NCBI RefSeq assembly: GCF_003024525.3 | Contig: NZ_CP035934.2 | Span: 2,480,001 to 2,544,000, forward strand | Direction: 5' to 3' | Source: Acinetobacter cumulans | GTDB taxonomy: Bacteria > Pseudomonadota > Gammaproteobacteria > Pseudomonadales > Moraxellaceae | Length of the DNA: 64,000 nt | Shown here: positions 1 to 64,000 of the stretch, piece by piece | Numbering within the stretch: the stretch's first letter is position 1 | Layout: each line of letters starts with the position of its first letter | Program-made: the position numbers and the translations under genes | Notes under the pieces: model-generated | What the model saw: only the letters and a program-made list of their open reading frames with translations | Told to the model about the DNA's origin: nothing | Database searches by the model: none

Positions 1-1956
1 CGCTACAAGCAAATTTTCAAAATTCAGGTGGAGTTGCCTGCAGATATTTCTGAAAAAGACCGCCAAGGGATTTTGCGTTCAATTGACCGTTGCACTGTTA
101 AAAAAGTTATTCAAACGGGTCCAGAATTTATTATTGAAGAAGTTGAAAGCATTGATGCTGATGCTCAAGCCTTGCTGATTCCAAGCCTGACTGCTGAAAA
201 TAATACTTATATTTTAGGTAAAGACCGTCCTTTAGAAGAAACTATTGCCAAAATGTCGGGTATTTTGGCGGACTTAGGCATGAAAATTGAGATCGCATCT
301 TGGCGTAATATTGTGCCAAATGTTTGGTCTTTACATATTCGTGATGCTCAATCGCCAATGTGCTTTACCAATGGTAAAGGTGCAACGAAAGAAAGTGCTT
401 TAGCATCTGCACTCGGTGAGTTTATTGAACGTCTAAACTGTAACTTCTTCTATAACGACCAATTCTGGGGTGAAGAAATCGCCAATGCGCCTTTTGTGCA
501 TTATCCAGAAGAACAATGGTTCCAACCGGGTCCAAATGGTGAATTACCAAGCGAAATTTTAGATGAATATACGCTGGAAATTTACAATCCTGATGAAGAG
601 TTATTGGGTACGCATCTTTACGACACCAACTCAGGCAATACAAAACGTGGCATTTGCTCACTCCCTTTTGTACGCCAATCTGATAAAGAAACTGTATATT
701 TCCCATCAAATTTGATTGAAAATTTATATCTTTCAAATGGTATGAGCGCGGGTAACACCTTAGCGGAAGCACAAGTACAATGCCTATCTGAAATTTTTGA
801 ACGTGCAGTTAAGCGTGAAATTTTAGAAGGTGAATTAACTTTGCCTGACGTACCTGCTGAGTTTTTGGCTCAGTACCCAAGTATTGTTGCAGGCATCCAA
901 GGCCTTGAAGAACAAGGCTTCCCTGTATTGGTTAAAGATGCGTCATTGGGCGGTGAATTCCCTGTCATGTGTGTGACTTTAATGAATCCACGTACTGGCG
1001 GTGTGTTTGCATCCTTTGGTGCACATCCAAATATGGAAGTCGCGATTGAACGTAGCTTAACTGAGCTATTACAAGGCCGTAGTTTTGAAGGTTTAAATGA
1101 CCTACCAAAACCAACCTTTAGTTCAAATGCAGTCACAGAACCTAATAACTTTGTAGAGCACTTTATTGACTCAAGCGGTGTGGTGTCTTGGCGCTTCTTT
1201 AGCGCAAAGTCTGACTACGAATTTGTAGAATGGGATTTTGCTGGTGAAGGTGAAAATGCCAACCAAGAATCTGCGGACGCTTTGTTTGCTATTTTAGAAG
1301 AGATGGGCAAAGAAGTTTATATGGCGGTCTATGAACACCTTGGTGCAACAGCCTGCCGTATTTTAGTCCCTGATTATTCTGAAATTTATTTGGTTGAAGA
1401 CCTTGTATGGGACAATACCAATAAAGCACTGCTTTACCGTGAAGACATTTTAAATCTGCACCGTTTAGATGACGAACAACTTGAGGCTTTAGTTGAACGC
1501 TTAGAAGAAGCGGATGAAGATGACTACACTGAAATTAAAACCTTGATTGGTATTGAGTTTGATGACAATACCGTTTGGGGGCAATTAACCATTTTAGAGC
1601 TGAAAATTCTCATCTATCTTGCACTAGAGCAATTTGAAGAAGCACATGATTTGGTAGGCCAATTCCTTCAGTTCAACACCAATACTGTTGAACGTGGTTT
1701 ATTCTATCAGTGTATGAATGTAGTTCTTGAAGTCATGCTGGATGATGAAATGGAACTCGAAGACTATGCCTACAATTTCCGTCGCATGTTTGGTGATGAA
1801 CGTATGGATGCAGTAATGGGCACAGTTGAAGGCGAGGTTCGTTTCTATGGTTTAACTGAAACTAATATGCAACTTGAAGGTCTAGACCGTCATTTACGTC
1901 TGATTGAAAGCTATAAAAAATTACATGCTGCTCGCGCTAAAATTGCAGGGCTTTAA
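1..1956 (+). CDS. ycaO: OsmC/YcaO-domain fusion protein, 5' end cut off by the window
   Basis: The frame is open from base 1 with no convincing start inside the window, so the gene is partial; the GTG at 28 is unlikely to be the real start. The first ~45 residues look like the end of an OsmC domain, including the 'DRCTVKKV' segment where OsmC proteins carry their second conserved Cys. The bulk is a YcaO domain with the two ATP-binding signatures 'GKGATKESALASALGEFIER' (near 380-440) and 'GMSAGNTLAEAQVQCLSEIF' (near 740-800). The C-terminal ~120 residues are helical and TPR-like, as in E. coli YcaO. YcaO enzymes use ATP to activate amide backbones. The E. coli protein is linked genetically to RimO-dependent methylthiolation of ribosomal protein S12, but the substrate here cannot be read from sequence. 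A strong terminator follows the stop. Confidence 0.85.
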   Translation, partial: RYKQIFKIQVELPADISEKDRQGILRSIDRCTVKKVIQTGPEFIIEEVESIDADAQALLIPSLTAENNTYILGKDRPLEETIAKMSGILADLGMKIEIASWRNIVPNVWSLHIRDAQSPMCFTNGKGATKESALASALGEFIERLNCNFFYNDQFWGEEIANAPFVHYPEEQWFQPGPNGELPSEILDEYTLEIYNPDEELLGTHLYDTNSGNTKRGICSLPFVRQSDKETVYFPSNLIENLYLSNGMSAGNTLAEAQVQCLSEIFERAVKREILEGELTLPDVPAEFLAQYPSIVAGIQGLEEQGFPVLVKDASLGGEFPVMCVTLMNPRTGGVFASFGAHPNMEVAIERSLTELLQGRSFEGLNDLPKPTFSSNAVTEPNNFVEHFIDSSGVVSWRFFSAKSDYEFVEWDFAGEGENANQESADALFAILEEMGKEVYMAVYEHLGATACRILVPDYSEIYLVEDLVWDNTNKALLYREDILNLHRLDDEQLEALVERLEEADEDDYTEIKTLIGIEFDDNTVWGQLTILELKILIYLALEQFEEAHDLVGQFLQFNTNTVERGLFYQCMNVVLEVMLDDEMELEDYAYNFRRMFGDERMDAVMGTVEGEVRFYGLTETNMQLEGLDRHLRLIESYKKLHAARAKIAGL

Positions 1957-2012
1957 TGCTCAAGCTTAAGCATGACACGGTGTGTATCAAACTGAGTATG
2001 CTGTAAAAACAT

Positions 2013-2041
2013 AAAAAAACTTCCTTCGGGAAGTTTTTTTA
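2013..2041 (+). terminator. Rho-independent terminator of the ycaO gene
   Basis: A perfect stem (aaaaaacttcc / ggaagtttttt) is closed by a UUCG tetraloop and followed by a T run. The flanking A/T symmetry lets it work in either direction, so it may also stop the convergent minus-strand gene. Confidence 0.9.
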
Positions 2042-2097
2042 TCGCCAATTTTTTATCTTAAGACTCAATCGAATCGGCTATACCCAATACTTTTCAA

Positions 2098-2565
2098 TTA
2101 AGATTTCAATTGCTCAAGCTGTTGAATATATCCATCCAAACTGCGTTCCATATCAGGCATGATCTTTTTTAAAAACTGACTATAGTGAATCGCATCAGCC
2201 GCTGTTAATGCACCTACACGAACCAAATTCACTTGCGTTTTGAGCAATCGATCGACTTCACGAGGATCAACCTGTTGCCCATGACTTAAACGATAACTTA
2301 GTTGCTCAAAAGCTTGATATAGCTCGTCGCGTTGCTGAATAAGTTCAGGACTCACCTGCTGTGGTACTTGCGAAATAAGCGTCGTCGTCTGCTGTGTCTC
2401 TTTAGACTGAGGCTGTGACACAGTGTTTTGTAATGGTCGCTCTACCTCGCCGCTCTTCTGTTGTTGCGTTTGCATAGCTTCTGCTGGCTGTAATATTTTA
2501 CTCAGCCCAAATCCACCCAACACAACCACGAGGGCCAAACTTGCATATTGTAATGAATGACGCAT
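2098..2565 (-). CDS. Hypothetical membrane-anchored or periplasmic protein, Gln-rich
   Basis: I do not recognise this protein. The ATG at 2565 is preferred because AGGAG sits five bases upstream; the GTG two codons earlier overlaps that ribosome binding site. The product (155 aa) starts with a positively charged end and a hydrophobic stretch (about residues 7-25) that would act as a signal peptide or membrane anchor. A polar Gln/Ser/Thr-rich linker follows, then a predicted helical segment of about 80 residues. It converges with ycaO and runs in the same direction as the beta-propeller gene upstream, with a 13-bp hairpin between them. Function unknown; an envelope location is inferred from the N-terminus. 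Confidence 0.6.
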   Translation of the reverse strand: MRHSLQYASLALVVVLGGFGLSKILQPAEAMQTQQQKSGEVERPLQNTVSQPQSKETQQTTTLISQVPQQVSPELIQQRDELYQAFEQLSYRLSHGQQVDPREVDRLLKTQVNLVRVGALTAADAIHYSQFLKKIMPDMERSLDGYIQQLEQLKS

Positions 2566-2618
2566 AAGCACTCCTTTTGCTCATCCTTGTATCTACGCGA
2601 AATTGCTTAAAACTTCAT

Positions 2619-2651
2619 GCATAAAGCGAGTGGAATGTACTCGCTTTATGC
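2619..2651. repeat. Perfect 13-bp inverted repeat hairpin
   Basis: GCATAAAGCGAGT and its exact reverse complement are separated by a 7-nt loop just after the stop of the beta-propeller gene. There is no clear T run on either side, so it may be a weak terminator or an mRNA 3'-end stabiliser rather than a classical intrinsic terminator. Confidence 0.6.
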
Positions 2652-2662
2652 AGTCCATCACC

Positions 2663-3888
2663 TTAGTTGCTCCATCCTGCAGGTGCATATCCTATACGCA
2701 CACGCTGAGGATGATTGCCAACGGGTACACTCAGCACTTTCTCGCCTGTCTCAAAATCAATTACGGTCACTACATCATTGGCACTTTCAGAAATCACGCA
2801 ACTTTTGCCATTCGGGCTACGGGTTGCCCAATACGGTTTACCTGCTGGAATTAACTTGGCTGCGGTTAAAGTTTTACGGTCAACGATAGTTGCATAATCA
2901 TCCATCGTGCCTGCGACACACAGTTTCTCACCATCTGCACTCATCGATAAACCATGATGGCGTGAGTCATTCACCCACTTGGTACGGTCAGCAGGAATCG
3001 TTGAGCTACCTGGTAGTTGACCAATGCGTGTGATTTTGTCTTGATTCAAATCGTATTCAATCAAACCATTAAAAAATGATACTTGGGCATAAATTTTTGA
3101 CTCATCTTTACTTAACACCATCGGTCGAACAGCATTGGATAAATCTTTACGTCCAAAGGCATCCAGCGCTGGCCTGAAGTCAATTTTTTTCAATATCTTA
3201 TAGTTATTGGCATCTGCAATCGTGAGATAACGCTTTCCTTTGGTAAAATCTTGCCAGCTTGCATCCATTGGCGTTTCAACATTACCAATGGCTGAGTTGA
3301 TAATTTTAGTGCCACCCGCAAAATAGATATTTTCATGAGGTTTATCACCAGTATCAAAGCGACCTAATTCTTTACCCGTTTGAATATCTAATACCTGCAC
3401 CACGTTACCAGAAGAAGCCGATACCGCCACACGTAAACCATCAGGTGAAACTGCCATGTGATCTGCACGGAAGCCTTCTACAGAAGTTCGCCAATTAATT
3501 TTTCCACTTGCAATATCAATAGACACCACATCTGCATAGCTTGGACGCGATGCCACCACAGACTTACCATCTGGCGTGGAATACATGTCGTCAACCAATT
3601 GGTCATTGCCCTCGCCAGCGGTATTTCGAATATAGCTATACGCCACCAGCTTGATGGGGTTTAAATAGATTTCTTTCAGGCGCTCTTTACGATCTGGCAC
3701 CATATTAATCACGCCAATTTTAGCAAAGTCACCCGAAGGCCGAATCACTGTTACCGTGCCATCCCAGTTATTGCCCACAAAAAAACTTGCTGGCTATTTA
3801 ATGGGGCTGCATGACTCAGGCCACAACAGCTTGCAAGTGCCAAAACTGTCCCTAAACCGTATTTAAATAATGGTGTACGCTTTGTCAT
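2663..3888 (-). pseudogene. YVTN-type beta-propeller protein, frameshifted after the signal peptide
   Basis: The main frame (2663-3778, 371 aa) encodes a beta-propeller of the YVTN/YncE type with repeated blades such as 'YSTPDGKSVVAS', 'AVSPDGLRVAVS' and 'TRSPNGKSCVIS'. It lacks a usable start and signal sequence. A signal peptide (MTKRTPLFKYGLG..LALASCCGLSHA) is encoded from an ATG at 3888 in another frame. The two frames meet at a run of seven A (3779-3785; seven T in the coding sense). One more base there would give a continuous 'QVFFVGNNWDGT' reading, so a single-base loss in a homopolymer is the simplest explanation. It could be a true null allele, slipped-strand phase variation or a sequencing indel. 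The intact family is exported and proposed to bind ligands in the periplasm; no specific substrate can be given. Confidence 0.75.
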
Positions 3889-4151
3889 TTTTGTCCTTCC
3901 TGTATTTCCATATTTTTATTTTCTTGCGGATTAAACTTGCTGGCTTTTCCTTTCTAAGGCCAGATCAAGACAAATTAATATACAAATGTAGTTCAACAAT
4001 AAATAAGCTTATCCGACCAAAAAAACCCAATCCGATGAACCGTAAACTCATGGTCACTACACACAAGCGCCCATTTCGCAATACAAACGCTATGCAGTTG
4101 TTCTATAAAAAGATTAGACTATCCATACGCTCTGTTACTTCTGCTTCTCGT

Positions 4152-4748
4152 ATGCCTGAATTTTGTGTCGATTTAAAACAGCTCCGCAAACAATTAAGAC
4201 AGCAACGCCGTGGCCTCAATAAATTCCAACAAAAACAAGCTGAACAAGCCTCTCTCAACCGTTTAATTCGCCTCGCAGAATTTCAACATGCCCAGCACAT
4301 TGGTATCTATTTACATGCCTTTGGTGAGATCCATACCCAAAAAATCATTGAATATTGCTTTGCACACGGTAAAGCAGTGTATTTACCTCTCATTTGTAAT
4401 ATGAACCAACGCTTACAATGGGTGCGAATTTCACAGCATCAATTCCGTACACAGCGCTTTGTACCCCATCGTCTAGGGATGCGAGAGCCTATACGTGCAA
4501 GAGGGTTACATATTGGCCATTTAGATTTAGTGCTTATGCCGTTATTGGCCTGTGACACAGCAGGTACTCGAATTGGCATGGGCGGTGGCTTTTATGATAA
4601 AACCCTTGCCAGCGCTATTCAGCGACCTTTTCGCTTAGGGCTTGCACATGAGTTTCAACTTTATAAATCATGTTTAAAGCGTGAAAAATGGGATCAACCC
4701 CTCGATGCACTGTTAACGCCGCAACGCATTCTACGTTTCAAACGTTAA
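4152..4748 (+). CDS. ygfA: 5-formyltetrahydrofolate cyclo-ligase family protein
   Basis: The product converts 5-formyl-THF to 5,10-methenyl-THF with ATP, returning a storage folate to the one-carbon pool. The family signature 'GTRIGMGGGFYDKTLA' lies near residue 145 and is preceded by 'DLVLMPLLACD'; the N-terminal basic helix 'LRKQLRQQRRGL' is typical. An upstream extension is open from 3870, but it is low-complexity and overlaps the neighbouring gene's 5' region. The ATG at 4152 gives 198 aa, the usual family length, so I chose it. In many gammaproteobacteria this gene follows the 6S RNA gene; I could not recognise 6S RNA here. The gene lies upstream of lon in the same direction. Confidence 0.85.
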   Translation: MPEFCVDLKQLRKQLRQQRRGLNKFQQKQAEQASLNRLIRLAEFQHAQHIGIYLHAFGEIHTQKIIEYCFAHGKAVYLPLICNMNQRLQWVRISQHQFRTQRFVPHRLGMREPIRARGLHIGHLDLVLMPLLACDTAGTRIGMGGGFYDKTLASAIQRPFRLGLAHEFQLYKSCLKREKWDQPLDALLTPQRILRFKR

Positions 4749-4825
4749 ATTGATCATTTTGACCATTAACAATGGTTAAAAAACATATATTTACTTATTT
4801 TTTGCACAATTTATATCACGTCGCC

Positions 4826-4851
4826 CTTGTAATTTTTAAAATACCCATCAC
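4826..4851 (+). promoter_or_regulatory. Weak sigma-32-like promoter candidate upstream of lon
   Basis: CTTGTAA followed by 11 bases and CCCATCAC resembles the heat-shock consensus (CTTGAAA, ~13 bases, CCCCATNT) but is short-spaced and imperfect. It is offered because lon is a heat-shock gene in many proteobacteria. Confidence is low. Confidence 0.25.
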
Positions 4852-4895
4852 TATAAAAAATATGGCAACACCGTTGTCACTCATTAGGAGTGCCC

Positions 4896-7322
4896 ATGTC
4901 TGAACTTATTATGAATGAAGAAAGCTTAGAACTCGAAGTTCCTAGCGTTTTACCGCTTTTAGCGTTGCGTGACGTGGTGGTTTACCCGCATATGCAAATT
5001 GCACTGTTTGTTGGTCGTGAAAAATCGATTAACGCAGTGAATGTGGCTCGTAACAGTGACAATCTAGTATTTGTAGTTGCACAAAAAGATTCGCTTACAG
5101 AAGAAATTGATCACGAAAACTTATATCAATACGGTACTGTCGCGAAGATTGTGCAGGTTGTAAATCACGAAAATGACGAGAACTGCATTAAGGTCTTAAT
5201 TGAAGGCTTGCATCGCTCTAAACTCGAAAAAATCATTGATGACAATGATTATTTGACTGCTGAGCATAGCTTAAGTCCAATGACCATTGATACTGATGCT
5301 GATGCACAGCAAAATCGTGTTGAAGAACTACGCACGCTGTTTGCTCAGTACGCTGAGGCTAAGCTACGTAATGCACGTGAACTGATTGCGGCTGCCAATA
5401 AAATTGATGACTTACTGCAATTATTGTTCTTTGTTGCAACACGTGTACCGCTAAACATTGATGTGAAACAAAAATTCTTAGAGCACGATGCTTTTGAAGC
5501 GCATTTGCAAGAATTAATGACTTATTTGTTGCAACAGTCTGAAGAACAGCAGATTGAACAAACACTGCATGATTCTGTAAAACGTCAAATGGAGAAAAAT
5601 CAGCGCGAATACTTCCTCAATGAAAAGATGAAGGTGATTCAGCGTGAACTTTCTGACATGAATGGCGGTGCAGAAGATGACGTTGCAGAAATTGAAAAAC
5701 GTCTTGCTGAAGCAGATTTGCCTGAGCATGTGCGTAAGAAAGCAGAAAATGAATTCCGTAAATTAAAAGCGATGCAACCTGCGTCAAGCGAAGCTGCTGT
5801 TGTTCGCAACTATTTAGAGGTGATCTTAGATACACCTTGGAATAAAGCCAGCAAAGTCAGCATTAACTTGGCCAAAGCGCAAGAAATTTTAGATGCAGAC
5901 CACTACGGCTTAGATGACGTTAAAGACCGCATTGTGGAATACCTTGCAGTACAGTCACGCGTGAAAAAATTACGCGGGCCGATTCTATGCTTAGTGGGTC
6001 CTCCTGGTGTAGGTAAAACTTCATTAGGTGAGTCTGTAGCAAAAGCAACAGGCCGTGAGTTCGTCCGTATGGCGCTTGGTGGCGTACGTGATGAAGCAGA
6101 AATTCGTGGTCACCGTCGTACTTATATCGGTGCGATGCCGGGTAAAATTGTGCAGTCTTTAACAAAAGTTGGCGTAAAGAACCCACTGTTCTTACTCGAC
6201 GAAATCGACAAGATGGCACAAGACTACCGTGGTGATCCTGCTTCTGCGCTACTTGAAGTACTCGATCCGTCACAGAACAATAAGTTCAACGATCATTACC
6301 TAGATCTTGATTTGGACTTATCTGAAGTGATGTTCATTTGTACTGCAAACAGCATGAATATTCCTGAAGCATTGCTTGACCGTATGGAAGTGATTCGTCT
6401 ACCGGGTTATACCGAAGATGAAAAAGTGAATATTGCTGAGCGTTACCTTGTGCCTAAAGCCATTAAAAATAATGGTCTACGTGCAAAAGAATTAACAGTT
6501 CATGAAGAAGCCATTCGCGACATCGTACAGCGTTATACACGTGAAGCTGGTGTGCGTAGCCTTGAGCGTGAAGTGTCTAAAATTGCGCGTAAAGTGGTGA
6601 AAGAAGCGGTCAGCAAAAAAGCCAAAAATCTTCAAATTGAAGTGAATTCAGGCAACTTACCAGACTACTTAGGTCCACACAAATTCGACTTTGGCATAGC
6701 TGAAGATGAAGCTCAAGTGGGTCGTGTGAATGGTTTAGCGTGGACTTCTGTTGGTGGTGAATTACTTACCATTGAAGTTGCTGCAGTGAAAGGTAAAGGT
6801 AAGTTTATTACCACAGGTTCACTTGGCGATGTAATGAAAGAATCCATTACCGCAGCCATGACCGTTGTACGTACACGTGCAGATGAATTAGGTATTGAGT
6901 CTTCACGTTTTGAAGAAACAGATGTACACGTACACTTACCTGAAGGTGCAACACCAAAAGATGGCCCATCTGCTGGTTTAGCGCTCACGACTGCTTTAGT
7001 TTCGGCATTCACAGGTATTGCGATTCGCCCAGATATTGCAATGACGGGTGAAACAAGCCTAGGTGGCCGTGCAATGCGAATTGGTGGTCTAAAAGAGAAA
7101 CTTTTAGCTGCACACCGTGGTGGAATTAAATTAGTGTTTATTCCTCAGGAAAACGTTCGTGATTTGGCTGAAATTCCAGAGAACGTTAAAGCTGGTTTAG
7201 AAATTAAAGCCGTGAAATCGATTGATGAGATTTTACCTTTAGCTTTAGTAGACATGCCAAAACCTTTGGTAAAAGCACCGATTGTAAAAGCCAATGATGA
7301 AGCGAAAGTTGCCCGTCATTAA
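4896..7322 (+). CDS. lon: ATP-dependent protease La (Lon)
   Basis: Lon is a cytosolic AAA+ serine protease that degrades misfolded and regulatory proteins. The ATG at 4896 is preferred over the GTG at 4890 because AGGAG lies five bases upstream; the product is 808 aa, normal for LonA. Visible parts are the N-terminal substrate-binding domain ('LPLLALRDVVVYPHM'), a coiled-coil middle region ('REYFLNEKMKVIQREL'), Walker A 'GPPGVGKT' (368-375), Walker B 'LFLLDEIDK', and the C-terminal protease domain. The catalytic Ser is S692 in 'PKDGPSAG' and the dyad Lys is K735 in 'GGLKEKLLAA'. All key residues are intact. It appears monocistronic, with a terminator after the stop. Confidence 0.98.
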   Translation: MSELIMNEESLELEVPSVLPLLALRDVVVYPHMQIALFVGREKSINAVNVARNSDNLVFVVAQKDSLTEEIDHENLYQYGTVAKIVQVVNHENDENCIKVLIEGLHRSKLEKIIDDNDYLTAEHSLSPMTIDTDADAQQNRVEELRTLFAQYAEAKLRNARELIAAANKIDDLLQLLFFVATRVPLNIDVKQKFLEHDAFEAHLQELMTYLLQQSEEQQIEQTLHDSVKRQMEKNQREYFLNEKMKVIQRELSDMNGGAEDDVAEIEKRLAEADLPEHVRKKAENEFRKLKAMQPASSEAAVVRNYLEVILDTPWNKASKVSINLAKAQEILDADHYGLDDVKDRIVEYLAVQSRVKKLRGPILCLVGPPGVGKTSLGESVAKATGREFVRMALGGVRDEAEIRGHRRTYIGAMPGKIVQSLTKVGVKNPLFLLDEIDKMAQDYRGDPASALLEVLDPSQNNKFNDHYLDLDLDLSEVMFICTANSMNIPEALLDRMEVIRLPGYTEDEKVNIAERYLVPKAIKNNGLRAKELTVHEEAIRDIVQRYTREAGVRSLEREVSKIARKVVKEAVSKKAKNLQIEVNSGNLPDYLGPHKFDFGIAEDEAQVGRVNGLAWTSVGGELLTIEVAAVKGKGKFITTGSLGDVMKESITAAMTVVRTRADELGIESSRFEETDVHVHLPEGATPKDGPSAGLALTTALVSAFTGIAIRPDIAMTGETSLGGRAMRIGGLKEKLLAAHRGGIKLVFIPQENVRDLAEIPENVKAGLEIKAVKSIDEILPLALVDMPKPLVKAPIVKANDEAKVARH

Positions 7323-7340
7323 TTAAATTATAGCAATGTA

Positions 7341-7367
7341 AAAAGCCCTGTTTCGACAGGGCTTTTT
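7341..7367 (+). terminator. Intrinsic terminator of lon
   Basis: The stem agccctg / cagggct has a short loop and is followed by a T run, 19 bases after the lon stop codon. It separates lon from the putative sRNA unit downstream. Confidence 0.9.
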
Positions 7368-7599
7368 ACTGTCCTCAACTTAGACTCAGTTAAAAGGGTT
7401 AAAGGTGTAATTAAGGTACGTCAAGCACTTCACATTGAATATGACGACTCTGTTCATTGCTTCCTAGCAAGCAACACTTGATTAAAAAACATAAAAAAAT
7501 GAATTTTATTTAAATAAGCTAAATTACTGATAAAGTTTAAATTAACAATAAAATTCAAAACTAAAACTTTATATTTTTATACTGATTTAATTTTTTCGC

Positions 7600-7628
7600 T
7601 TGAAATATAAACCACACTCCCCCATATT
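7600..7628 (+). promoter_or_regulatory. Sigma-70-like promoter of putative sRNA
   Basis: TTGAAA (7600-7605), a 17-base spacer and CATATT (7623-7628) match the -35/-10 consensus in 5/6 and 4/6 positions. A start near 7635 would give a transcript of about 120 nt ending at the terminator at 7757. Confidence 0.45.
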
Positions 7629-7634
7629 TTTAAT

Positions 7635-7757
7635 AAGATCATACGCGCTGTATGTTTCTTTTTTGCTCTTAGATGATTACATCTAGAATGGCTACCAACA
7701 TCTCCAGGTTGGTAACCACCTTTCGCAGTCCGATGGCTTTCTGGACTGCGTTTTTTA
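7635..7757 (+). ncRNA. Putative small RNA with intrinsic terminator
   Basis: The lon-M28 peptidase intergenic region holds no credible ORF but carries ordered structure on the plus strand: a promoter-like element, a hairpin (ggctaccaac..gttggtaacc, near 7689-7716), and a strong terminator whose stem cgcagtcc / ggactgcg is followed by six T (about 7725-7757). lon already has its own terminator upstream and the downstream gene is on the opposite strand, so this terminator has no protein gene to serve. An independent short RNA is the simplest reading. I could not assign it to a known family. The 5' end is inferred from the promoter match only. Confidence 0.55.
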
Positions 7758-7763
7758 TGCTTC

Positions 7764-8708
7764 TCAGTTAAGTAGCATTTTGACAACGCCATTCACCACT
7801 TGCCCCATTTTTTCGGTATCTAAACGATCCAAAGTATCTTGACGAGTGTGATAGTATTTATTGCGGTACATCGCGGTATCTGTAATGGTTATCGCAGGGA
7901 AATCAAATTTCCAATAATTCAAATGATCTGAAAAATCTAAATCTTGCATAAAACTTGGTGCAATCAAACGCTCACATTGCAGTTGATTGAGTTTTCTCAT
8001 GGCTGCGCAATAGTCATAAGTCAAATCACGTGACATTAAATTACCCACTGCAGCAATAAAATTACCATGTGCTGGGTAAATCCACTTTAATCCTGCTGGA
8101 TATTGTTGCACCTCATTTTCATCAAAATAGCCAATCATCTCTAAAATATATACCCCAGCAATATTTTGTTTTTGCTTGGCTACAGACTTAGCATGAATAA
8201 AACTTCCCATATTTTCTGTTCCAAAATATGGTGGCTCAGCCAAAGTATAAAAAACAAAATCGACATTATGTTTTAAACTGGTTTTTTCTGTGGCCAAAAT
8301 ACGTGCAACCTCTATCACGCCTGCCACACCAGAGGCATTATCATCAGCACCCGTGGTGTCTTCCAACACATCATAATGTGCTCCCACAATCACCTTTTGT
8401 TTTTTACCCGCATTTAAAGAGCACACCACATTACGATAAGGCAAACTATTTGCCGTATAGTTTTGATACTGACACGGCACACCAAACAAGCGCATTTGCT
8501 CGCGTATCCATGCCGATACTCGATTTAACTCTTGAATGTTTTTGGCATGACGACCTGCTTGAGCACCAATCACTTGCTCCATATATACACGCAAATTTTT
8601 AGCATCTGCAGGTACAGCAGCAAAGCTTATAGAACTCAAACTGAATAACGATAAAAGGCTAAGGATTAAACCAAGGGATTGAACAGAGTTTTTGCAGGGT
8701 TGAGGCAT
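7764..8708 (-). CDS. M28-family metallopeptidase-like protein, exported
   Basis: This is a predicted zinc aminopeptidase-like protein with a signal peptide ending near 'SSISFAAVPA'. The ATG at 8708 gives 314 aa with the signal sequence at the N-terminus; the longer GTG start at 8771 adds an atypical 21-residue tail and is less likely. Family motifs are 'IVGAHYDV' (metal His), 'TGADDNASG' (bridging Asp), 'AEPPYFGTENMGS' (Glu region), 'LEMIGYFDE', 'DFSDHLNYW' and 'YYHTRQDTLD' (last His). The usual Glu-Glu pair reads Ala-Glu, so the first Glu, normally the general base, seems to be missing. It may be inactive or use another residue. The gene stands alone and diverges from rlmH. Confidence 0.8.
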   Translation of the reverse strand: MPQPCKNSVQSLGLILSLLSLFSLSSISFAAVPADAKNLRVYMEQVIGAQAGRHAKNIQELNRVSAWIREQMRLFGVPCQYQNYTANSLPYRNVVCSLNAGKKQKVIVGAHYDVLEDTTGADDNASGVAGVIEVARILATEKTSLKHNVDFVFYTLAEPPYFGTENMGSFIHAKSVAKQKQNIAGVYILEMIGYFDENEVQQYPAGLKWIYPAHGNFIAAVGNLMSRDLTYDYCAAMRKLNQLQCERLIAPSFMQDLDFSDHLNYWKFDFPAITITDTAMYRNKYYHTRQDTLDRLDTEKMGQVVNGVVKMLLN

Positions 8709-8893
8709 TATTATTATTCTCACTACTGATGGTTTTATATCATTATTTTGACCAGTTATGGCGTAGACCACAGACGCTATTCGGATATTAAAGCAACAAT
8801 ATTCGACCTAATTCAATTGCATTTTGTGTCTGAAATTCGCAATAGCGTATTACATCGTTATAATAGGCGTTTCTTGTTGTTACCCTGCTCACT

Positions 8894-9376
8894 ATGAAAA
8901 TTCGTATTTTGACCATTGGCCAAAAAATGCCTGCTTGGGTACTTACTGGATTTGAAGATTATTTCAAACGTATTCAGCCTTTTGTACAAACGCAGATTAT
9001 TGAATTGCCTATGGCAAAACGAGGCAAAAACGATTCTGAAGCTGACATTTTAAAATACCGCCAAATTGAAGGTGACAGTATTTTAAATGCAATGAAGCAC
9101 AATGAAGTACTCATTGCTTTAGAAGTCGGTGGCCGTGAGTTCAGTACAGAAAAGCTGGCAGAAACCATGAAAGGATGGATGCTTGAAGGCAATGATATTG
9201 TGTTGGCGATTGGTGGGCCAGATGGACACTCTGAGGCCGTGCGTAAGGCTGCTGCATGGCATTGGTCGCTTTCAAAGCTCACCCTGCCTCACCCAATGGT
9301 ACGCGTGATGCTGATTGAACAACTTTACAGAGCCATGAGTATTAATAATAACCACCCTTACCATCGTGCAGGTTAA
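8894..9376 (+). CDS. rlmH: 23S rRNA (pseudouridine1915-N3)-methyltransferase RlmH
   Basis: A SPOUT-class methyltransferase that methylates pseudouridine 1915 in helix 69 of 23S rRNA. The product is 160 aa, close to the family's ~155. The start 'MKIRILTIGQKMPAWV' is typical, and the knotted SAM-binding C-terminal half shows 'VLAIGGPDGHS' and the closing 'MLIEQLYRAMSI..HPYHR'. The gene is complete and sits between a divergent peptidase gene and ygiD with no sign of an operon. Confidence 0.95.
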   Translation: MKIRILTIGQKMPAWVLTGFEDYFKRIQPFVQTQIIELPMAKRGKNDSEADILKYRQIEGDSILNAMKHNEVLIALEVGGREFSTEKLAETMKGWMLEGNDIVLAIGGPDGHSEAVRKAAAWHWSLSKLTLPHPMVRVMLIEQLYRAMSINNNHPYHRAG

Positions 9377-9503
9377 TTTCACTTAAATTCAACTGTCATT
9401 TTTACACACTTATTCCTGTGTAGAATCATGTTATAAAGATTCACTTTTTCATTTTGGGCATGTAAATGTACATGCCTAAATTTATTTAGGGCATATCTCT
9501 CCT

Positions 9504-10280
9504 ATGAAGCTACAGACTTTGCCTGGCTTATTCATTTCTCATGGCTCTCCAATGTTAGCCATCAATCCCGAGCAAATTGGGCCTGCACTCGAACGCCTGA
9601 GTCTTAACCTACCAAAGCCCAAAGCCATTATTGTGATGTCGGCCCATTGGGAGAGTAAAGATATAGAAGTCAGTACAGCTTCACGTCCTGAAACATGGCA
9701 TGACTTCCGTGGCTTTCCGAGCGAACTCTATGAGATACGCTATCCAGCGCCCGGTCAGCCTGAGCTTGCTGAGCATATTTTAGAACTACTGGCTCAAGCA
9801 GGATTTGAAGCGCATGCCAATAACACACGTCCACGTGATCACGGCGTGTGGATGCCTTTGCTACACATGTACCCAGAAGCAGATATTCCACTCATTTCTA
9901 TTTCATTGCCAATGAACTTATCCGCTGAACGAATTTATAAGATTGGACGCGCTTTAGCGGTGCTGCGTGAACAGCAAATTTTACTGATTGGTTCTGGCAG
10001 TATTACCCACAATTTACGTGAAATCGAATGGCAAAATCCTAAGCCAACCACTCCTGAATGGTGCTCAGTATTTCGTAATTATGTCGTGGCTAAATTACAA
10101 CACCATGATTTTGATGCAGTGCTTGATTGGCAAGAGATCCCCTATGTCATGCGTAATCATCCAACCCTAGAACACTTTGCACCACTGTTCTTTGCCATGG
10201 GCACTGGCAACCGTTTTAACATTGTGCATCATAGCTATTCTATGGGCGCTTTAGGACGTGACATTTATCGCTTTGACTAA
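9504..10280 (+). CDS. ygiD: 4,5-DOPA dioxygenase extradiol family protein (YgiD)
   Basis: This belongs to the class III extradiol ring-cleavage dioxygenase superfamily (DODA/YgiD). It is 258 aa, the usual length. Metal-site motifs are 'FISHGSPM' near residue 13, 'VMSAHWES' near residue 48 and 'GSGSITHNL' near residue 170. The E. coli homologue shows zinc-dependent DOPA dioxygenase activity in vitro; the natural substrate is uncertain. It is complete and appears to be transcribed alone. Confidence 0.9.
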   Translation: MKLQTLPGLFISHGSPMLAINPEQIGPALERLSLNLPKPKAIIVMSAHWESKDIEVSTASRPETWHDFRGFPSELYEIRYPAPGQPELAEHILELLAQAGFEAHANNTRPRDHGVWMPLLHMYPEADIPLISISLPMNLSAERIYKIGRALAVLREQQILLIGSGSITHNLREIEWQNPKPTTPEWCSVFRNYVVAKLQHHDFDAVLDWQEIPYVMRNHPTLEHFAPLFFAMGTGNRFNIVHHSYSMGALGRDIYRFD

Positions 10281-10436
10281 TTTAAAAGCATTTAATAATT
10301 TATTTTTATATATTAACAAATATTTATTTATGGATACATTTTGATACTTAAATGCCCAAAATGTATCCATTAGTTTATGATTTAATTTATGTATTCTAAA
10401 TTCTGTTATTTAAATCAATTATTTGTAGACTAAAAT

Positions 10437-11210
10437 ATGAAATTAAAATTTTTAGCCATTGCTCTTTTTCCACTCACACTGGCTGCCTGCCAAACCGCTG
10501 ATCTACAAAAAGCAGGAGATCTAGCCGTGTCTGTATTACAACAGCAAAATGCAAGTAAGACTTTAAGTTCATACCAATGGAGCACCAATACAGGTTCAGA
10601 AAAGCCTTTGGTTTTAAATTTCCTGAATAATGGTACGCTTGGTATTTCAACCAGCTGTAATAACTTAAGTACAAGCTGGAAAGCTGAAAATAATACGATT
10701 GTTACAGGGAATATGGCCGCTACAATGATGGCTTGCCCACAAGACCGTATGCAACAAGAAGGCATTGCAAGTCAAATTTTTGATGGCGGTAAAACCGCAT
10801 TTTTATTCAATTTAAATGACATCAATGCGCCGACCCTAACGCTGACAGCAAAAAATGGTAAGCAGTATGTTTTTACTGGAAAAATGACACCTGAAACGAA
10901 ATACCAAACTCAAGCTGAAACCATCTTTTTAGAAATCAGCCCTGAAACCAAACAATGCACAGGCGTTGCACGACAAACTTGTTTACAAGTGCGTGAAATT
11001 AAATATGCAGAAAATGGGATAAAAACCCAAGTTGATAAAGACTGGACATTGTTCTACGACCAAATTGAAGGCTTTCAACACAGCCCAAATGAGCGTCAGA
11101 TCATCCGTATTAAACGTTATGAGCTGAAAAACCCAGCTGCGGATCAATCTAAATATGCCTATATCTATGATATGGCTGTAGAGCGTGAAGCGGTAAAAGG
11201 CACGCTATAA
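10437..11210 (+). CDS. META/HslJ-domain lipoprotein with C-terminal DUF4377
   Basis: The N-terminus is a lipoprotein signal with lipobox 'LAAC' (Cys19). Residues ~40-145 form a META/HslJ domain ('NNGTLGISTSCNNLSTSW', 'AATMMACPQDRM'). The last ~100 residues match DUF4377 ('TCLQVREIKYAENG', 'IEGFQHSPNE'). META-domain proteins occur at the envelope and HslJ is linked to stress and novobiocin resistance in E. coli; no biochemical role is certain. A bidirectional terminator separates it from gdhA on the other strand. Confidence 0.8.
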   Translation: MKLKFLAIALFPLTLAACQTADLQKAGDLAVSVLQQQNASKTLSSYQWSTNTGSEKPLVLNFLNNGTLGISTSCNNLSTSWKAENNTIVTGNMAATMMACPQDRMQQEGIASQIFDGGKTAFLFNLNDINAPTLTLTAKNGKQYVFTGKMTPETKYQTQAETIFLEISPETKQCTGVARQTCLQVREIKYAENGIKTQVDKDWTLFYDQIEGFQHSPNERQIIRIKRYELKNPAADQSKYAYIYDMAVEREAVKGTL

Positions 11211-11291
11211 GCTTTAAGCATCGCTGAAGCAGTAACGAATATAGGATTCACCCTACTTCGCGCATATCAAGCTTTGGCTTTTAAAGCGCAT

Positions 11292-11323
11292 AAAAAAACC
11301 GAGGCATTAGCCTCGGTTTTTTT
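11292..11323. terminator. Bidirectional terminator between the META lipoprotein gene and gdhA
   Basis: The stem aaaaaaaccgaggc / gcctcggttttttt has A and T runs on both sides and lies between two convergent genes, so it can stop both. Confidence 0.92.
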
Positions 11324-11343
11324 AATTCGAACTTGCGTAGAAC

Positions 11344-13020
<1,677 letters not shown>

Positions 13021-13821
13021 ATGAACACTCAATTTTCCCTTATCCAAAGTATCGATGCCTTGTTACCACAAACCCAGTGTGGCTTATGTGGTCACCGCGA
13101 TGGTTGCTTACCTTATGCCAAATCGATTGCGGAAGGTGAAGATGCCAACAAATGTGTTCCAGGTGGTCAGCCTGTTGCTGATGCACTCGCCAGTTTGTTA
13201 GGTCGTGACAAACTGACCGCTGAAGAAAGTGTTTGGCCAACACAGAGCGATGGTCGCCCACAACGAATGAAAGCCGTTATTCGTGAAGATGAATGTATTG
13301 GTTGCACCAAATGTATTAGTGCCTGCCCAGTAGATGCCATCATTGGCTCTGGCAAACTGATGCATACCATTTTGACCGATTTATGCACAGGTTGTGAACT
13401 ATGTATTCCACCCTGCCCTGTAGACTGCATTGATTTGGTCGAAGATTTACAAAATGTTCCGACAGACCTTATTCGTATTGCTGAGCAAAATGATTTACGT
13501 GATCGTTATTACTCACACATTCAACGTGAAGAAAAGCGTCGTGTAGATCGTAAAGGGCCTGTTGTTCGTGCTGAAATTGATACTGCTCTTTTTGCTCAAT
13601 TTTCTGCGCAATCTACCGCTATGCCTGACATACAAGTGGCTGAAAAACCTGAACCAGTTGCGGTTAAACTGGATGCAAAAACCACGATTGAATTAGCTAA
13701 AATTCGCACACAAATTAAGAAGTTAGAAAAACAGCTTAGTGTGCGTGAGGATGCCAATAAACGCCAAATGCTTGAGCAACTAACTGCACAACTCAATGCA
13801 TTGCAAGGAGCATCTGCATGA
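13021..13821 (+). CDS. rsxB: RsxB/RnfB-like iron-sulfur electron transfer protein
   Basis: The ATG at 13021 gives 266 aa. The N-terminal 4Fe-4S domain has '[23 protein letters not shown]'. Two ferredoxin clusters follow: '[12 protein letters not shown]' and '[12 protein letters not shown]'. A Glu/Lys/Gln-rich coiled tail ends the protein. RsxB is normally part of the membrane Rsx/Rnf complex, but the usual N-terminal membrane anchor is not obvious in this product and no rsxACDGE genes are adjacent. It overlaps nth by ATGA, so the pair is probably co-translated, echoing the rsx-nth order in E. coli. It may supply electrons to, or help maintain, a cluster-containing partner; this is inference. 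Confidence 0.85.
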
Positions 13822-14513
13822 CTGTAAAAAACATGACTAAAAAGCAAATTCAGACTTTTTTTGAACGCTTAAGAGCGCAGCGTCCGCACCCAGAAACAGA
13901 ACTCAATTATTCTAATCCTTTTGAATTATTGGTTGCCGTCACGCTGTCCGCACAAGCGACCGATGTAAGCGTAAATAAAGCCACAGATAAATTATTCCCC
14001 GTTGCCAATACTCCTGAAGCCATTTATGCCCTAGGTGTAGAAGGACTCAAAGAATATATCAAGACCATTGGTTTATATAATTCAAAAGCCGAAAATGTGA
14101 TTAAAGCCTGCAAAATGCTCATTGAAAAGCATAACAGTATTGTGCCAAATAACCGTGCCGACCTTGAAGCCTTACCCGGTGTAGGACGTAAAACGGCCAA
14201 TGTGGTGCTGAATACTGCATTTGGCCAACCTACAATGGCGGTAGATACACATATTTTTCGTTTAGGTAATCGTACTGGATTAGCGGTAGGCAAAAATGTG
14301 CTCGAAGTCGAACACCGCTTAGTAAAAGTCATCCCCAAAGAATTTATTGTAGACTCTCATCATTGGCTCATTTTACATGGTCGTTATTGCTGTATTGCAC
14401 GTAAACCCAAATGTAATGAATGCATTGTGTCCGATGTTTGCAACTGGCCAGACCGCTTTGAATTTGGCGCAACCCGCCCCATACAAATCAAAAACAGCAA
14501 AGCTGAACTTTAA
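13818..14513 (+). CDS. nth: Endonuclease III
   Basis: Nth is a base-excision DNA glycosylase/AP lyase for oxidised pyrimidines. The helix-hairpin-helix '[14 protein letters not shown]' carries the catalytic Lys, and the catalytic Asp lies in '[12 protein letters not shown]'. The 4Fe-4S motif C-x6-C-x2-C-x5-C is present in '[17 protein letters not shown]'. At 231 aa it is slightly longer than the E. coli enzyme (211). The start overlaps the rsxB stop (ATGA), and AAGGAG lies just upstream at 13805-13810. Its stop codon lies inside the terminator stem. Confidence 0.96.
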
Positions 14514-14527
14514 GTTCAGCTTTTTTA
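14499..14527 (+). terminator. Intrinsic terminator overlapping the end of nth
   Basis: The stem aaagctgaactt / aagttcagcttt is followed by a T run; the nth TAA is within the loop/stem junction. It also faces the convergent small membrane protein gene. Confidence 0.85.
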
Positions 14528-14549
14528 TGAATGATCCAAAATCAATGGC

Positions 14550-14735
14550 TTATTTATTATTTTGATCTTGTTGTTGTTTAATTTTAGGATGCAATTGGCG
14601 CTCTGGAGCACCTGCTTGTTTTCGTTCTAAAGCTTCTTGCTTACGTACATTTACCAGCATTTTATAACTCATCACAGAAACACCAATAACGACAGCAACC
14701 GTCACCAGCATCATTAAAACAACACCTATTTCCAT
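14550..14735 (-). CDS. Small single-pass membrane protein, hypothetical
   Basis: A 61-aa protein with a hydrophobic N-terminal helix (about residues 4-25) and a highly charged Lys/Arg/Gln tail, so it is probably an inner-membrane protein with a cytosolic tail. It lies downstream of adk on the same strand but after adk's terminator. I do not recognise a family. The frame is between real genes and does not shadow one, which supports it as a genuine small gene. Confidence 0.55.
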   Translation of the reverse strand: MEIGVVLMMLVTVAVVIGVSVMSYKMLVNVRKQEALERKQAGAPERQLHPKIKQQQDQNNK

Positions 14736-14761
14736 GATTTAACCTATTTATCAAAACCAAC

Positions 14762-14793
14762 AAAAAGAGCCCTAATATGACTTAGGGCTCTTT
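14762..14793 (-). terminator. Intrinsic terminator of adk
   Basis: On the minus strand the stem agagccctaa / ttagggctct is followed by a T run, 25 bases after the adk stop. Confidence 0.9.
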
Positions 14794-14818
14794 GAAAGTC
14801 AAAATTCGAAAAATCGAA

Positions 14819-15490
<672 letters not shown>

Positions 15491-15562
15491 TCATTTAAAA
15501 CAATATGTATGACACTGCTCAGCGATGATCAATCAAATTCGATCTTGCTGGCCAGCATCTAA

Positions 15563-16879
15563 TTATAAGAAAGCCACGAACAAATGTATTGTACCAGCGA
15601 TAAAACCAGTTACACCCCCAAGTACAATCAAAATCCATTCATCTTCCTGAAAAGCAGGTCGTAATAGGTTTTGAAATTCTTTTGGCGTTAACTCACGGAT
15701 ACGTTCTTTAAACATTTGAAAGATTTTCTGTGCACGGCTCGCATTAAACGCAGGGTCGCATACAGGCACCATCGTAATTTCTATTGAGCGGTCAATCAAG
15801 TCTGTCTTGAGTTTTGCGTATTCTTTTGGTCCTAAAGACAGCTGTAAAGACGTTCTTACCAATGGTGTTTCCATAATTTCATTAATATGGCGCTTCACAA
15901 TACGGCGCGTTTTGTCTTTTTTAGAACCATACATCATTTCCGTCATAATCGACTTTAAGGTGATTAATTCTTCAGTGACTACACTGGCAAAGACATCAGA
16001 CACTTCTTCTTGGCGCTTCATAAATGCACCTTGAATATTGTAAGTTCCCATACGTGGAATTACAGGTTTAATCCATGGGAATTTGCGCCCCTTGGTCAAC
16101 TCAAAAAACTGTGGATAGCGTACGTAGTGTGGCTCTACAGGGTTAAACACCATCCAAATAGCAATCCAGTTGGTCAAGAAGCCCCAAATGGCTGCCCAAA
16201 ATGGAACTGTCCAATGCCAAGGCACCACAAACCAAACGATCATTTGGAAAATACCAAAGAACATCCCAATAAGTGCACTAATATGCCAAATAAAGTTGAT
16301 CTCTTTTTGGCCTACCTTTAAGAACATGCGTACCATAAGCTTACGATCGCCTTCCATTTGACTGACCACCATGTCGCGCATGTTGACCAGTGACTCAACG
16401 TTCATGGTCAGTTCAGTCACAAGTTCTTTTAAGGTACCCGGCAATTGTTTTTGCGCTTGCGCATAAATTCGACGTTTGATCGAATATGGAAGGTTTTCCC
16501 ACAGCACGGCATTACGATCAATCATGACTTCATCAATGAGATGTTCGAGCTCAAAGCCCACTTGCTCACCAATAATACGCGCCATGTCTTCAGGGTCCAT
16601 CGCATTTAAAAACTCTTGTAGAGAGCCTAATTTTGATAGCGTATTATCGGTAATAATCCCAGAGATACGACCCGCTTTACGTGGCACAATCCCCTGCCAA
16701 CCCACAGGCAATGGACCTACATGGAAACCCCAAAAATTAATTGGGTAAAACACCATTTTTAGCGCCATCCATACATGTGCCCATGTAACAAATGCAGTAA
16801 CAGGGATAATGCTGAGCACGGCCCAAAAATCTGGACGTTGCGTAAAGGTTTGCCATAATTCACTGACGTACTCAAGCAT
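15563..16879 (-). CDS. DUF445 family membrane protein
   Basis: A 438-aa protein that fits the DUF445 family. It has a hydrophobic N-terminal segment (about residues 20-45), two central membrane segments ('ISALIGMFFGIFQMIVWFV' and the following 'FWAAIWGFLTNWIAIWMVF') and a C-terminal one ('WILIVLGGVTGFIAGTIHL'). Long amphipathic helices lie between them. The family signature of a conserved Asn-Trp-Ile/Ala-Ile stretch and 'PYVRYPQF'-like segments is recognisable. Function is not established for the family. It is upstream of adk on the same strand with an ~85-bp gap. Confidence 0.75.
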   Translation of the reverse strand: MLEYVSELWQTFTQRPDFWAVLSIIPVTAFVTWAHVWMALKMVFYPINFWGFHVGPLPVGWQGIVPRKAGRISGIITDNTLSKLGSLQEFLNAMDPEDMARIIGEQVGFELEHLIDEVMIDRNAVLWENLPYSIKRRIYAQAQKQLPGTLKELVTELTMNVESLVNMRDMVVSQMEGDRKLMVRMFLKVGQKEINFIWHISALIGMFFGIFQMIVWFVVPWHWTVPFWAAIWGFLTNWIAIWMVFNPVEPHYVRYPQFFELTKGRKFPWIKPVIPRMGTYNIQGAFMKRQEEVSDVFASVVTEELITLKSIMTEMMYGSKKDKTRRIVKRHINEIMETPLVRTSLQLSLGPKEYAKLKTDLIDRSIEITMVPVCDPAFNASRAQKIFQMFKERIRELTPKEFQNLLRPAFQEDEWILIVLGGVTGFIAGTIHLFVAFL

Positions 16880-16941
16880 GTATCATTTCCATATTTAATT
16901 TTATTAAGTCAATTCTAAAGAGATCACAGAGAATATTGTTA

Positions 16942-17460
16942 CTATAATCCTATACTTATAGTATAGGAGAATTGTAGCTGCGGTTTTGTTTCTGCAGCAA
17001 CAGTGCCATCCTGATTCGTGAGTTTTTCACCCGCACCAATACCCACACTAAATGTGCTGATACGTTCACGGCTCATCATGACATAGGCTAAATCCACACC
17101 ACCGCCTAAGCGACTTTCATAGCTATTATCGACTTTTTTACTGTCAATATGGCCTGCGTATACACCTAGGTAATAACCGTTTTTATCTTTACCTGTAAAT
17201 TGCACTGGGTAGCGAAAACCAACTTGCCCACCTGCAGTATGATCATCATTTAAATATACACCGCCTTTCACATAAGCAATGCCGTATGGATTCACCCATT
17301 CGGTATTTAAATGGATCATTTTTTGCGTAAAACCGACCCCGAGGTTCAATGTCTGCGCATCGCCCTGCTTTAGCTTTGCTTCTGGCAGAAAGCTATTGTC
17401 TTGGGCATAGGCAGCATTGGTCACCAATATGAAAGCTAACAAAGAATAAACTTTGTTCAT
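16942..17460 (-). CDS. Predicted outer-membrane beta-barrel protein
   Basis: The ATG at 17460 (GTGGAAAT upstream) starts a clear signal peptide ending 'NAAYAQDN'. The mature ~150 residues alternate polar and hydrophobic positions, with repeated Gly/aromatic strands ('GGQVGFRYPVQF', 'GYYLGVYAGHI') and end in '..FSYTISIGL', consistent with a small beta-barrel. It resembles YfaZ-type proteins in size and layout, but this is not secure. It is divergent from mrdA. Confidence 0.6.
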   Translation of the reverse strand: MNKVYSLLAFILVTNAAYAQDNSFLPEAKLKQGDAQTLNLGVGFTQKMIHLNTEWVNPYGIAYVKGGVYLNDDHTAGGQVGFRYPVQFTGKDKNGYYLGVYAGHIDSKKVDNSYESRLGGGVDLAYVMMSRERISTFSVGIGAGEKLTNQDGTVAAETKPQLQFSYTISIGL

Positions 17461-17697
17461 TATTTCCACCATCTTCCTTAATTATATTTGTAATAGATTT
17501 CCTATTTTTATGCGATTTGACTTTATCAGAATTATTCGCATCCTTATATACTGGAATTTACCTTTTTCATGTCTGCAAAGTCAAAGTTTAAACAGAACAT
17601 ACGAAACGGACTTTTTTTATTTATCAAAAAAACTGCATTTGCGTTAGAATATTGATCTTCAAATTTCCCTCCAGTTTCTGAGTCAAGCCGATCGCGT

Positions 17698-19749
17698 ATG
17701 AAGCAGCACTTTCCTTTAAAAAATGTACAGCAAGAAAAGCGCATTTATCGCAATCGGGTACTGATTTCAGCGGGTATCGTTATTTTCTTTATGCTGTTGT
17801 TGGTGGTGCGTTATGCCTATCTCCAAATCAGCAGTTATCAAGAGTTTTCAACGGCATCAGATCAAAACCGTATTCGCCTACAGCCTTTAGCACCTGCTCG
17901 TGGTTATATTTATGACCGCAATGGCGTATTGCTGGCAGATAATTATCCAGTATTTTCTGCCACCATGAGCCGTGCAGATATTCCTGATATTGATGACACT
18001 GTTGCACGTTTAATTCCAATTTTAAATTTGACTGAAGAGGATATTGATCGCTTCAAAAGTCGTATTAAAACCTCTAAAAAAACCGAACGTGTGGCACTTA
18101 AACTCAATTTAAATGAAATTGAGATTGCCAAATTTAGTGAAGTTAAATATCAGTTCCCTGGGGTCAATATAGAGACCCAAATGACGCGCTATTATCCACA
18201 TGGCGAACTGTTTGCCCATGTGATTGGTTATGTCGGGCGTATTAATGACAAAGAACTAAAAAGTATTGATAAAGACCTCTACGCGGGGACAAACCTGATT
18301 GGTAAAATTGGGGTAGAAAAGTCTTATGAAGAGTTATTACATGGTTTACCTGGCAATGAATCTGTTGAAGCAGATGCGCACGGAAATGTGTTACGTCATT
18401 TAGGCCGTAAAGATCCTGTTCGCGGTAATGATCTGTTTTTATCTTTAGATTATGGCTTGCAAACCATTGCCTCAGAACAACTGGCGGGGCGCCGTGGTGC
18501 AATTATTGCCATGGACCCACGTACAGGTGAAATTTTAGCGCTCGTGTCTAGCCCAAGCTTTAACCCCAACCTTTTTGTGACAGGGATTAGCAGCAAGGAC
18601 TATAGCGCACTACGTGATAATTTAGATCAGCCACTATATAACCGTGCTGTACAAGGCGCGTACCCACCAGGTTCGACCATTAAACCAATGTTTGGTATGG
18701 GTGGGTTGCACTATAATTTAGTGGATTGGAATACGGCGATTGCCGATCCGGGTTATTTCACTTTACCAGGTGATAGCCACCGCTTCCGTGACCATAAAAA
18801 AACAGGTCACGGTTCTGTGAATATGCATAAAGCTCAAAACGTTTCCTGTGATACTTATTTCTATATCCTGTCGTATCGTATGGGTATTGAAAAAATGAAC
18901 ACTTGGATGCGCCAATTTGGTTTTGGTTCGAAAACTGGCGTAGATTTACCAAGTGAAAGTGAAGGTCTATACCCAAGCCCTGAATGGAAAATGCGTACCC
19001 GTAAGTCAAAATGGCTCAAAGGTGAAACCATTTCAGTCAGTATTGGCCAAGGTGCTTTTACAGCTACACCACTACAACTAGCCATGGCAACCGCAATCAC
19101 AGCCAATCAGGGCGCGCATGTGACTCCCCATGTACTCCGTGACAGTAAAGGCTTTAAAGCCTATAAAGCACACAATGCACCTGATGGCCATATCGAATTT
19201 AATGGTAAGCCTGAAGATTGGATCAAAATGCGTGATGCGATGGTTGATGTAGTGGAAAGCGGTACAGGCCGTGGTATTCGTACACCGATGTATCATATTG
19301 CAGGTAAAACAGGGACAGCTCAGGTTAAAAGTATTGCGCAGGGTAAACGTTACAACGAAGCACTATTAACAGAACGTCAGCTGGACCACGGTTTGTTTGT
19401 GGGCTTTGCACCTGCAGAAAATCCTGAAATTGCGATTGCCGTAGTATGGGAAAATGGTCGTCATGGTGGCTCGGCGGCCCAGTTAGCGCGTCCAATTTTT
19501 GATTATTGGTTATTGCAACGTAAGAAAAACCCTATTCGTCCTGCTAACCATCAAATTAGCGGTGGCCTAATGACTGCTGGTATTAAACCAGGTGAACTGC
19601 CTAGTGGTAGCACTATATTATCTGCGGACCCGAATGCAACGACTCAAAGCAATAGTAACGCAAATAGCCACAATGCAGCACCTGCATCAAGCCCAGTAGC
19701 ATCTGCACCTATTACTGCACCAGTTACACCATCAAACGATGTAGAATGA
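17698..19749 (+). CDS. mrdA: Penicillin-binding protein 2
   Basis: PBP2 is the monofunctional transpeptidase of the elongasome that crosslinks lateral-wall peptidoglycan. It has a single N-terminal membrane anchor (about residues 22-42), a dimerisation domain with 'RGYIYDRNGVLLADNYPVF', and the transpeptidase domain. Active-site motifs are S326-x-x-K in 'PPGSTIKP', SCD (383-385) in place of SxN, and K537-T-G in 'AGKTGTAQ'. The ~70-residue Ser/Ala/Pro/Thr-rich C-terminal tail is low-complexity. Length 683 aa fits Acinetobacter PBP2. rsmD follows 8 bp after the stop. Confidence 0.96.
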   Translation: MKQHFPLKNVQQEKRIYRNRVLISAGIVIFFMLLLVVRYAYLQISSYQEFSTASDQNRIRLQPLAPARGYIYDRNGVLLADNYPVFSATMSRADIPDIDDTVARLIPILNLTEEDIDRFKSRIKTSKKTERVALKLNLNEIEIAKFSEVKYQFPGVNIETQMTRYYPHGELFAHVIGYVGRINDKELKSIDKDLYAGTNLIGKIGVEKSYEELLHGLPGNESVEADAHGNVLRHLGRKDPVRGNDLFLSLDYGLQTIASEQLAGRRGAIIAMDPRTGEILALVSSPSFNPNLFVTGISSKDYSALRDNLDQPLYNRAVQGAYPPGSTIKPMFGMGGLHYNLVDWNTAIADPGYFTLPGDSHRFRDHKKTGHGSVNMHKAQNVSCDTYFYILSYRMGIEKMNTWMRQFGFGSKTGVDLPSESEGLYPSPEWKMRTRKSKWLKGETISVSIGQGAFTATPLQLAMATAITANQGAHVTPHVLRDSKGFKAYKAHNAPDGHIEFNGKPEDWIKMRDAMVDVVESGTGRGIRTPMYHIAGKTGTAQVKSIAQGKRYNEALLTERQLDHGLFVGFAPAENPEIAIAVVWENGRHGGSAAQLARPIFDYWLLQRKKNPIRPANHQISGGLMTAGIKPGELPSGSTILSADPNATTQSNSNANSHNAAPASSPVASAPITAPVTPSNDVE

Positions 19750-19757
19750 GTTGAATT

Positions 19758-20318
19758 ATGAAAAATCAATTACGTATTATTGGCGGAGAGTGGAAACGTC
19801 GCCAACTCCCATTCGCATCGATTGATGGTCTTCGACCAACGCCTGACCGAGTACGTGAAACACTATTTAACTGGCTGATGTGGGATGTGCAAAATGCACA
19901 AGTTTTAGATATTTGCGCAGGCTCAGGGGCTTTGGCTTTTGAAGCGCTGTCTCGGGGTGCAAGCCAAGTTGTGATGATTGAACCTGACCGCAATCAGGCT
20001 CAATTTTTAACCCAAAACCTTGAGTTACTACGTGTGACCAAGGCACAAGCTCAACTCAAAGTGAGCACTGCACAACAAGCCTTACCCAGCTTAAAACAAC
20101 AATTTGATTTGGTGTTTTTAGATCCGCCGTATGGCTTAGATTTATGGCAAGAATTAGCTACTTTAGCGGACCCACTCATTAAAGACCAAGGCTTTATTTA
20201 TGTTGAAGCCGATCGTGATTTAAGCCAACTGACACTCCCTCATACGTGGCATAAAGTTAAAGAAACCAAAGCAGGAACCGTACGTGCAGGCTTATTTCAA
20301 AAAACTGTACCCGCTTAA
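19758..20318 (+). CDS. rsmD: 16S rRNA (guanine966-N2)-methyltransferase RsmD
   Basis: A SAM-dependent enzyme that methylates G966 in the small ribosomal subunit. The 186-aa protein shows the SAM-binding 'VLDICAGSGALAFEALSRGA' (about residues 48-67) and the catalytic 'FLDPPYGLDLW'. The N-terminal 'RIIGGEWKRRQLPF' is typical. It starts 8 bases after mrdA, so probably they share a transcript. A terminator follows. Confidence 0.95.
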   Translation: MKNQLRIIGGEWKRRQLPFASIDGLRPTPDRVRETLFNWLMWDVQNAQVLDICAGSGALAFEALSRGASQVVMIEPDRNQAQFLTQNLELLRVTKAQAQLKVSTAQQALPSLKQQFDLVFLDPPYGLDLWQELATLADPLIKDQGFIYVEADRDLSQLTLPHTWHKVKETKAGTVRAGLFQKTVPA

Positions 20319-20379
20319 ATTTTAGCTTTAGCGCTACTTTAGAACTTTGTGCATTTGCCCGTTCAATAGCTTTCTCCCC

Positions 20380-20406
20380 AAAAAGACGCAATATGCGTCT
20401 TTTTTA
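20380..20406 (+). terminator. Intrinsic terminator after rsmD
   Basis: The stem aaaagacgca / tgcgtctttt is followed by a T run, 62 bases after the rsmD stop. Confidence 0.9.
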
Positions 20407-20536
20407 GTCGTAATCACAAAAGATCCTTTTTGTATTTATATATCCAAGACATATCGTAATTTCAGCTAAGCTTAGGCCAATTGCATTTAAATAAAGTACT
20501 TTTAATTCGCTAAGATAAGCGCCTCAATTAACGTAT

Positions 20537-21289
20537 ATGATTGTCATGACTTGGCTGATTTTTATCATTGGTGCAATGCTTGCAGGCTTTGTACAAGGCT
20601 TAACAGGTTTTGCCTTTGCACTCGTGGCCATGTCTTTTTGGGTTTGGGTACTTCCACCACAATTAGCCGCACCTTTAGTGGTACTTGCTTCCGTGTGGAG
20701 TCATGTGATTTCCCTCAGACAAGAACGCGGACAACATACTTCGTCGCGACAATTAGTTCTTCCCTATATTATTGCAGGCTTAATTGGCGTGCCCTTGGGT
20801 AGCTATTTTTTAGATTTAATTCAGGCAGATACTTTCAAGCTATTGCTTGGTGTATTTTTAATTCTGTGGTGCCCCATCATGCTGTTTAATCCACAAATTA
20901 AAAAGATTCAACAGTCTGGTCATTATGCAGATGCCAGTATAGGTTTTTTGGGCGGTATTTTAGGTGGCTTGGGCGGGTTCTGTGGCTCACTGCCTTCCGC
21001 ATGGCTCATGCTCAAACAACGCCCAAAGCAAGAACAGCGCTATATATTGCGCCATTTTAATTTTGCCATTCAACTGTTTACCCTCGTAGCTTATTTAGCC
21101 CAAGGTACGTTACAGACCAAACTATTACCCTATGCCTTGCTATTACTCATTGCAGTAAGTGTTCCCGCAATGCTGGGTGCAAAACTATTTTATAAAATTT
21201 CAGAGCGTCAATTTAAACACAGTGTTTTGACCTTGTTATTCTCTTCAGGTTGCTTTCTTGTTTTCAGTAGTATCGTACAAGCGACTTAA
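20537..21289 (+). CDS. TauE/SafE family permease
   Basis: A 250-aa membrane protein with seven to eight hydrophobic segments and the family's two glycine-rich repeats ('AGFVQGLTGFAFALVAM' and 'GFLGGILGGLGGFCGSLPSA'). This family exports small organosulfur or sulfonate-related anions, but the substrate of this member cannot be told. It lacks a clear ribosome binding site; ATG at 20537 or 20546 could be used. It stands alone. Confidence 0.85.
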   Translation: MIVMTWLIFIIGAMLAGFVQGLTGFAFALVAMSFWVWVLPPQLAAPLVVLASVWSHVISLRQERGQHTSSRQLVLPYIIAGLIGVPLGSYFLDLIQADTFKLLLGVFLILWCPIMLFNPQIKKIQQSGHYADASIGFLGGILGGLGGFCGSLPSAWLMLKQRPKQEQRYILRHFNFAIQLFTLVAYLAQGTLQTKLLPYALLLLIAVSVPAMLGAKLFYKISERQFKHSVLTLLFSSGCFLVFSSIVQAT

Positions 21290-21303
21290 AGCAAAAGACT
21301 TCG

Positions 21304-21561
21304 CTACTTGGGCCGTGTTGTACGTAAAGGTCTCGAATCACGTACGGGAGACTCTTCTTCCCTTGCCTCTTTAATATCTGGATCATCAGAATGACCAACT
21401 GAGCTCAATACTGCACTGGTCATTGGAATGAGATGTGTCACAGCTATGGTTTGTGGTGTTGTCATCGCATGTATATCTGTTGGAACATCAGCAGCATAAC
21501 TTGAACTGGCCAAAACTAAACATAAAATTGCGAAAGACTTTTTACAACGTGTTAATAACAT
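21304..21561 (-). CDS. Small secreted protein, hypothetical
   Basis: The ATG at 21561 (AAGG upstream) gives an 85-aa protein with a standard signal peptide 'MLLTRCKKSFAILCLVLASSSYA' followed by a polar, charged, Pro/Arg-ended mature part of about 60 residues. The frame is open for 10 more codons upstream. I do not recognise a family. It converges on the TauE gene with only 14 bp between. Confidence 0.5.
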   Translation of the reverse strand: MLLTRCKKSFAILCLVLASSSYAADVPTDIHAMTTPQTIAVTHLIPMTSAVLSSVGHSDDPDIKEAREEESPVRDSRPLRTTRPK

Positions 21562-21882
21562 CAGTGCAACCTTTGACATCCCACCATACATGAAGCTGAT
21601 TATTCAGATATATTCTGAAGAGACCTTGAAGAAGATGTAAACGTCCGTATATTTAAGTCATCAAAATGCATTTTTTGCTGGGTTAAATTCAAAACTTTTT
21701 CCTCTGACGAATATTTTAATCTCGGTTGAATTTAGTTATTTTCAGCTAAAATCAATTTACCCATGTATATGTCAGATCTATTTTTTTATTTTTTGATCAA
21801 TTGTTCAAAAAATCTATACAGTTTTAATTTTAGATATTTATACAATAGTCATTTATACGCCCACACCTCCTATTGATCTCTC

Positions 21883-22200
21883 ATGAAATATATTTTCATG
21901 CCTGTACTACTGCTGTTGCTTACAGGTTGTATGTTTGGCACATCTAGCGAAATCCGTAAAGCCGAAAAATTATATGCTCAGTTTCATTGCAATAACATTG
22001 AAACATCCCAAATGGGGGGCAGCTCGATTACCAGTTTTCATGAGCACAAATTGGCATCGAGCAAACAAAAAGCGCAATCCTATATTCAAAGCTACAAACA
22101 AGGAGAACACTTGTTTGATTTACCTTTAGATCAAGTGATTGAGCAACAATTCTTTATTTATAAAGCAGCCTGTCAAAATTTAGGTGGCATACAGCCTTAA
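21883..22200 (+). CDS. Small lipoprotein, hypothetical
   Basis: A 105-aa protein with a lipoprotein signal peptide and lipobox 'LLTGC' (Cys16). The mature part is helical with two further Cys residues (in 'FHCNNIET' and 'YKAACQNLGG') that could form a disulfide. Function unknown. A bidirectional terminator follows. Confidence 0.65.
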   Translation: MKYIFMPVLLLLLTGCMFGTSSEIRKAEKLYAQFHCNNIETSQMGGSSITSFHEHKLASSKQKAQSYIQSYKQGEHLFDLPLDQVIEQQFFIYKAACQNLGGIQP

Positions 22201-22246
22201 ATAAAATATACCTTGTAAAGCGTTGCCATAAACCTGCAACCACCAT

Positions 22247-22272
22247 AAAAAATAGGGCTTATGCCCTATTTT
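22247..22272. terminator. Bidirectional terminator
   Basis: The stem aaaaaatagggc / gccctatttttt with a 4-nt loop lies between the convergent small lipoprotein and acyltransferase genes. Confidence 0.9.
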
Positions 22273-22866
22273 TTATTCAACATAATAGCGCTGATCTACA
22301 CTAAAGCTTTCTGGGAATTTGGCATGGATTTGTGCGTAAAAATCCATAATTTCCGCCATATCTTTTTCATAATCCCCAGTCGGATAAACAATCTTGCCTA
22401 CACCCGTTTTTTTCTTGGCATAGTCCATATAAGCCAATGCAATTGGCACACCTGCATTGGTTGCAACATGGTAAAAGCCAGTTTTCCACTGTTCTTGTTT
22501 CGCGCGAGTACCTTCAGGTGTAACTAACATGACCAACTTGGGATGATCTTTAAATAAGTTGCTCATGACTTCAACCATACTTAAACGTTGCTCACCCTCA
22601 ACTTTTGGTCGACGGTCAATTCCAATGCCACCCATTGCGCAAACAAAAGGTCCAAATGGAAATTTCATATAGCTGTCTTTAATCGTAATGCGGACATTTA
22701 CACCCATTGCCTTTAATGCTAAGCGTGCATAAAGTGCATCCCAATTGCTGGTATGTGGTGCAGCAATCATTACGCATTGATCCAAATCAAGTGGCCAATG
22801 ATTATCAATTTCCCAACCCATTGCATTGAGACTTTTTTCTGCCAATTTTTCTAACACAGCAACCAC
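22273..22866 (-). CDS. PlsC-like glycerol acyltransferase family protein
   Basis: A 197-aa acyltransferase-fold protein with the catalytic H-x4-D motif 'PHTSNWD' and the substrate-binding 'VTPEGTRAKQ'. It probably transfers an acyl group to a lipid or lysophospholipid acceptor; the real substrate is unknown. Only GTG start codons are available (22866 or 22857), so the exact start is uncertain. It has no strongly hydrophobic membrane segment and appears to be a single-gene unit. Confidence 0.75.
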   Translation of the reverse strand: MVAVLEKLAEKSLNAMGWEIDNHWPLDLDQCVMIAAPHTSNWDALYARLALKAMGVNVRITIKDSYMKFPFGPFVCAMGGIGIDRRPKVEGEQRLSMVEVMSNLFKDHPKLVMLVTPEGTRAKQEQWKTGFYHVATNAGVPIALAYMDYAKKKTGVGKIVYPTGDYEKDMAEIMDFYAQIHAKFPESFSVDQRYYVE

Positions 22867-23073
22867 TCACACCCCATTTAAAGTGCTCTGATTGTACTGA
22901 TGTTATTGCAAATTAACACACAGATTCGCTTAATAAACAACCAAATAAAATACATCTGTTCAGGCGCTAGCGTCAAAATTTCATCTAGACTTTTATACGT
23001 TTACAAGATCACTGTACAAGCTTATTTTAAAATAGATTATTTTTTACTCATCCTCATACGGTAGTCAAATCAC

Positions 23074-23553
23074 GTGAAAAAAATTATCTTCATTAGCGTA
23101 CTATCTCTAGTTGCATTAAGTGCTTGTAGTAAAAATGATACAACGACAGCACCACAAACACCTGAAAAAACTGAACAAGCAACATCTACTAACACCACAA
23201 CTCCCTCTGTATCTACCAGTGATAGCGCTGAAAATGCCTTAGATTGGGCAGGCGAATATAAAGGGGTATTCCCTTGCGCAGACTGCGAAGGCATTAAAAC
23301 TGAGCTTGAGTTAAAATCAGATAAAACCTATGAATTGACAGAGGAATATCAAGGTAAAGGCAAAGAACACGAGTCTAAAGTCAAAGGAACATTTAGTTTT
23401 GATGCCAATCAACCTTCAGTGATTACCCTCGATCAGAATGCCGATCAACGTAAATTCTTTATTGGTGAAAATTTTGCTGAAGCTCGCGATAAGGAAACAG
23501 GTCAAGCACTTGATACAAAGTTGAATTACAAACTAATTAAAGAACAGCACTAA
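23074..23553 (+). CDS. NlpE N-terminal-domain lipoprotein (copper resistance protein NlpE family)
   Basis: A 159-aa outer-membrane-type lipoprotein with GTG start, signal peptide and lipobox 'LSAC' (Cys18). A Thr/Ser-rich linker follows. The NlpE signature 'WAGEYKGVFPCADCEGI' with its CxxC is near residues 53-69. E. coli NlpE signals surface contact and lipoprotein stress to Cpx; this shorter protein has only the N-terminal domain, so signalling is not implied. A terminator shared with the downstream minus-strand receptor gene follows. Confidence 0.8.
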   Translation: MKKIIFISVLSLVALSACSKNDTTTAPQTPEKTEQATSTNTTTPSVSTSDSAENALDWAGEYKGVFPCADCEGIKTELELKSDKTYELTEEYQGKGKEHESKVKGTFSFDANQPSVITLDQNADQRKFFIGENFAEARDKETGQALDTKLNYKLIKEQH

Positions 23554-23605
23554 ATCCTAAGTTTTTGCTCAGCGCTTAGTTTCTCCCATTTGGTATTCGC
23601 AAACA

Positions 23606-23636
23606 AAAATCCCTGCTCTTGAGCAGGGATTTTTTA
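23606..23636. terminator. Bidirectional terminator
   Basis: The stem aaatccctgctc / gagcagggattt is flanked by A and T runs between two convergent genes. Confidence 0.92.
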
Positions 23637-23663
23637 TCAGTTCTACAATTATTAAATAATGAA

Positions 23664-25784
23664 TTAATATTTAAAACTTAGGTTAAAACGTAGCATACGC
23701 GGGTCTCCCCAATTCACCAACTGTGCATTCGGCGTTGTACCTGCCAAATACTCACGGTCAAATAGATTTTTCAGGCTTAACCCTGCACTCCAGTCTTTGG
23801 CTTCATAACCTGCATTTACATCAAAAAGCACATAAGTTGGAAGGTCTACATAATCTGTGCCACGCTGTGCAGTACGCGCTCCTTGGTAACGCATAGCCGC
23901 ACCTACACGCCAACCCAATTGATCTGGACTAAAATAATACTGCGTTGACAATGATGCTGCGTTTTTCGCCACATGATTCGTACGCTTGCCAATCTCGCTT
24001 GCAGTCAAGCTCTCAGTGACTTCTGCTGTCGGAATATAACTATAGCTAGCCAATACTTTCCACTGTGGATTCAACGTTGCCGCCAGCTCTGCTTCATAAC
24101 CTTTGGTTTTTTGCTCACCTGTTTGGATTGAAAAATTTCCAGAGCTATCTGTTTCTGTTACATTTTTACGGGTCAAATCATAATAAGCCACGTAGCCTTG
24201 TAAGCGTTGATCCAAAGCTTGGAGCTTGACCCCAATTTCAGTCTGCTGACCTTTTTCTGGATTTAATAAGCGACCATCTTCGCCTGAATCGGTGACAGGC
24301 ATAAACGAGGTCGAATAACTCATATAGGGCGCAAACATGTCATTGATGCGATACATGACAGAAGCACTACCCGTAAATGCATTATCGGAGTTTTTCTGAT
24401 TTGAGCCATTGAGTAAATTATTAATTTCTACCTGTGTCCAATCATGACGCCCAGATAAACCAATGATCCAGGTATCATCAATGCTTAGCGTATTACGTAT
24501 ATATGCTCCAGCATACTGGCTATACGTCATTTCATGGCTAGGTGTACCCGGCTTTTTAATAACAACATCACCATAATTGGGTGCATTCACATTAAAGTCA
24601 TTAATGGTATCTGTACGGCGATAATAATCACTGCGCTCGTGCATTAAATCTAAACCCGCCATCAAATCATATTGCACTGCGCCAAAGTCAAACTTACGCT
24701 GCACATTGGTGTCCAATGCATAATTGACATCTTGTTTATCTTGATTATTAATTGCACGCTTAATAATGGGCAAGCTACTACGCCCTGACGCTAAGATAGA
24801 ATTACCAACAGTATTGGTTTGTGTCACAGCAAAATTTTGTTTAAAAATCCAATCATTATCAAAATAATGTGCATAGTTCGCCCCTAAGCGGTACACATCC
24901 ACGTCATAACCATAATCTGGATCACCAAAAAATAAGTTATGCGAATAATTTATATATTCTCCATTACTAAAAGGTATACCTTGCTGGCGTAAATAATTTC
25001 TATGCTGATAACTGGCGATAACCGAAAGCTCATCTTTTTCACCTAAATCAAAATTATAAGATGTTGCAATATAATAATTTTTGAAAAAAACTTGATCGGT
25101 TGGATCATCTTGATCTGATACCCGACCAACCAGTCGAAATGCACCTTTTTCTGTGTCATTCGGTGCATAATTGAGATCGAATGTCCCCTCTTTTAATCCA
25201 TAGCTCCCCACACTGAGCGTTCCTTTAGCCTCTGTGCTTGCATGTGGGCGTTTGGTGGTAAGATTGACCATACCACCAGGTAAGCTTAAACCAAATCCAA
25301 CTGAAGTCGGCCCTTTCACAACCTCAATCGATTCAAGCCCAGAAATATCCTCCGAACGTAAAACATTGTCTGAGGTTTGAATACGCAAGCCATCTATATA
25401 TGTTTGCGAGCTTGAAATTTGCCCACGGATAACAAAGTCATCCCACCCTCTACGACCATATTGGCCGGAAGTCACGCCAGCTACACCATCCAATGCTTCC
25501 GCAACTGTTTGCACTTGCTTTTGTTCTAGTTGTTGCTGAGTTAACACACTTATGGCTTGTGCAGTTTCAAACAATGGAGCATCCGTTCGAAGCACAGCTT
25601 GTGCTTTAGTTGCCACATATTTGGCTTCTTGCTTGGGTGCCTTCACGGTAATTGTTTGTAGCTGTTGTGCCTCTGTATTGAGTGGTTCTGGAGAGACTTC
25701 TGCATGAGTTATAGAACTTAAAGCCACCAGAATTGAAAATGACAAGGTCGAACGTGGATATTGCACTTCGAAAAACCAATCCAA
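23664..25784 (-). CDS. TonB-dependent siderophore receptor
   Basis: An outer-membrane ferric-siderophore importer (~700 aa). A signal peptide ends near 'SSITHAEV'. The plug domain (about residues 55-165) includes a TonB-box-like 'LQTITVKAP' and 'SIEVVKGPTSVGFG'. The rest is the 22-strand barrel, ending in '..RMLRFNLSFKY' with a terminal aromatic residue. It is FhuA/FoxA-like (hydroxamate-type) by general pattern; the ligand is not determined. The start is uncertain: only TTG at 25784 or GTG at 25766 fit, and the Fur-like box sits immediately upstream. It is monocistronic and probably iron-repressed. Confidence 0.88.
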   Translation of the reverse strand: MDWFFEVQYPRSTLSFSILVALSSITHAEVSPEPLNTEAQQLQTITVKAPKQEAKYVATKAQAVLRTDAPLFETAQAISVLTQQQLEQKQVQTVAEALDGVAGVTSGQYGRRGWDDFVIRGQISSSQTYIDGLRIQTSDNVLRSEDISGLESIEVVKGPTSVGFGLSLPGGMVNLTTKRPHASTEAKGTLSVGSYGLKEGTFDLNYAPNDTEKGAFRLVGRVSDQDDPTDQVFFKNYYIATSYNFDLGEKDELSVIASYQHRNYLRQQGIPFSNGEYINYSHNLFFGDPDYGYDVDVYRLGANYAHYFDNDWIFKQNFAVTQTNTVGNSILASGRSSLPIIKRAINNQDKQDVNYALDTNVQRKFDFGAVQYDLMAGLDLMHERSDYYRRTDTINDFNVNAPNYGDVVIKKPGTPSHEMTYSQYAGAYIRNTLSIDDTWIIGLSGRHDWTQVEINNLLNGSNQKNSDNAFTGSASVMYRINDMFAPYMSYSTSFMPVTDSGEDGRLLNPEKGQQTEIGVKLQALDQRLQGYVAYYDLTRKNVTETDSSGNFSIQTGEQKTKGYEAELAATLNPQWKVLASYSYIPTAEVTESLTASEIGKRTNHVAKNAASLSTQYYFSPDQLGWRVGAAMRYQGARTAQRGTDYVDLPTYVLFDVNAGYEAKDWSAGLSLKNLFDREYLAGTTPNAQLVNWGDPRMLRFNLSFKY

Positions 25785-25790
25785 AAAAAT

Positions 25791-25810
25791 TAATGCGAAT
25801 TATAATCATT
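25791..25810 (-). promoter_or_regulatory. Fur-box-like operator upstream of the siderophore receptor
   Basis: The sequence taatgcgaattataatcatt resembles the Fur consensus GATAATGATAATCATTATC, particularly in its ATAATCATT half. Its place directly before an iron-receptor gene supports the call. Its closeness to the apparent TTG start suggests the true start lies further downstream. Confidence 0.6.
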
Positions 25811-26148
25811 TAAACTTATAAAATATGGCTATTAATTCAGCATTATTTTTAGAAAAAAATAAACATTTGAATATGAAATAAAATTTATAAAAATATGTGC
25901 ATTGTATAAATTAATCCATTTATACCCCAATGCAGGATTTTTAGATTATAACAAAATTAACCTTATAAAATAATAACCTACAAAAAACTCAAACAGCCAT
26001 TTTTTATTTTTATTTAGTGGATGCAACAAATCAAAAACTTAAATTTATCTTAAAAAAAGCTTCAAATCATCCCTATTTGAAGATAGTCGATTGTAATAAA
26101 GATTTTTAAGATCGAAACATAACAAGAAGCATCAAAAAGGATCAATCC
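25811..26148. other. AT-rich intergenic region
   Basis: About 340 bp between the receptor gene and the first lipoprotein gene, very AT-rich with A/T runs. It should contain the promoters of both divergent genes. No ORF, repeat or RNA structure stands out. Confidence 0.5.
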
Positions 26149-27420
26149 ATGAAACATACCCTACTTAGCCTTGCTATAGTTACACTCCTCACAGCCTGTG
26201 GTGGTGGCAGTTCATCTGATGGTCAATCCACAAATAATAATGGCAATCCAAATACCCCCACAACACCAAGCACGACGAATAAAATTGGTATTTTGACTGA
26301 TGCTGTAATCAGTGGTGTGCACTATGTATCTAAAAATAGCCAAGGTGTTGTCAGCTATGAGGGTACAACCGGTGATGCATCATCAACAAATGGTAAAGGT
26401 TCATTTAAGTATAATGAAGGCGACAAAGTGACCTTTTCTATCGGTGATATAGTGCTTGGCTCGGTCACAGCGCAAGCAAAAATCTCTCCACTTGAACTCG
26501 CTACAGATCCAGTTATCCACAACAATTTAATCATTTTGCTTCAATCTTTAGATGCCGACCAAAATCATAGCAATAGTATTGAAATTTCCACCAAGACCGT
26601 AGAGGCTTTAAAAGACAAAACAATTGTATTGAATACACCTACCGCGTCATTTATAGCCGATGCCACTTTCCTTCAAGCTGTAAAAGCATCTGGAACTGCT
26701 GTGGTCCCTTCAGAAACGGCCTTAGCAAACTTCATTGATAGCTTTGCCAAAGACAATGAAGGTGTTTGGAGTTATAGCAATAACGGCACCAGAGTTTTGC
26801 TCTATATTAAAGGTGCAGTTGAAACTGTTAACAAAGATAAATACCTACACTTTATCTTTGCACAAGTAGGACCTGCCGACAATGATGGACAATCTGGATT
26901 TGAACAAGGCAAATTTAAATGGGATCCACTCACAGGCAAATTAACAGTGGTTAGCCCATTAACTCAAGACACCAATGGTGGCTGGGGACTTTCTGATTCG
27001 AGTCAACCATTTAGCTTACTGTATGGCAAAACAGAAGGAACGTTACAGTTACTCACTGAAGACCCTACACCTGTTGTATTAACCAAACTCCCGAGTGAAA
27101 GCAACAGCATCGTCGGTGCTTGGAAAAATGCTGATGCACTCGTCGCCATGTATAACGACAAAACATATTTGTACGTAGGACTAAGTAATGAAGACTGTGG
27201 TGGCCCAGGTATTGAGTATGGAACTTATTCTGCAAGCAATGGCATTTTAAAAGCCGAATCTGTTCAATACGACACCACAGGTTGCCTAGGTCTAGTCGAC
27301 ACATGGGGAGATTTAAGTCAGCATAAATATGACTTAGATACCTTTAAATATAGCCTCAACGATAAAACCATCAATATCCAATATGAAGATGAACCTGTAA
27401 GCACACTGAGTCACTTATAA
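26149..27420 (+). CDS. Surface-type lipoprotein, A-B domain form (paralogue of the gene at 33.2 kb)
   Basis: A 423-aa lipoprotein: signal peptide with lipobox 'LTAC', then a low-complexity GGGSSS/Asn-Thr-Pro linker. Next is a conserved domain 'GILTDAVISGVHYVS..VTFSIGDIVLG' also seen in the second lipoprotein. The C-terminal part has two related units: one starting 'GVWSYSNNG' and one starting 'IVGAWKNADA' that contains 'CGGPGIEYGTY'. I do not know a proven function; domains of this kind occur in Acinetobacter surface proteins. It converges on a LuxR-type regulator gene, and this pair is duplicated on the far side of the adhesin gene. Confidence 0.75.
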   Translation: MKHTLLSLAIVTLLTACGGGSSSDGQSTNNNGNPNTPTTPSTTNKIGILTDAVISGVHYVSKNSQGVVSYEGTTGDASSTNGKGSFKYNEGDKVTFSIGDIVLGSVTAQAKISPLELATDPVIHNNLIILLQSLDADQNHSNSIEISTKTVEALKDKTIVLNTPTASFIADATFLQAVKASGTAVVPSETALANFIDSFAKDNEGVWSYSNNGTRVLLYIKGAVETVNKDKYLHFIFAQVGPADNDGQSGFEQGKFKWDPLTGKLTVVSPLTQDTNGGWGLSDSSQPFSLLYGKTEGTLQLLTEDPTPVVLTKLPSESNSIVGAWKNADALVAMYNDKTYLYVGLSNEDCGGPGIEYGTYSASNGILKAESVQYDTTGCLGLVDTWGDLSQHKYDLDTFKYSLNDKTINIQYEDEPVSTLSHL

Positions 27421-27426
27421 ACTGAA

Positions 27427-27461
27427 TGGAACATGATCTAATGAATGAAGCTCATGTTCCA
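27427..27461. terminator. Hairpin between convergent lipoprotein and LuxR genes
   Basis: The 10-bp inverted repeat tggaacatga / tcatgttcca lies directly before the regulator's stop codon. T runs are weak, so strength is uncertain. Confidence 0.55.
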
Positions 27462-28613
27462 TTACACAATATGCTCAAAACCCATCGACAAACTCATCAG
27501 CTTACGCATCAATTCAACCTGAGTGGTACTTTGGGTTTTGGCAAAAATATTTTTAAAATACGTTCGTACCGAACTAATTGTTAAGCTACATTGCGTCGCA
27601 ATATCTTCCATATTCGCGCCATTGACGAAGCGCACACACATTTCACATTCACGTGTAGTTAATGCAAAAGTTTCCTTTAAGTAATCATTCGAAAGTGAAT
27701 ATTGTTGTTGCTTTTCAGATAAGAACAACACAGCAAATGCACCTTGCTCAATCTGGATTAAATGCTGAATACTACTTAAAGGTGTAATACTTAGCATATA
27801 GTCTTGTCCATTTTTGGCTTTCAACTCAAGTACACCACCTATATCATGATGTGTGTCTTGGCGCTTATAGAGCGCACTCTGTACAGTTTTTTCAAATTTA
27901 GCTTGTTGATCCCGCCTGACCAGCAAACGATTTTTTTGATCAAATTCGAATAATTTAGATTGCTCTAATAAGGCCTGTGCGGCTTTATTGCTGTATTTTA
28001 AAACTTTATCTTCATCAATTAAAATAATGCCAATTTTGATTAAGTCTAATATTTGAAATAAATTTTGCCCCATTGTCTGCGCAAAGCTTAATTGCTTATA
28101 GATTTGTAAACTACGACGGATATGCACACCCAGTCGCTGAAAGAACATCATTTCGTCGTGACTAAACTCTTGATTGACTGCTTCACGGTGAATACCTAAA
28201 ACTGACCAGCGATATTCCCCTTTATCGAGTAATACGGCAGCAATATAACTAATGCCAGTAATTTTTAAGCATTTCTCATAAAATTCTTGTTTGTCTGCAT
28301 TTGTACTGCTTGCATAGTGACTTAAATCAAAATGCATGACACCACCAACACCAATGCTATCCCATAGTGGAACATGAAGCTTCATATCGATTGCTTTCAC
28401 ATTTTCATCTTGGTAAGCGTCTATGCTTGCTTGAGGAATATTGTATGTAAAAACAATATTATATTTAGGGTTTAATAAATCTAATACTGTCAATATTGCG
28501 GTTTTACTGGCTGTATAATCCACAATTTTTTTGAGTATTTCAGGCCATAAAGAAAGATTGACCGCGGCATCGTATATTTCCCCAATGATATGATTTTCAA
28601 TTTCAATATCCAT
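27462..28613 (-). CDS. LuxR-type HTH transcriptional regulator (copy 1)
   Basis: A 383-aa regulator with a C-terminal LuxR/GerE helix-turn-helix ('ALTTRECEMCVRFVNGANME..SSVRTYFKNIFAKT', about residues 315-365). The N-terminal ~180 residues are a sensor-like region starting 'IIGEIYDAAVNLSLWPEIL'; the middle part looks PAS-like ('LIKIGIILIDEDKVLKYSN'). No autoinducer-synthase gene is nearby. The start at 28613 has AAGG seven bases upstream. It is a close paralogue of the gene at 35.1-36.2 kb, identical in length and layout. A role in controlling the neighbouring lipoprotein or adhesin genes is inferred from location only. Confidence 0.85.
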   Translation of the reverse strand: MDIEIENHIIGEIYDAAVNLSLWPEILKKIVDYTASKTAILTVLDLLNPKYNIVFTYNIPQASIDAYQDENVKAIDMKLHVPLWDSIGVGGVMHFDLSHYASSTNADKQEFYEKCLKITGISYIAAVLLDKGEYRWSVLGIHREAVNQEFSHDEMMFFQRLGVHIRRSLQIYKQLSFAQTMGQNLFQILDLIKIGIILIDEDKVLKYSNKAAQALLEQSKLFEFDQKNRLLVRRDQQAKFEKTVQSALYKRQDTHHDIGGVLELKAKNGQDYMLSITPLSSIQHLIQIEQGAFAVLFLSEKQQQYSLSNDYLKETFALTTRECEMCVRFVNGANMEDIATQCSLTISSVRTYFKNIFAKTQSTTQVELMRKLMSLSMGFEHIV

Positions 28614-28713
28614 AAGGTTGCCTTTTTATTGTTTACTTTTCCTAAATATTCATTTTTTTAGTATTCTGTCAAAAATATCATATTTATCACTTAATTAAGC
28701 TTTAAATCGAGAT

Positions 28714-28746
28714 ATAAAAAATCCCCGCATTTGCGGGGATTCTTTG
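28714..28746 (-). terminator. Intrinsic terminator of the adhesin gene
   Basis: On the minus strand the stem aatccccgca / tgcggggatt is followed by TTTTTT. An almost identical copy with the same flanks occurs at 32739-32771. Confidence 0.9.
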
Positions 28747-28772
28747 TTTAATCCAAATGTATTTACGGGTAA

Positions 28773-31700
28773 TTATTTACCGCCAAACACATAAGATACG
28801 CCTACACGACCACCCACTTCATTACCACCAGCAAAACCTAGTGCAGCACTGAATGCAGTACGGCCATCATTTAGCACGCTTGCAAGACCTAAAGCAGCAG
28901 CAGATTCGCCTTCATAGTGACCAACACCACCAAATACTGCAACTTGACCTGCACCAATGTTTGGAATTTGCTGTTGAGCAGCAAGTGCAATTGCAACCCC
29001 CCGATACGATGTTTGCTCTACATCACCCACTCGACTATTTAATTGACTAACACGTGAATCCAATACGCTTACTTGCGTATCTGTATAAGACTTTGCTGAC
29101 GCTAATGTATCAACACCTGTTTTAGCAATTACAGAATTAATTCGTGCAGATTCTGCTGTTGCCTCACTTCTAATCGTTTTTGCAGTCTCATTTGTAAATG
29201 CATTGGCTGATGCTAAAATTGTTTGATCAGCATCTTTCATTTGCTTTAAATTTACTGCATCAGTATCTATAGTCCCTGCCTTAACATTAGTTATTTGACG
29301 CTCACTCCCTGTTGAACCAACGGATACAGTATTATTCCTTGTTGAGCTTGAGTTATTTCCAAGAACAACTGTATTTTGTGCTGAGGTGTTTACGTTGTTA
29401 CCCAATACAAAAGTGTTATCACCTGAAATGGTGTTATCATTACCAAAAGCATAACTGGCACTACCTGAAACTATATTTGGATCACCCAACGCGCCAGAAC
29501 GATCTCCGCTAACAATATTTCCTGTACCAATACTAACAGTTTGTACACCCAAAGCCTGTGCACCAGATCCTAACGCTATTGATGAAGCTCCGTTAGCTGT
29601 TGCACTATGTCCCATAGCCAAAGCAGAAGCACCACCAGTACCCGTACTTGCATTCTGCCCAATTGCTATTGAATCTTGTCCAGATGCAGTAGCTTGCTGT
29701 AAACCTTGTGATGAGCTCACCGCAACATTTGGGGAACCATTCAAATTTGCATCAGTATATGCTTTCGCTTGCGCAAGGGTATTAGCATCTGCTTCTGAAA
29801 TTACCGTATTCAACCTACCAGTTTCAGCTAATGTCTCTTTACGTAAAATTGCTACCGTATCTGCTGTATTTTTGTTTGCTGAGGCCAAAGTTGCTTTATC
29901 ACCATCGGTGATTACTTGATTTACACGTGCTGATTCTATTGAAGCTTCTTGACGCAATACTGTAGCTGTATCCGCAGTCGTTTTATTGGCAGAAGCTAAA
30001 GTTGCCTTGTCTCCATCGGTGATGGTTTTATTTACCTGAATAACTTGAGCTGATACCTCTTGACGTAAAGCAGTTGCCGTATCCGCTGTGGTTTTATTTG
30101 CAGAAGCCAAAGTTGCCTTATCACCATCAGAAATTGCTTGATTAACGCGAGCTGTTTCCACAGAAGCTTCTTGACGCAAGGCTGTAGCCGTATCTGCTGT
30201 AGTTTTATTTGCAGAGGCTAAAGTTGCTTTGTCTCCATCTGTAATGGCTTGATTGACACGTGCTGTTTCTGCTGAGGCTTCTTGACGTAATACCGCTGCT
30301 GTATCTGCTGTAGTTTTATTTGCAGAAGCCAAAGTTGCTTTGTCTCCATCTGTAATGGCTTGATTGACACGTGCTGTTTCAACGGAAGCTTCTTGACGTA
30401 ATACCGCTGCTGTATCTGCTGTAGTTTTATTTGCAGAAGCCAAAGTTGCTTTGTCTCCATCTGTAATGGCTTGATTGACACGTGCAGTTTCTGCTGAGGC
30501 TTCTTGACGTAATACCGCTGCTGTATCTGCTATGGTTTTATTTGCAGAAGCTAATGTTGCTTTATCTCCATCAGAAATTGCTTGATTGACACGTGCTGTT
30601 TCAACGGAAGCTTCTTGACGTAAATCTACTGCCGTATCCGCTGTATTTTTGTTTGCAGAGGCCAAAGTTGCTTTGTCTCCATCTGTAATGGCTTGATTGA
30701 CACGCGCTGTTTCAACGGAAGCTTCTTGACGTAATGCAGTTGCCGTATCCGCTATGGCTTTATTGGCAGAAGCTAAAGTTGCTTTATCTCCATCGGTAAC
30801 GGCTTGATTTACACGTCCTGTTTCTACTAAGGCTTCTTGACGTAAAATTGCAACCTGATTATCTGTATATGTATTTACACCAATAAGAGAATCACGCAAC
30901 AAACCATTTACTTGACCTAAATTAACTGCTTGATGATCATCAACAGCATTAGCCAAATGATTGATATAATTATTTTGAACATCAATAGTATTTGTTTTTA
31001 ATGCCCCTTTTACTTGCAAATCACCAGCAATCAGCTCATTAATATTAGCGGTATTTATAGATGCATTGCCATTCAAGTACAAATTGGCTGTGCCATTATA
31101 GCTATCAATCAATCCTGTAGATTGACCATTCTGATCCACAAATTGAACCGTAGATGTATTTAAACCCCTCAAGTCCATCTGGTTAATTCCTGTTAAGGTA
31201 CCATTTACTTGTAAATCACCTGTGGTCAGTTTACTTGCTGTTAATTCATTAATATTAGCGGTATTTATAATTGCATTGCCATTCAAATATAAATTTGACG
31301 TGCCATTATAACTATCAATAAAACCTGTAGATTGACCATTCTGATCCACAAATTGAACCGTAGATGTATTTAAACCCCTCAAGTCCATCTGGTTAATTCC
31401 TGTTAAGGTACCATTTACTTGTAAATCACCTGTGGTCAGTTTACTTGCTGTTAATTCATTAATATTAGCGGTATTTATAATTGCATTGCCATTCAAATAT
31501 AAATTTGACGTGCCATTATAACTATCAATAAAACCTGTAGATTGACCATTCTGATCCACAAATTGAACCGTAGATGTATTTAAACCCCTCAAGTCCATCT
31601 GGTTAATTCCTGTTAAGGTACCATTTACTTGTAAATCACCTGTGGTCAGTTTACTTGCTGTTAATTCATTAATATTAGCGGTATTTATAGTTGCATTGCC

Positions 31701-32474
31701 ATTCAAATATAAATTTGACGTGCCATTATAACTATCAATAAAACCTGTAGATTGACCATTTTGATCCACAAATTGCACCATAGATGTATTTAAACTTCTT
31801 AAATCCATCTGATTGATTCCCGTTAAAGCTCCATTTATCTGTAAATCACCAGTGGTCAATTTACTTGCTGTCAATTCATTAATATTGGCTGTAGTTATAT
31901 TTGCATTGCCATTAAGTTGCAAATCAGTATGGCCATTTTGACTATAAATATAACTACCATCCGATTGACCATTTTGATCCACAAAAGATAGGCCAGTTGC
32001 ACGCAAATCGTTAATATTCATTTGGCTTACACCAGAAAGTGTGCCATTAATTTGTAAATTATTTGTTATTAATGTCCCATTAATATTTGTATCATTTAAA
32101 TTAGAAGTCCCAGATACAGTATTATCTCCAGATAAATATAAATTTGTTAGACCATTATAATATTGGATCGCACTTCCCGCATAATTCCCATAATCATCGG
32201 TAAAATACACATTTTGAACAGTTTGGGTCACCGTGTTTTGCGATGTGCTAGATACACCTCCATTAACATTAATAGTATTAGCTGTAAGGTCATTAGCATT
32301 AATTAAATTCGCTGCTATTAATCCTGATGAGTTTATGTTATTTACAGTCAGCTCTGGTGTCTGAATATAGTTAGGAGCTATTACATCATCTTGCACAGTA
32401 GCATTTGCTATACCTGCATAGCCATAGATAATATAGAAAATAGAAGCTGTTAGGGCTGTATATTTATATTTCAT
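28773..32474 (-). CDS. Trimeric autotransporter adhesin (YadA-like)
   Basis: A 1233-aa surface adhesin; the ATG at 32474 has AGGTG upstream and starts a signal peptide ending 'GIANAT'. The order is unusual: first ~450 residues of ~70-aa beta-type repeats ('LTTGDLQVNGTLTGINQMDL..'), then nine 37-aa helical repeats with 'DGDKATLASANK'. Next come YadA-head-type left-handed roll motifs ('SIAIGQNAS', 'NTVVLGNNSS'), a neck ('RQITNVKAGTIDTDAVNLKQ'), a short coiled coil and the YadA anchor barrel ending 'VGGRVGVSYVFGGK'. Such proteins form trimers that mediate adhesion, biofilm or serum resistance; the target is unknown. It is flanked by two lipoprotein/LuxR modules. Confidence 0.93.
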   Translation of the reverse strand: MKYKYTALTASIFYIIYGYAGIANATVQDDVIAPNYIQTPELTVNNINSSGLIAANLINANDLTANTINVNGGVSSTSQNTVTQTVQNVYFTDDYGNYAGSAIQYYNGLTNLYLSGDNTVSGTSNLNDTNINGTLITNNLQINGTLSGVSQMNINDLRATGLSFVDQNGQSDGSYIYSQNGHTDLQLNGNANITTANINELTASKLTTGDLQINGALTGINQMDLRSLNTSMVQFVDQNGQSTGFIDSYNGTSNLYLNGNATINTANINELTASKLTTGDLQVNGTLTGINQMDLRGLNTSTVQFVDQNGQSTGFIDSYNGTSNLYLNGNAIINTANINELTASKLTTGDLQVNGTLTGINQMDLRGLNTSTVQFVDQNGQSTGFIDSYNGTSNLYLNGNAIINTANINELTASKLTTGDLQVNGTLTGINQMDLRGLNTSTVQFVDQNGQSTGLIDSYNGTANLYLNGNASINTANINELIAGDLQVKGALKTNTIDVQNNYINHLANAVDDHQAVNLGQVNGLLRDSLIGVNTYTDNQVAILRQEALVETGRVNQAVTDGDKATLASANKAIADTATALRQEASVETARVNQAITDGDKATLASANKNTADTAVDLRQEASVETARVNQAISDGDKATLASANKTIADTAAVLRQEASAETARVNQAITDGDKATLASANKTTADTAAVLRQEASVETARVNQAITDGDKATLASANKTTADTAAVLRQEASAETARVNQAITDGDKATLASANKTTADTATALRQEASVETARVNQAISDGDKATLASANKTTADTATALRQEVSAQVIQVNKTITDGDKATLASANKTTADTATVLRQEASIESARVNQVITDGDKATLASANKNTADTVAILRKETLAETGRLNTVISEADANTLAQAKAYTDANLNGSPNVAVSSSQGLQQATASGQDSIAIGQNASTGTGGASALAMGHSATANGASSIALGSGAQALGVQTVSIGTGNIVSGDRSGALGDPNIVSGSASYAFGNDNTISGDNTFVLGNNVNTSAQNTVVLGNNSSSTRNNTVSVGSTGSERQITNVKAGTIDTDAVNLKQMKDADQTILASANAFTNETAKTIRSEATAESARINSVIAKTGVDTLASAKSYTDTQVSVLDSRVSQLNSRVGDVEQTSYRGVAIALAAQQQIPNIGAGQVAVFGGVGHYEGESAAALGLASVLNDGRTAFSAALGFAGGNEVGGRVGVSYVFGGK
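29830..30850. repeat. 111-bp (37-aa) tandem repeats in the adhesin stalk
   Basis: Nine copies of a 37-codon unit with core 'DGDKATLASANK..ADTA..LRQEAS'. Adjacent middle copies (for example starting 30241 and 30352) are almost identical at DNA level and exactly 111 bp apart. Copy number can change by recombination without losing the frame. Confidence 0.9.
31051..32050. repeat. 210-bp (70-aa) tandem repeats in the adhesin N-terminal region
   Basis: Units starting at 31051, 31261, 31471, 31681 and 31891 are spaced exactly 210 bp apart. The units at 31261 and 31471 are essentially identical; the outer ones are more diverged. The unit encodes 'ANINELTASKLTTGDLQVNG..' followed by 'QFVDQNGQSTGFIDSYNG'. 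Confidence 0.92.
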
Positions 32475-32738
32475 AAGGTTCACCTTTCTTGACATTTAGT
32501 TTTTATTCAAGAAAAAATCCTATACTCAACAATGTTCCGTAATACATCCCCATTTAAGGATATTTTTATTTTAAATAATCTTTTTAAAGCTTTTTTTTCA
32601 ATACAATTTCATAACCATTAGTAAAAAAAAATTTATAACCCCTATCAACAAAACAAAATTTTAAAAAATAAGTATATTTTTTAAAATTTCTTTTTACTAA
32701 CTTGTAACGTATTTTCATAACATAAATAAATTTTAAAT

Positions 32739-32771
32739 ATAAAAAATCCCCGCATTTGCGGGGATTTTTTT
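32739..32771 (-). terminator. Second copy of the adhesin terminator
   Basis: Same stem (aatccccgca / tgcggggatt) and flanks as the terminator at 28714-28746. It follows the relic adhesin 3' end. Confidence 0.85.
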
Positions 32772-32798
32772 GTTTAATCCAAATGTATTTACGGGTAA

Positions 32799-32880
32799 TT
32801 ATTTACCGCCAAATACATAAGAAAGACCTACACGACCACCAACAACACCAATTGCAGCGCTAAGTGAAGTACGGCCATCA
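32799..32880 (-). pseudogene. Relic 3' end of a second trimeric autotransporter gene
   Basis: Read on the minus strand this encodes 'DGRTSLSAAIGVVGGRVGLS' then 'YVFGGK' and a stop, matching the last residues of the intact adhesin. DNA similarity to the end of the intact gene continues through its terminator. Everything upstream of the 'DGRTS' codons is missing and replaced by the start of an RND transporter gene. Confidence 0.85.
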
Positions 32881-32938
32881 CTATAATAGCGAGCACACCT
32901 GCAAAAATTGGACGTTCAATAAAAAATTTTGACAGCAT
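32828..32938 (-). pseudogene. Relic 5' end of an RND efflux transporter gene, fused out of frame to adhesin sequence
   Basis: From an ATG at 32938 the minus strand encodes 'MLSKFFIERPIFAGVLAIIV', the unmistakable N-terminus and first membrane helix of an AcrB/MexF/AdeG-type RND pump. After 21 codons it runs into adhesin DNA in another frame and stops at 32828, giving a 36-residue strongly hydrophobic peptide. A short frame (ending TGA at about 32951) just upstream may be the tail of a lost preceding gene. The junction shares a few bases (TGATGGC-like), suggesting an illegitimate deletion. Confidence 0.75.
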
Positions 32939-33178
32939 AGAACAAGATCACTTTCTGGTGGCGATTGGGCTTAAACACGCAATATTTTTCTTCAAATTAA
33001 CATAGGCGAGTGGATCTTCCGTGACTGAAAATCAAAAAATTATACTTTTTCACAAAAATATTGTTTTTTCTTCATTTTTTCTCACAGATTTTGTATTTGA
33101 CCTCCCAATTTTGGGATAGCTCCTAGATTCATCTTATTTCTATACTTCTGACATAACAATTTGGATGACAAGGAATTC

Positions 33179-35050
33179 ATGATGAAAAAAACCTTATTAT
33201 GCTTAACTTTAGCAGGCTTACTCAGTGCATGTGGCGGGTCAGACAATGATTCTGGTAGTTCTGCTCCCCCACCATCAAACACCACAAAAACTGGCGTACT
33301 GACCGATGGGCCTGTGAGTGGTGCAACTTATACAATTAATGGTGTCTCTAAACGTACAAATGCTCAAGGGGAGTTTGAATATCAAGAGGGTGATGAAATC
33401 ACTTTCTCCATCGGAAATATTGAAATTGGCACAGTGATTGGTGCTGATCGTATTACCCCTGTGGAGTTAGCTGATGATGTAACAACACGAACAAATTTAC
33501 TTATTTTTTTACAATCTTTAGATTCTCAGGGGGGGCATGACGATGGTATTCAAATCCCTGACTCAGTGAGTCAACTCCCTGCAAACTCAATTGACCTCTC
33601 TAAACCAACAACTGAATTTATTACAAGCTTTCAACCTGTTCTACAAACAATAGAAGATTTTAAAGATAAAGTCGTAGTTAGCGCAACAGAAGCACAAGCT
33701 AACTTTAACCAAACACTACTCAAAGATATCGTTGGGGTTTGGTATGCGAAAAATGCTGACTCAGAAATCGTACTTCAAGTAACCTCAGACGGGAAATACC
33801 TGATTGGCGAACCTATTGTTAGCTCACCATCTGATAGTGCAAATGGCATGGAGTATGGTGAATTATCGGTAAATGCTGTTGCTGGAGATTTATGGGCGCA
33901 ATCTTCAATTGATACAAATGAAGATTGGGGCTTAACTGATTCTGGAAAAACACGTGATATGAAAATATCATTTGATGGTACGCAGTTAAAAATTTCTGAA
34001 GCTCAAAACCCTAATGAAAGTGCAACATTTACTAAAGTCCCTCAAAACAATTCGAGCATTGCCGGTGCTTGGAACTCAAGTTCAGGCAAGCAACTATTTG
34101 TTTTCAATCCAGATAATAATACCTATATCATGGTTGATGCTGTTGGGGACGATCAAGTGGAAGTTGGAGAAATGCCTTGTGGTGGACCAGGTATCGAATA
34201 TGGTAAATATCGTGTTCAAGATGGAAAGTTATTCGTAGATAATATCCTGATCGATACAAATGGCTGTGCAGGCTTATCTGACAATAGTGCAAACTCAAGC
34301 TCAGGTCTACCAGTCACGGTTAATTCGACATCACTTACACTCCACGAACCAAATGAAGGTACATTTATACTCACAAGACCCAATACAGAAGGTGCTACCA
34401 CAAGTAGCGCAAGCCAATTCTATAAAGATATTGCTGGAACTTGGGAAATTGGACGTACCAATGCATCTGCTGTTTTATTACATATTTTACCCGATGGACG
34501 TTATGCTCTGGGTGAAGCAGATGTAGCTGATGAAACAGGGAAGCCTGGTATTGAAATCGGACAATTAAATTGGAATGCTTTAACCTCAGCGCTGAACCCT
34601 GTAATTTCCATAGATACAAACGGTGACTACGGGCTTTCACATCCTGACAATGATGGTCACCACCGCCTAAGTTATAATGGCACAGATCTAGTGCTGACTG
34701 ATGTAGGAAGTAATAGCACCTATATTTTAACTAAAGTAAAACAATCATCAGGTCTAGTTGGCACTTGGCAATTTAATCAAACTCACTTGTTTGCTTTCTT
34801 TGACACAGGATTCTATTTCTTGTTAGACACCGAAGGTGATTGCGATAACCCAGGAATTGAATATGGTAAATATTCAATAACATCCAATACACTTGCCGTA
34901 ACAGAAGTGTTATATGACACCAACGGTTGCGGTGGATTACATGACACTTCGGATAGCGCTAAAGTTAATGCAACTTATAGCATCTCCGGAACAAGTCTAA
35001 CCTTGCATCCACAAGGCGAAGACACTATTACCCTACAACGTAGTAACTAA
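33179..35050 (+). CDS. Surface-type lipoprotein, A-B-A-B domain form
   Basis: The start is ATG ATG at 33179/33182 with AAGGA upstream; the TTG at 33161 precedes the ribosome binding site and is unlikely. The product is ~623 aa: signal peptide with lipobox 'LSAC', a short Ser/Pro linker, the shared domain 'GVLTDGPVSGATYTI..TFSIGNIEIG', then four related units. Units starting 'IVGVWYAKN' and 'IAGTWEIGR' resemble each other (A type). Units starting 'IAGAWNSSS' and 'LVGTWQFNQ', each with 'GPGIEYGKY' or 'NPGIEYGKY', resemble each other (B type). The paralogue at 26.1 kb has one A and one B. The lipid anchor suggests the outer membrane; binding function is unknown. It converges on LuxR copy 2. Confidence 0.75.
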   Translation: MMKKTLLCLTLAGLLSACGGSDNDSGSSAPPPSNTTKTGVLTDGPVSGATYTINGVSKRTNAQGEFEYQEGDEITFSIGNIEIGTVIGADRITPVELADDVTTRTNLLIFLQSLDSQGGHDDGIQIPDSVSQLPANSIDLSKPTTEFITSFQPVLQTIEDFKDKVVVSATEAQANFNQTLLKDIVGVWYAKNADSEIVLQVTSDGKYLIGEPIVSSPSDSANGMEYGELSVNAVAGDLWAQSSIDTNEDWGLTDSGKTRDMKISFDGTQLKISEAQNPNESATFTKVPQNNSSIAGAWNSSSGKQLFVFNPDNNTYIMVDAVGDDQVEVGEMPCGGPGIEYGKYRVQDGKLFVDNILIDTNGCAGLSDNSANSSSGLPVTVNSTSLTLHEPNEGTFILTRPNTEGATTSSASQFYKDIAGTWEIGRTNASAVLLHILPDGRYALGEADVADETGKPGIEIGQLNWNALTSALNPVISIDTNGDYGLSHPDNDGHHRLSYNGTDLVLTDVGSNSTYILTKVKQSSGLVGTWQFNQTHLFAFFDTGFYFLLDTEGDCDNPGIEYGKYSITSNTLAVTEVLYDTNGCGGLHDTSDSAKVNATYSISGTSLTLHPQGEDTITLQRSN

Positions 35051-35057
35051 ACATATT

Positions 35058-35092
35058 TTAAAGCTGCCTAAGCAAAATTTAGGCAGCTTTAA
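35058..35092. terminator. Bidirectional terminator
   Basis: The long stem ttaaagctgccta / taggcagctttaa overlaps the stop codon of LuxR copy 2 and serves the convergent lipoprotein gene. Confidence 0.85.
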
Positions 35093-36240
35093 CCAATATG
35101 CTCAAAATGAATGGTACAACCCATTAATAAATGCATGAGTTCAATTTGCGATTTGCATTGGGTTTTTTCATAAATATTTTTAAAATAAGTGCGCACCGAA
35201 CTGAGCGTAACTCCACAATGTTCCGCGATTTCTTCTAACTTACAACCATTCAACAACAACTCACACAGCTCAAACTCACGTTTAGACAATTGATAAGCTT
35301 GCTGCAAATAGGCTTTTGACAAGGCATAGTGCTGATGCTTATCGGTCAGAAATACCGCAATTTGATGTTGTCCTGCATTTTGATGCTGCATATTTTTTAA
35401 TTTAGAACAAGGTACGATAGTCAGCATTAATTGTTTTCCTTTCGCATCTGACAAAGACAATACACCGCCTACATCTGCGTTTAATGCCGACTGTCCCAAC
35501 AACGCTGAATGTAATAATTGATCTAAACGACTTTGATCATAAGCATGGGTTTTTAAACGATTATACAAGTCCAAATCTAAACATGAATCGTGTTCCAGCA
35601 TGCTTTGAGCTAAAGGGTTTGAATAAATCAAACTCAGCTGATGATCAAGCAAAATTACACCTGTTTTTAAATGATCGAGCACACTATACAAACTTAAATT
35701 TTCTTGTTTAACCAAACTAAATTGACGATGGATTTGTAAGGCACGGCGCAAATGCACACCCAAATGCTTTAAAAAATCCAACTCTTTTTGTTGATACGGC
35801 GCTACATCTGGCGCACGATGTAATCCTAAAACTGCCCAACGATGTGAACCCTGATCGAGCAAAACAGCCGAGATATAACTAATTCCCGTCGGATTCAAAC
35901 ACCGTTCATAAAAGATATATTCATCACTTTCAGGGTTTTCCCCATAATGCGATAAATCCGAGCTCGCTACTTGCCCCACACCTAAATTTTCCCACAATAC
36001 TCGGTGTAACTGCATGTCAATCACGCGAATCCGCTCATCACGATAGGCATGCAAAGCTTCATCTGGAATATTGTGACTAAATAAAAAATCGTAACTTGGA
36101 CTAAATTGATCTAAGGCAGTAAAAATGGCGGTTTTACTGTCTGTATATTGAACAATTTTTTCAATTACTTGCGGCCATAAATTCACATCTACAGCGGCAT
36201 CATAAATACTGCCTATAATTTCGTGTTCTCGGTTATCCAT
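35089..36240 (-). CDS. LuxR-type HTH transcriptional regulator (copy 2)
   Basis: The ATG at 36240 (AGGGGAT upstream) gives 383 aa, exactly as long as copy 1 and similar throughout: N-terminal 'IIGSIYDAAVDVNLWPQVI', middle 'HLKTGVILLDHQLSLIYSN', HTH 'QLSKREFELCELLLNGCK..SSVRTYFKNIYEKT' and the same ending 'FEHI'. The upstream extension to 36273 is unlikely. Like copy 1 it converges with its lipoprotein partner. The repeated arrangement implies a duplicated cassette; ligand and targets are unknown. Confidence 0.85.
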   Translation of the reverse strand: MDNREHEIIGSIYDAAVDVNLWPQVIEKIVQYTDSKTAIFTALDQFSPSYDFLFSHNIPDEALHAYRDERIRVIDMQLHRVLWENLGVGQVASSDLSHYGENPESDEYIFYERCLNPTGISYISAVLLDQGSHRWAVLGLHRAPDVAPYQQKELDFLKHLGVHLRRALQIHRQFSLVKQENLSLYSVLDHLKTGVILLDHQLSLIYSNPLAQSMLEHDSCLDLDLYNRLKTHAYDQSRLDQLLHSALLGQSALNADVGGVLSLSDAKGKQLMLTIVPCSKLKNMQHQNAGQHQIAVFLTDKHQHYALSKAYLQQAYQLSKREFELCELLLNGCKLEEIAEHCGVTLSSVRTYFKNIYEKTQCKSQIELMHLLMGCTIHFEHIG

Positions 36241-36445
36241 TTTTATCCCCTTTATGCCTACTCCAGCCTGCATTACATTTATTTAATCATTTGTTTTTAT
36301 TATTGTTCTAAACAAGAATAATAAGTTTTATTCACAAAAAAAAGTAGTTTAGATACATATCACACATTTAATACGTAAATAAAAAATAGCTAGGTGATTT
36401 TGTCTTTTCACGTGTGCAATCTCTACATTACAAAAACTGCGCCAT

Positions 36446-36479
36446 AAAAAAACCCCGTATCTGACGATACGAGGTTTTT
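36446..36479 (-). terminator. Intrinsic terminator of groEL
   Basis: On the minus strand the stem cctcgtatcg / gatacgggg is followed by a T run, about 20 bases after the groEL stop. Confidence 0.88.
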
Positions 36480-36500
36480 GAAGTTTGGGTACGCTGAGGT

Positions 36501-38138
<1,638 letters not shown>

Positions 38139-38195
38139 TTACTCCAAAATTTTTAATATATTTTTCAAATCGAATTCGGTTTGAGAGATCTAAAC

Positions 38196-38486
38196 TTAGC
38201 CTTCAAGTACAGCTAAGATGTCAGATTCTTTCATCACAAGAAGTTCTTCACCTTCAACTTTTACTTTAGTGCCTGCATAAGCACCAAAAAGTACGTTGTC
38301 GCCTACTTTAACGTCGAGTGCGCGTACACCGTTGTCAGTTACTTTGCCATTACCCACTGCAATGATTTCACCTTGAGCTGGCTGTTCAGCAGCAGAAGTA
38401 CTCAAGATTAAACCGCCAGCAGTTTTAGTTTCTTTCTCAACACGGCGGATAACAACGTTGTCATGTAAAGGACGAATCTTGCTCAT
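38196..38486 (-). CDS. groS: Co-chaperonin GroES
   Basis: The 96-aa heptameric lid of GroEL. The start is set at ATG 38486 ('[19 protein letters not shown]') with GGAG upstream; the longer frame to 38504 adds six atypical residues. The mobile loop region '[17 protein letters not shown]' is present. First gene of the groESL operon, with a sigma-32-type promoter about 100 bp upstream. Confidence 0.98.
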
Positions 38487-38580
38487 TTCTAGCTCCATAG
38501 ACATTTAAAAATGTCATTGATTACGATGTGAAGATGACTTCTTATTCCTAGGTCATCGACAAAATTTTGATATGACACTT

Positions 38581-38608
38581 TTGTGGGGATGGAAAAATCT
38601 GCTTCAAG
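38581..38608 (-). promoter_or_regulatory. Sigma-32 (RpoH) heat-shock promoter of groESL
   Basis: On the minus strand CTTGAAG, 13 bases, then CCCCACAA closely match the heat-shock consensus CTTGAAA-N13-CCCCATNT. The position about 95 bp before groES fits. Confidence 0.8.
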
Positions 38609-38665
38609 GGCTAAAATTAAAAAAAGTGCTTTTTTTGTAGATTTTTTATGCAGTTTCAATCTTTT

Positions 38666-39445
38666 CTAAATTAAAGCTTCTAATTGTTGCGCCAAACAAA
38701 ACTGTTGGCTGGCCATATCAAAGACATAAGCTTGCATATTTCCGTGCATATCAAGAGTATTAAAACTATTGGCTAAACCATGATGTAATCGATGTGATGT
38801 CGCCGTTCCTGCATGAATCTCCCAAATGGGATGATCACAACCCAGCTGATAAATTTGATTTAAATCATAGCGCGCTACTTGATGTAAATGCCCATGCAAT
38901 AGCCCATTTAATCCATTTTTAGCCCAAGTCTGTAAAGCCATTCGCCCGAGCACAGGACAATCTTTCAACGCTTCTTTCTCTTGTGGCGGTATATAAAATG
39001 GCTGATGTGCAACCACGTATTTAAGCTTTTGCTGTGGCGCTTGCTTAAGCAATTGATCCACTTCTGCAATTTGCGCCAAAGAAATATGTCCACGTGTATG
39101 GTAACGTCGACGGATGCTATTTACCCCAACAATCATGAAATGTTCTGTTTCTAGCGTTGTTTCCATATTGCCAAAAAAAAGTTGATAACGCGCAAATGGA
39201 CTAATAAATCGATTCCACAAATGAAATAGCGGTATATCGTGGTTTCCAGGCACCACCAAATATGGACGCTTTAAACTCTCTAAAAATTGCTTACACGCAT
39301 AAAATTGCTGAAAACGTGCGCGCTGAGTTAAATCCCCACTCACAACAATAAGCTCAGGTTGATGCAGGGCACAAAAATCACCTAAGGCACGTATACATTC
39401 GGGTTGCTCTGTCCCAAAATGTAAATCAGAAAGATGAACTAACAT
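38666..39445 (-). CDS. Metallophosphoesterase (calcineurin-like)
   Basis: A 259-aa two-metal phosphoesterase with all family motifs in order: 'SDLHFG' (5-10), 'VSGDLTQ', 'VPGNHD', 'AHQPFY' and 'GHLHQ'. The substrate is not known. Its start lies inside the 3' end of the upstream diacylglycerol-kinase-type gene (20-bp overlap), so the two are co-translated and may act on related lipid phosphates; that link is inference. Confidence 0.88.
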   Translation of the reverse strand: MLVHLSDLHFGTEQPECIRALGDFCALHQPELIVVSGDLTQRARFQQFYACKQFLESLKRPYLVVPGNHDIPLFHLWNRFISPFARYQLFFGNMETTLETEHFMIVGVNSIRRRYHTRGHISLAQIAEVDQLLKQAPQQKLKYVVAHQPFYIPPQEKEALKDCPVLGRMALQTWAKNGLNGLLHGHLHQVARYDLNQIYQLGCDHPIWEIHAGTATSHRLHHGLANSFNTLDMHGNMQAYVFDMASQQFCLAQQLEALI

Positions 39446-40364
39446 TAGGCACCATAATCTTTAAGGCATGTTTATGTACCTTTATACATAAAGGTGGATA
39501 TAACTCTTTAAGTTCCCCATCGACAGCCACGGTTAGTTTTTTACTATTTGCATGTATTTTGACTTCATCTGCAGCAAAGCTATAAACATCTGGAGTATGT
39601 TCTAGGTTGCCACGAATCAGTTGCCACAGCATTTTAAACAAGCTGAGTTTATCGCTCTTAGCAACCACTACGCCTGCGACTTTGCCTAAAGCAGCCTGTT
39701 TTGCAATTTTTAAATTTAGATCTGCCAACTGTAGCTGATTATTACCAAAGAAAATCAGCGGTGTTTTAACAGGATAATAAATAGTATCCACTTCAATCTG
39801 TAGTTTTAATTCCTTGCGATCACGAATTAATACATCTAAGCCCGAAGTGTATGCATGTACTGGAAAGCGCCCAAAACGTTGATTATAAATTTCACGTTTT
39901 TTTATAAATAAAGGATATAACCCCAAACTCGCATTATTTAAATAAATATGGTTATTAATGCTGGCAACATGCGTTTCACGAATTAGCCCCTGCACAATAA
40001 CTTCTGCAGCCTGTTTTAATTGCAGTGGTATATCCAACACACGTGCAACATAATTAAATGTACCTAAAGGCAATATTCCCATTGGAATTGACGTACCCAT
40101 TAAGTATTGCGCAACAGCATTTAAGGTGCCATCTCCACCCGCAACCACCACAACTCCATGATTATCAAGTTGTTGATGACGCGCTAACACATGCGACATG
40201 AAATTTGCAAAGTTTCCAAATTCACTAATTTCAAATGACTGTATTTCAAAATCATGCGCCGAGAAAATATGCAATATTTCCTCATATCCATCTTCTTTTT
40301 GATTGGCATGAAAACCTGAATTTTGATTATATATAATGGATAAAGGTTTCGTTTGTTTAGACAT
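39426..40364 (-). CDS. Diacylglycerol kinase-family lipid kinase
   Basis: A 312-aa DagK-type protein with the catalytic-domain signature 'VVVVAGGDGTLNAVAQYL' and 'MGILPLGTFNYVARVL', and the C-terminal 'TVAVDGELKE'. It phosphorylates a lipid alcohol such as diacylglycerol, or a sphingosine-like compound; the exact substrate is open. It is the first gene of a two-gene unit with the phosphoesterase. Confidence 0.88.
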   Translation of the reverse strand: MSKQTKPLSIIYNQNSGFHANQKEDGYEEILHIFSAHDFEIQSFEISEFGNFANFMSHVLARHQQLDNHGVVVVAGGDGTLNAVAQYLMGTSIPMGILPLGTFNYVARVLDIPLQLKQAAEVIVQGLIRETHVASINNHIYLNNASLGLYPLFIKKREIYNQRFGRFPVHAYTSGLDVLIRDRKELKLQIEVDTIYYPVKTPLIFFGNNQLQLADLNLKIAKQAALGKVAGVVVAKSDKLSLFKMLWQLIRGNLEHTPDVYSFAADEVKIHANSKKLTVAVDGELKELYPPLCIKVHKHALKIMVPNVSSSF

Positions 40365-40775
40365 TTTTTATACGTCTCAACCCTGAATATTATTATTTTG
40401 TAGAATTTATCAACAATTAATAGCACCTTTATGTAAAATTCGAATTACCACCATTTATTTAATCAATAATATTTCCCAATTACAAAGCAAGTACAAGCCA
40501 TTGTTTTATATAATTATATATAAAATAAATAATACCCATTAAAACAAAAAATATGATTAAAAAATAATTAAAATAACACAAGTTGTTGTTATTTAACAAA
40601 ATAAATCATAAATAGCATTATCTACCAAATAAAATCTACCACTTCTTTAGTCTTATTTTTTTTATGAAATTATGCTTTAATAGCGCCACTTTTTTTAATA
40701 TTTCATCTGCGCATTGTAACCCTTTGCACAGATTAGACTTTGTACAGTTTGTACACACTTTAGATAGGCCTCACC
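40365..40775. other. dagK/pckG divergent intergenic region
   Basis: 411 bp, extremely AT-rich in the left half. Near pckG there are two close copies of TTGTACA (about 40739-40755), which could be part of an operator. No ORF or RNA is visible. Confidence 0.5.
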
Positions 40776-42605
40776 ATGACCCAAGTGAACGCACCAGAAT
40801 TCGTTCGTCACCCTAAGCTTATTGCTTGGGTGGAAGAAATTGCAAAATTAACCAAACCAGCAAAAATCGAATGGTGTGACGGTAGCGCAGAAGAATATCA
40901 ACGTTATATCGACTTGATGATCGCTAACGGCACAATGCAAGAACTTAACCAAGAAAAACATCCTGGTTCTTACCTTGCTAATTCTGATCCTTCTGACGTT
41001 GCTCGTGTTGAAGGTCGTACTTACATCTGCTCTGAAAAGCAAGAAGATGCTGGCGCAACAAACAACTGGGAAGCTCCAGCTGAAATGCGTGCTCGTCTTA
41101 ACGGTTTATTCGACGGTTCAATGAAAGGTCGTACTTTGTACGTAGTACCTTTCTCTATGGGTCCTTTAGGTTCTCATATTGCTCACATCGGTATCGAACT
41201 TACTGACTCTCCTTACGTTGCTGTAAGCATGTCTAAAATGGCTCGTATGGGTAAAGCTGTTTATGACGTTCTTGGTACTGATGGCGAATACGTACCTTGC
41301 GTACACACTGTTGGTGCGCCACTTGCAGAGGGCGAAAAAGACGTTGCTTGGCCTTGCAACCCTGAAAAATACATCGTTCATTACCCAGAAACTCGTGAAA
41401 TCTGGTCTTACGGTTCTGGTTACGGCGGTAACGCATTGTTGGGTAAAAAATGCCTAGCTTTACGTATTGCTTCTTCAATGGGTCGTCAACAAGGTTGGTT
41501 AGCTGAACACATGCTGATCCTTGGTGTGACTAATCCACAAGGCGAAAAACACTACATCGCAGCTGCATTCCCATCTGCTTGTGGTAAAACAAACTTTGCA
41601 ATGTTGATTCCACCAGCTGGTTATGAAGGTTGGAAAATTGAAACTGTAGGTGACGATATTGCTTGGATCAAACCAGGTGAAGACGGTCGCTTATATGCAA
41701 TCAACCCTGAAGCTGGTTTCTTCGGTGTAGCGCCTGGTACAAATACTAAGACTAACCCGAACTGTATGGCTACTCTTCACAAAGACGTTATTTATACAAA
41801 CGTTGCTGTGACAGACAATGGCGAAGTATGGTGGGAAGGTCTTTCTAAAGAAGCGCCTGCTAATCTTACAAACTGGAAAGGCCAACCGCATACTGGCGCT
41901 GAAAAAGCTGCGCATCCAAATGCTCGCTTCACTGTTGCTGCTGGTCAATGCCCTTCTATCGATGCTGACTGGGAAAATCCAGCTGGTGTTCCAATCTCTG
42001 CGTTCATCTTCGGTGGTCGTCGTGCAGACACAGTGCCTCTAATTTCAGAAGCATTTGACTGGGTTGACGGTGTTTATAAAGCTGCAACTATGGGCTCTGA
42101 AACAACTGCTGCTGCTGTTGGTCAACAAGGTATTGTTCGTCGTGACCCATTTGCGATGCTTCCATTTGCTGGCTACAACATGGCTGACTACTTCACTCAT
42201 TGGTTAGAAATGGGCGAACAAGTAGGCGAGAAAGCTGCTGCTGCTGGCAACAAGCTTCCTGGTATCTACAACGTGAACTGGTTCCGTCGTGATGCTGAAG
42301 GCAACTTCGTATGGCCTGGTTTCGGTCAAAACATGCGTGTTCTTGAGTGGATCATTGACCGCTGTGAAGGTCGTGCTACTGCAATTGATACACCAATCGG
42401 CCGTGTACCAACTTATGAACAATTGAACTGGACTGGTTCAGACTTCACTAAAGAACAATTTGACCTTGTTACTTCTCAAGACAAAGATCAATGGATCAAA
42501 GAACTTGAAAGCCACACTGAATTGTTCAACAAGTTAGGTGACCGTTTACCAGCTGCGCTTAAAACTCGCCAAGACGAGCTTTTAGCTGCTGTTAAATCTG
42601 CTTAA
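40776..42605 (+). CDS. pckG: Phosphoenolpyruvate carboxykinase (GTP)
   Basis: GTP-dependent PEPCK makes PEP from oxaloacetate for gluconeogenesis, important in an organism living on organic acids. The 609-aa enzyme has the PEPCK-specific P-loop '[12 protein letters not shown]' with the hyper-reactive Cys269 and Lys271, the kinase/metal region '[20 protein letters not shown]' and '[10 protein letters not shown]'. Codon usage is strongly optimised (many GGT, CGT and GCT), pointing to high expression. It is single, with a terminator after it. Confidence 0.97.
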
Positions 42606-42621
42606 TCATTTAAGCGATTAA

Positions 42622-42652
42622 AAAAAAGACCGCTATATGCGGTCTTTTTTAT
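42622..42652 (+). terminator. Intrinsic terminator of pckG
   Basis: The stem aaaagaccgc / gcggtctttt is followed by a T run, 16 bases after the stop. Confidence 0.92.
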
Positions 42653-42736
42653 TTTTATTAAATCTTTTACCATTAACTCTTATAAACCCAATTTAGTGAT
42701 ACAATTAATAAAATCAATAGATTATCTCTCAATTTC

Positions 42737-43378
42737 ATGAATAAAAAATATTCTACCACCTATAGAATAAAGACTATCGAAGCTTTGGAACAATCTAAAA
42801 AATTAGATTTTGAAAATATTATTCCCATAAAACCATATTCAAAAATATCTAATAAAAAACTTGAAGAACTATCATTCTTATTAAATGAAAGAATTTTACC
42901 TATTCTTATCAGTCAATTTGGAAATAATTATAGAGGAGCCTCTTGTATTAATTTTTCTGCAGCTTTATATGCATGGTTAAACGCACTAAACTGTGATGCT
43001 GAAATAGTTTTTGGAGAAGTTGAAATTTTCCACACAGATGAATTTGATGTCACTTTAGAAAACTTAACGCACGAATACAAAAACAATATTAGATCTGGCG
43101 TCCAAAATGTTCATGCGTGGGTTACGATTGGTGATGATATTATAATTGATGCCTGCCTCCCTGATAGAATTTTTAAATATTATAAAGTGCCACAGTTACC
43201 CAATATTTTTGTTACACGCGCATATATAATGGCTGAAAGATGGAAATCCAAATATAAGCCTATGTTAATAGGCTCAGATTTCATCAATAAAACCAACAAC
43301 TTCAATCCAATTGATGCCATTCCACAAATTCAATCAATGATTAACAAATGGATGACTTCAGAAATAAATTCGCAATAG
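42737..43378 (+). CDS. Unknown protein with possible Cys-His-Asp catalytic triad (transglutaminase-like fold)
   Basis: A 213-aa protein, AT-rich unlike its neighbours. I do not recognise the family. The order C70 ('GASCINFSAALYAWLNA'), H126 ('NVHAWVTIGDD') and D138 ('IIIDACLPDR') matches the layout of transglutaminase-like and related cysteine enzymes, where a Cys starts a helix and His and Asp lie on following strands. No signal peptide or membrane segment is visible, so it is probably cytosolic. It stands alone between pckG and glpD. Enzyme activity is inference from the residue pattern only. Confidence 0.6.
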   Translation: MNKKYSTTYRIKTIEALEQSKKLDFENIIPIKPYSKISNKKLEELSFLLNERILPILISQFGNNYRGASCINFSAALYAWLNALNCDAEIVFGEVEIFHTDEFDVTLENLTHEYKNNIRSGVQNVHAWVTIGDDIIIDACLPDRIFKYYKVPQLPNIFVTRAYIMAERWKSKYKPMLIGSDFINKTNNFNPIDAIPQIQSMINKWMTSEINSQ

Positions 43379-43394
43379 TAAATAAAGATATCTA

Positions 43395-44903
43395 CTACGC
43401 AACATTCTTTTTCATACGGTGCTCATGTAGCGCCGTTAAATAATCATCCAATTGCTGCGCATCATCCACACTAAATTGCAAATACAGTTTCGTCCTACGT
43501 TTTAATATATCTTCACTACTCACTGCCCACTCATGCTCAACCAAATAATCGACTTCTAGCGCATACAAACCATGACCAAAGTTCAGCCCCAATTCATGCA
43601 CTGATCCAGCTTGCTTGATCAAACTCCACACCCGTGTGCCGTAGGCATAAACCCAGCGCTGTATTGTATATTCGTCTAGCCCTTTTATTTTATACCCGAT
43701 CTCAGTCGCAAGTTGGTCTATAGATGAAAACTGCTCTGCACCTGGCAATAACGCACTTTCCGTCCAGTGAGGTGCCAAATCACCAAAAAATGGCTTTAAC
43801 TGTTCTAATGCTGCTTCTGCTAATTTGCGATATGTCGTCAACTTCCCACCAAATACCGAAAGTAGCGGTGCTTCATCAAGAGTTACATCTAGAGCCAAAG
43901 TATAATCACGAGTAACCGCAGCTGGGTTATCCGACTCATCATCACACAGCGGTCGCACACCAGAATAAGTTGCAATAATATCTAGCGCTGTCAGCGGTGT
44001 TTTAAAATGTGCATTGGACACATCCAATAAATAATTGATTTCTTCAGGGCTGATTTCGACTGTATTAGGGTCGCCGGTATACTCACGATCCGTCGTACCT
44101 ATTAAGGTATATTGATTTAAGTACGGAATGGCAAAAACAATGCGTTGATCATGATTTTGCAAAATAAAGGCTTTATTTTGAGCATACAGCTTAGGCACAA
44201 TGATATGACTACCTTGTACCAACCGTATACCATAAGCAGGTTTTAGCGCCAGACTTTGCTGAATAAATTGAGCAACCCAAGGGCCGGCAGCATTAACCAA
44301 TGCCTTGGCTTTAATCCACAACCGTTGTCCATCTTTTTCTAATTCCAGCACCCAAACACCCGCCATACGCTGTGCGGACAAACAAATCGTTCGCGTCATA
44401 ATTTTAGCGCCATGCTCATGTGCCAGCATTGCATTCACCACCACCAGACGCGCATCATCAACCGTACAATCGGAATATTCAAAGCCTCGGCTAAAATTCG
44501 CTTTTAACGGGCTGTCAGGGCTTTCAAAAAATACTTGTTCTGACCCGAGTAACTGTTCACGCTTACCTAAATAATCATAGATAAATAGACCTGCTCGAAT
44601 TAGCCATGCAGGCCTTAAATGAGGCTGATGAGGCATAATAAAACGCATAGGATGTACCAAATGTGGGGCTTTCTTTAACAGCACTTCACGTTCTGCCAAT
44701 GCCTCACGCACCAAGCGAAATTCTTTATGCTCTAAATAACGCAAACCACCATGTATCAATTTAGAACTCGCAGAAGAAGTATGCGAAGCCAAATCATCTT
44801 TTTCACATAAGAAGACACTTAAACCGCGTCCTGCCGCATCTGCAGCAATACCCGCACCATTGATTCCTCCACCAATGATCGCCAAGTCATATAAATCATG
44901 CAT
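43395..44903 (-). CDS. glpD: Aerobic glycerol-3-phosphate dehydrogenase
   Basis: A membrane-associated FAD enzyme that oxidises glycerol-3-phosphate to DHAP and passes electrons to quinone. The 502-aa protein has the N-terminal FAD Rossmann motif 'LAIIGGGINGAGIAADAAGRG' (about residues 7-27) and the family stretch 'SSKLIHGGLRYLEHKEF'; a central 'NAAGPWVAQF' is also typical. AGGAG lies six bases before the ATG. No glpF/glpK genes are next to it. Confidence 0.95.
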   Translation of the reverse strand: MHDLYDLAIIGGGINGAGIAADAAGRGLSVFLCEKDDLASHTSSASSKLIHGGLRYLEHKEFRLVREALAEREVLLKKAPHLVHPMRFIMPHQPHLRPAWLIRAGLFIYDYLGKREQLLGSEQVFFESPDSPLKANFSRGFEYSDCTVDDARLVVVNAMLAHEHGAKIMTRTICLSAQRMAGVWVLELEKDGQRLWIKAKALVNAAGPWVAQFIQQSLALKPAYGIRLVQGSHIIVPKLYAQNKAFILQNHDQRIVFAIPYLNQYTLIGTTDREYTGDPNTVEISPEEINYLLDVSNAHFKTPLTALDIIATYSGVRPLCDDESDNPAAVTRDYTLALDVTLDEAPLLSVFGGKLTTYRKLAEAALEQLKPFFGDLAPHWTESALLPGAEQFSSIDQLATEIGYKIKGLDEYTIQRWVYAYGTRVWSLIKQAGSVHELGLNFGHGLYALEVDYLVEHEWAVSSEDILKRRTKLYLQFSVDDAQQLDDYLTALHEHRMKKNVA

Positions 44904-45153
44904 AAGCGTCTCCTCTTATTGTTATTTTCAGTGCATTTTTTAATTCTTCCAATCCCAAGTCACCATTCCATCACTAAGAAAAAATTCACTCAACTTATAT
45001 TTACCACCACTCAGCATGAATAAGTGCTCAATTCAATGTAACACCTCTTCGGCATAATGAACATTTTATATACAATTTGTTTAATTTCGTTACCTTTCCA
45101 GTAAAGCAGCAGACTTAAGATAAAACTTCAAACAAAAATAAATGGATATAACA

Positions 45154-46461
45154 ATGACGAATACCGCAATGCAGCCTGCGCCGCTGGACACCAAAACGCG
45201 GGTTAAATCCATCTTGGGTGGTTCTGCTGGCAACTTAGTTGAATGGTATGACTGGTATGTCTATGCTGCCTTCACACTCTATTTTGCCCATGCCTTTTTC
45301 CCACAAGGTAGCCAAACTGCCCAACTCCTCCAAGCAGCAGCCATTTTTGCTGTCGGTTTCCTCATGCGACCAATTGGTGCATGGATTATGGGAGTTTACT
45401 CTGACAAAAAAGGCCGTAAATCGGGTTTAACCCTGTCTGTTACGCTCATGTGTATTGGCTCATTAATGATTGCCATCTCACCTACACATGACCAAATCGG
45501 CATCTTCGCGCCCATTATTTTAGTGGTCGCACGGCTAATTCAAGGCCTAAGTGTTGGCGGTGAATATGGTGCCAGTGCGACTTATTTAAGTGAAATGGCT
45601 GAGAAAAACCACCGAGGCTTTTTTTCGAGTTTCCAGTATGTGACCTTAATTGCTGGGCAGCTCACTGCGCTCTGCGTTTTACTGATACTGCAATGGCTAC
45701 TGACAGAGCAACAGCTACATGATTGGGGATGGCGTATCCCATTTTTCATTGGTGCTTGTTTGGCTGTTGTGGTGTTCCGTATCCGTCGTGGCTTACTCGA
45801 AACACAATCATTTCAAAATGCACAAAAAGAAAAAGACCAACCTGAATCTGGCTTACTTTCCTTATTTAAACACTATCCTAAAGAAGCTTTTACGGTGCTC
45901 TTTCTTACCGCAGGGGGTACTTTGGCTTTTTATACCTATACCACCTATTTACAAAAATATTTGGTCAATACTTCAGGCTTTAGCAAACCCGCCGCAACGC
46001 AAATTACCACCTTAGCTCTGTTTATTTTCATGTGCTTACAGCCTGTTGCAGGTGCATTGTCTGATAGAATTGGTCGTAAACCTATTATGATCGCCTTTGG
46101 TGTATTGGGCGTTCTATTTACATACGTGCTGTTTGATGCCTTGGGACAAACACAGGACTATTGGACTGCATTTTGGTTATGTTTAGCAGGTCTCATCATT
46201 GTTACAGGCTATACTTCTATTAATGCTGTAGTAAAAGCAGAGATGTTCCCTGCGCATATTCGTGCTTTAGGTGTTGCACTTCCTTATGCGCTAGCCAATA
46301 CAATTTTTGGGGGTACTGCAGAATTCTTTGCGCTCAGCTTTAAAGAAGCAGGTCATGAATCGTGGTTCTTTGTTTATGTCACCGTGATGATCTTTATTTC
46401 ACTGCTGGTATATATCTTTATGAAAGACACTAAACACCATTCTCAAATTAAAGAACACTAA
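45154..46461 (+). CDS. kgtP: MFS metabolite:H+ symporter, KgtP-like (probable 2-oxoglutarate transporter)
   Basis: A 12-helix major facilitator of the metabolite-H+ symporter family. Signatures are 'GNLVEWYDWYVYA', the loop 2-3 motif 'GVYSDKKGRKSG', 'RLIQGLSVGGEYGAS' and 'GALSDRIGRKP'. It most resembles the dicarboxylate/2-oxoglutarate permease KgtP, but shikimate- or citrate-type carriers share these motifs, so the substrate is provisional. ATG 45154 (GGAT upstream) is preferred over 45142. Divergent from glpD. Confidence 0.8.
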   Translation: MTNTAMQPAPLDTKTRVKSILGGSAGNLVEWYDWYVYAAFTLYFAHAFFPQGSQTAQLLQAAAIFAVGFLMRPIGAWIMGVYSDKKGRKSGLTLSVTLMCIGSLMIAISPTHDQIGIFAPIILVVARLIQGLSVGGEYGASATYLSEMAEKNHRGFFSSFQYVTLIAGQLTALCVLLILQWLLTEQQLHDWGWRIPFFIGACLAVVVFRIRRGLLETQSFQNAQKEKDQPESGLLSLFKHYPKEAFTVLFLTAGGTLAFYTYTTYLQKYLVNTSGFSKPAATQITTLALFIFMCLQPVAGALSDRIGRKPIMIAFGVLGVLFTYVLFDALGQTQDYWTAFWLCLAGLIIVTGYTSINAVVKAEMFPAHIRALGVALPYALANTIFGGTAEFFALSFKEAGHESWFFVYVTVMIFISLLVYIFMKDTKHHSQIKEH

Positions 46462-46604
46462 GCGCCCTGCCACTGCTCAACTGCAGTGGCATATTTCCAC
46501 ACTGCATCATGTTTTTATAAGGTCACCTGCATTTTCGCCATCGAGTCTAAGGTCTGTTTATGTCATACTCAGCCATAGAAATAACAAGACTGGAAATGAC
46601 CTTC

Positions 46605-47033
46605 ATGAAAATAGCACTTAAATTGTTTACTTTAGGATGTTGCACCACATTTTTAGCAGCTTGCCAAAGCACTCCCCAAACTTATAATGGCCATGCTGGG
46701 TATCAAATTGAAGCACAAAATGCCACAAGTGCGACGCTGGCTTACACCTTGGCTGGACGACAAAATCAACAATTAGACGAAAATAAATTACAGCGCGCCT
46801 GCCAAAAAGTACTTGGCCAACATCGCACATTTAAGCTGAATATTTTAAGTATTAATGAAATTGCCAACCCAGCAACCACAGCGCAACAATATGGTCGTCA
46901 AATTGGCAACTCTCGTGCAAGCTTTGGGCTGAGCAATACACCAGACCTACGTAATACAGACAACCTCGGTGCACAAAATGCACTAGATGCACGCCCTGCA
47001 ACCTTACGTGTGGTGCGTTACACTTGCTCATAA
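46605..47033 (+). CDS. Small lipoprotein, hypothetical
   Basis: The start at ATG 46605 is supported by GGAA nine bases upstream and places a lipoprotein signal with lipobox 'LAAC' at the N-terminus; the longer frame to 46560 hides the signal. The product is 142 aa with a mostly polar mature domain with one further Cys near the end ('VVRYTCS'). No family recognised. A strong terminator follows. Confidence 0.6.
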   Translation: MKIALKLFTLGCCTTFLAACQSTPQTYNGHAGYQIEAQNATSATLAYTLAGRQNQQLDENKLQRACQKVLGQHRTFKLNILSINEIANPATTAQQYGRQIGNSRASFGLSNTPDLRNTDNLGAQNALDARPATLRVVRYTCS

Positions 47034-47047
47034 TGCAGTAAATGCAC

Positions 47048-47080
47048 AAAAAATAAGACGCATTGGCGTCTTATTTTTTT
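47048..47080. terminator. Bidirectional terminator
   Basis: The stem aaaaaataagacgc / gcgtcttatttttt lies between the convergent lipoprotein and methyltransferase genes. Confidence 0.92.
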
Positions 47081-47094
47081 ACAGCAGTCACTTT

Positions 47095-47763
47095 TTAGAG
47101 CGTCTTATAAAAGCTGACATTGCGAAACTCAGGTGATTCATCCAAATCTGGCCAAGTGGTTGCACTACGCTCATCGAGTTTTTCATACTTTAGATGACTA
47201 AAATTTTTGACACGACTGTCTGCTACCCAAACCTCTGGCGCAAACTTTAAAAACTCATCTAAGAAAAAACGGTTACACTGGTCATACAACACATCCGCCG
47301 CCAACAGAATATCGACTTGCTCTGCCTTATACAGATCATCTAAATATTCAAGCTCAACATTATTCAACTCGGCATTTGCACGACAAGCATCCAAGCTCAC
47401 TTGATCAATATCACAGCAAATCACACGCTTTGCCCCTGCCATTTTGGCAGCAATTGCAACTACACCTGAACCCGCACCAAAATCCAACACCACTTTGTCT
47501 TTAACATGATGAGGTTCTGCCAGCAACCACTGCGCCATCGCAAGCCCTGAAGCCCAACAAAAAATCCAATACGGCGTGTCATTCCAAATACGGCGAATGA
47601 CTTCGTCATCCATTTTATCCGTTGGAAATACAGGAGGAATCAGCCACAAAGAAATTAGGGTTTCAGGCAATTGCTGTGCATGCAATTCACAGTGTGGAAT
47701 CACATTATGCAGTGCTTTAAGGAGGTGCTCAGGGGCTTGGGGGAATTGGAAAGTACAGCTCAT
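47095..47763 (-). CDS. Class I SAM-dependent methyltransferase (protein/small-molecule type)
   Basis: A 222-aa Rossmann methyltransferase with motif I 'VVLDFGAGSGVVAIAAKMAGA', the acidic 'VICCDIDQVSLDA' and the catalytic-side 'DILLAADVLYDQ'. It resembles the Nnt1/ETFB-lysine-methyltransferase group that modifies protein lysines, but the target is unproven. It is transcribed toward the neighbouring lipoprotein gene with a bidirectional terminator between them. Confidence 0.75.
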   Translation of the reverse strand: MSCTFQFPQAPEHLLKALHNVIPHCELHAQQLPETLISLWLIPPVFPTDKMDDEVIRRIWNDTPYWIFCWASGLAMAQWLLAEPHHVKDKVVLDFGAGSGVVAIAAKMAGAKRVICCDIDQVSLDACRANAELNNVELEYLDDLYKAEQVDILLAADVLYDQCNRFFLDEFLKFAPEVWVADSRVKNFSHLKYEKLDERSATTWPDLDESPEFRNVSFYKTL

Positions 47764-47820
47764 ATTAAGCCTTGGGGATAATTTTATTTGAATTTATAAA
47801 CGTATTGGATACACGACATC

Positions 47821-47918
47821 GTCATCTGCTGCTGTTTGAGGCAGACCTCATTCAAATTAACACTGTTTCTGCGACAACATTAATCAAAAGACAAAATATG
47901 TCGAGTTCAGCAGATGAC
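47821..47918. repeat. Perfect 11-bp inverted repeat in the folD/methyltransferase gap
   Basis: GTCATCTGCTG (47821-47831) and CAGCAGATGAC (47908-47918) are exact reverse complements, 76 bases apart. The 268-bp gap has no credible gene. Meaning unknown. Confidence 0.5.
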
Positions 47919-48032
47919 AAATGGTTTTCTTGCGAAGCTCGCTTCTCATTTTGCCGAAACAAAAGTAGCATACGAGCTTCTTACATTTATAAGTCACAAC
48001 GGAAAGACTCCGCCGCAACAATGGCAACTGTA

Positions 48033-48881
48033 TTAACCTAAAGCTTTTTCAGCAGCTTCAACAGTTTGACGAATCAAAGTTGTAATCGTCATAGGGCCTA
48101 CACCGCCTGGAACTGGCGTATAAGCAGAAGCAATTTCTTCAATACCTACCAATTGAATATCGCCAACACCACCGCCATCACGTGGATGGAAGCCAGCATC
48201 TACAACCACTGCGCCCGATTTAATCCAATCTTTTTGAATCAATTCAGCTTTACCAACAGCACCCACAATAATGTCTGCTTGCTTAACAAAGCTTGCTAAA
48301 TCTTGTGTACGTGAGTGGCAAATCGTTACTGTTGCATTCGCTTCAAGTAGCATTGCAGCCATTGGTTTACCCAAAATAGCAGAACGACCCACAACAACCG
48401 CATGTTTACCCGCGATTTCGATGTTGTTTTCTTTCAAAATCGTCATGATGCCAGCAGGTGTAGCTGAACCGTAAGCTGCTTCACCCATTGCCATACGGCC
48501 AAAACCTAGGCAAGTCACGCCATCTACGTCTTTTGCAAGCGAGATTGCATCGAAGCAAGCACGTTCATCAATTTGAGCAGGGACTGGGTGTTGTAACAAA
48601 ATACCGTGAACATCTGGGTTTGCATTTAATTTTTCAATTTCAGCAAGCAATTGTTCAGTTGTGGTTTCTTTAGGAAGTTCAACTTTTAATGAATCCATAC
48701 CGACACGGCGGCAAGCATTTCCTTTCATACGCACATAAGTTGCAGATGCACCATCGTCACCTACCAAAATAGTCGCAAGAATTGGGGTACGACCTGACTT
48801 CTCTTTTAACGCTTCTACGCGTGTTAACAAGTCAGCTTCAATTTGCTTCGCCAATGCACGACCATCTAAAACTAATGCCAC
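48033..48881 (-). CDS. folD: Methylenetetrahydrofolate dehydrogenase/cyclohydrolase FolD
   Basis: A bifunctional cytosolic enzyme that interconverts 5,10-methylene-, methenyl- and 10-formyl-THF with NADP. A GTG start at 48881 with GGAG eight bases upstream gives the standard 282 aa ('[15 protein letters not shown]'); the longer frame is unlikely. Motifs are '[11 protein letters not shown]' with the active-site Lys/Arg region, '[12 protein letters not shown]', '[10 protein letters not shown]', '[16 protein letters not shown]' and the ending '[14 protein letters not shown]'. Confidence 0.95.
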
Positions 48882-48988
48882 GGCACATCTCCAAGTGATG
48901 ATATGAATCAATTTTGCACATAATACATGATAATTTTAATTATTTTCCGCTATATGCTGTTTTTATGCGCATCCGAATGAACAAGCTA

Positions 48989-49016
48989 TTGTTTTTTTTT
49001 CTGAGCTTGCTAATAT
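48989..49016 (+). promoter_or_regulatory. Candidate promoter of the tRNA pair
   Basis: TTGTTT, a 16-base spacer and TAATAT precede tRNA-Cys by 17 bases. Confidence 0.5.
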
Positions 49017-49033
49017 ACGCATCAACAAGACAT

Positions 49034-49107
49034 GGCGGGGTGGCAGAGTGGTCATGCAGCGGACTGCAACTCCGTGTACGCCGGTTCGATTCCGACCTCC
49101 GCCTCCA
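49034..49107 (+). tRNA. tRNA-Cys(GCA)
   Basis: A full cloverleaf is visible: acceptor stem GGCGGGG/CTCCGCC, anticodon loop 'CTGCAAC' with anticodon GCA, T-arm GGTTCGATTCC and encoded 3' CCA. Confidence 0.95.
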
Positions 49108-49116
49108 TCTTGTTAA

Positions 49117-49203
49117 GCCCGAGTGGTGAAATCGGTAGACACAGGGGATTTAAAATCCCCCGACCTTCAAGTCGTGCCAGTTCGAGTCTGGCCTCGGGCA
49201 CCA
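49117..49203 (+). tRNA. tRNA-Leu(TAA)
   Basis: Class II tRNA with a long variable arm, acceptor stem GCCCGAG/CTCGGGC, anticodon loop 'TTTAAAA' with anticodon TAA, T-arm 'GTTCGAGTC' and encoded CCA. It lies nine bases after tRNA-Cys, so the two are co-transcribed. Confidence 0.95.
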
Positions 49204-49237
49204 TCTTTCTACTACAGATTGATTGGTGCATATAAAG

Positions 49238-49262
49238 AACCCAGCGTTAAGCTGGTTTTTTT
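49238..49262 (+). terminator. Intrinsic terminator after the tRNAs
   Basis: The stem aacccagc / gctggtt with a short loop is followed by a T run, 35 bases after tRNA-Leu. Confidence 0.8.
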
Positions 49263-49326
49263 ATGCCTAAAATTTGGCTTTCGCATCATTTTATTGGTCA
49301 ATCCCCCTTCTTCGTTTTGAACGCAT

Positions 49327-49351
49327 AAAAAAAAGCACCCTTACGGATGCT
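49327..49351 (-). terminator. Intrinsic terminator downstream of the WYL gene
   Basis: On the minus strand the stem agcatcc / gggtgct with a GTAA loop is followed by eight T. Confidence 0.75.
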
Positions 49352-49404
49352 GTGGAAAAACAGTTAAAATTTTATTTATTTTGAAATAATTTCAATATTT
49401 ATAG

Positions 49405-50313
49405 CTAAGCACATTGATCTTGCAAATACATCGCCAAGCTCTGTTTAAGTTCTTGCCTTAAACTTTCTGGCTGTAAAATGGATAAGCCTGGTATCCAAAA
49501 ACGTATTAAAGGCAACAGTTGCATGGTATGTGCAATCTGACAACTTAAAATTAATGCCCCATCTTCCAGCTCTTGTAAGGTCTGTTGCTCTGGCAACAAG
49601 CGTCGTTACTTAAAATAACTTGCAATATTCGAAGCGACTTTAATCTGCACCTCAAACTTATCTTGACCAAACCAAATACTGTCTTCATCTTGCAAACTGC
49701 TTAACACAGTATGATCTGGAAGAAATGTCTCATATTCATGCTTGGTTGCTTGTAGCTGCATGTGGCTTAAACGATAAGTTCTTAATTGTCCTTTACGGAC
49801 AGCCGCCAAGTACCAACTACCATGATGATGAATTAAACGATAAGGCTGTACCAATTTAGGTTCATTTTTATATAAAAAACCAATTTGACGATGCTGCTGT
49901 ATAGCACTACTTAAGCTTTGAAATAATTCAATATATAGTGAGGCATCTTCATATTCGTAACCTTTAGCGCTATACACCTCTGATGCCTGCTGATTTAACA
50001 GTTCCTTTAAAAAAGGCAAATCTAATGAGGGATACAGTTGCTCTACCCCTGAAATTTGAGCAAAGTGCTTAAAATCATGAGGCTTAACTTTGGTTAAATA
50101 GGCAGGGTCTAAATAGAATTTTTTGCTTTGCTCATCTTGTAAAAGTGGCAAATTACTACTCATACGATCAAAGTCACGGCTAATCGTTCTTGTGCTGACT
50201 GAATATTCAAGCGCCAACTCTTTTATCGACAAACGTGCTCCTGCATTTAGCTTGGTCAGTATACTGGCCAAACGCTCAGCAAGACGTTCATGCGTCGAAG
50301 GATTTTCTTTCAT
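49405..50313 (-). pseudogene. HTH/WYL-domain transcriptional regulator interrupted by an in-frame stop
   Basis: The 5' part (49606-50313, 235 aa) has an N-terminal winged HTH ('LSIKELALEYSVSTRTISRD', about residues 28-47) and a WYL ligand domain ('LVQPYRLIHHHGSWYLAAV'). The frame hits a TAA after 'ASNIASYFK'. It then continues in the same frame as 'RRLLPEQQTLQ..GALILSC' to 'IRFWIPGLSILQP', the usual C-terminal WCX region of these regulators. A single base change (for example AAA or CAA to TAA) would explain it. The truncated protein keeps DNA-binding and WYL parts but lacks the C-terminal oligomerisation region, so function is doubtful. Confidence 0.8.
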
Positions 50314-50410
50314 ACAATCTCTTTTTAATACGCTTTTTAAATAGCGTTATTTTTAGCGACAACCTACCCGATTTAATCCCAAGACACCTAAACTCACATG
50401 AAGCTGGGCT

Positions 50411-50575
50411 TTAATTTTGTGCTAAACGGTCAATATATCGCTCTAGATGCAACATAGCTTTATAGAGTTTATGCAAATCTCGCACAACCACTTTATTGCG
50501 TATAATTCCTTTATGTAGACGCTTTAAAGCTCGACCACTATGCAAATCCGTGTAAGCATTTGGAATAATTTTCAT
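50411..50575 (-). CDS. Small basic protein, hypothetical (54 aa)
   Basis: The ATG at 50575 has an excellent Shine-Dalgarno (GGGAGGG, about five bases upstream). The product is Lys/Arg/His-rich with a predicted amphipathic helix and ends 'ERYIDRLAQN'. Nothing else is known. It lies between the quinone oxidoreductase and WYL genes on the same strand. Confidence 0.5.
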   Translation of the reverse strand: MKIIPNAYTDLHSGRALKRLHKGIIRNKVVVRDLHKLYKAMLHLERYIDRLAQN

Positions 50576-50760
50576 AATCCCTCCCTGAATGTGATTTAAC
50601 ACAAAATTTCAAAAAATAGTGTGATTTATTAATTACCTAATTTATACAAAACTTTGGACAGGTTGTGTCGAATAATTTGCATTTTTTTTACTTTTTGGCA
50701 AATTTTATGATTTATTTTAAGCACATAATTTGACGCACCTCACACTTTCTTATAAAAAAC

Positions 50761-50790
50761 AAAAGCCAGCTCAAAGAGCTGGCTTTTATT
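50761..50790 (-). terminator. Intrinsic terminator of the quinone oxidoreductase gene
   Basis: On the minus strand the stem aaaagccagctc / gagctggctttt is followed by a T-rich tract. Confidence 0.85.
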
Positions 50791-50804
50791 CAGTTTTTGC
50801 TCAT

Positions 50805-51800
50805 TTATGCAGTCACATTTACCACAACTTTTCCAATATGCTCACCCGTATCCATACACGCATGTGCTTCTTGAATTTGATCAAAAGTAAATGTCTTATA
50901 GATCATTGGTAGGCACTCGCCTTTTGCCCATAGCGGTGCCACATGCTGTTGCAAGCCTTGTGCAATTTCGGCCTTTTCTGCGGTATTACGCGCACGCATC
51001 GTAGAACCTGTAATAGTCAAACGCTTCATCATGATTTGCCCCAATTTCACGTCTTTGGCTTTTGCACCACCTAAGAAAGCGATATACACCAAACGCCCGT
51101 CACGGCGTAGCAGATTCAAGTTCTTTTCTAAATACGGCGCGCCCACCATATCTAAAACCACATCCACACCGCCATTCTCGGTTGCGTCATTAATCACTTG
51201 CTCAAAATCTTGAGTTTTATAGTTAATGGCTGTGGTTAAATTTGAAATAGCTGCTACTTTTTCATCTGAACCCACGGTTGCAAATGACTTTAGCCCCAAA
51301 GATTTACATAACATTAGCGCTGTGGTGCCAATACCGCTTGCGCCACCATGCACCAGTACGGTTTCACCAGCTTTGGCATGCGCCATTTGGAATACATTAG
51401 CCCAAACTGTAAAGAATGTTTCAGGAATGGCCGCCGCTTGAGTAAAGCTAACACCTTCAGGAATACGAATGGTTTGGCTTTCAGGCACCACGCAATATTC
51501 CGCATAACCGCCACCATTGGTCAGACCGCAGACTTTATCGCCCACCTTAAACAAAGTGACATCAGTACCTACAGCAACTACTTCGCCTGCAACCTCTAAA
51601 CCAGGTACTGGCGTCACCCCTTTCGGCATTGGGTATAAGCCTTGGCGTTGCAAAATATCTGGGCGGTTAATACCAAAGGCATGCACTTTGACCAAAACCT
51701 CATCGGCTTTAGCTTCTGGGATGGCAACGCTTTCATAAGCCAGTTTATCAACACCGCCTGGCTCAGTAATAATGACCTGTTGCATGCTTTGCTGTGACAT
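50805..51800 (-). CDS. NAD(P)H-quinone oxidoreductase (zinc-independent MDR family)
   Basis: A 331-aa medium-chain reductase of the QOR/PIG3 type. Motifs are 'GINRPDILQRQGLYP', 'GLEVAGEVVAVG', the NADPH site 'VLVHGGASGIGTTAL' (about residues 145-160) and 'GRLVYIAFLGG'. It lacks the catalytic zinc ligands of alcohol dehydrogenases. It reduces quinones or related enones; the physiological substrate is not defined. Divergent from the thioredoxin-like gene. Confidence 0.88.
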   Translation of the reverse strand: MSQQSMQQVIITEPGGVDKLAYESVAIPEAKADEVLVKVHAFGINRPDILQRQGLYPMPKGVTPVPGLEVAGEVVAVGTDVTLFKVGDKVCGLTNGGGYAEYCVVPESQTIRIPEGVSFTQAAAIPETFFTVWANVFQMAHAKAGETVLVHGGASGIGTTALMLCKSLGLKSFATVGSDEKVAAISNLTTAINYKTQDFEQVINDATENGGVDVVLDMVGAPYLEKNLNLLRRDGRLVYIAFLGGAKAKDVKLGQIMMKRLTITGSTMRARNTAEKAEIAQGLQQHVAPLWAKGECLPMIYKTFTFDQIQEAHACMDTGEHIGKVVVNVTA

Positions 51801-51931
51801 TGTTTTTCCTTTTCAATTATTGACTATTCATCTATCTAAGCGCTATTTGAACATAGAAATACCTTAGAATGAATAATCATGGACTTATGTATAATCTGTA
51901 CTGTATTTCGTAAATGAATAATAGGCCGAGC

Positions 51932-52282
51932 ATGTCTCAGATTGTTGAATACAATGAAGATAACGCCAGTGACTATGAATGGTTTGATGGTTTTGCCGTG
52001 ATTCGTTTCTATTCAGACTGGTGCGCGCCCTGTGTGCAGAACTTCCCTGTATTTGAACAATGTGCAAGCCAAATGTCAGCAGAGCATGCACAGCTCAAAT
52101 TTGGCAAGGTCAATGTTAACTCTTCGCCTATACTGACCTTGCGTTATAACGTTTATGGTCTACCCTCAACTTTGCTGTTTTATCGTGGGCAAGTCATTCA
52201 ACGTATTGCAGGTGCCAAATCACTCTCTGAATTAACAACCATCATTCAAAGCGCTATGCAGTCACACTCAGATAATGACTAA
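51932..52282 (+). CDS. Thioredoxin-like protein
   Basis: Thioredoxin fold with active site 'FYSDWCAPC' and the cis-Pro region 'VYGLPSTLLFY'. The ATG at 51932 gives 116 aa; the in-frame ATG at 51914 is less likely since AGG lies between the two. No signal peptide, so it is cytosolic. It probably acts as a disulfide reductase; the partner is unknown. Confidence 0.85.
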   Translation: MSQIVEYNEDNASDYEWFDGFAVIRFYSDWCAPCVQNFPVFEQCASQMSAEHAQLKFGKVNVNSSPILTLRYNVYGLPSTLLFYRGQVIQRIAGAKSLSELTTIIQSAMQSHSDND

Positions 52283-52298
52283 GCAAATTCCCCAGCCC

Positions 52299-52559
52299 TT
52301 ATTTGGAATTCGGTTCATTCGGTAAACGTACAAACTTCATTAACGTATTACGCACCAAAGGCAAGACCACCAAAATTAATGGAAATGCCATCATCCACGA
52401 TAGACTCCAAGCATGTAGCCAAATTCCTAAAAAGCCCTCAACCGCACCGACTTTTAAATAAATATTAAAGCAAGAAATTGCACCACTCATAATGCCAGAT
52501 AGGATCAAAGGCATTAACCACGTGAGATGCTTAGGATGAAATTTTGGGAGATTATTCAT
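52299..52559 (-). CDS. DUF2798 family membrane protein
   Basis: An 86-aa protein with two membrane segments ('MPLILSGIMSGAISCFNI' and 'SWMMAFPLILVVLPLV'), matching the DUF2798 pattern. The ATG at 52559 overlaps the stop of the DUF3861 gene by eight bases. Last gene of the padR operon. Function unknown. Confidence 0.8.
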   Translation of the reverse strand: MNNLPKFHPKHLTWLMPLILSGIMSGAISCFNIYLKVGAVEGFLGIWLHAWSLSWMMAFPLILVVLPLVRNTLMKFVRLPNEPNSK

Positions 52560-52893
52560 GGCTTTCACCTTGTTCTATCGTCGCTGATTGTGCATTTTGA
52601 GTTTTCACGGTTTGTTTCAGTGTTTTCATAAACTGACCGAAATGCGGCATGAAATCTTTAAATAAAGGATGGTCTTTATTTTCCAGCAAGGTTTCACCAA
52701 ACAGTTTTAAACCCACAGCAAAGGCTTTGGTCTTTTCATCATCTAACAATTGCGCTTTGCTCAAATGCTCCAGCACCTTAAACATATCATCATGGTTGTA
52801 GGCATTAAACTGCAAAGCTTCTGTATAGGTCGATGGATTGCCCTGTGCATCGGCAATGTGTTTGAGTGTAATTTCATATTGATGCTGTTTCAC
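52552..52893 (-). CDS. DUF3861 domain protein
   Basis: A 113-aa cytosolic protein fitting DUF3861 ('MKQHQYEITLKHI..'). Its GTG start shares the G of the padR TAG stop (TAGTG), so translation is coupled. Function unknown; placement between padR and a small membrane protein gene suggests a common response. Confidence 0.8.
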   Translation of the reverse strand: MKQHQYEITLKHIADAQGNPSTYTEALQFNAYNHDDMFKVLEHLSKAQLLDDEKTKAFAVGLKLFGETLLENKDHPLFKDFMPHFGQFMKTLKQTVKTQNAQSATIEQGESHE

Positions 52894-53411
52894 TAAGACA
52901 CCTCCATACGGCTGATTTCGACGGCCGCCTGATCGATTTTTTCTGCAATGGCATACACCTGTTCAGATGTCAGTTCACAGTGCTGAATTTTGATGCGTAG
53001 TGATGCTTTTAGGTTTTCCATCGCACGCTTGATGTCAACGTATTGTTCATTGTTATGAATTTGCTTGCGGGTATCAAAACGGCACAGAATTTTCTCTACT
53101 GTGGCTTTTTCTGCATCTAGGTGCTGTATGCCTGACTGCGTAACGCTGTATTGTTTACGGTCTTCTGCATTCAGTTCTGCGTGTATGTATTGCTGTTCTT
53201 CGAGGTAATTCAGCGTTGGGTAAATTGTCCCTGTGCTTGGGCTGTAGCCACCGCCGACGATTGCACCGACATCTTTGATAATATCGTAGCTGAACTTAGG
53301 CGCTTGAGAGATCAAATGTAGCACCAATAGTTTCATGTGCCCTGCTTCAAACAAGCGTTTGCGGGTTTTAGCAGGACTATCGTTAACAGCAAGAAGGTCA
53401 GAATTTGACAT
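52893..53411 (-). CDS. PadR-family transcriptional regulator
   Basis: A 172-aa repressor with the PadR winged-helix N-terminus ('HLISQAPKFSYDIIKDVGAI', 'PSTGTIYPTLNYLEEQQYI') and a C-terminal helical dimerisation part (Vir-type). PadR proteins usually respond to phenolic or toxic compounds, but the ligand here is unknown. It heads an operon with DUF3861 and DUF2798. A dyad in the promoter (53437-53450) is probably its own operator; a second copy lies after the sterol-desaturase gene. Confidence 0.88.
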   Translation of the reverse strand: MSNSDLLAVNDSPAKTRKRLFEAGHMKLLVLHLISQAPKFSYDIIKDVGAIVGGGYSPSTGTIYPTLNYLEEQQYIHAELNAEDRKQYSVTQSGIQHLDAEKATVEKILCRFDTRKQIHNNEQYVDIKRAMENLKASLRIKIQHCELTSEQVYAIAEKIDQAAVEISRMEVS

Positions 53412-53436
53412 CGCAAAGATACACCTTAAGATTTAT

Positions 53437-53450
53437 TAAGATATATCTTA
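53437..53450. promoter_or_regulatory. Dyad operator candidate in the padR promoter
   Basis: The perfect palindrome taagatatatctta is located 26-39 bases before the padR start. It belongs to a ~50-bp block (acaccttaagatt..) that is repeated almost exactly at 54958-54990. Confidence 0.6.
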
Positions 53451-53710
53451 TATTAAATTAAAAAATTTTCAACTCTGTATACACAATCAGCACAAATGAT
53501 TTATTTTCTGCCCTAACGTGAGCTTTAGCGTTTGATTTGCTGGGCAATGTGTTGAAATTCAACTCTGTTTTGGCAGTACATCTTGGTGATGTGTACAGCC
53601 TAAAATTTTTCAGCATTCGATTTCATCGCACAATTTCGTATATAATTCGACTGTGTTTAAATTAAGCATACCGCCTAAAACCAATAACAATCACGATATA
53701 AAGAATAACA

Positions 53711-54868
53711 ATGACCGATCATCTGCGACATAAATTTGAGAATCTTGAACTTCAAGCTGGCCAAGGCAAAATCAGTGCGTTTATGTCCATGTCCTTAGGG
53801 CTTTTAGGCATATTTTCTGCTTTGTGCTTTTTGTTTCCTAGTGTACTAACCACCCCCGAATTACGCCCACTGTATAGCAAGCATTATGATGTGTTTTATT
53901 ACACGCTTTTGGCGGGAATTGTTTTGGCTGCGGGTTTTGGGGCTTATAGCGCCATTATTAAGCAAAATAGATATGGTTTTTATGGGCTGTGTTTTAGTTT
54001 GCTGGCTGTGGTTTTGGGCTGTGGCTTAATTAAAGCGCCTACGCTTCCTGCTTTGCCATTTTATGCAGGTTTTGATTACTTTGTGATTACGCTGATTATT
54101 TTGGCGGCTGTGTTTATTCCGCTTGAAGGTTTTTTTGCCAAAAATAAGGAACAAAAGTTATTGCGTGTAGGCTGGGTGACAGACATGAAGTATTTTATGT
54201 TTAGCCATGTGGGGATTCAGCTGTTTTCGTTTTTAACCGTAATGCCAATTCAATATTGGATTACGCACCTGCCTTCTAACCCGATTGTTCCTTGGGTGCA
54301 AGCGCAGCCGATGTGGCTGCAGTTTATTGAGCTATTAATTGTGGTAGATTTCACAACCTATTGGTTGCACCGTGCTATGCATGAGGTGAATTTTTTATGG
54401 CGTTTTCATGCTATTCACCATTCTACGGAGCAAATGGATTGGCTGGCGTCTTCTCGTTTGCACATTGTTGAAGTTTTAATGACGCGCTTTATTGCTACTT
54501 TGCCTATTTTTCTTTTAGGTTTTCATACTTCTGCGGTATTTGCGTATTTGGTGTTTATTTCTTTTCACGCGATTTTTATTCATTCGAATGTGCGTTTTCG
54601 CTTTCCGTATTTGCGCTGGATTATTGCTACACCTGAGTTTCATCATTGGCATCATTCTTCGGAAAAGCCTGCGATTGATAAAAATTATGCTGCTTTTATT
54701 CCGCTTTATGATGTGGTGTTTAAGTCGGTGTATATGCCGAATCATTTGGCGAGTGTATATGGGACAGTTGGCTATAAGATTCCCAATAGCTTTGTAAAGC
54801 AGTTCACTTGGCCGTTTAAGCGTTATGTAAACAAGTTGAAGAAGCGTTTTGGCAAAGATTCGATTTGA
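53711..54868 (+). CDS. Sterol desaturase/fatty-acid hydroxylase family membrane protein
   Basis: A 385-aa integral membrane di-iron oxygenase-like protein with several membrane segments and the histidine clusters expected: 'HRAMHE', 'HAIHHSTEQMDW' and 'HHWHHS'. Such enzymes hydroxylate or desaturate lipid chains or sterol-like molecules; the substrate cannot be inferred. It lies between two copies of the padR control region and diverges from padR, so PadR control is plausible. Base usage is richer in T and G than its neighbours, hinting at separate ancestry. Confidence 0.85.
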   Translation: MTDHLRHKFENLELQAGQGKISAFMSMSLGLLGIFSALCFLFPSVLTTPELRPLYSKHYDVFYYTLLAGIVLAAGFGAYSAIIKQNRYGFYGLCFSLLAVVLGCGLIKAPTLPALPFYAGFDYFVITLIILAAVFIPLEGFFAKNKEQKLLRVGWVTDMKYFMFSHVGIQLFSFLTVMPIQYWITHLPSNPIVPWVQAQPMWLQFIELLIVVDFTTYWLHRAMHEVNFLWRFHAIHHSTEQMDWLASSRLHIVEVLMTRFIATLPIFLLGFHTSAVFAYLVFISFHAIFIHSNVRFRFPYLRWIIATPEFHHWHHSSEKPAIDKNYAAFIPLYDVVFKSVYMPNHLASVYGTVGYKIPNSFVKQFTWPFKRYVNKLKKRFGKDSI

Positions 54869-54869
54869 G

Positions 54870-54950
54870 TGAAAAAAGCCCTGCTACTAAAAGACATCTG
54901 CGTGTTTTAACAGGGCTACTATTAGCTGCGAAAAGATCTGAATTTGACAT
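54870..54950 (-). pseudogene. Decayed 5' end of a padR paralogue
   Basis: From ATG 54950 the minus strand encodes 'MSNSDLFAANSSPVKTRRCL', which lines up with the PadR N-terminus 'MSNSDLLAVNDSPAKTRKRL' (14 of 20 identical) and loses similarity after about 25 codons at the end of the desaturase gene. The promoter block is also conserved. This looks like the remnant of a duplicated padR gene. Confidence 0.75.
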
Positions 54951-54974
54951 TGTAAAGATACACCTTAAGATTAA

Positions 54975-54990
54975 TTAAGATGCATCTTAA
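54975..54990. promoter_or_regulatory. Second PadR-type dyad
   Basis: A perfect 16-bp palindrome ttaagatgcatcttaa in the repeat block upstream of the padR remnant, matching the dyad in the intact padR promoter. Confidence 0.6.
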
Positions 54991-55022
54991 TGCATTTTTT
55001 AATTCTTCATATTAAATTAAAC

Positions 55023-55047
55023 AAAACCACCTTGATGGTGGTTTTTA
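55023..55047. terminator. Terminator downstream of darG
   Basis: The stem aaaaccacc / ggtggttttt with a short loop is flanked by A and T runs, directly after the darG stop. Confidence 0.8.
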
Positions 55048-55048
55048 A

Positions 55049-56086
55049 TTACAACAATACATAATTGTTTTGTAAGTTTTTATATGCGATATCAATTTGA
55101 CGTGGAGTAAAATTTTTTTTGTTTAAATTCCAATTGTGAATTTTATTTACTAAATCTTCCCTATTATTAGATCCTTCATATTTAGCTACCCAATGAACAG
55201 ATGCTAGTAACTCTAAACCATACCTACTTTCAAAACCATCTACTATATCTGTAACCTTTTCGAAGCGCTCTAATGTCTCAGGATAGCTTTTAAGAAACTC
55301 TCTAGCTTCTTCAATTGCTCCCGGCACCAAGCTTAAAGCTTTCGATGGATCATCTCCACCATCATCATAACCATGAATATAATGACCTTCCATCACATTC
55401 AATACATGTCTTAGATTATCTGCATAAGGACCATAATGCGCCTTTGTATAATTCAAACGTAATGGCTCGCCAACTTCTTGCATAAAATATAAAAGTTTCT
55501 GAACCTCCAATAATGATACAAAAGGATCCAATAAACCCTTTAAATATCTTTGCATTAGCTCAATTAAAATTGCACGCCCAGGCGTCATTTTGGGAACTTT
55601 CTTATTGATAACTTTCTCAATTTTTGTATCTAAACTTAGTGGTTCGAAAACAAGAATATCAACATCAGATAGATCACTTAAATGTTGAACTATTTTATCT
55701 TTTACATTATGCCAATCTAAACCACCTAAACCTGCACCTAATGGAGGTATTGCAATTGAGCTTATTTTTTTATTCTTAATTTCTAAAGCCAAACTATTTA
55801 AACCTGAATCTATATCTTCGATACGACTAGCACCTTTCCAATGTCTTTTTGTTGGGAAATTAACGATATATCTAGGATTTGTTAATTCTAGTGTTTCATA
55901 AACAAACATTTTTCCAGGTACTACTTCGTTATGTTTACAAGCTAAAGCATATTGTTTAAAGTTTTCTGGCCATGCTTTTTTAAATTGAAGAGCAATACCT
56001 CTCCCCATTACTCCTACACAATTAACTGTGTTTACAATAGCTTCGACATCTGCTTTTAATATGTCGCCATGAGTAAATCTAATCAT
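55049..56086 (-). CDS. darG: DarG-type DNA ADP-ribosylglycohydrolase antitoxin
   Basis: A 345-aa antitoxin. Residues 1-155 are a macro domain ('GDILKADVEAIVNTVNCVG', 'FPTKRHWKGASRIEDI', 'IAIPPLGAGLGGLDW') that removes ADP-ribose from DNA. The C-terminal part ('LLDPFVSLLEVQKLLYFMQE', 'YGPYADNLRHVL') is the helical domain that binds DarT. It starts nine bases after darT ends, so both are made together. DarTG systems act in phage defence and growth control. Confidence 0.9.
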   Translation of the reverse strand: MIRFTHGDILKADVEAIVNTVNCVGVMGRGIALQFKKAWPENFKQYALACKHNEVVPGKMFVYETLELTNPRYIVNFPTKRHWKGASRIEDIDSGLNSLALEIKNKKISSIAIPPLGAGLGGLDWHNVKDKIVQHLSDLSDVDILVFEPLSLDTKIEKVINKKVPKMTPGRAILIELMQRYLKGLLDPFVSLLEVQKLLYFMQEVGEPLRLNYTKAHYGPYADNLRHVLNVMEGHYIHGYDDGGDDPSKALSLVPGAIEEAREFLKSYPETLERFEKVTDIVDGFESRYGLELLASVHWVAKYEGSNNREDLVNKIHNWNLNKKNFTPRQIDIAYKNLQNNYVLL

Positions 56087-56095
56087 AACGAAATC

Positions 56096-56743
56096 TCAAT
56101 AATACCATTCTGGCATAATTCTAACATGAGGCCTATAGCTTTGACCAACCAATACAGTGTTAACTCTAGTCAACATAGCTTGATTACAAACACCTATTTC
56201 TTTAACTAAGCTCCATGGAATTGAATTCTCAATCAAAAATTCTGCTTGTTTTTGATCTCGGCAACTACTCCAATATCGACTGAAAATAGCATTCCAGTCT
56301 AATAAAATTAGATCACTTAAATTATTGTAATCTTCAAAAAATCTAGATCCAGCATTAGTAGAGGTAAAGACCCAACGTCTACTATTAGCTATTGCCCATT
56401 GAACACATTCATGCATATCAAAACGTAAATGAATGATATTAGACTGCCCTCCATCGTAGGTTAAATCCGAATTACCCTGATTAATCATATATAACATTAC
56501 TGATCTAGGACAGAAATAGAATGGAACACATTGCCCTACATATAAATTAGGATAACAACTTAAAGTCAGCTCCGTTAAACGCCTTTGCTTTATATGACTT
56601 AGACCAATTACCGTACCACCAAACTGATTTTGAGACACAAGACTATCTGACAATAATCCATGGGATATTATCGAAGAAAGTTTATCAATGTGTGCTATAT
56701 GATATAATTCAGGGTTACGTGGTACTGTCATCGAATCATCCAT
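56096..56743 (-). CDS. darT: DarT-type DNA ADP-ribosyltransferase toxin
   Basis: A 215-aa NAD-dependent enzyme that ADP-ribosylates single-stranded DNA bases and blocks replication when free. Recognisable family parts are 'LYHIAHIDKLSSIISHGLL', 'IGLSHIKQRRL', 'PFYFCPRSVMLY' and the catalytic Glu in 'QKQAEFLIENSIP' (E168). The toxin-antitoxin order and the 9-bp gap to darG are typical. AT-rich composition relative to the cys genes suggests horizontal gain. Confidence 0.9.
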   Translation of the reverse strand: MDDSMTVPRNPELYHIAHIDKLSSIISHGLLSDSLVSQNQFGGTVIGLSHIKQRRLTELTLSCYPNLYVGQCVPFYFCPRSVMLYMINQGNSDLTYDGGQSNIIHLRFDMHECVQWAIANSRRWVFTSTNAGSRFFEDYNNLSDLILLDWNAIFSRYWSSCRDQKQAEFLIENSIPWSLVKEIGVCNQAMLTRVNTVLVGQSYRPHVRIMPEWYY

Positions 56744-56818
56744 GAAATTTTTCTATTTCTTTTTATTGGGATGCTTAAAACAAAATCAACTTAAATCGTT
56801 AAATTTATATATTTTTTA

Positions 56819-56847
56819 TAAAAACCCGCCTTTCGGCGGGTCTTTTT
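56819..56847 (-). terminator. Intrinsic terminator of cysN
   Basis: On the minus strand the stem gacccgcc / ggcgggtt with a GAAA loop is followed by a T run. Confidence 0.9.
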
Positions 56848-56865
56848 TTAAATCAATTCAACCAA

Positions 56866-58479
56866 TTACAGACGAACTAACTCAACAATTTTCTCAGCAA
56901 CTTCTTCAGCAGACTCAACTGTATAAGTCACATCAGTACCTTCAGCAGTATCTGTAATCACAACCACACCAGTTTCACGAACTAGTGCAATTTGCTCTAC
57001 AGTTAAACCAGCTTTCGCAATCGCAACTACACCTTGCTGAATCAACAAACTTTCAATCGCTTGCGCATTTTCAAGGGCTTTCGCAGTCACAGTTACCGCA
57101 GCAGGTTTTTGACCTAAACGTGCAGCACGCACTTCAGCAGTCACAGGCTCGTTGTGTGCAGTCCATTCAATTGCAGACTCAACCATACCCGCACCAACAG
57201 TTACGTTATTTAAACGGTCAATAAAGATAAATGAACCTGTGTAACGGCTGTCTTGATAGCGGTCAAATACCACTGGCGCATCAAACTCGATGGTTACATC
57301 CGCAATTGAGTTTAACTCAAGCTCAGACACTTCCATTTTTTCCAATGTGTTTACATTGGTACGATAGTTGATTTTCGCAACTTTCGCAGGAATAGTTTGT
57401 GTACCAAACTTCACGTTATACAGTTTGCCAACCACTAAAGGCGCATCTGTCATCCATACCACAGAGGCACGTGCAGAACGTGAAATTAACGGTTGTTCGC
57501 CCGCTTTTACCAACACGTTACCGCGTGAAATATCAATTTCATCATTTAGCGTAAGTGTTACCGCTTGACCTGCAACAGCATAGTCTAAGTTACCGTCAAA
57601 AGTCACGATTTCTTTAACAGTAGACGACTTACCAGATGGCAATGCAGTAATGGTATCGCCAACTTTCACTTCACCAAGTGCAATCGTACCGCAGAAGCCA
57701 CGGAAGTCGAGGTTCGGACGGTTGACATACTGAACTGGGAAACGGAATTCGTGCTTGCTCGTATCATGCGAAATTTCAACAGTTTCCAAAGTCTCCATTA
57801 AAGTCTGACCTTGGTACCAAGGTGTAGATGGAGATTTGTTTACAACGTTATCACCATTCAACGCAGAAATTGGCGTGAAGATAATGTTCGCAGGTTTACG
57901 GTCGCCCAATTGGTTTACGAACTCGTTGTACTCTGCTTGAATTTCATTGAAGCGCGCTTCAGAGAATTCAACCAAGTCCATTTTGTTCACTGCAACCACA
58001 ATATTACGAATACCCAAAAGACTCGCAATGAATGAGTGACGACGAGTTTGCGTTTGAACGCCATAACGCGCATCAATCAAGATGATCGCTAAATCGGCAG
58101 TCGACGCACCAGTTGCCATGTTACGTGTGTATTGCTCATGCCCTGGGGTGTCGGCAATAATGAACTTACGTTTTTCAGTAGAGAAATAACGATAAGCCAC
58201 GTCAATGGTAATACCCTGCTCACGTTCCGCTTGCAGACCATCGACAAGTAAAGCCAAGTCAGGTGCATCACCCGTAGTACCCACTTTTTTAGAGTCACGT
58301 GTTACGGCTTGCAATTGATCTTCATAAATCAATTTTGAATCGTAAAGCAAACGACCAATTAGAGTCGATTTACCATCATCCACGTTACCGCAAGTCAGGA
58401 AACGTAGAAGGTCTTTATTTTCGTGTTGTTTTAAATACGCCAAGATGTCTTGGCTAATTAAATCTGATTGATGAGACAT
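56866..58479 (-). CDS. cysN: Sulfate adenylyltransferase subunit 1 (GTPase)
   Basis: CysN is the regulatory GTPase of ATP sulfurylase. With CysD it activates sulfate to APS, the first step of sulfate assimilation. The 537-aa protein has G1 '[14 protein letters not shown]' (about residues 31-44), G3 'DTPGHEQY', G4 'NKMD', and EF-Tu-like barrels. It has a C-terminal extension of about 100 residues rather than the APS-kinase domain seen in CysNC fusions. It follows cysD after 129 bp that contain a repeat element. Confidence 0.95.
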
Positions 58480-58519
58480 TGCTCAAAGCTCCACATATTC
58501 TTTTGAAATCGGTTTCTTT

Positions 58520-58606
58520 TAATCCCCCTGTTTCCCCCTTTATAAAAGGGGGACTTTCTCCTCTCTTTTTCAAAGATGAGCGGCACTGCTGCGCAAGGGG
58601 AGAGAT
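58520..58606. repeat. Repeat-like palindromic element inside the cysDN operon
   Basis: Between cysD and cysN there is a GC-rich palindrome (ccccctttataaaaggggg, near 58533-58552) followed by a larger stem-forming stretch (tctcctctct..ggggagaga). It has no coding signal and looks like a REP/MITE-type intergenic repeat. Confidence 0.5.
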
Positions 58607-58608
58607 TC

Positions 58609-59523
58609 TTAGAAGTAACCTTCCTGCTTTTTCTTTTCCATCGAACCTGCTTCGTCATGGTCGATCATACGGCCTTGACGTTCAGATGTGGTAGCTAAAA
58701 GCATCTCTTGGATAATTTCCGGTAAAGTTGTTGCAGTTGATTCAACCGCACCTGTAAGCGGGTAACAACCTAAAGTACGGAAACGCACCGATTTCATTTG
58801 TGGCACTTCACCTTCGTTCAAACGCATACGCTCATCATCAACCATGATCAGTGTACCGCTACGCTCAACCACTGGACGTTCAGCAGCCAAGTACAAAGGA
58901 ACCAATTTAATGTTTTCGAGGTAGATGTATTGCCAAATATCCAACTCAGTCCAGTTAGACAATGGGAACACACGAATACTTTCGCCTTTGTTCACTTTAC
59001 CGTTGTAAAGGTTCCAAAGCTCAGGACGTTGGTTTTTAGGGTCCCAACGGTGTTTAGTATCACGGAATGAGTAAACACGTTCCTTAGCACGAGATTTCTC
59101 TTCGTCACGGCGCGCGCCACCAAAGGCAGCATCAAACTGATATTTATCAAGTGCTTGTTTTAAGCCTTGAGTTTTCATGATGTCAGTATATTTAGAGCTA
59201 CCGTAATCGAATGGGTTTACACCTGCATCCTTACCTTCTTTGTTTTGATGCACGATCAAATCAAAGCCATGCTCTTTCGCCATGTTGTCACGGAAAGTAA
59301 TCATGTCTTTAAACTTCCAACCCGTATCTACATGCAGTAGTGGGAATGGTAGTTTGGCAGGATAGAATGCTTTCAATGCTAAATGCAGCATGACTGCTGA
59401 ATCTTTACCAATCGAGTAGAGCATGACTGGGTTTTCAAACTCAGCTGCTACTTCACGGATAATATGAATACTCTCAGCTTCTAGCTGTTTAAGATGAGTA
59501 AGTCTTTCCTCATTTAACGACAT
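58609..59523 (-). CDS. cysD: Sulfate adenylyltransferase subunit 2
   Basis: CysD is the catalytic PP-loop subunit of ATP sulfurylase (sulfate + ATP to APS). The PP-loop '[13 protein letters not shown]' lies near residue 40, and '[11 protein letters not shown]' and '[17 protein letters not shown]' are family-specific. The ATG at 59523 gives 304 aa; the longer frame to 59532 is not needed. The C-terminal '[21 protein letters not shown]' is complete. First gene of the operon. Confidence 0.96.
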
Positions 59524-59846
59524 GGACAACACCAGCTTAGAAAAACGTGTACTTATGACACTTTTGAAAATTTATATTCATTATAGTGATTTAGTTATCT
59601 AGACTATTGCTTGTTTTATTATATTGATATGCAAATTCGTCATATAAAACTTTGCTGATAGTACATATCAATTTTAATTAATCAATAAAGCACACTATAT
59701 CAAACCAGCTGATTCTAGCGCTTTAGCGCCAAAATATTAAGTTTAGGTAACAATAACGCCATAGTTAATAACTCTTAAGCATGTATTTGCAAGTTTCATT
59801 TTTCACTTTAGATTAAAGTGAATCTAGCCAATCTCACCCATAGACT
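59524..59846. other. cysD upstream region
   Basis: 323 bp, AT-rich and divergent. It should hold the cysDN promoter and possibly a CysB site, but none can be confirmed by eye. No ORF seen. Confidence 0.5.
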
Positions 59847-60389
59847 ATGCCTTATAGCCATTTTGACCTTGAAGCACTTAATGCCCGCTTAGCACAGGCG
59901 AAACTTGCTGGCTTTATCTATCAGCATCAGCAACACATGCTTATTTTACAAGAAGCCTTGAGCGAAGACGGTTCAGCACTAAATAATTTTGTACAACATG
60001 AACTGAGCTCTGATCAATTAGGTCTGCAATTTGGTCTACGACTTTCGGAGCAAAAGTGGGAATTTGTGATTGGGATTACCCACAGCAACCAAGACCGTCG
60101 CTATGAAATTGGTGCGGGTAATTTAAAAGGCGATCAACGGGCCTTTAATTTACTGTATGCGTTTTATAATTATCCGAAAGGTTTTTATACCATTAGTATG
60201 CCCTTGGCCTGCAATGCTACCCAATTAAAAAATGCCATTGAAGAGCAACTATATGCACTGCCTGAAATGGCATTTTTAGACAGCGCTGTAAAAACCAATC
60301 CTATGGGTGAACAAGTGCAATGGATGAAAGCATTTATTGAACAAAATGCCTTAGATATGAAAGTCCGTATTCAAACCTCTTTACTCTAA
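59847..60389 (+). CDS. Hypothetical cytosolic protein (180 aa)
   Basis: Not recognised. The 180-aa protein has no signal peptide or membrane segment. It appears alpha/beta, with an aromatic centre ('LLYAFYNYPKGFYTISMPL') and a helical C-terminus. ORF length and position between unrelated genes make it credible. Confidence 0.6.
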   Translation: MPYSHFDLEALNARLAQAKLAGFIYQHQQHMLILQEALSEDGSALNNFVQHELSSDQLGLQFGLRLSEQKWEFVIGITHSNQDRRYEIGAGNLKGDQRAFNLLYAFYNYPKGFYTISMPLACNATQLKNAIEEQLYALPEMAFLDSAVKTNPMGEQVQWMKAFIEQNALDMKVRIQTSLL

Positions 60390-60851
60390 ATACGAGCCTA
60401 TGTACACCAAACACATCGTTTGAAATAACAAAAGTTAAAGCACTGTATGAAATTAAGATGCGCAGGTATTGAAATCATGCACCTACTCTGTGGTTTAGCC
60501 AGTTAAATAAGGACTGGCTAAGTTCTATTCTGAAGGCTCAAATACAAAAATAATAAAGCTGAGTCAATTTAAAACATGTAATTTGAGTAAACGCATGCTG
60601 TATTTTTACCACACTTAAAGCGTGACTCAATCAAACAAAATGCCAATCTTCCAAGATTTAAAGCACGTTTTATGCAAAAAATATGTAATTGAGATGAAAA
60701 TTTCTTATACATTTTGACAATTTTTGTCAGCTATTTTTTACACAACTCCATCATTCAATGGTATCTTTAATTGAATAAATATGAGTAGCCAGCAAATATT
60801 TAAGCTTAAATGTTTGAAACAAAACTCCAAATATAAAAGAGAACAACCTAT
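60390..60851. other. Intergenic region upstream of yqiJ
   Basis: 462 bp, AT-rich. A 9-bp inverted repeat (ttagccagt / actggctaa, 60495-60521) may be a weak terminator for the preceding gene. The right half should contain the yqiJK promoter. No gene seen. Confidence 0.5.
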
Positions 60852-61490
60852 ATGTGGGAATTATTCACACATCCAGCGAACATCGCATTTAGCACCAGTT
60901 TGTGCTTAATGTTTTTGTTTGGGATTTTTGAAATTCTGCTAACAATCATTGGAGGCGGTTCACAAACACTGCTTGACCAATTTTTAACAGATAGCGCAAC
61001 TCCCAATGCAGAAACACACATTGATGCCGATCACGGCTTAATGGGTAAGGCTTTAGATTGGCTTTACTTAGGACGTGTTCCTTTGTTTGTTTGGTTAATT
61101 ATCTTTTTAACAGCCTATGCGCTCACAGGTTTTATCATTCAAGGCATCACCCTTCAAATGACCGACATGTTGTTTAATGTTTGGCTTATTTCATTTGCTT
61201 GCCTGTTTTTATGTATGCCTGTGGTTCGCACTGTAGCGAAGTTAGTGGCAAAAATCTTACCTCAAGATGAAACGATGGCCATTTATAGTGATGAGTTAAT
61301 TGGCCGTACAGCAACCATTATTTTGGGTGAAGCACGACAAAACTACCCTGCTCAGGCCAAAGTGATCGACCACCATGGCACAACGCATTACATTTTGGTC
61401 GAACCTGAAACCGAAGCGACATTTGGTCAAGGTCAGTCTGTTATTTTAACGCATAAAATCAAAACCGTTTTTCAGGCTGTATCTGTATAA
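60852..61490 (+). CDS. yqiJ: OB-fold-containing YqiJ/NfeD-type membrane protein
   Basis: A 212-aa inner-membrane protein with three to four membrane segments in the first ~135 residues and a C-terminal OB-fold ('ELIGRTATIILGEARQNYPAQ'), fitting the YqiJ family. It pairs with the flotillin gene that starts 68 bp downstream, as usual. Such pairs affect membrane microdomains and surface stress; the exact role is unknown. Confidence 0.85.
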   Translation: MWELFTHPANIAFSTSLCLMFLFGIFEILLTIIGGGSQTLLDQFLTDSATPNAETHIDADHGLMGKALDWLYLGRVPLFVWLIIFLTAYALTGFIIQGITLQMTDMLFNVWLISFACLFLCMPVVRTVAKLVAKILPQDETMAIYSDELIGRTATIILGEARQNYPAQAKVIDHHGTTHYILVEPETEATFGQGQSVILTHKIKTVFQAVSV

Positions 61491-61558
61491 GTACTTTAAT
61501 TTATTCTCTTTAATTTTATTTTTTATTCAATTACAACAATCTTGAGTTATTTACAACA

Positions 61559-63262
61559 ATGTTAGACATGATTCCAAGTAGCCTACTCATTAGCGTAGGC
61601 ATTATCTTTGCAGCATTTATTTTTATTGGTTTTATCTTGGCTCGACTTTACCGTCGCTCAAGCAAAGAAATTTCTTTTGTGCGTACTGGCTTTGGCGGTG
61701 AAAAAGTAATTTTAGGTGGCGGTGCAATTGTGCTCCCTGTGTTACATGAAATTATTCCAGTCAATATGAATACCCTACGCCTAGAAGTACGCCGTGCGGA
61801 TGACCAAGCGCTGATTACCCGCGACCGTATGCGTGTGGACGTGATGGCAGAGTTTTATGTACGTGTAAAACCAACTGCTGACTCCATTGCAACAGCAGCA
61901 CAAACTTTGGGTCAAAAAACCATGTCACCCAATGAGCTGAAAAATTTAGTTGAGGGTAAATTTGTTGACTCGCTTCGTGCCGTTGCCGCTGAAATGGCGA
62001 TGGAAGAATTACATGAAAAACGTGTCGACTTTGTGCAAAAAGTACAGCAGGTCGTATCTGAAGATTTGCATAAAAACGGTTTAGAGCTTGAGACTGTTTC
62101 ATTAACGGGCTTAGACCAAACTGGCTTTAAGTACTTTAACCCACAAAATGCCTTCGATGCCGAAGGTTTAACTAAACTCACAGAAACCATTGAAGACCGC
62201 CGTCGTAAGCGTAATGCGATTGAACAAGATGCTGACTTAGCGATCAAAACCAAAAACTTAGAAGCAGAACAAGCTCGCTTGCAGATTCTACGTGAAGAAG
62301 AATATGCCAAGTTACAACAAGAACGTGAAATTTCTGTACGTCGCGCAGAACAGCTTGCAGAAATTGCATCGCAAGAAGCAGCTAAAAAACGTGAAGCTGA
62401 AGAAGCGCGTATTGCAGCTGAACGTGAAGTCGACTTAAAGCGTATTACTGCTGCCCGTGACGTTGAAAATCAAAATATTCAAAAGTCACAGATCATTCAG
62501 CAAGCACAAGTAGAGCAAAAGAAAACCATTGAACTGGCTGAGCAAGACCGCGCAATTGCGATTGCGGAAAAATCTCGTGCAGAATCTGAAGCCAAAGCAC
62601 ATGCCGATCAAGCTCGCGCTCAAGCGGTAAAAGCTGAAGAAGAAGTGATTACCGTCCGCCAAATTCAACAAGCAGAGCGTCAAAAGGCTGTTGAATTGGT
62701 ATCTGCAAAAGAAAAAGCAGAGAAAGAAGCGATTGCAATTACTGTGGCTGCCGAAGCAGGCAAACAAGCTGCTGCTGATGATGCTGAAGCGATACGTATT
62801 GCAGCTGAAGCAGAAGCCGAAAAAGTTCGCTTAAAAGCCAAAGGTGAAGCAGATGCGAAAGTTTTGCTCGCACAGGCGATGGAAAAACAATATCAAGTGG
62901 ATGCTGAAGGTACACGCGCTGTAAACGAAGCAAATAACGTATTGTCATCTGAACAGGTTGAAATGCAGATTCGTTTAGCGATGCTGAAGTACTTGCCTGA
63001 AATTATCCGTGAAAGCGTAAAACCAATGGAAAACATTGACGACATTAAGATTTTGCAAGTCAATGGTCTTGGTGGTGTAACTGGCTCAACAGCTGGTGTT
63101 GAAGGCGAACAAGGTCAAGTTGCATTGTCTGATCAAGTCGTGAATAGTGCCCTACGCTATCGCTCTCAAGCCCCGCTAATTGACAGCTTAATGAGTGAAC
63201 TTGGCATTCAAGGTGGCGATATTAATGGCTTAACTCAAAGCTTAAAAACCAGCAAAAACTAA
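61559..63262 (+). CDS. yqiK: Flotillin family protein (YqiK)
   Basis: A 567-aa flotillin-like protein. It has an N-terminal membrane segment (about residues 7-30), an SPFH/PHB domain ('FVRTGFGGEKVILGGGAIVLPVLHEIIPVNM') and a very long Glu/Ala/Arg-rich coiled coil (about residues 210-460). The C-terminal part is typical ('EMQIRLAMLKYLPEIIRESVKPME'). It should oligomerise into membrane microdomains with YqiJ. Confidence 0.93.
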   Translation: MLDMIPSSLLISVGIIFAAFIFIGFILARLYRRSSKEISFVRTGFGGEKVILGGGAIVLPVLHEIIPVNMNTLRLEVRRADDQALITRDRMRVDVMAEFYVRVKPTADSIATAAQTLGQKTMSPNELKNLVEGKFVDSLRAVAAEMAMEELHEKRVDFVQKVQQVVSEDLHKNGLELETVSLTGLDQTGFKYFNPQNAFDAEGLTKLTETIEDRRRKRNAIEQDADLAIKTKNLEAEQARLQILREEEYAKLQQEREISVRRAEQLAEIASQEAAKKREAEEARIAAEREVDLKRITAARDVENQNIQKSQIIQQAQVEQKKTIELAEQDRAIAIAEKSRAESEAKAHADQARAQAVKAEEEVITVRQIQQAERQKAVELVSAKEKAEKEAIAITVAAEAGKQAAADDAEAIRIAAEAEAEKVRLKAKGEADAKVLLAQAMEKQYQVDAEGTRAVNEANNVLSSEQVEMQIRLAMLKYLPEIIRESVKPMENIDDIKILQVNGLGGVTGSTAGVEGEQGQVALSDQVVNSALRYRSQAPLIDSLMSELGIQGGDINGLTQSLKTSKN

Positions 63263-63293
63263 GTTTTGAGTGAGTTATACATTCTGGATGAAT

Positions 63294-63322
63294 TAAAAAA
63301 GCAGTGTTCGCACTGCTTTTTT
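63294..63322 (+). terminator. Intrinsic terminator of yqiK
   Basis: The stem aaaaaagcagtg / cactgctttttt with a short loop and T run, ~30 bases after the stop. Confidence 0.92.
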
Positions 63323-63472
63323 ATGGCTTCGTTTTTTTCAGAGCCTTCAAACTTCACTCTTATTTAAGAGTAGGCTCAATCTTCTCATGCAGTTTCACTT
63401 AACCCTAAAACCGAACAAATACCCAAGCCATTATTGCTCTTATATACAAGCTTAAAAACGCCTTTTAGCGCA

Positions 63473-63507
63473 CAAAAAAAAAGAGAATCCTAAGACTCTC
63501 TTTTTTA
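63473..63507 (-). terminator. Intrinsic terminator of sucD
   Basis: On the minus strand the stem aaaaaagagag / ctcttttttttt is followed by a T run, directly after the sucD stop. Confidence 0.8.
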
Positions 63508-63523
63508 TGTTTAGATCAAGTAT

Positions 63524-64000
63524 TTAAACCAGACCTTTGCCTTTTAGCACTTCGTACATGGTCGAGCCTAATTCAGCAGGACTGCGTGTATACGCCATAC
63601 CCGCTTTTTCAAAGGCAGCAAATTTTTCTTCTGCTGTGCCTTTACCACCCGAAATAATCGCCCCAGCGTGACCCATACGTTTACCTTTTGGCGCAGTTAC
63701 CCCAGCAATATAACCAACCACAGGCTTAGTTACATTCGACTGGATATATTCAGCTGCCTCCTCTTCCGCTGTACCGCCAATTTCACCAATCATAATGATG
63801 GCTTCGGTTTGTGGGTCTTCTTGGAACAGTTTCAAGCAATCAATTTGGTTCATACCCGGAATTGGGTCACCGCCAATACCAATACAAGTCGACTGACCAA
63901 GACCAAGCTTGGTAGTTTGCGCTACAGCTTCGTAAGTTAATGTGCCTGAACGCGAAATAATACCAATTTTGCCTGCTTGGTGAATATGACCTGGCATAAT
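63524..64000 (-). CDS. sucD: Succinyl-CoA synthetase alpha subunit, 5' end beyond the window
   Basis: Only the C-terminal ~158 residues are inside the window. They include the active-site region '[19 protein letters not shown]', '[10 protein letters not shown]' and the phosphohistidine segment '[20 protein letters not shown]' (His in 'GHAGAI'). SucD forms the heterodimer with SucC that makes succinate and ATP in the TCA cycle. The gene continues to the right. Confidence 0.95.

Follow-up and report, generated by a model that had tools for sequence, protein, structure and literature searches.

A pump-adhesin gene joint in Acinetobacter cumulans as the probable illegitimate end of a groEL-anchored import from the Acinetobacter towneri group

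A short chimeric segment in the genome of Acinetobacter cumulans, in which the start of an RND efflux pump gene is joined to the end of a trimeric autotransporter adhesin gene, most probably (about 77%) marks the edge of an interspecies import that was exchanged homologously at its groEL end and joined illegitimately over 7 bases at its far end, the signature of homology-facilitated illegitimate recombination (HFIR). The segment lies in a window of 64,000 nucleotides (contig NZ_CP035934.2, positions 2,480,001 to 2,544,000), which is the whole stretch of DNA that was analysed and to which the positions below refer unless another sequence is named. The import itself, the group to which its donor belonged and the positions of its two borders are well supported by sequence comparison; that transformation was the route, and that there was one event rather than two, we infer. 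The features of the locus are given in Table 1.

Table 1 Features at the scar, in the tract regarded as imported and in the adjoining host genes
Feature	Positions	Strand	Basis
RND gene head, A. towneri-like	32874..32938	-	Protein and DNA matches; the intact A. towneri gene matches PF00873
Overlap TGATGGC, 7 bases, common to both parents, at the putative illegitimate joint	32874..32880	-	Alignments
3' end of a second trimeric autotransporter (YadA-type) gene, host side	32799..32880	-	Alignment to adhesin ends
Terminator of the destroyed host adhesin gene	32741..32770	-	Stem-loop scan; plus-strand call of a symmetric stem
Imported A. towneri-like tract, ~3.65 kb	32874..36563		Identity profile, breakpoint sites, conflicting trees
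Imported intact lipoprotein gene; no family in the Pfam scan	33179..35050	+	94% protein identity to A. towneri L020
Imported intact LuxR-type regulator gene, GerE domain	35089..36273	-	DNA identity to A. towneri strains
Host groEL; last codons hold the homologous crossover, 3' flank of donor type	36501..38135	-	Site comparison, groEL tree
Intact adhesin beside the scar, 1240 aa, YadA anchor	28773..32495	-	ORF list, Pfam scan

Sequence and translation of the minus strand identified 32938-32874 as the first 65 bases of an AcrB/MexF-like RND pump gene, with an ATG at 32938 opening the frame MLSKFFIERPIFAGVLAIIVMA..., and a second minus-strand frame ends in ...SDGRTSLSAAIGVVGGRVGLSYVFGGK and a stop at 32799, followed by a terminator at 32741-32770. 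The RND half matched the intact A. towneri RND protein at 95% across 22 residues (E 1.6e-6). At the DNA level it was matched in many congeners, at places not each confirmed as an RND gene, and most of the full-length matches end at 32874 or at most 4 bases off. This congener search scored five candidates per genome, which makes absences from it weak, and the adhesin tail was rechecked in six genomes. The adhesin half together with its terminator agreed with the end of the window's intact adhesin at 125 of 139 aligned bases (89.9%) and with the adhesin end of the Acinetobacter genome G084 at 126 of 143 (88.1%), and by these alignments the scar tail appears to be about equally close to the two. 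The scar terminator likewise aligns with the terminators of both adhesins; the stem-loop at 32741-32770, taken alone, also resembles other terminators, including ones in A. towneri. The translation and the protein and DNA alignments bear out the earlier note in its reading of the segment as a chimeric scar of a pump start and an autotransporter end, with both parents correctly named.

Alignment to both parents also confirmed the TGATGGC overlap that had been proposed at an illegitimate joint. Comparison with three RND heads and three adhesin ends showed that the base preceding TGATGGC is RND-like and the base following it is adhesin-like. Among 500,000 random joints between the RND gene of the A. 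towneri locus L023 and the adhesin gene of G084, joints sharing at least 7 letters occurred at a frequency of 6.4e-4, which favours a microhomology joint and does not favour import over deletion. The two halves adjoin as had been described, but the pump codons do not run in frame into the adhesin end, as the joint is out of frame and the RND frame stops after 36 codons, and the cell is predicted from the sequence to retain a hydrophobic frame of this length at the scar. The adhesin tail is short of 15 bases that are present in three aligned adhesin ends, which may reflect either later decay or a lost adhesin that was already shorter. The joint (29 bases, at most 3 mismatches) was found in one of 175 genus genomes, the window's own, and is thus carried by a single genome.

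The tract that begins at the joint contains the RND head, the lipoprotein gene, the LuxR-type gene and the groEL 3' flank, and in the identity profile the similarity between the window and A. towneri begins exactly at 32874. Identity to the A. towneri locus L020 was 93-99% in 11 of the 14 bins of 250 bases between 33000 and 36500, and 84, 87 and 89% in the remaining three. Right of the tract, it was 80-89% in the groEL bins and 62-71% in the two genes after groES; further right, the conserved pckA gene is 82-93% identical to A. towneri, showing that high identity occurs outside the tract as well. The LuxR gene of the window was 98.1% and 97.6% identical at the DNA level to two A. towneri strains that are themselves 97.3% identical to each other, compared with 86.4% to A. 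towneri for groEL and 66.5% for the phosphoesterase gene beyond it. In the first two of the three lower bins, L020 is surpassed by other loci, L021 being 90-96% identical to the window at 33000-33500 and L023 sharing 232 of 245 bases at 32874-33118. Each of L020, L023 and L021 is closest in a different part of the tract, and no sequenced donor matches the whole of it at 98%. The lack of a single strain that is closest throughout suggests either a mosaic donor strain within the A. towneri group, itself unseen, or several imports.

The genes of the tract have a narrow distribution at high identity. A scan for the tract lipoprotein gene gave four loci, two of them from A. towneri, and the LuxR protein was found at 95% identity or above in 3 of 174 other genus genomes (G089, G029 and G158), the next best match being 69%. 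No match to the tract LuxR at E 1e-30 was present in G120, G084 or G154, and G039 has a 52% relative with an inner stop, about 16 kb from groEL. The loci L020, L023 and L021 probably come from the same assemblies as G029, G089 and G163 and are not independent of them. L020 and L023 both have an intact 1034-aa RND gene at the same place, and their order is intact, with genes that we take, from reading the proteins, to be htpX, DUF4112, mgtE, RND, lipoprotein, LuxR and groEL.

Trees of LuxR and groEL conflict with high support. In the LuxR tree (25 proteins), the window groups with G029, G089 and G158 with support of 100/100, and in the groEL tree (26 genes) it groups with G120, G039, G084 and G154 with support of 100/96; G158 groups with two A. 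towneri genomes in both. The 25 rows of the LuxR tree were those with a match of at least 330 aa, the others being dropped, and its warnings covered five long branches and a long-branch join, none inside the window's group of four, with the entry WINDOW_LuxR1 itself among the long branches. The groEL tree was built from 26 of 62 rows, picked by hand and excluding G049. Together, the tree conflict and the identity profile place the donor in a lineage other than that of the host.

The right border of the tract falls inside homology between donor and recipient, in groEL. The groEL 3' flank with its terminator resembles the donor as far as the stop codon and differs from four host relatives, and within groEL the window is the same as L023 up to 36563. 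The first site at which the window differs from both A. towneri strains is 36564, where its letter is found in three of the four relatives and G084 carries the donor letter. The strictest sites, at which A. towneri differs from all four relatives, begin at 36603. In groEL there are 112 sites of this kind; the window has the letter of the relatives at 101 of them, that of A. towneri at 9, which are scattered, and neither at 2. By site comparison, the right crossover is homologous and lies between 36500 and 36563 when judged from the nearest sites, or 36602 when judged from the strictest.

At the far border, the flanks are unrelated and share only TGATGGC, within the 3-10 bp of HFIR joints. Four genomes of the A. 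towneri group and A2 (G029, G089, G158 and G163) match the terminator stretch only and not the adhesin coding tail, and G084 matches the host side of the scar at 90% over 109 bases, coding tail included; by this comparison the adhesin tail appears to belong to the host side. G084 also has the left side of the locus in common with the window, at 87.8% over 14.5 kb. Its order is TonB, then an adhesin of 579 aa, then 1.2 kb containing a single ORF of 127 aa, and then groEL, with none of the tract. As no other large gene separates the G084 adhesin from groEL, it is very likely that a second adhesin did once stand at the scar, as had been claimed. G084 is without the lipoprotein-LuxR-adhesin block found left of the scar, so the exact state before the event is not seen in it. 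The 5' part of the scar adhesin is gone, and from G084 we infer both the length lost and its loss in the same event. Two tandem adhesin anchor domains on the groEL side of the locus L105 (genome G035, 12449-15113) are a precedent for two adhesins at this place. In the intact adhesin at 28773-32495 the stalk contains nine or more in-register repeats, each exactly 37 aa long (motif GDKATLASANK, allowing for up to 2 changes), and their number is likely to be variable.

The host's own RND ortholog is open and of full length at C1:1049293-1052352, near mgtE, DUF4112 and htpX and 1.46 Mb away, and its protein is 71% identical to the A. towneri pump. With an intact native ortholog elsewhere, no RND gene need ever have stood at the scar. 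Within G000:C1:1049293-1055999, the native RND gene is inverted relative to mgtE-DUF4112-htpX when compared with A. towneri. Relocation of the native pump by chromosomal rearrangement was considered and rejected, since the native protein is 71% identical to the A. towneri pump and the 22 residues at the scar are 95% identical. The RND half is not of the host lineage, given that the adjoining tract groups with A. towneri and the ortholog is elsewhere. The resident RND operon that the earlier note had placed here is accordingly unsupported, the RND head being the edge of an A. towneri-like tract that starts at the joint. Nor does the A. towneri gene look like part of an operon, as it has mgtE on one side and a divergent lipoprotein gene on the other, with no membrane-fusion gene among the ORFs listed beside it.

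We surveyed 60 loci. They represent 60 of 173 other genomes in which groEL was matched, chosen mainly from the head of the list, and include short stretches (L050, L096 and L101). This RND gene was on the groEL side in 23 genomes. The adhesin anchor, for which the anchor and N-terminal parts of the window's own adhesin served as the sole tblastn queries in this survey (E 1e-8), lay between RND and groEL in 6 of these 23 and in none beyond RND, where a simple deletion would require one, the far side being outside the view in G093 and little of it visible in others. This distribution leaves the proposed loss of the RND gene by deletion unsupported. Relatives do have the parent genes at this place, as had been anticipated, with an intact RND gene in A. 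towneri and an adhesin in G084, but these belong to different lineages.

Given that the joint alone looks the same as a microhomology deletion, the scar could also have arisen in two steps, in which a longer A. towneri block with the whole RND gene, as A. towneri has at this spot, was imported and a later deletion at TGATGGC brought the RND head together with the adhesin tail. We regard this as unlikely, as it needs two events and an additional joint on the left, for which we found no trace, and as an A. towneri htpX-to-RND query was near-identical in the window's own genome only at the 65-base head (97%), the other 16 own-genome matches being 69-83% identical. A fusion of a resident RND operon and a resident second adhesin by a single deletion would account for both halves and for the microhomology, all of which are real, but it is contradicted by the tree conflict, by the A. 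towneri-like and not host-like sequence from the RND half through to groEL, by the intact native ortholog elsewhere and by the survey result for the adhesin anchor, with its limited view of the far side, and we consider it scarcely credible.

A contamination figure of 6.35% for the assembly, and a contig C2 that repeats stretches of C1, would be expected if reads of a co-sequenced A. towneri had been joined into the contig. Such a chimera is highly improbable, as two joints would be required, one of them within the last codons of groEL, and the repeated stretches are an alternative source of the contamination figure. C2 (177 kb) of this assembly (G000) repeats stretches of C1 at about 964-1056 kb at equal scores, which may be either assembly redundancy or a large real duplication; L024 is the reverse complement of L025 over 6123 bases, and L026 and L027 are not identical over the whole fetched length. 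It is also very unlikely that a plasmid brought the lipoprotein-LuxR cargo with an already broken RND head, to be fixed through homologous exchange in groEL. The plasmid NZ_CP015595 of Acinetobacter sp. NCu2D-2 carries 79 RND codons, a lipoprotein gene and a broken LuxR gene, but its identity to the tract reaches only 67-72% and it has a longer RND piece. Coverage of 80% of the tract was attained by no plasmid record, and the 25 ORFs (80 aa or longer) listed around the scar showed no transposase on inspection by eye. Transposition was rejected on the same inspection, and no word of 7-14 bases is common to 32841-32900 and 36451-36600 as a flanking repeat. A phage vehicle was rejected as well, since three records of a phage collection match the tract only at groEL, with a coverage of 1-3%.

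In the single import that we favour, a linear fragment from the A. towneri group would have entered the cell, most likely by natural transformation, carrying part of the RND gene, the lipoprotein-LuxR pair and groEL, or at least its end. Its groEL end would have paired with the resident groEL and crossed over in the last 21 codons (34 by the strictest sites), and its other end, having no homologous partner, would have been joined at TGATGGC inside the 3' end of the resident adhesin. The same event would have inserted about 3.65 kb of donor DNA and removed the adhesin body together with everything between it and groEL, a loss of about 2.9 kb had the resident state resembled that of G084. Carried on the imported fragment, the RND head would be a passenger rather than the remnant of an operon once resident here. 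Members of the ComEC and DprA families occur in the genome; they are also found in E. coli and in most control genomes and therefore say little about transformation.

HFIR has been reported in three transformable species including A. baylyi, mostly at 3-10 bp of micro-homology, where it couples insertion with a deletion of similar size, averaging ~1 kb, and in A. baylyi it is 10^5 times rarer than homologous recombination, according to the part of that report used here (PMC3240628). The scar resembles HFIR of A. baylyi, S. pneumoniae and P. stutzeri in its one homologous end, its 7-base far end and an insertion that probably went with the loss of a resident gene, and it occurs in the genus of one of the described hosts. 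It differs from laboratory HFIR, as presented in the same part of the report, in being natural, unselected and between species, and in an insert of ~3.65 kb compared with the ~1 kb average (PMC3240628). For the T6SS effector-immunity arrays of V. cholerae, gene displacement beside a conserved anchor has been proposed, and the scar is similar to these arrays in having an anchor and an illegitimate far end, with part of the displaced unit remaining downstream (PMC5361080, in part). Unlike those arrays, to the extent that the portion of the paper used describes them, the displaced unit here is an adhesin, the cargo is a lipoprotein-LuxR pair, and the edge of a third gene lies at the joint. In microhomology deletion scars that fuse resident genes the joint looks alike, whereas here its two sides differ in species origin.

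Convergent lipoprotein-LuxR pairs are present twice in the window, at 26149-28613 and 33179-36273, and such a pair recurs near groEL in several Acinetobacter genomes, sometimes beside a YadA-type adhesin. Relatives of the LuxR gene are found in 57 of 175 genomes, the window's own counted. At 83003-85722 of the 310-kb plasmid NZ_CP015595.1 (L108:11829-14740), an RND head, a lipoprotein gene and a broken LuxR gene stand in the same order as in the tract, and the RND head (79 codons) ends about 100 bases from an IS66 transposase gene. By sequence, this broken pump head appears to be a second, independent case in the same segment, and the parallel suggests that the segment has probably travelled at least once more. 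We tentatively raise the possibility that groEL-anchored illegitimate exchange carries the lipoprotein-LuxR pair as a cargo unit from one Acinetobacter species to another. The flank of groEL would then be a place where adhesins and neighbouring genes turn over, with pump-gene heads as its recurrent passenger scars.

HFIR is known from the laboratory, where it is rare, and this scar looks like a clean natural case between species that allows the donor group, the side of the recipient, the homologous end and the 7-base illegitimate end all to be recognised. It also serves as a caution against taking a gene fragment in a genome as proof that the gene was formerly present at that place. The outcome of the event would be the gain of intact lipoprotein and LuxR-type genes and the loss of a second adhesin, suggesting that a single import could bring in a regulator pair, destroy a surface adhesin and replace the groEL 3' flank without a mobile element.
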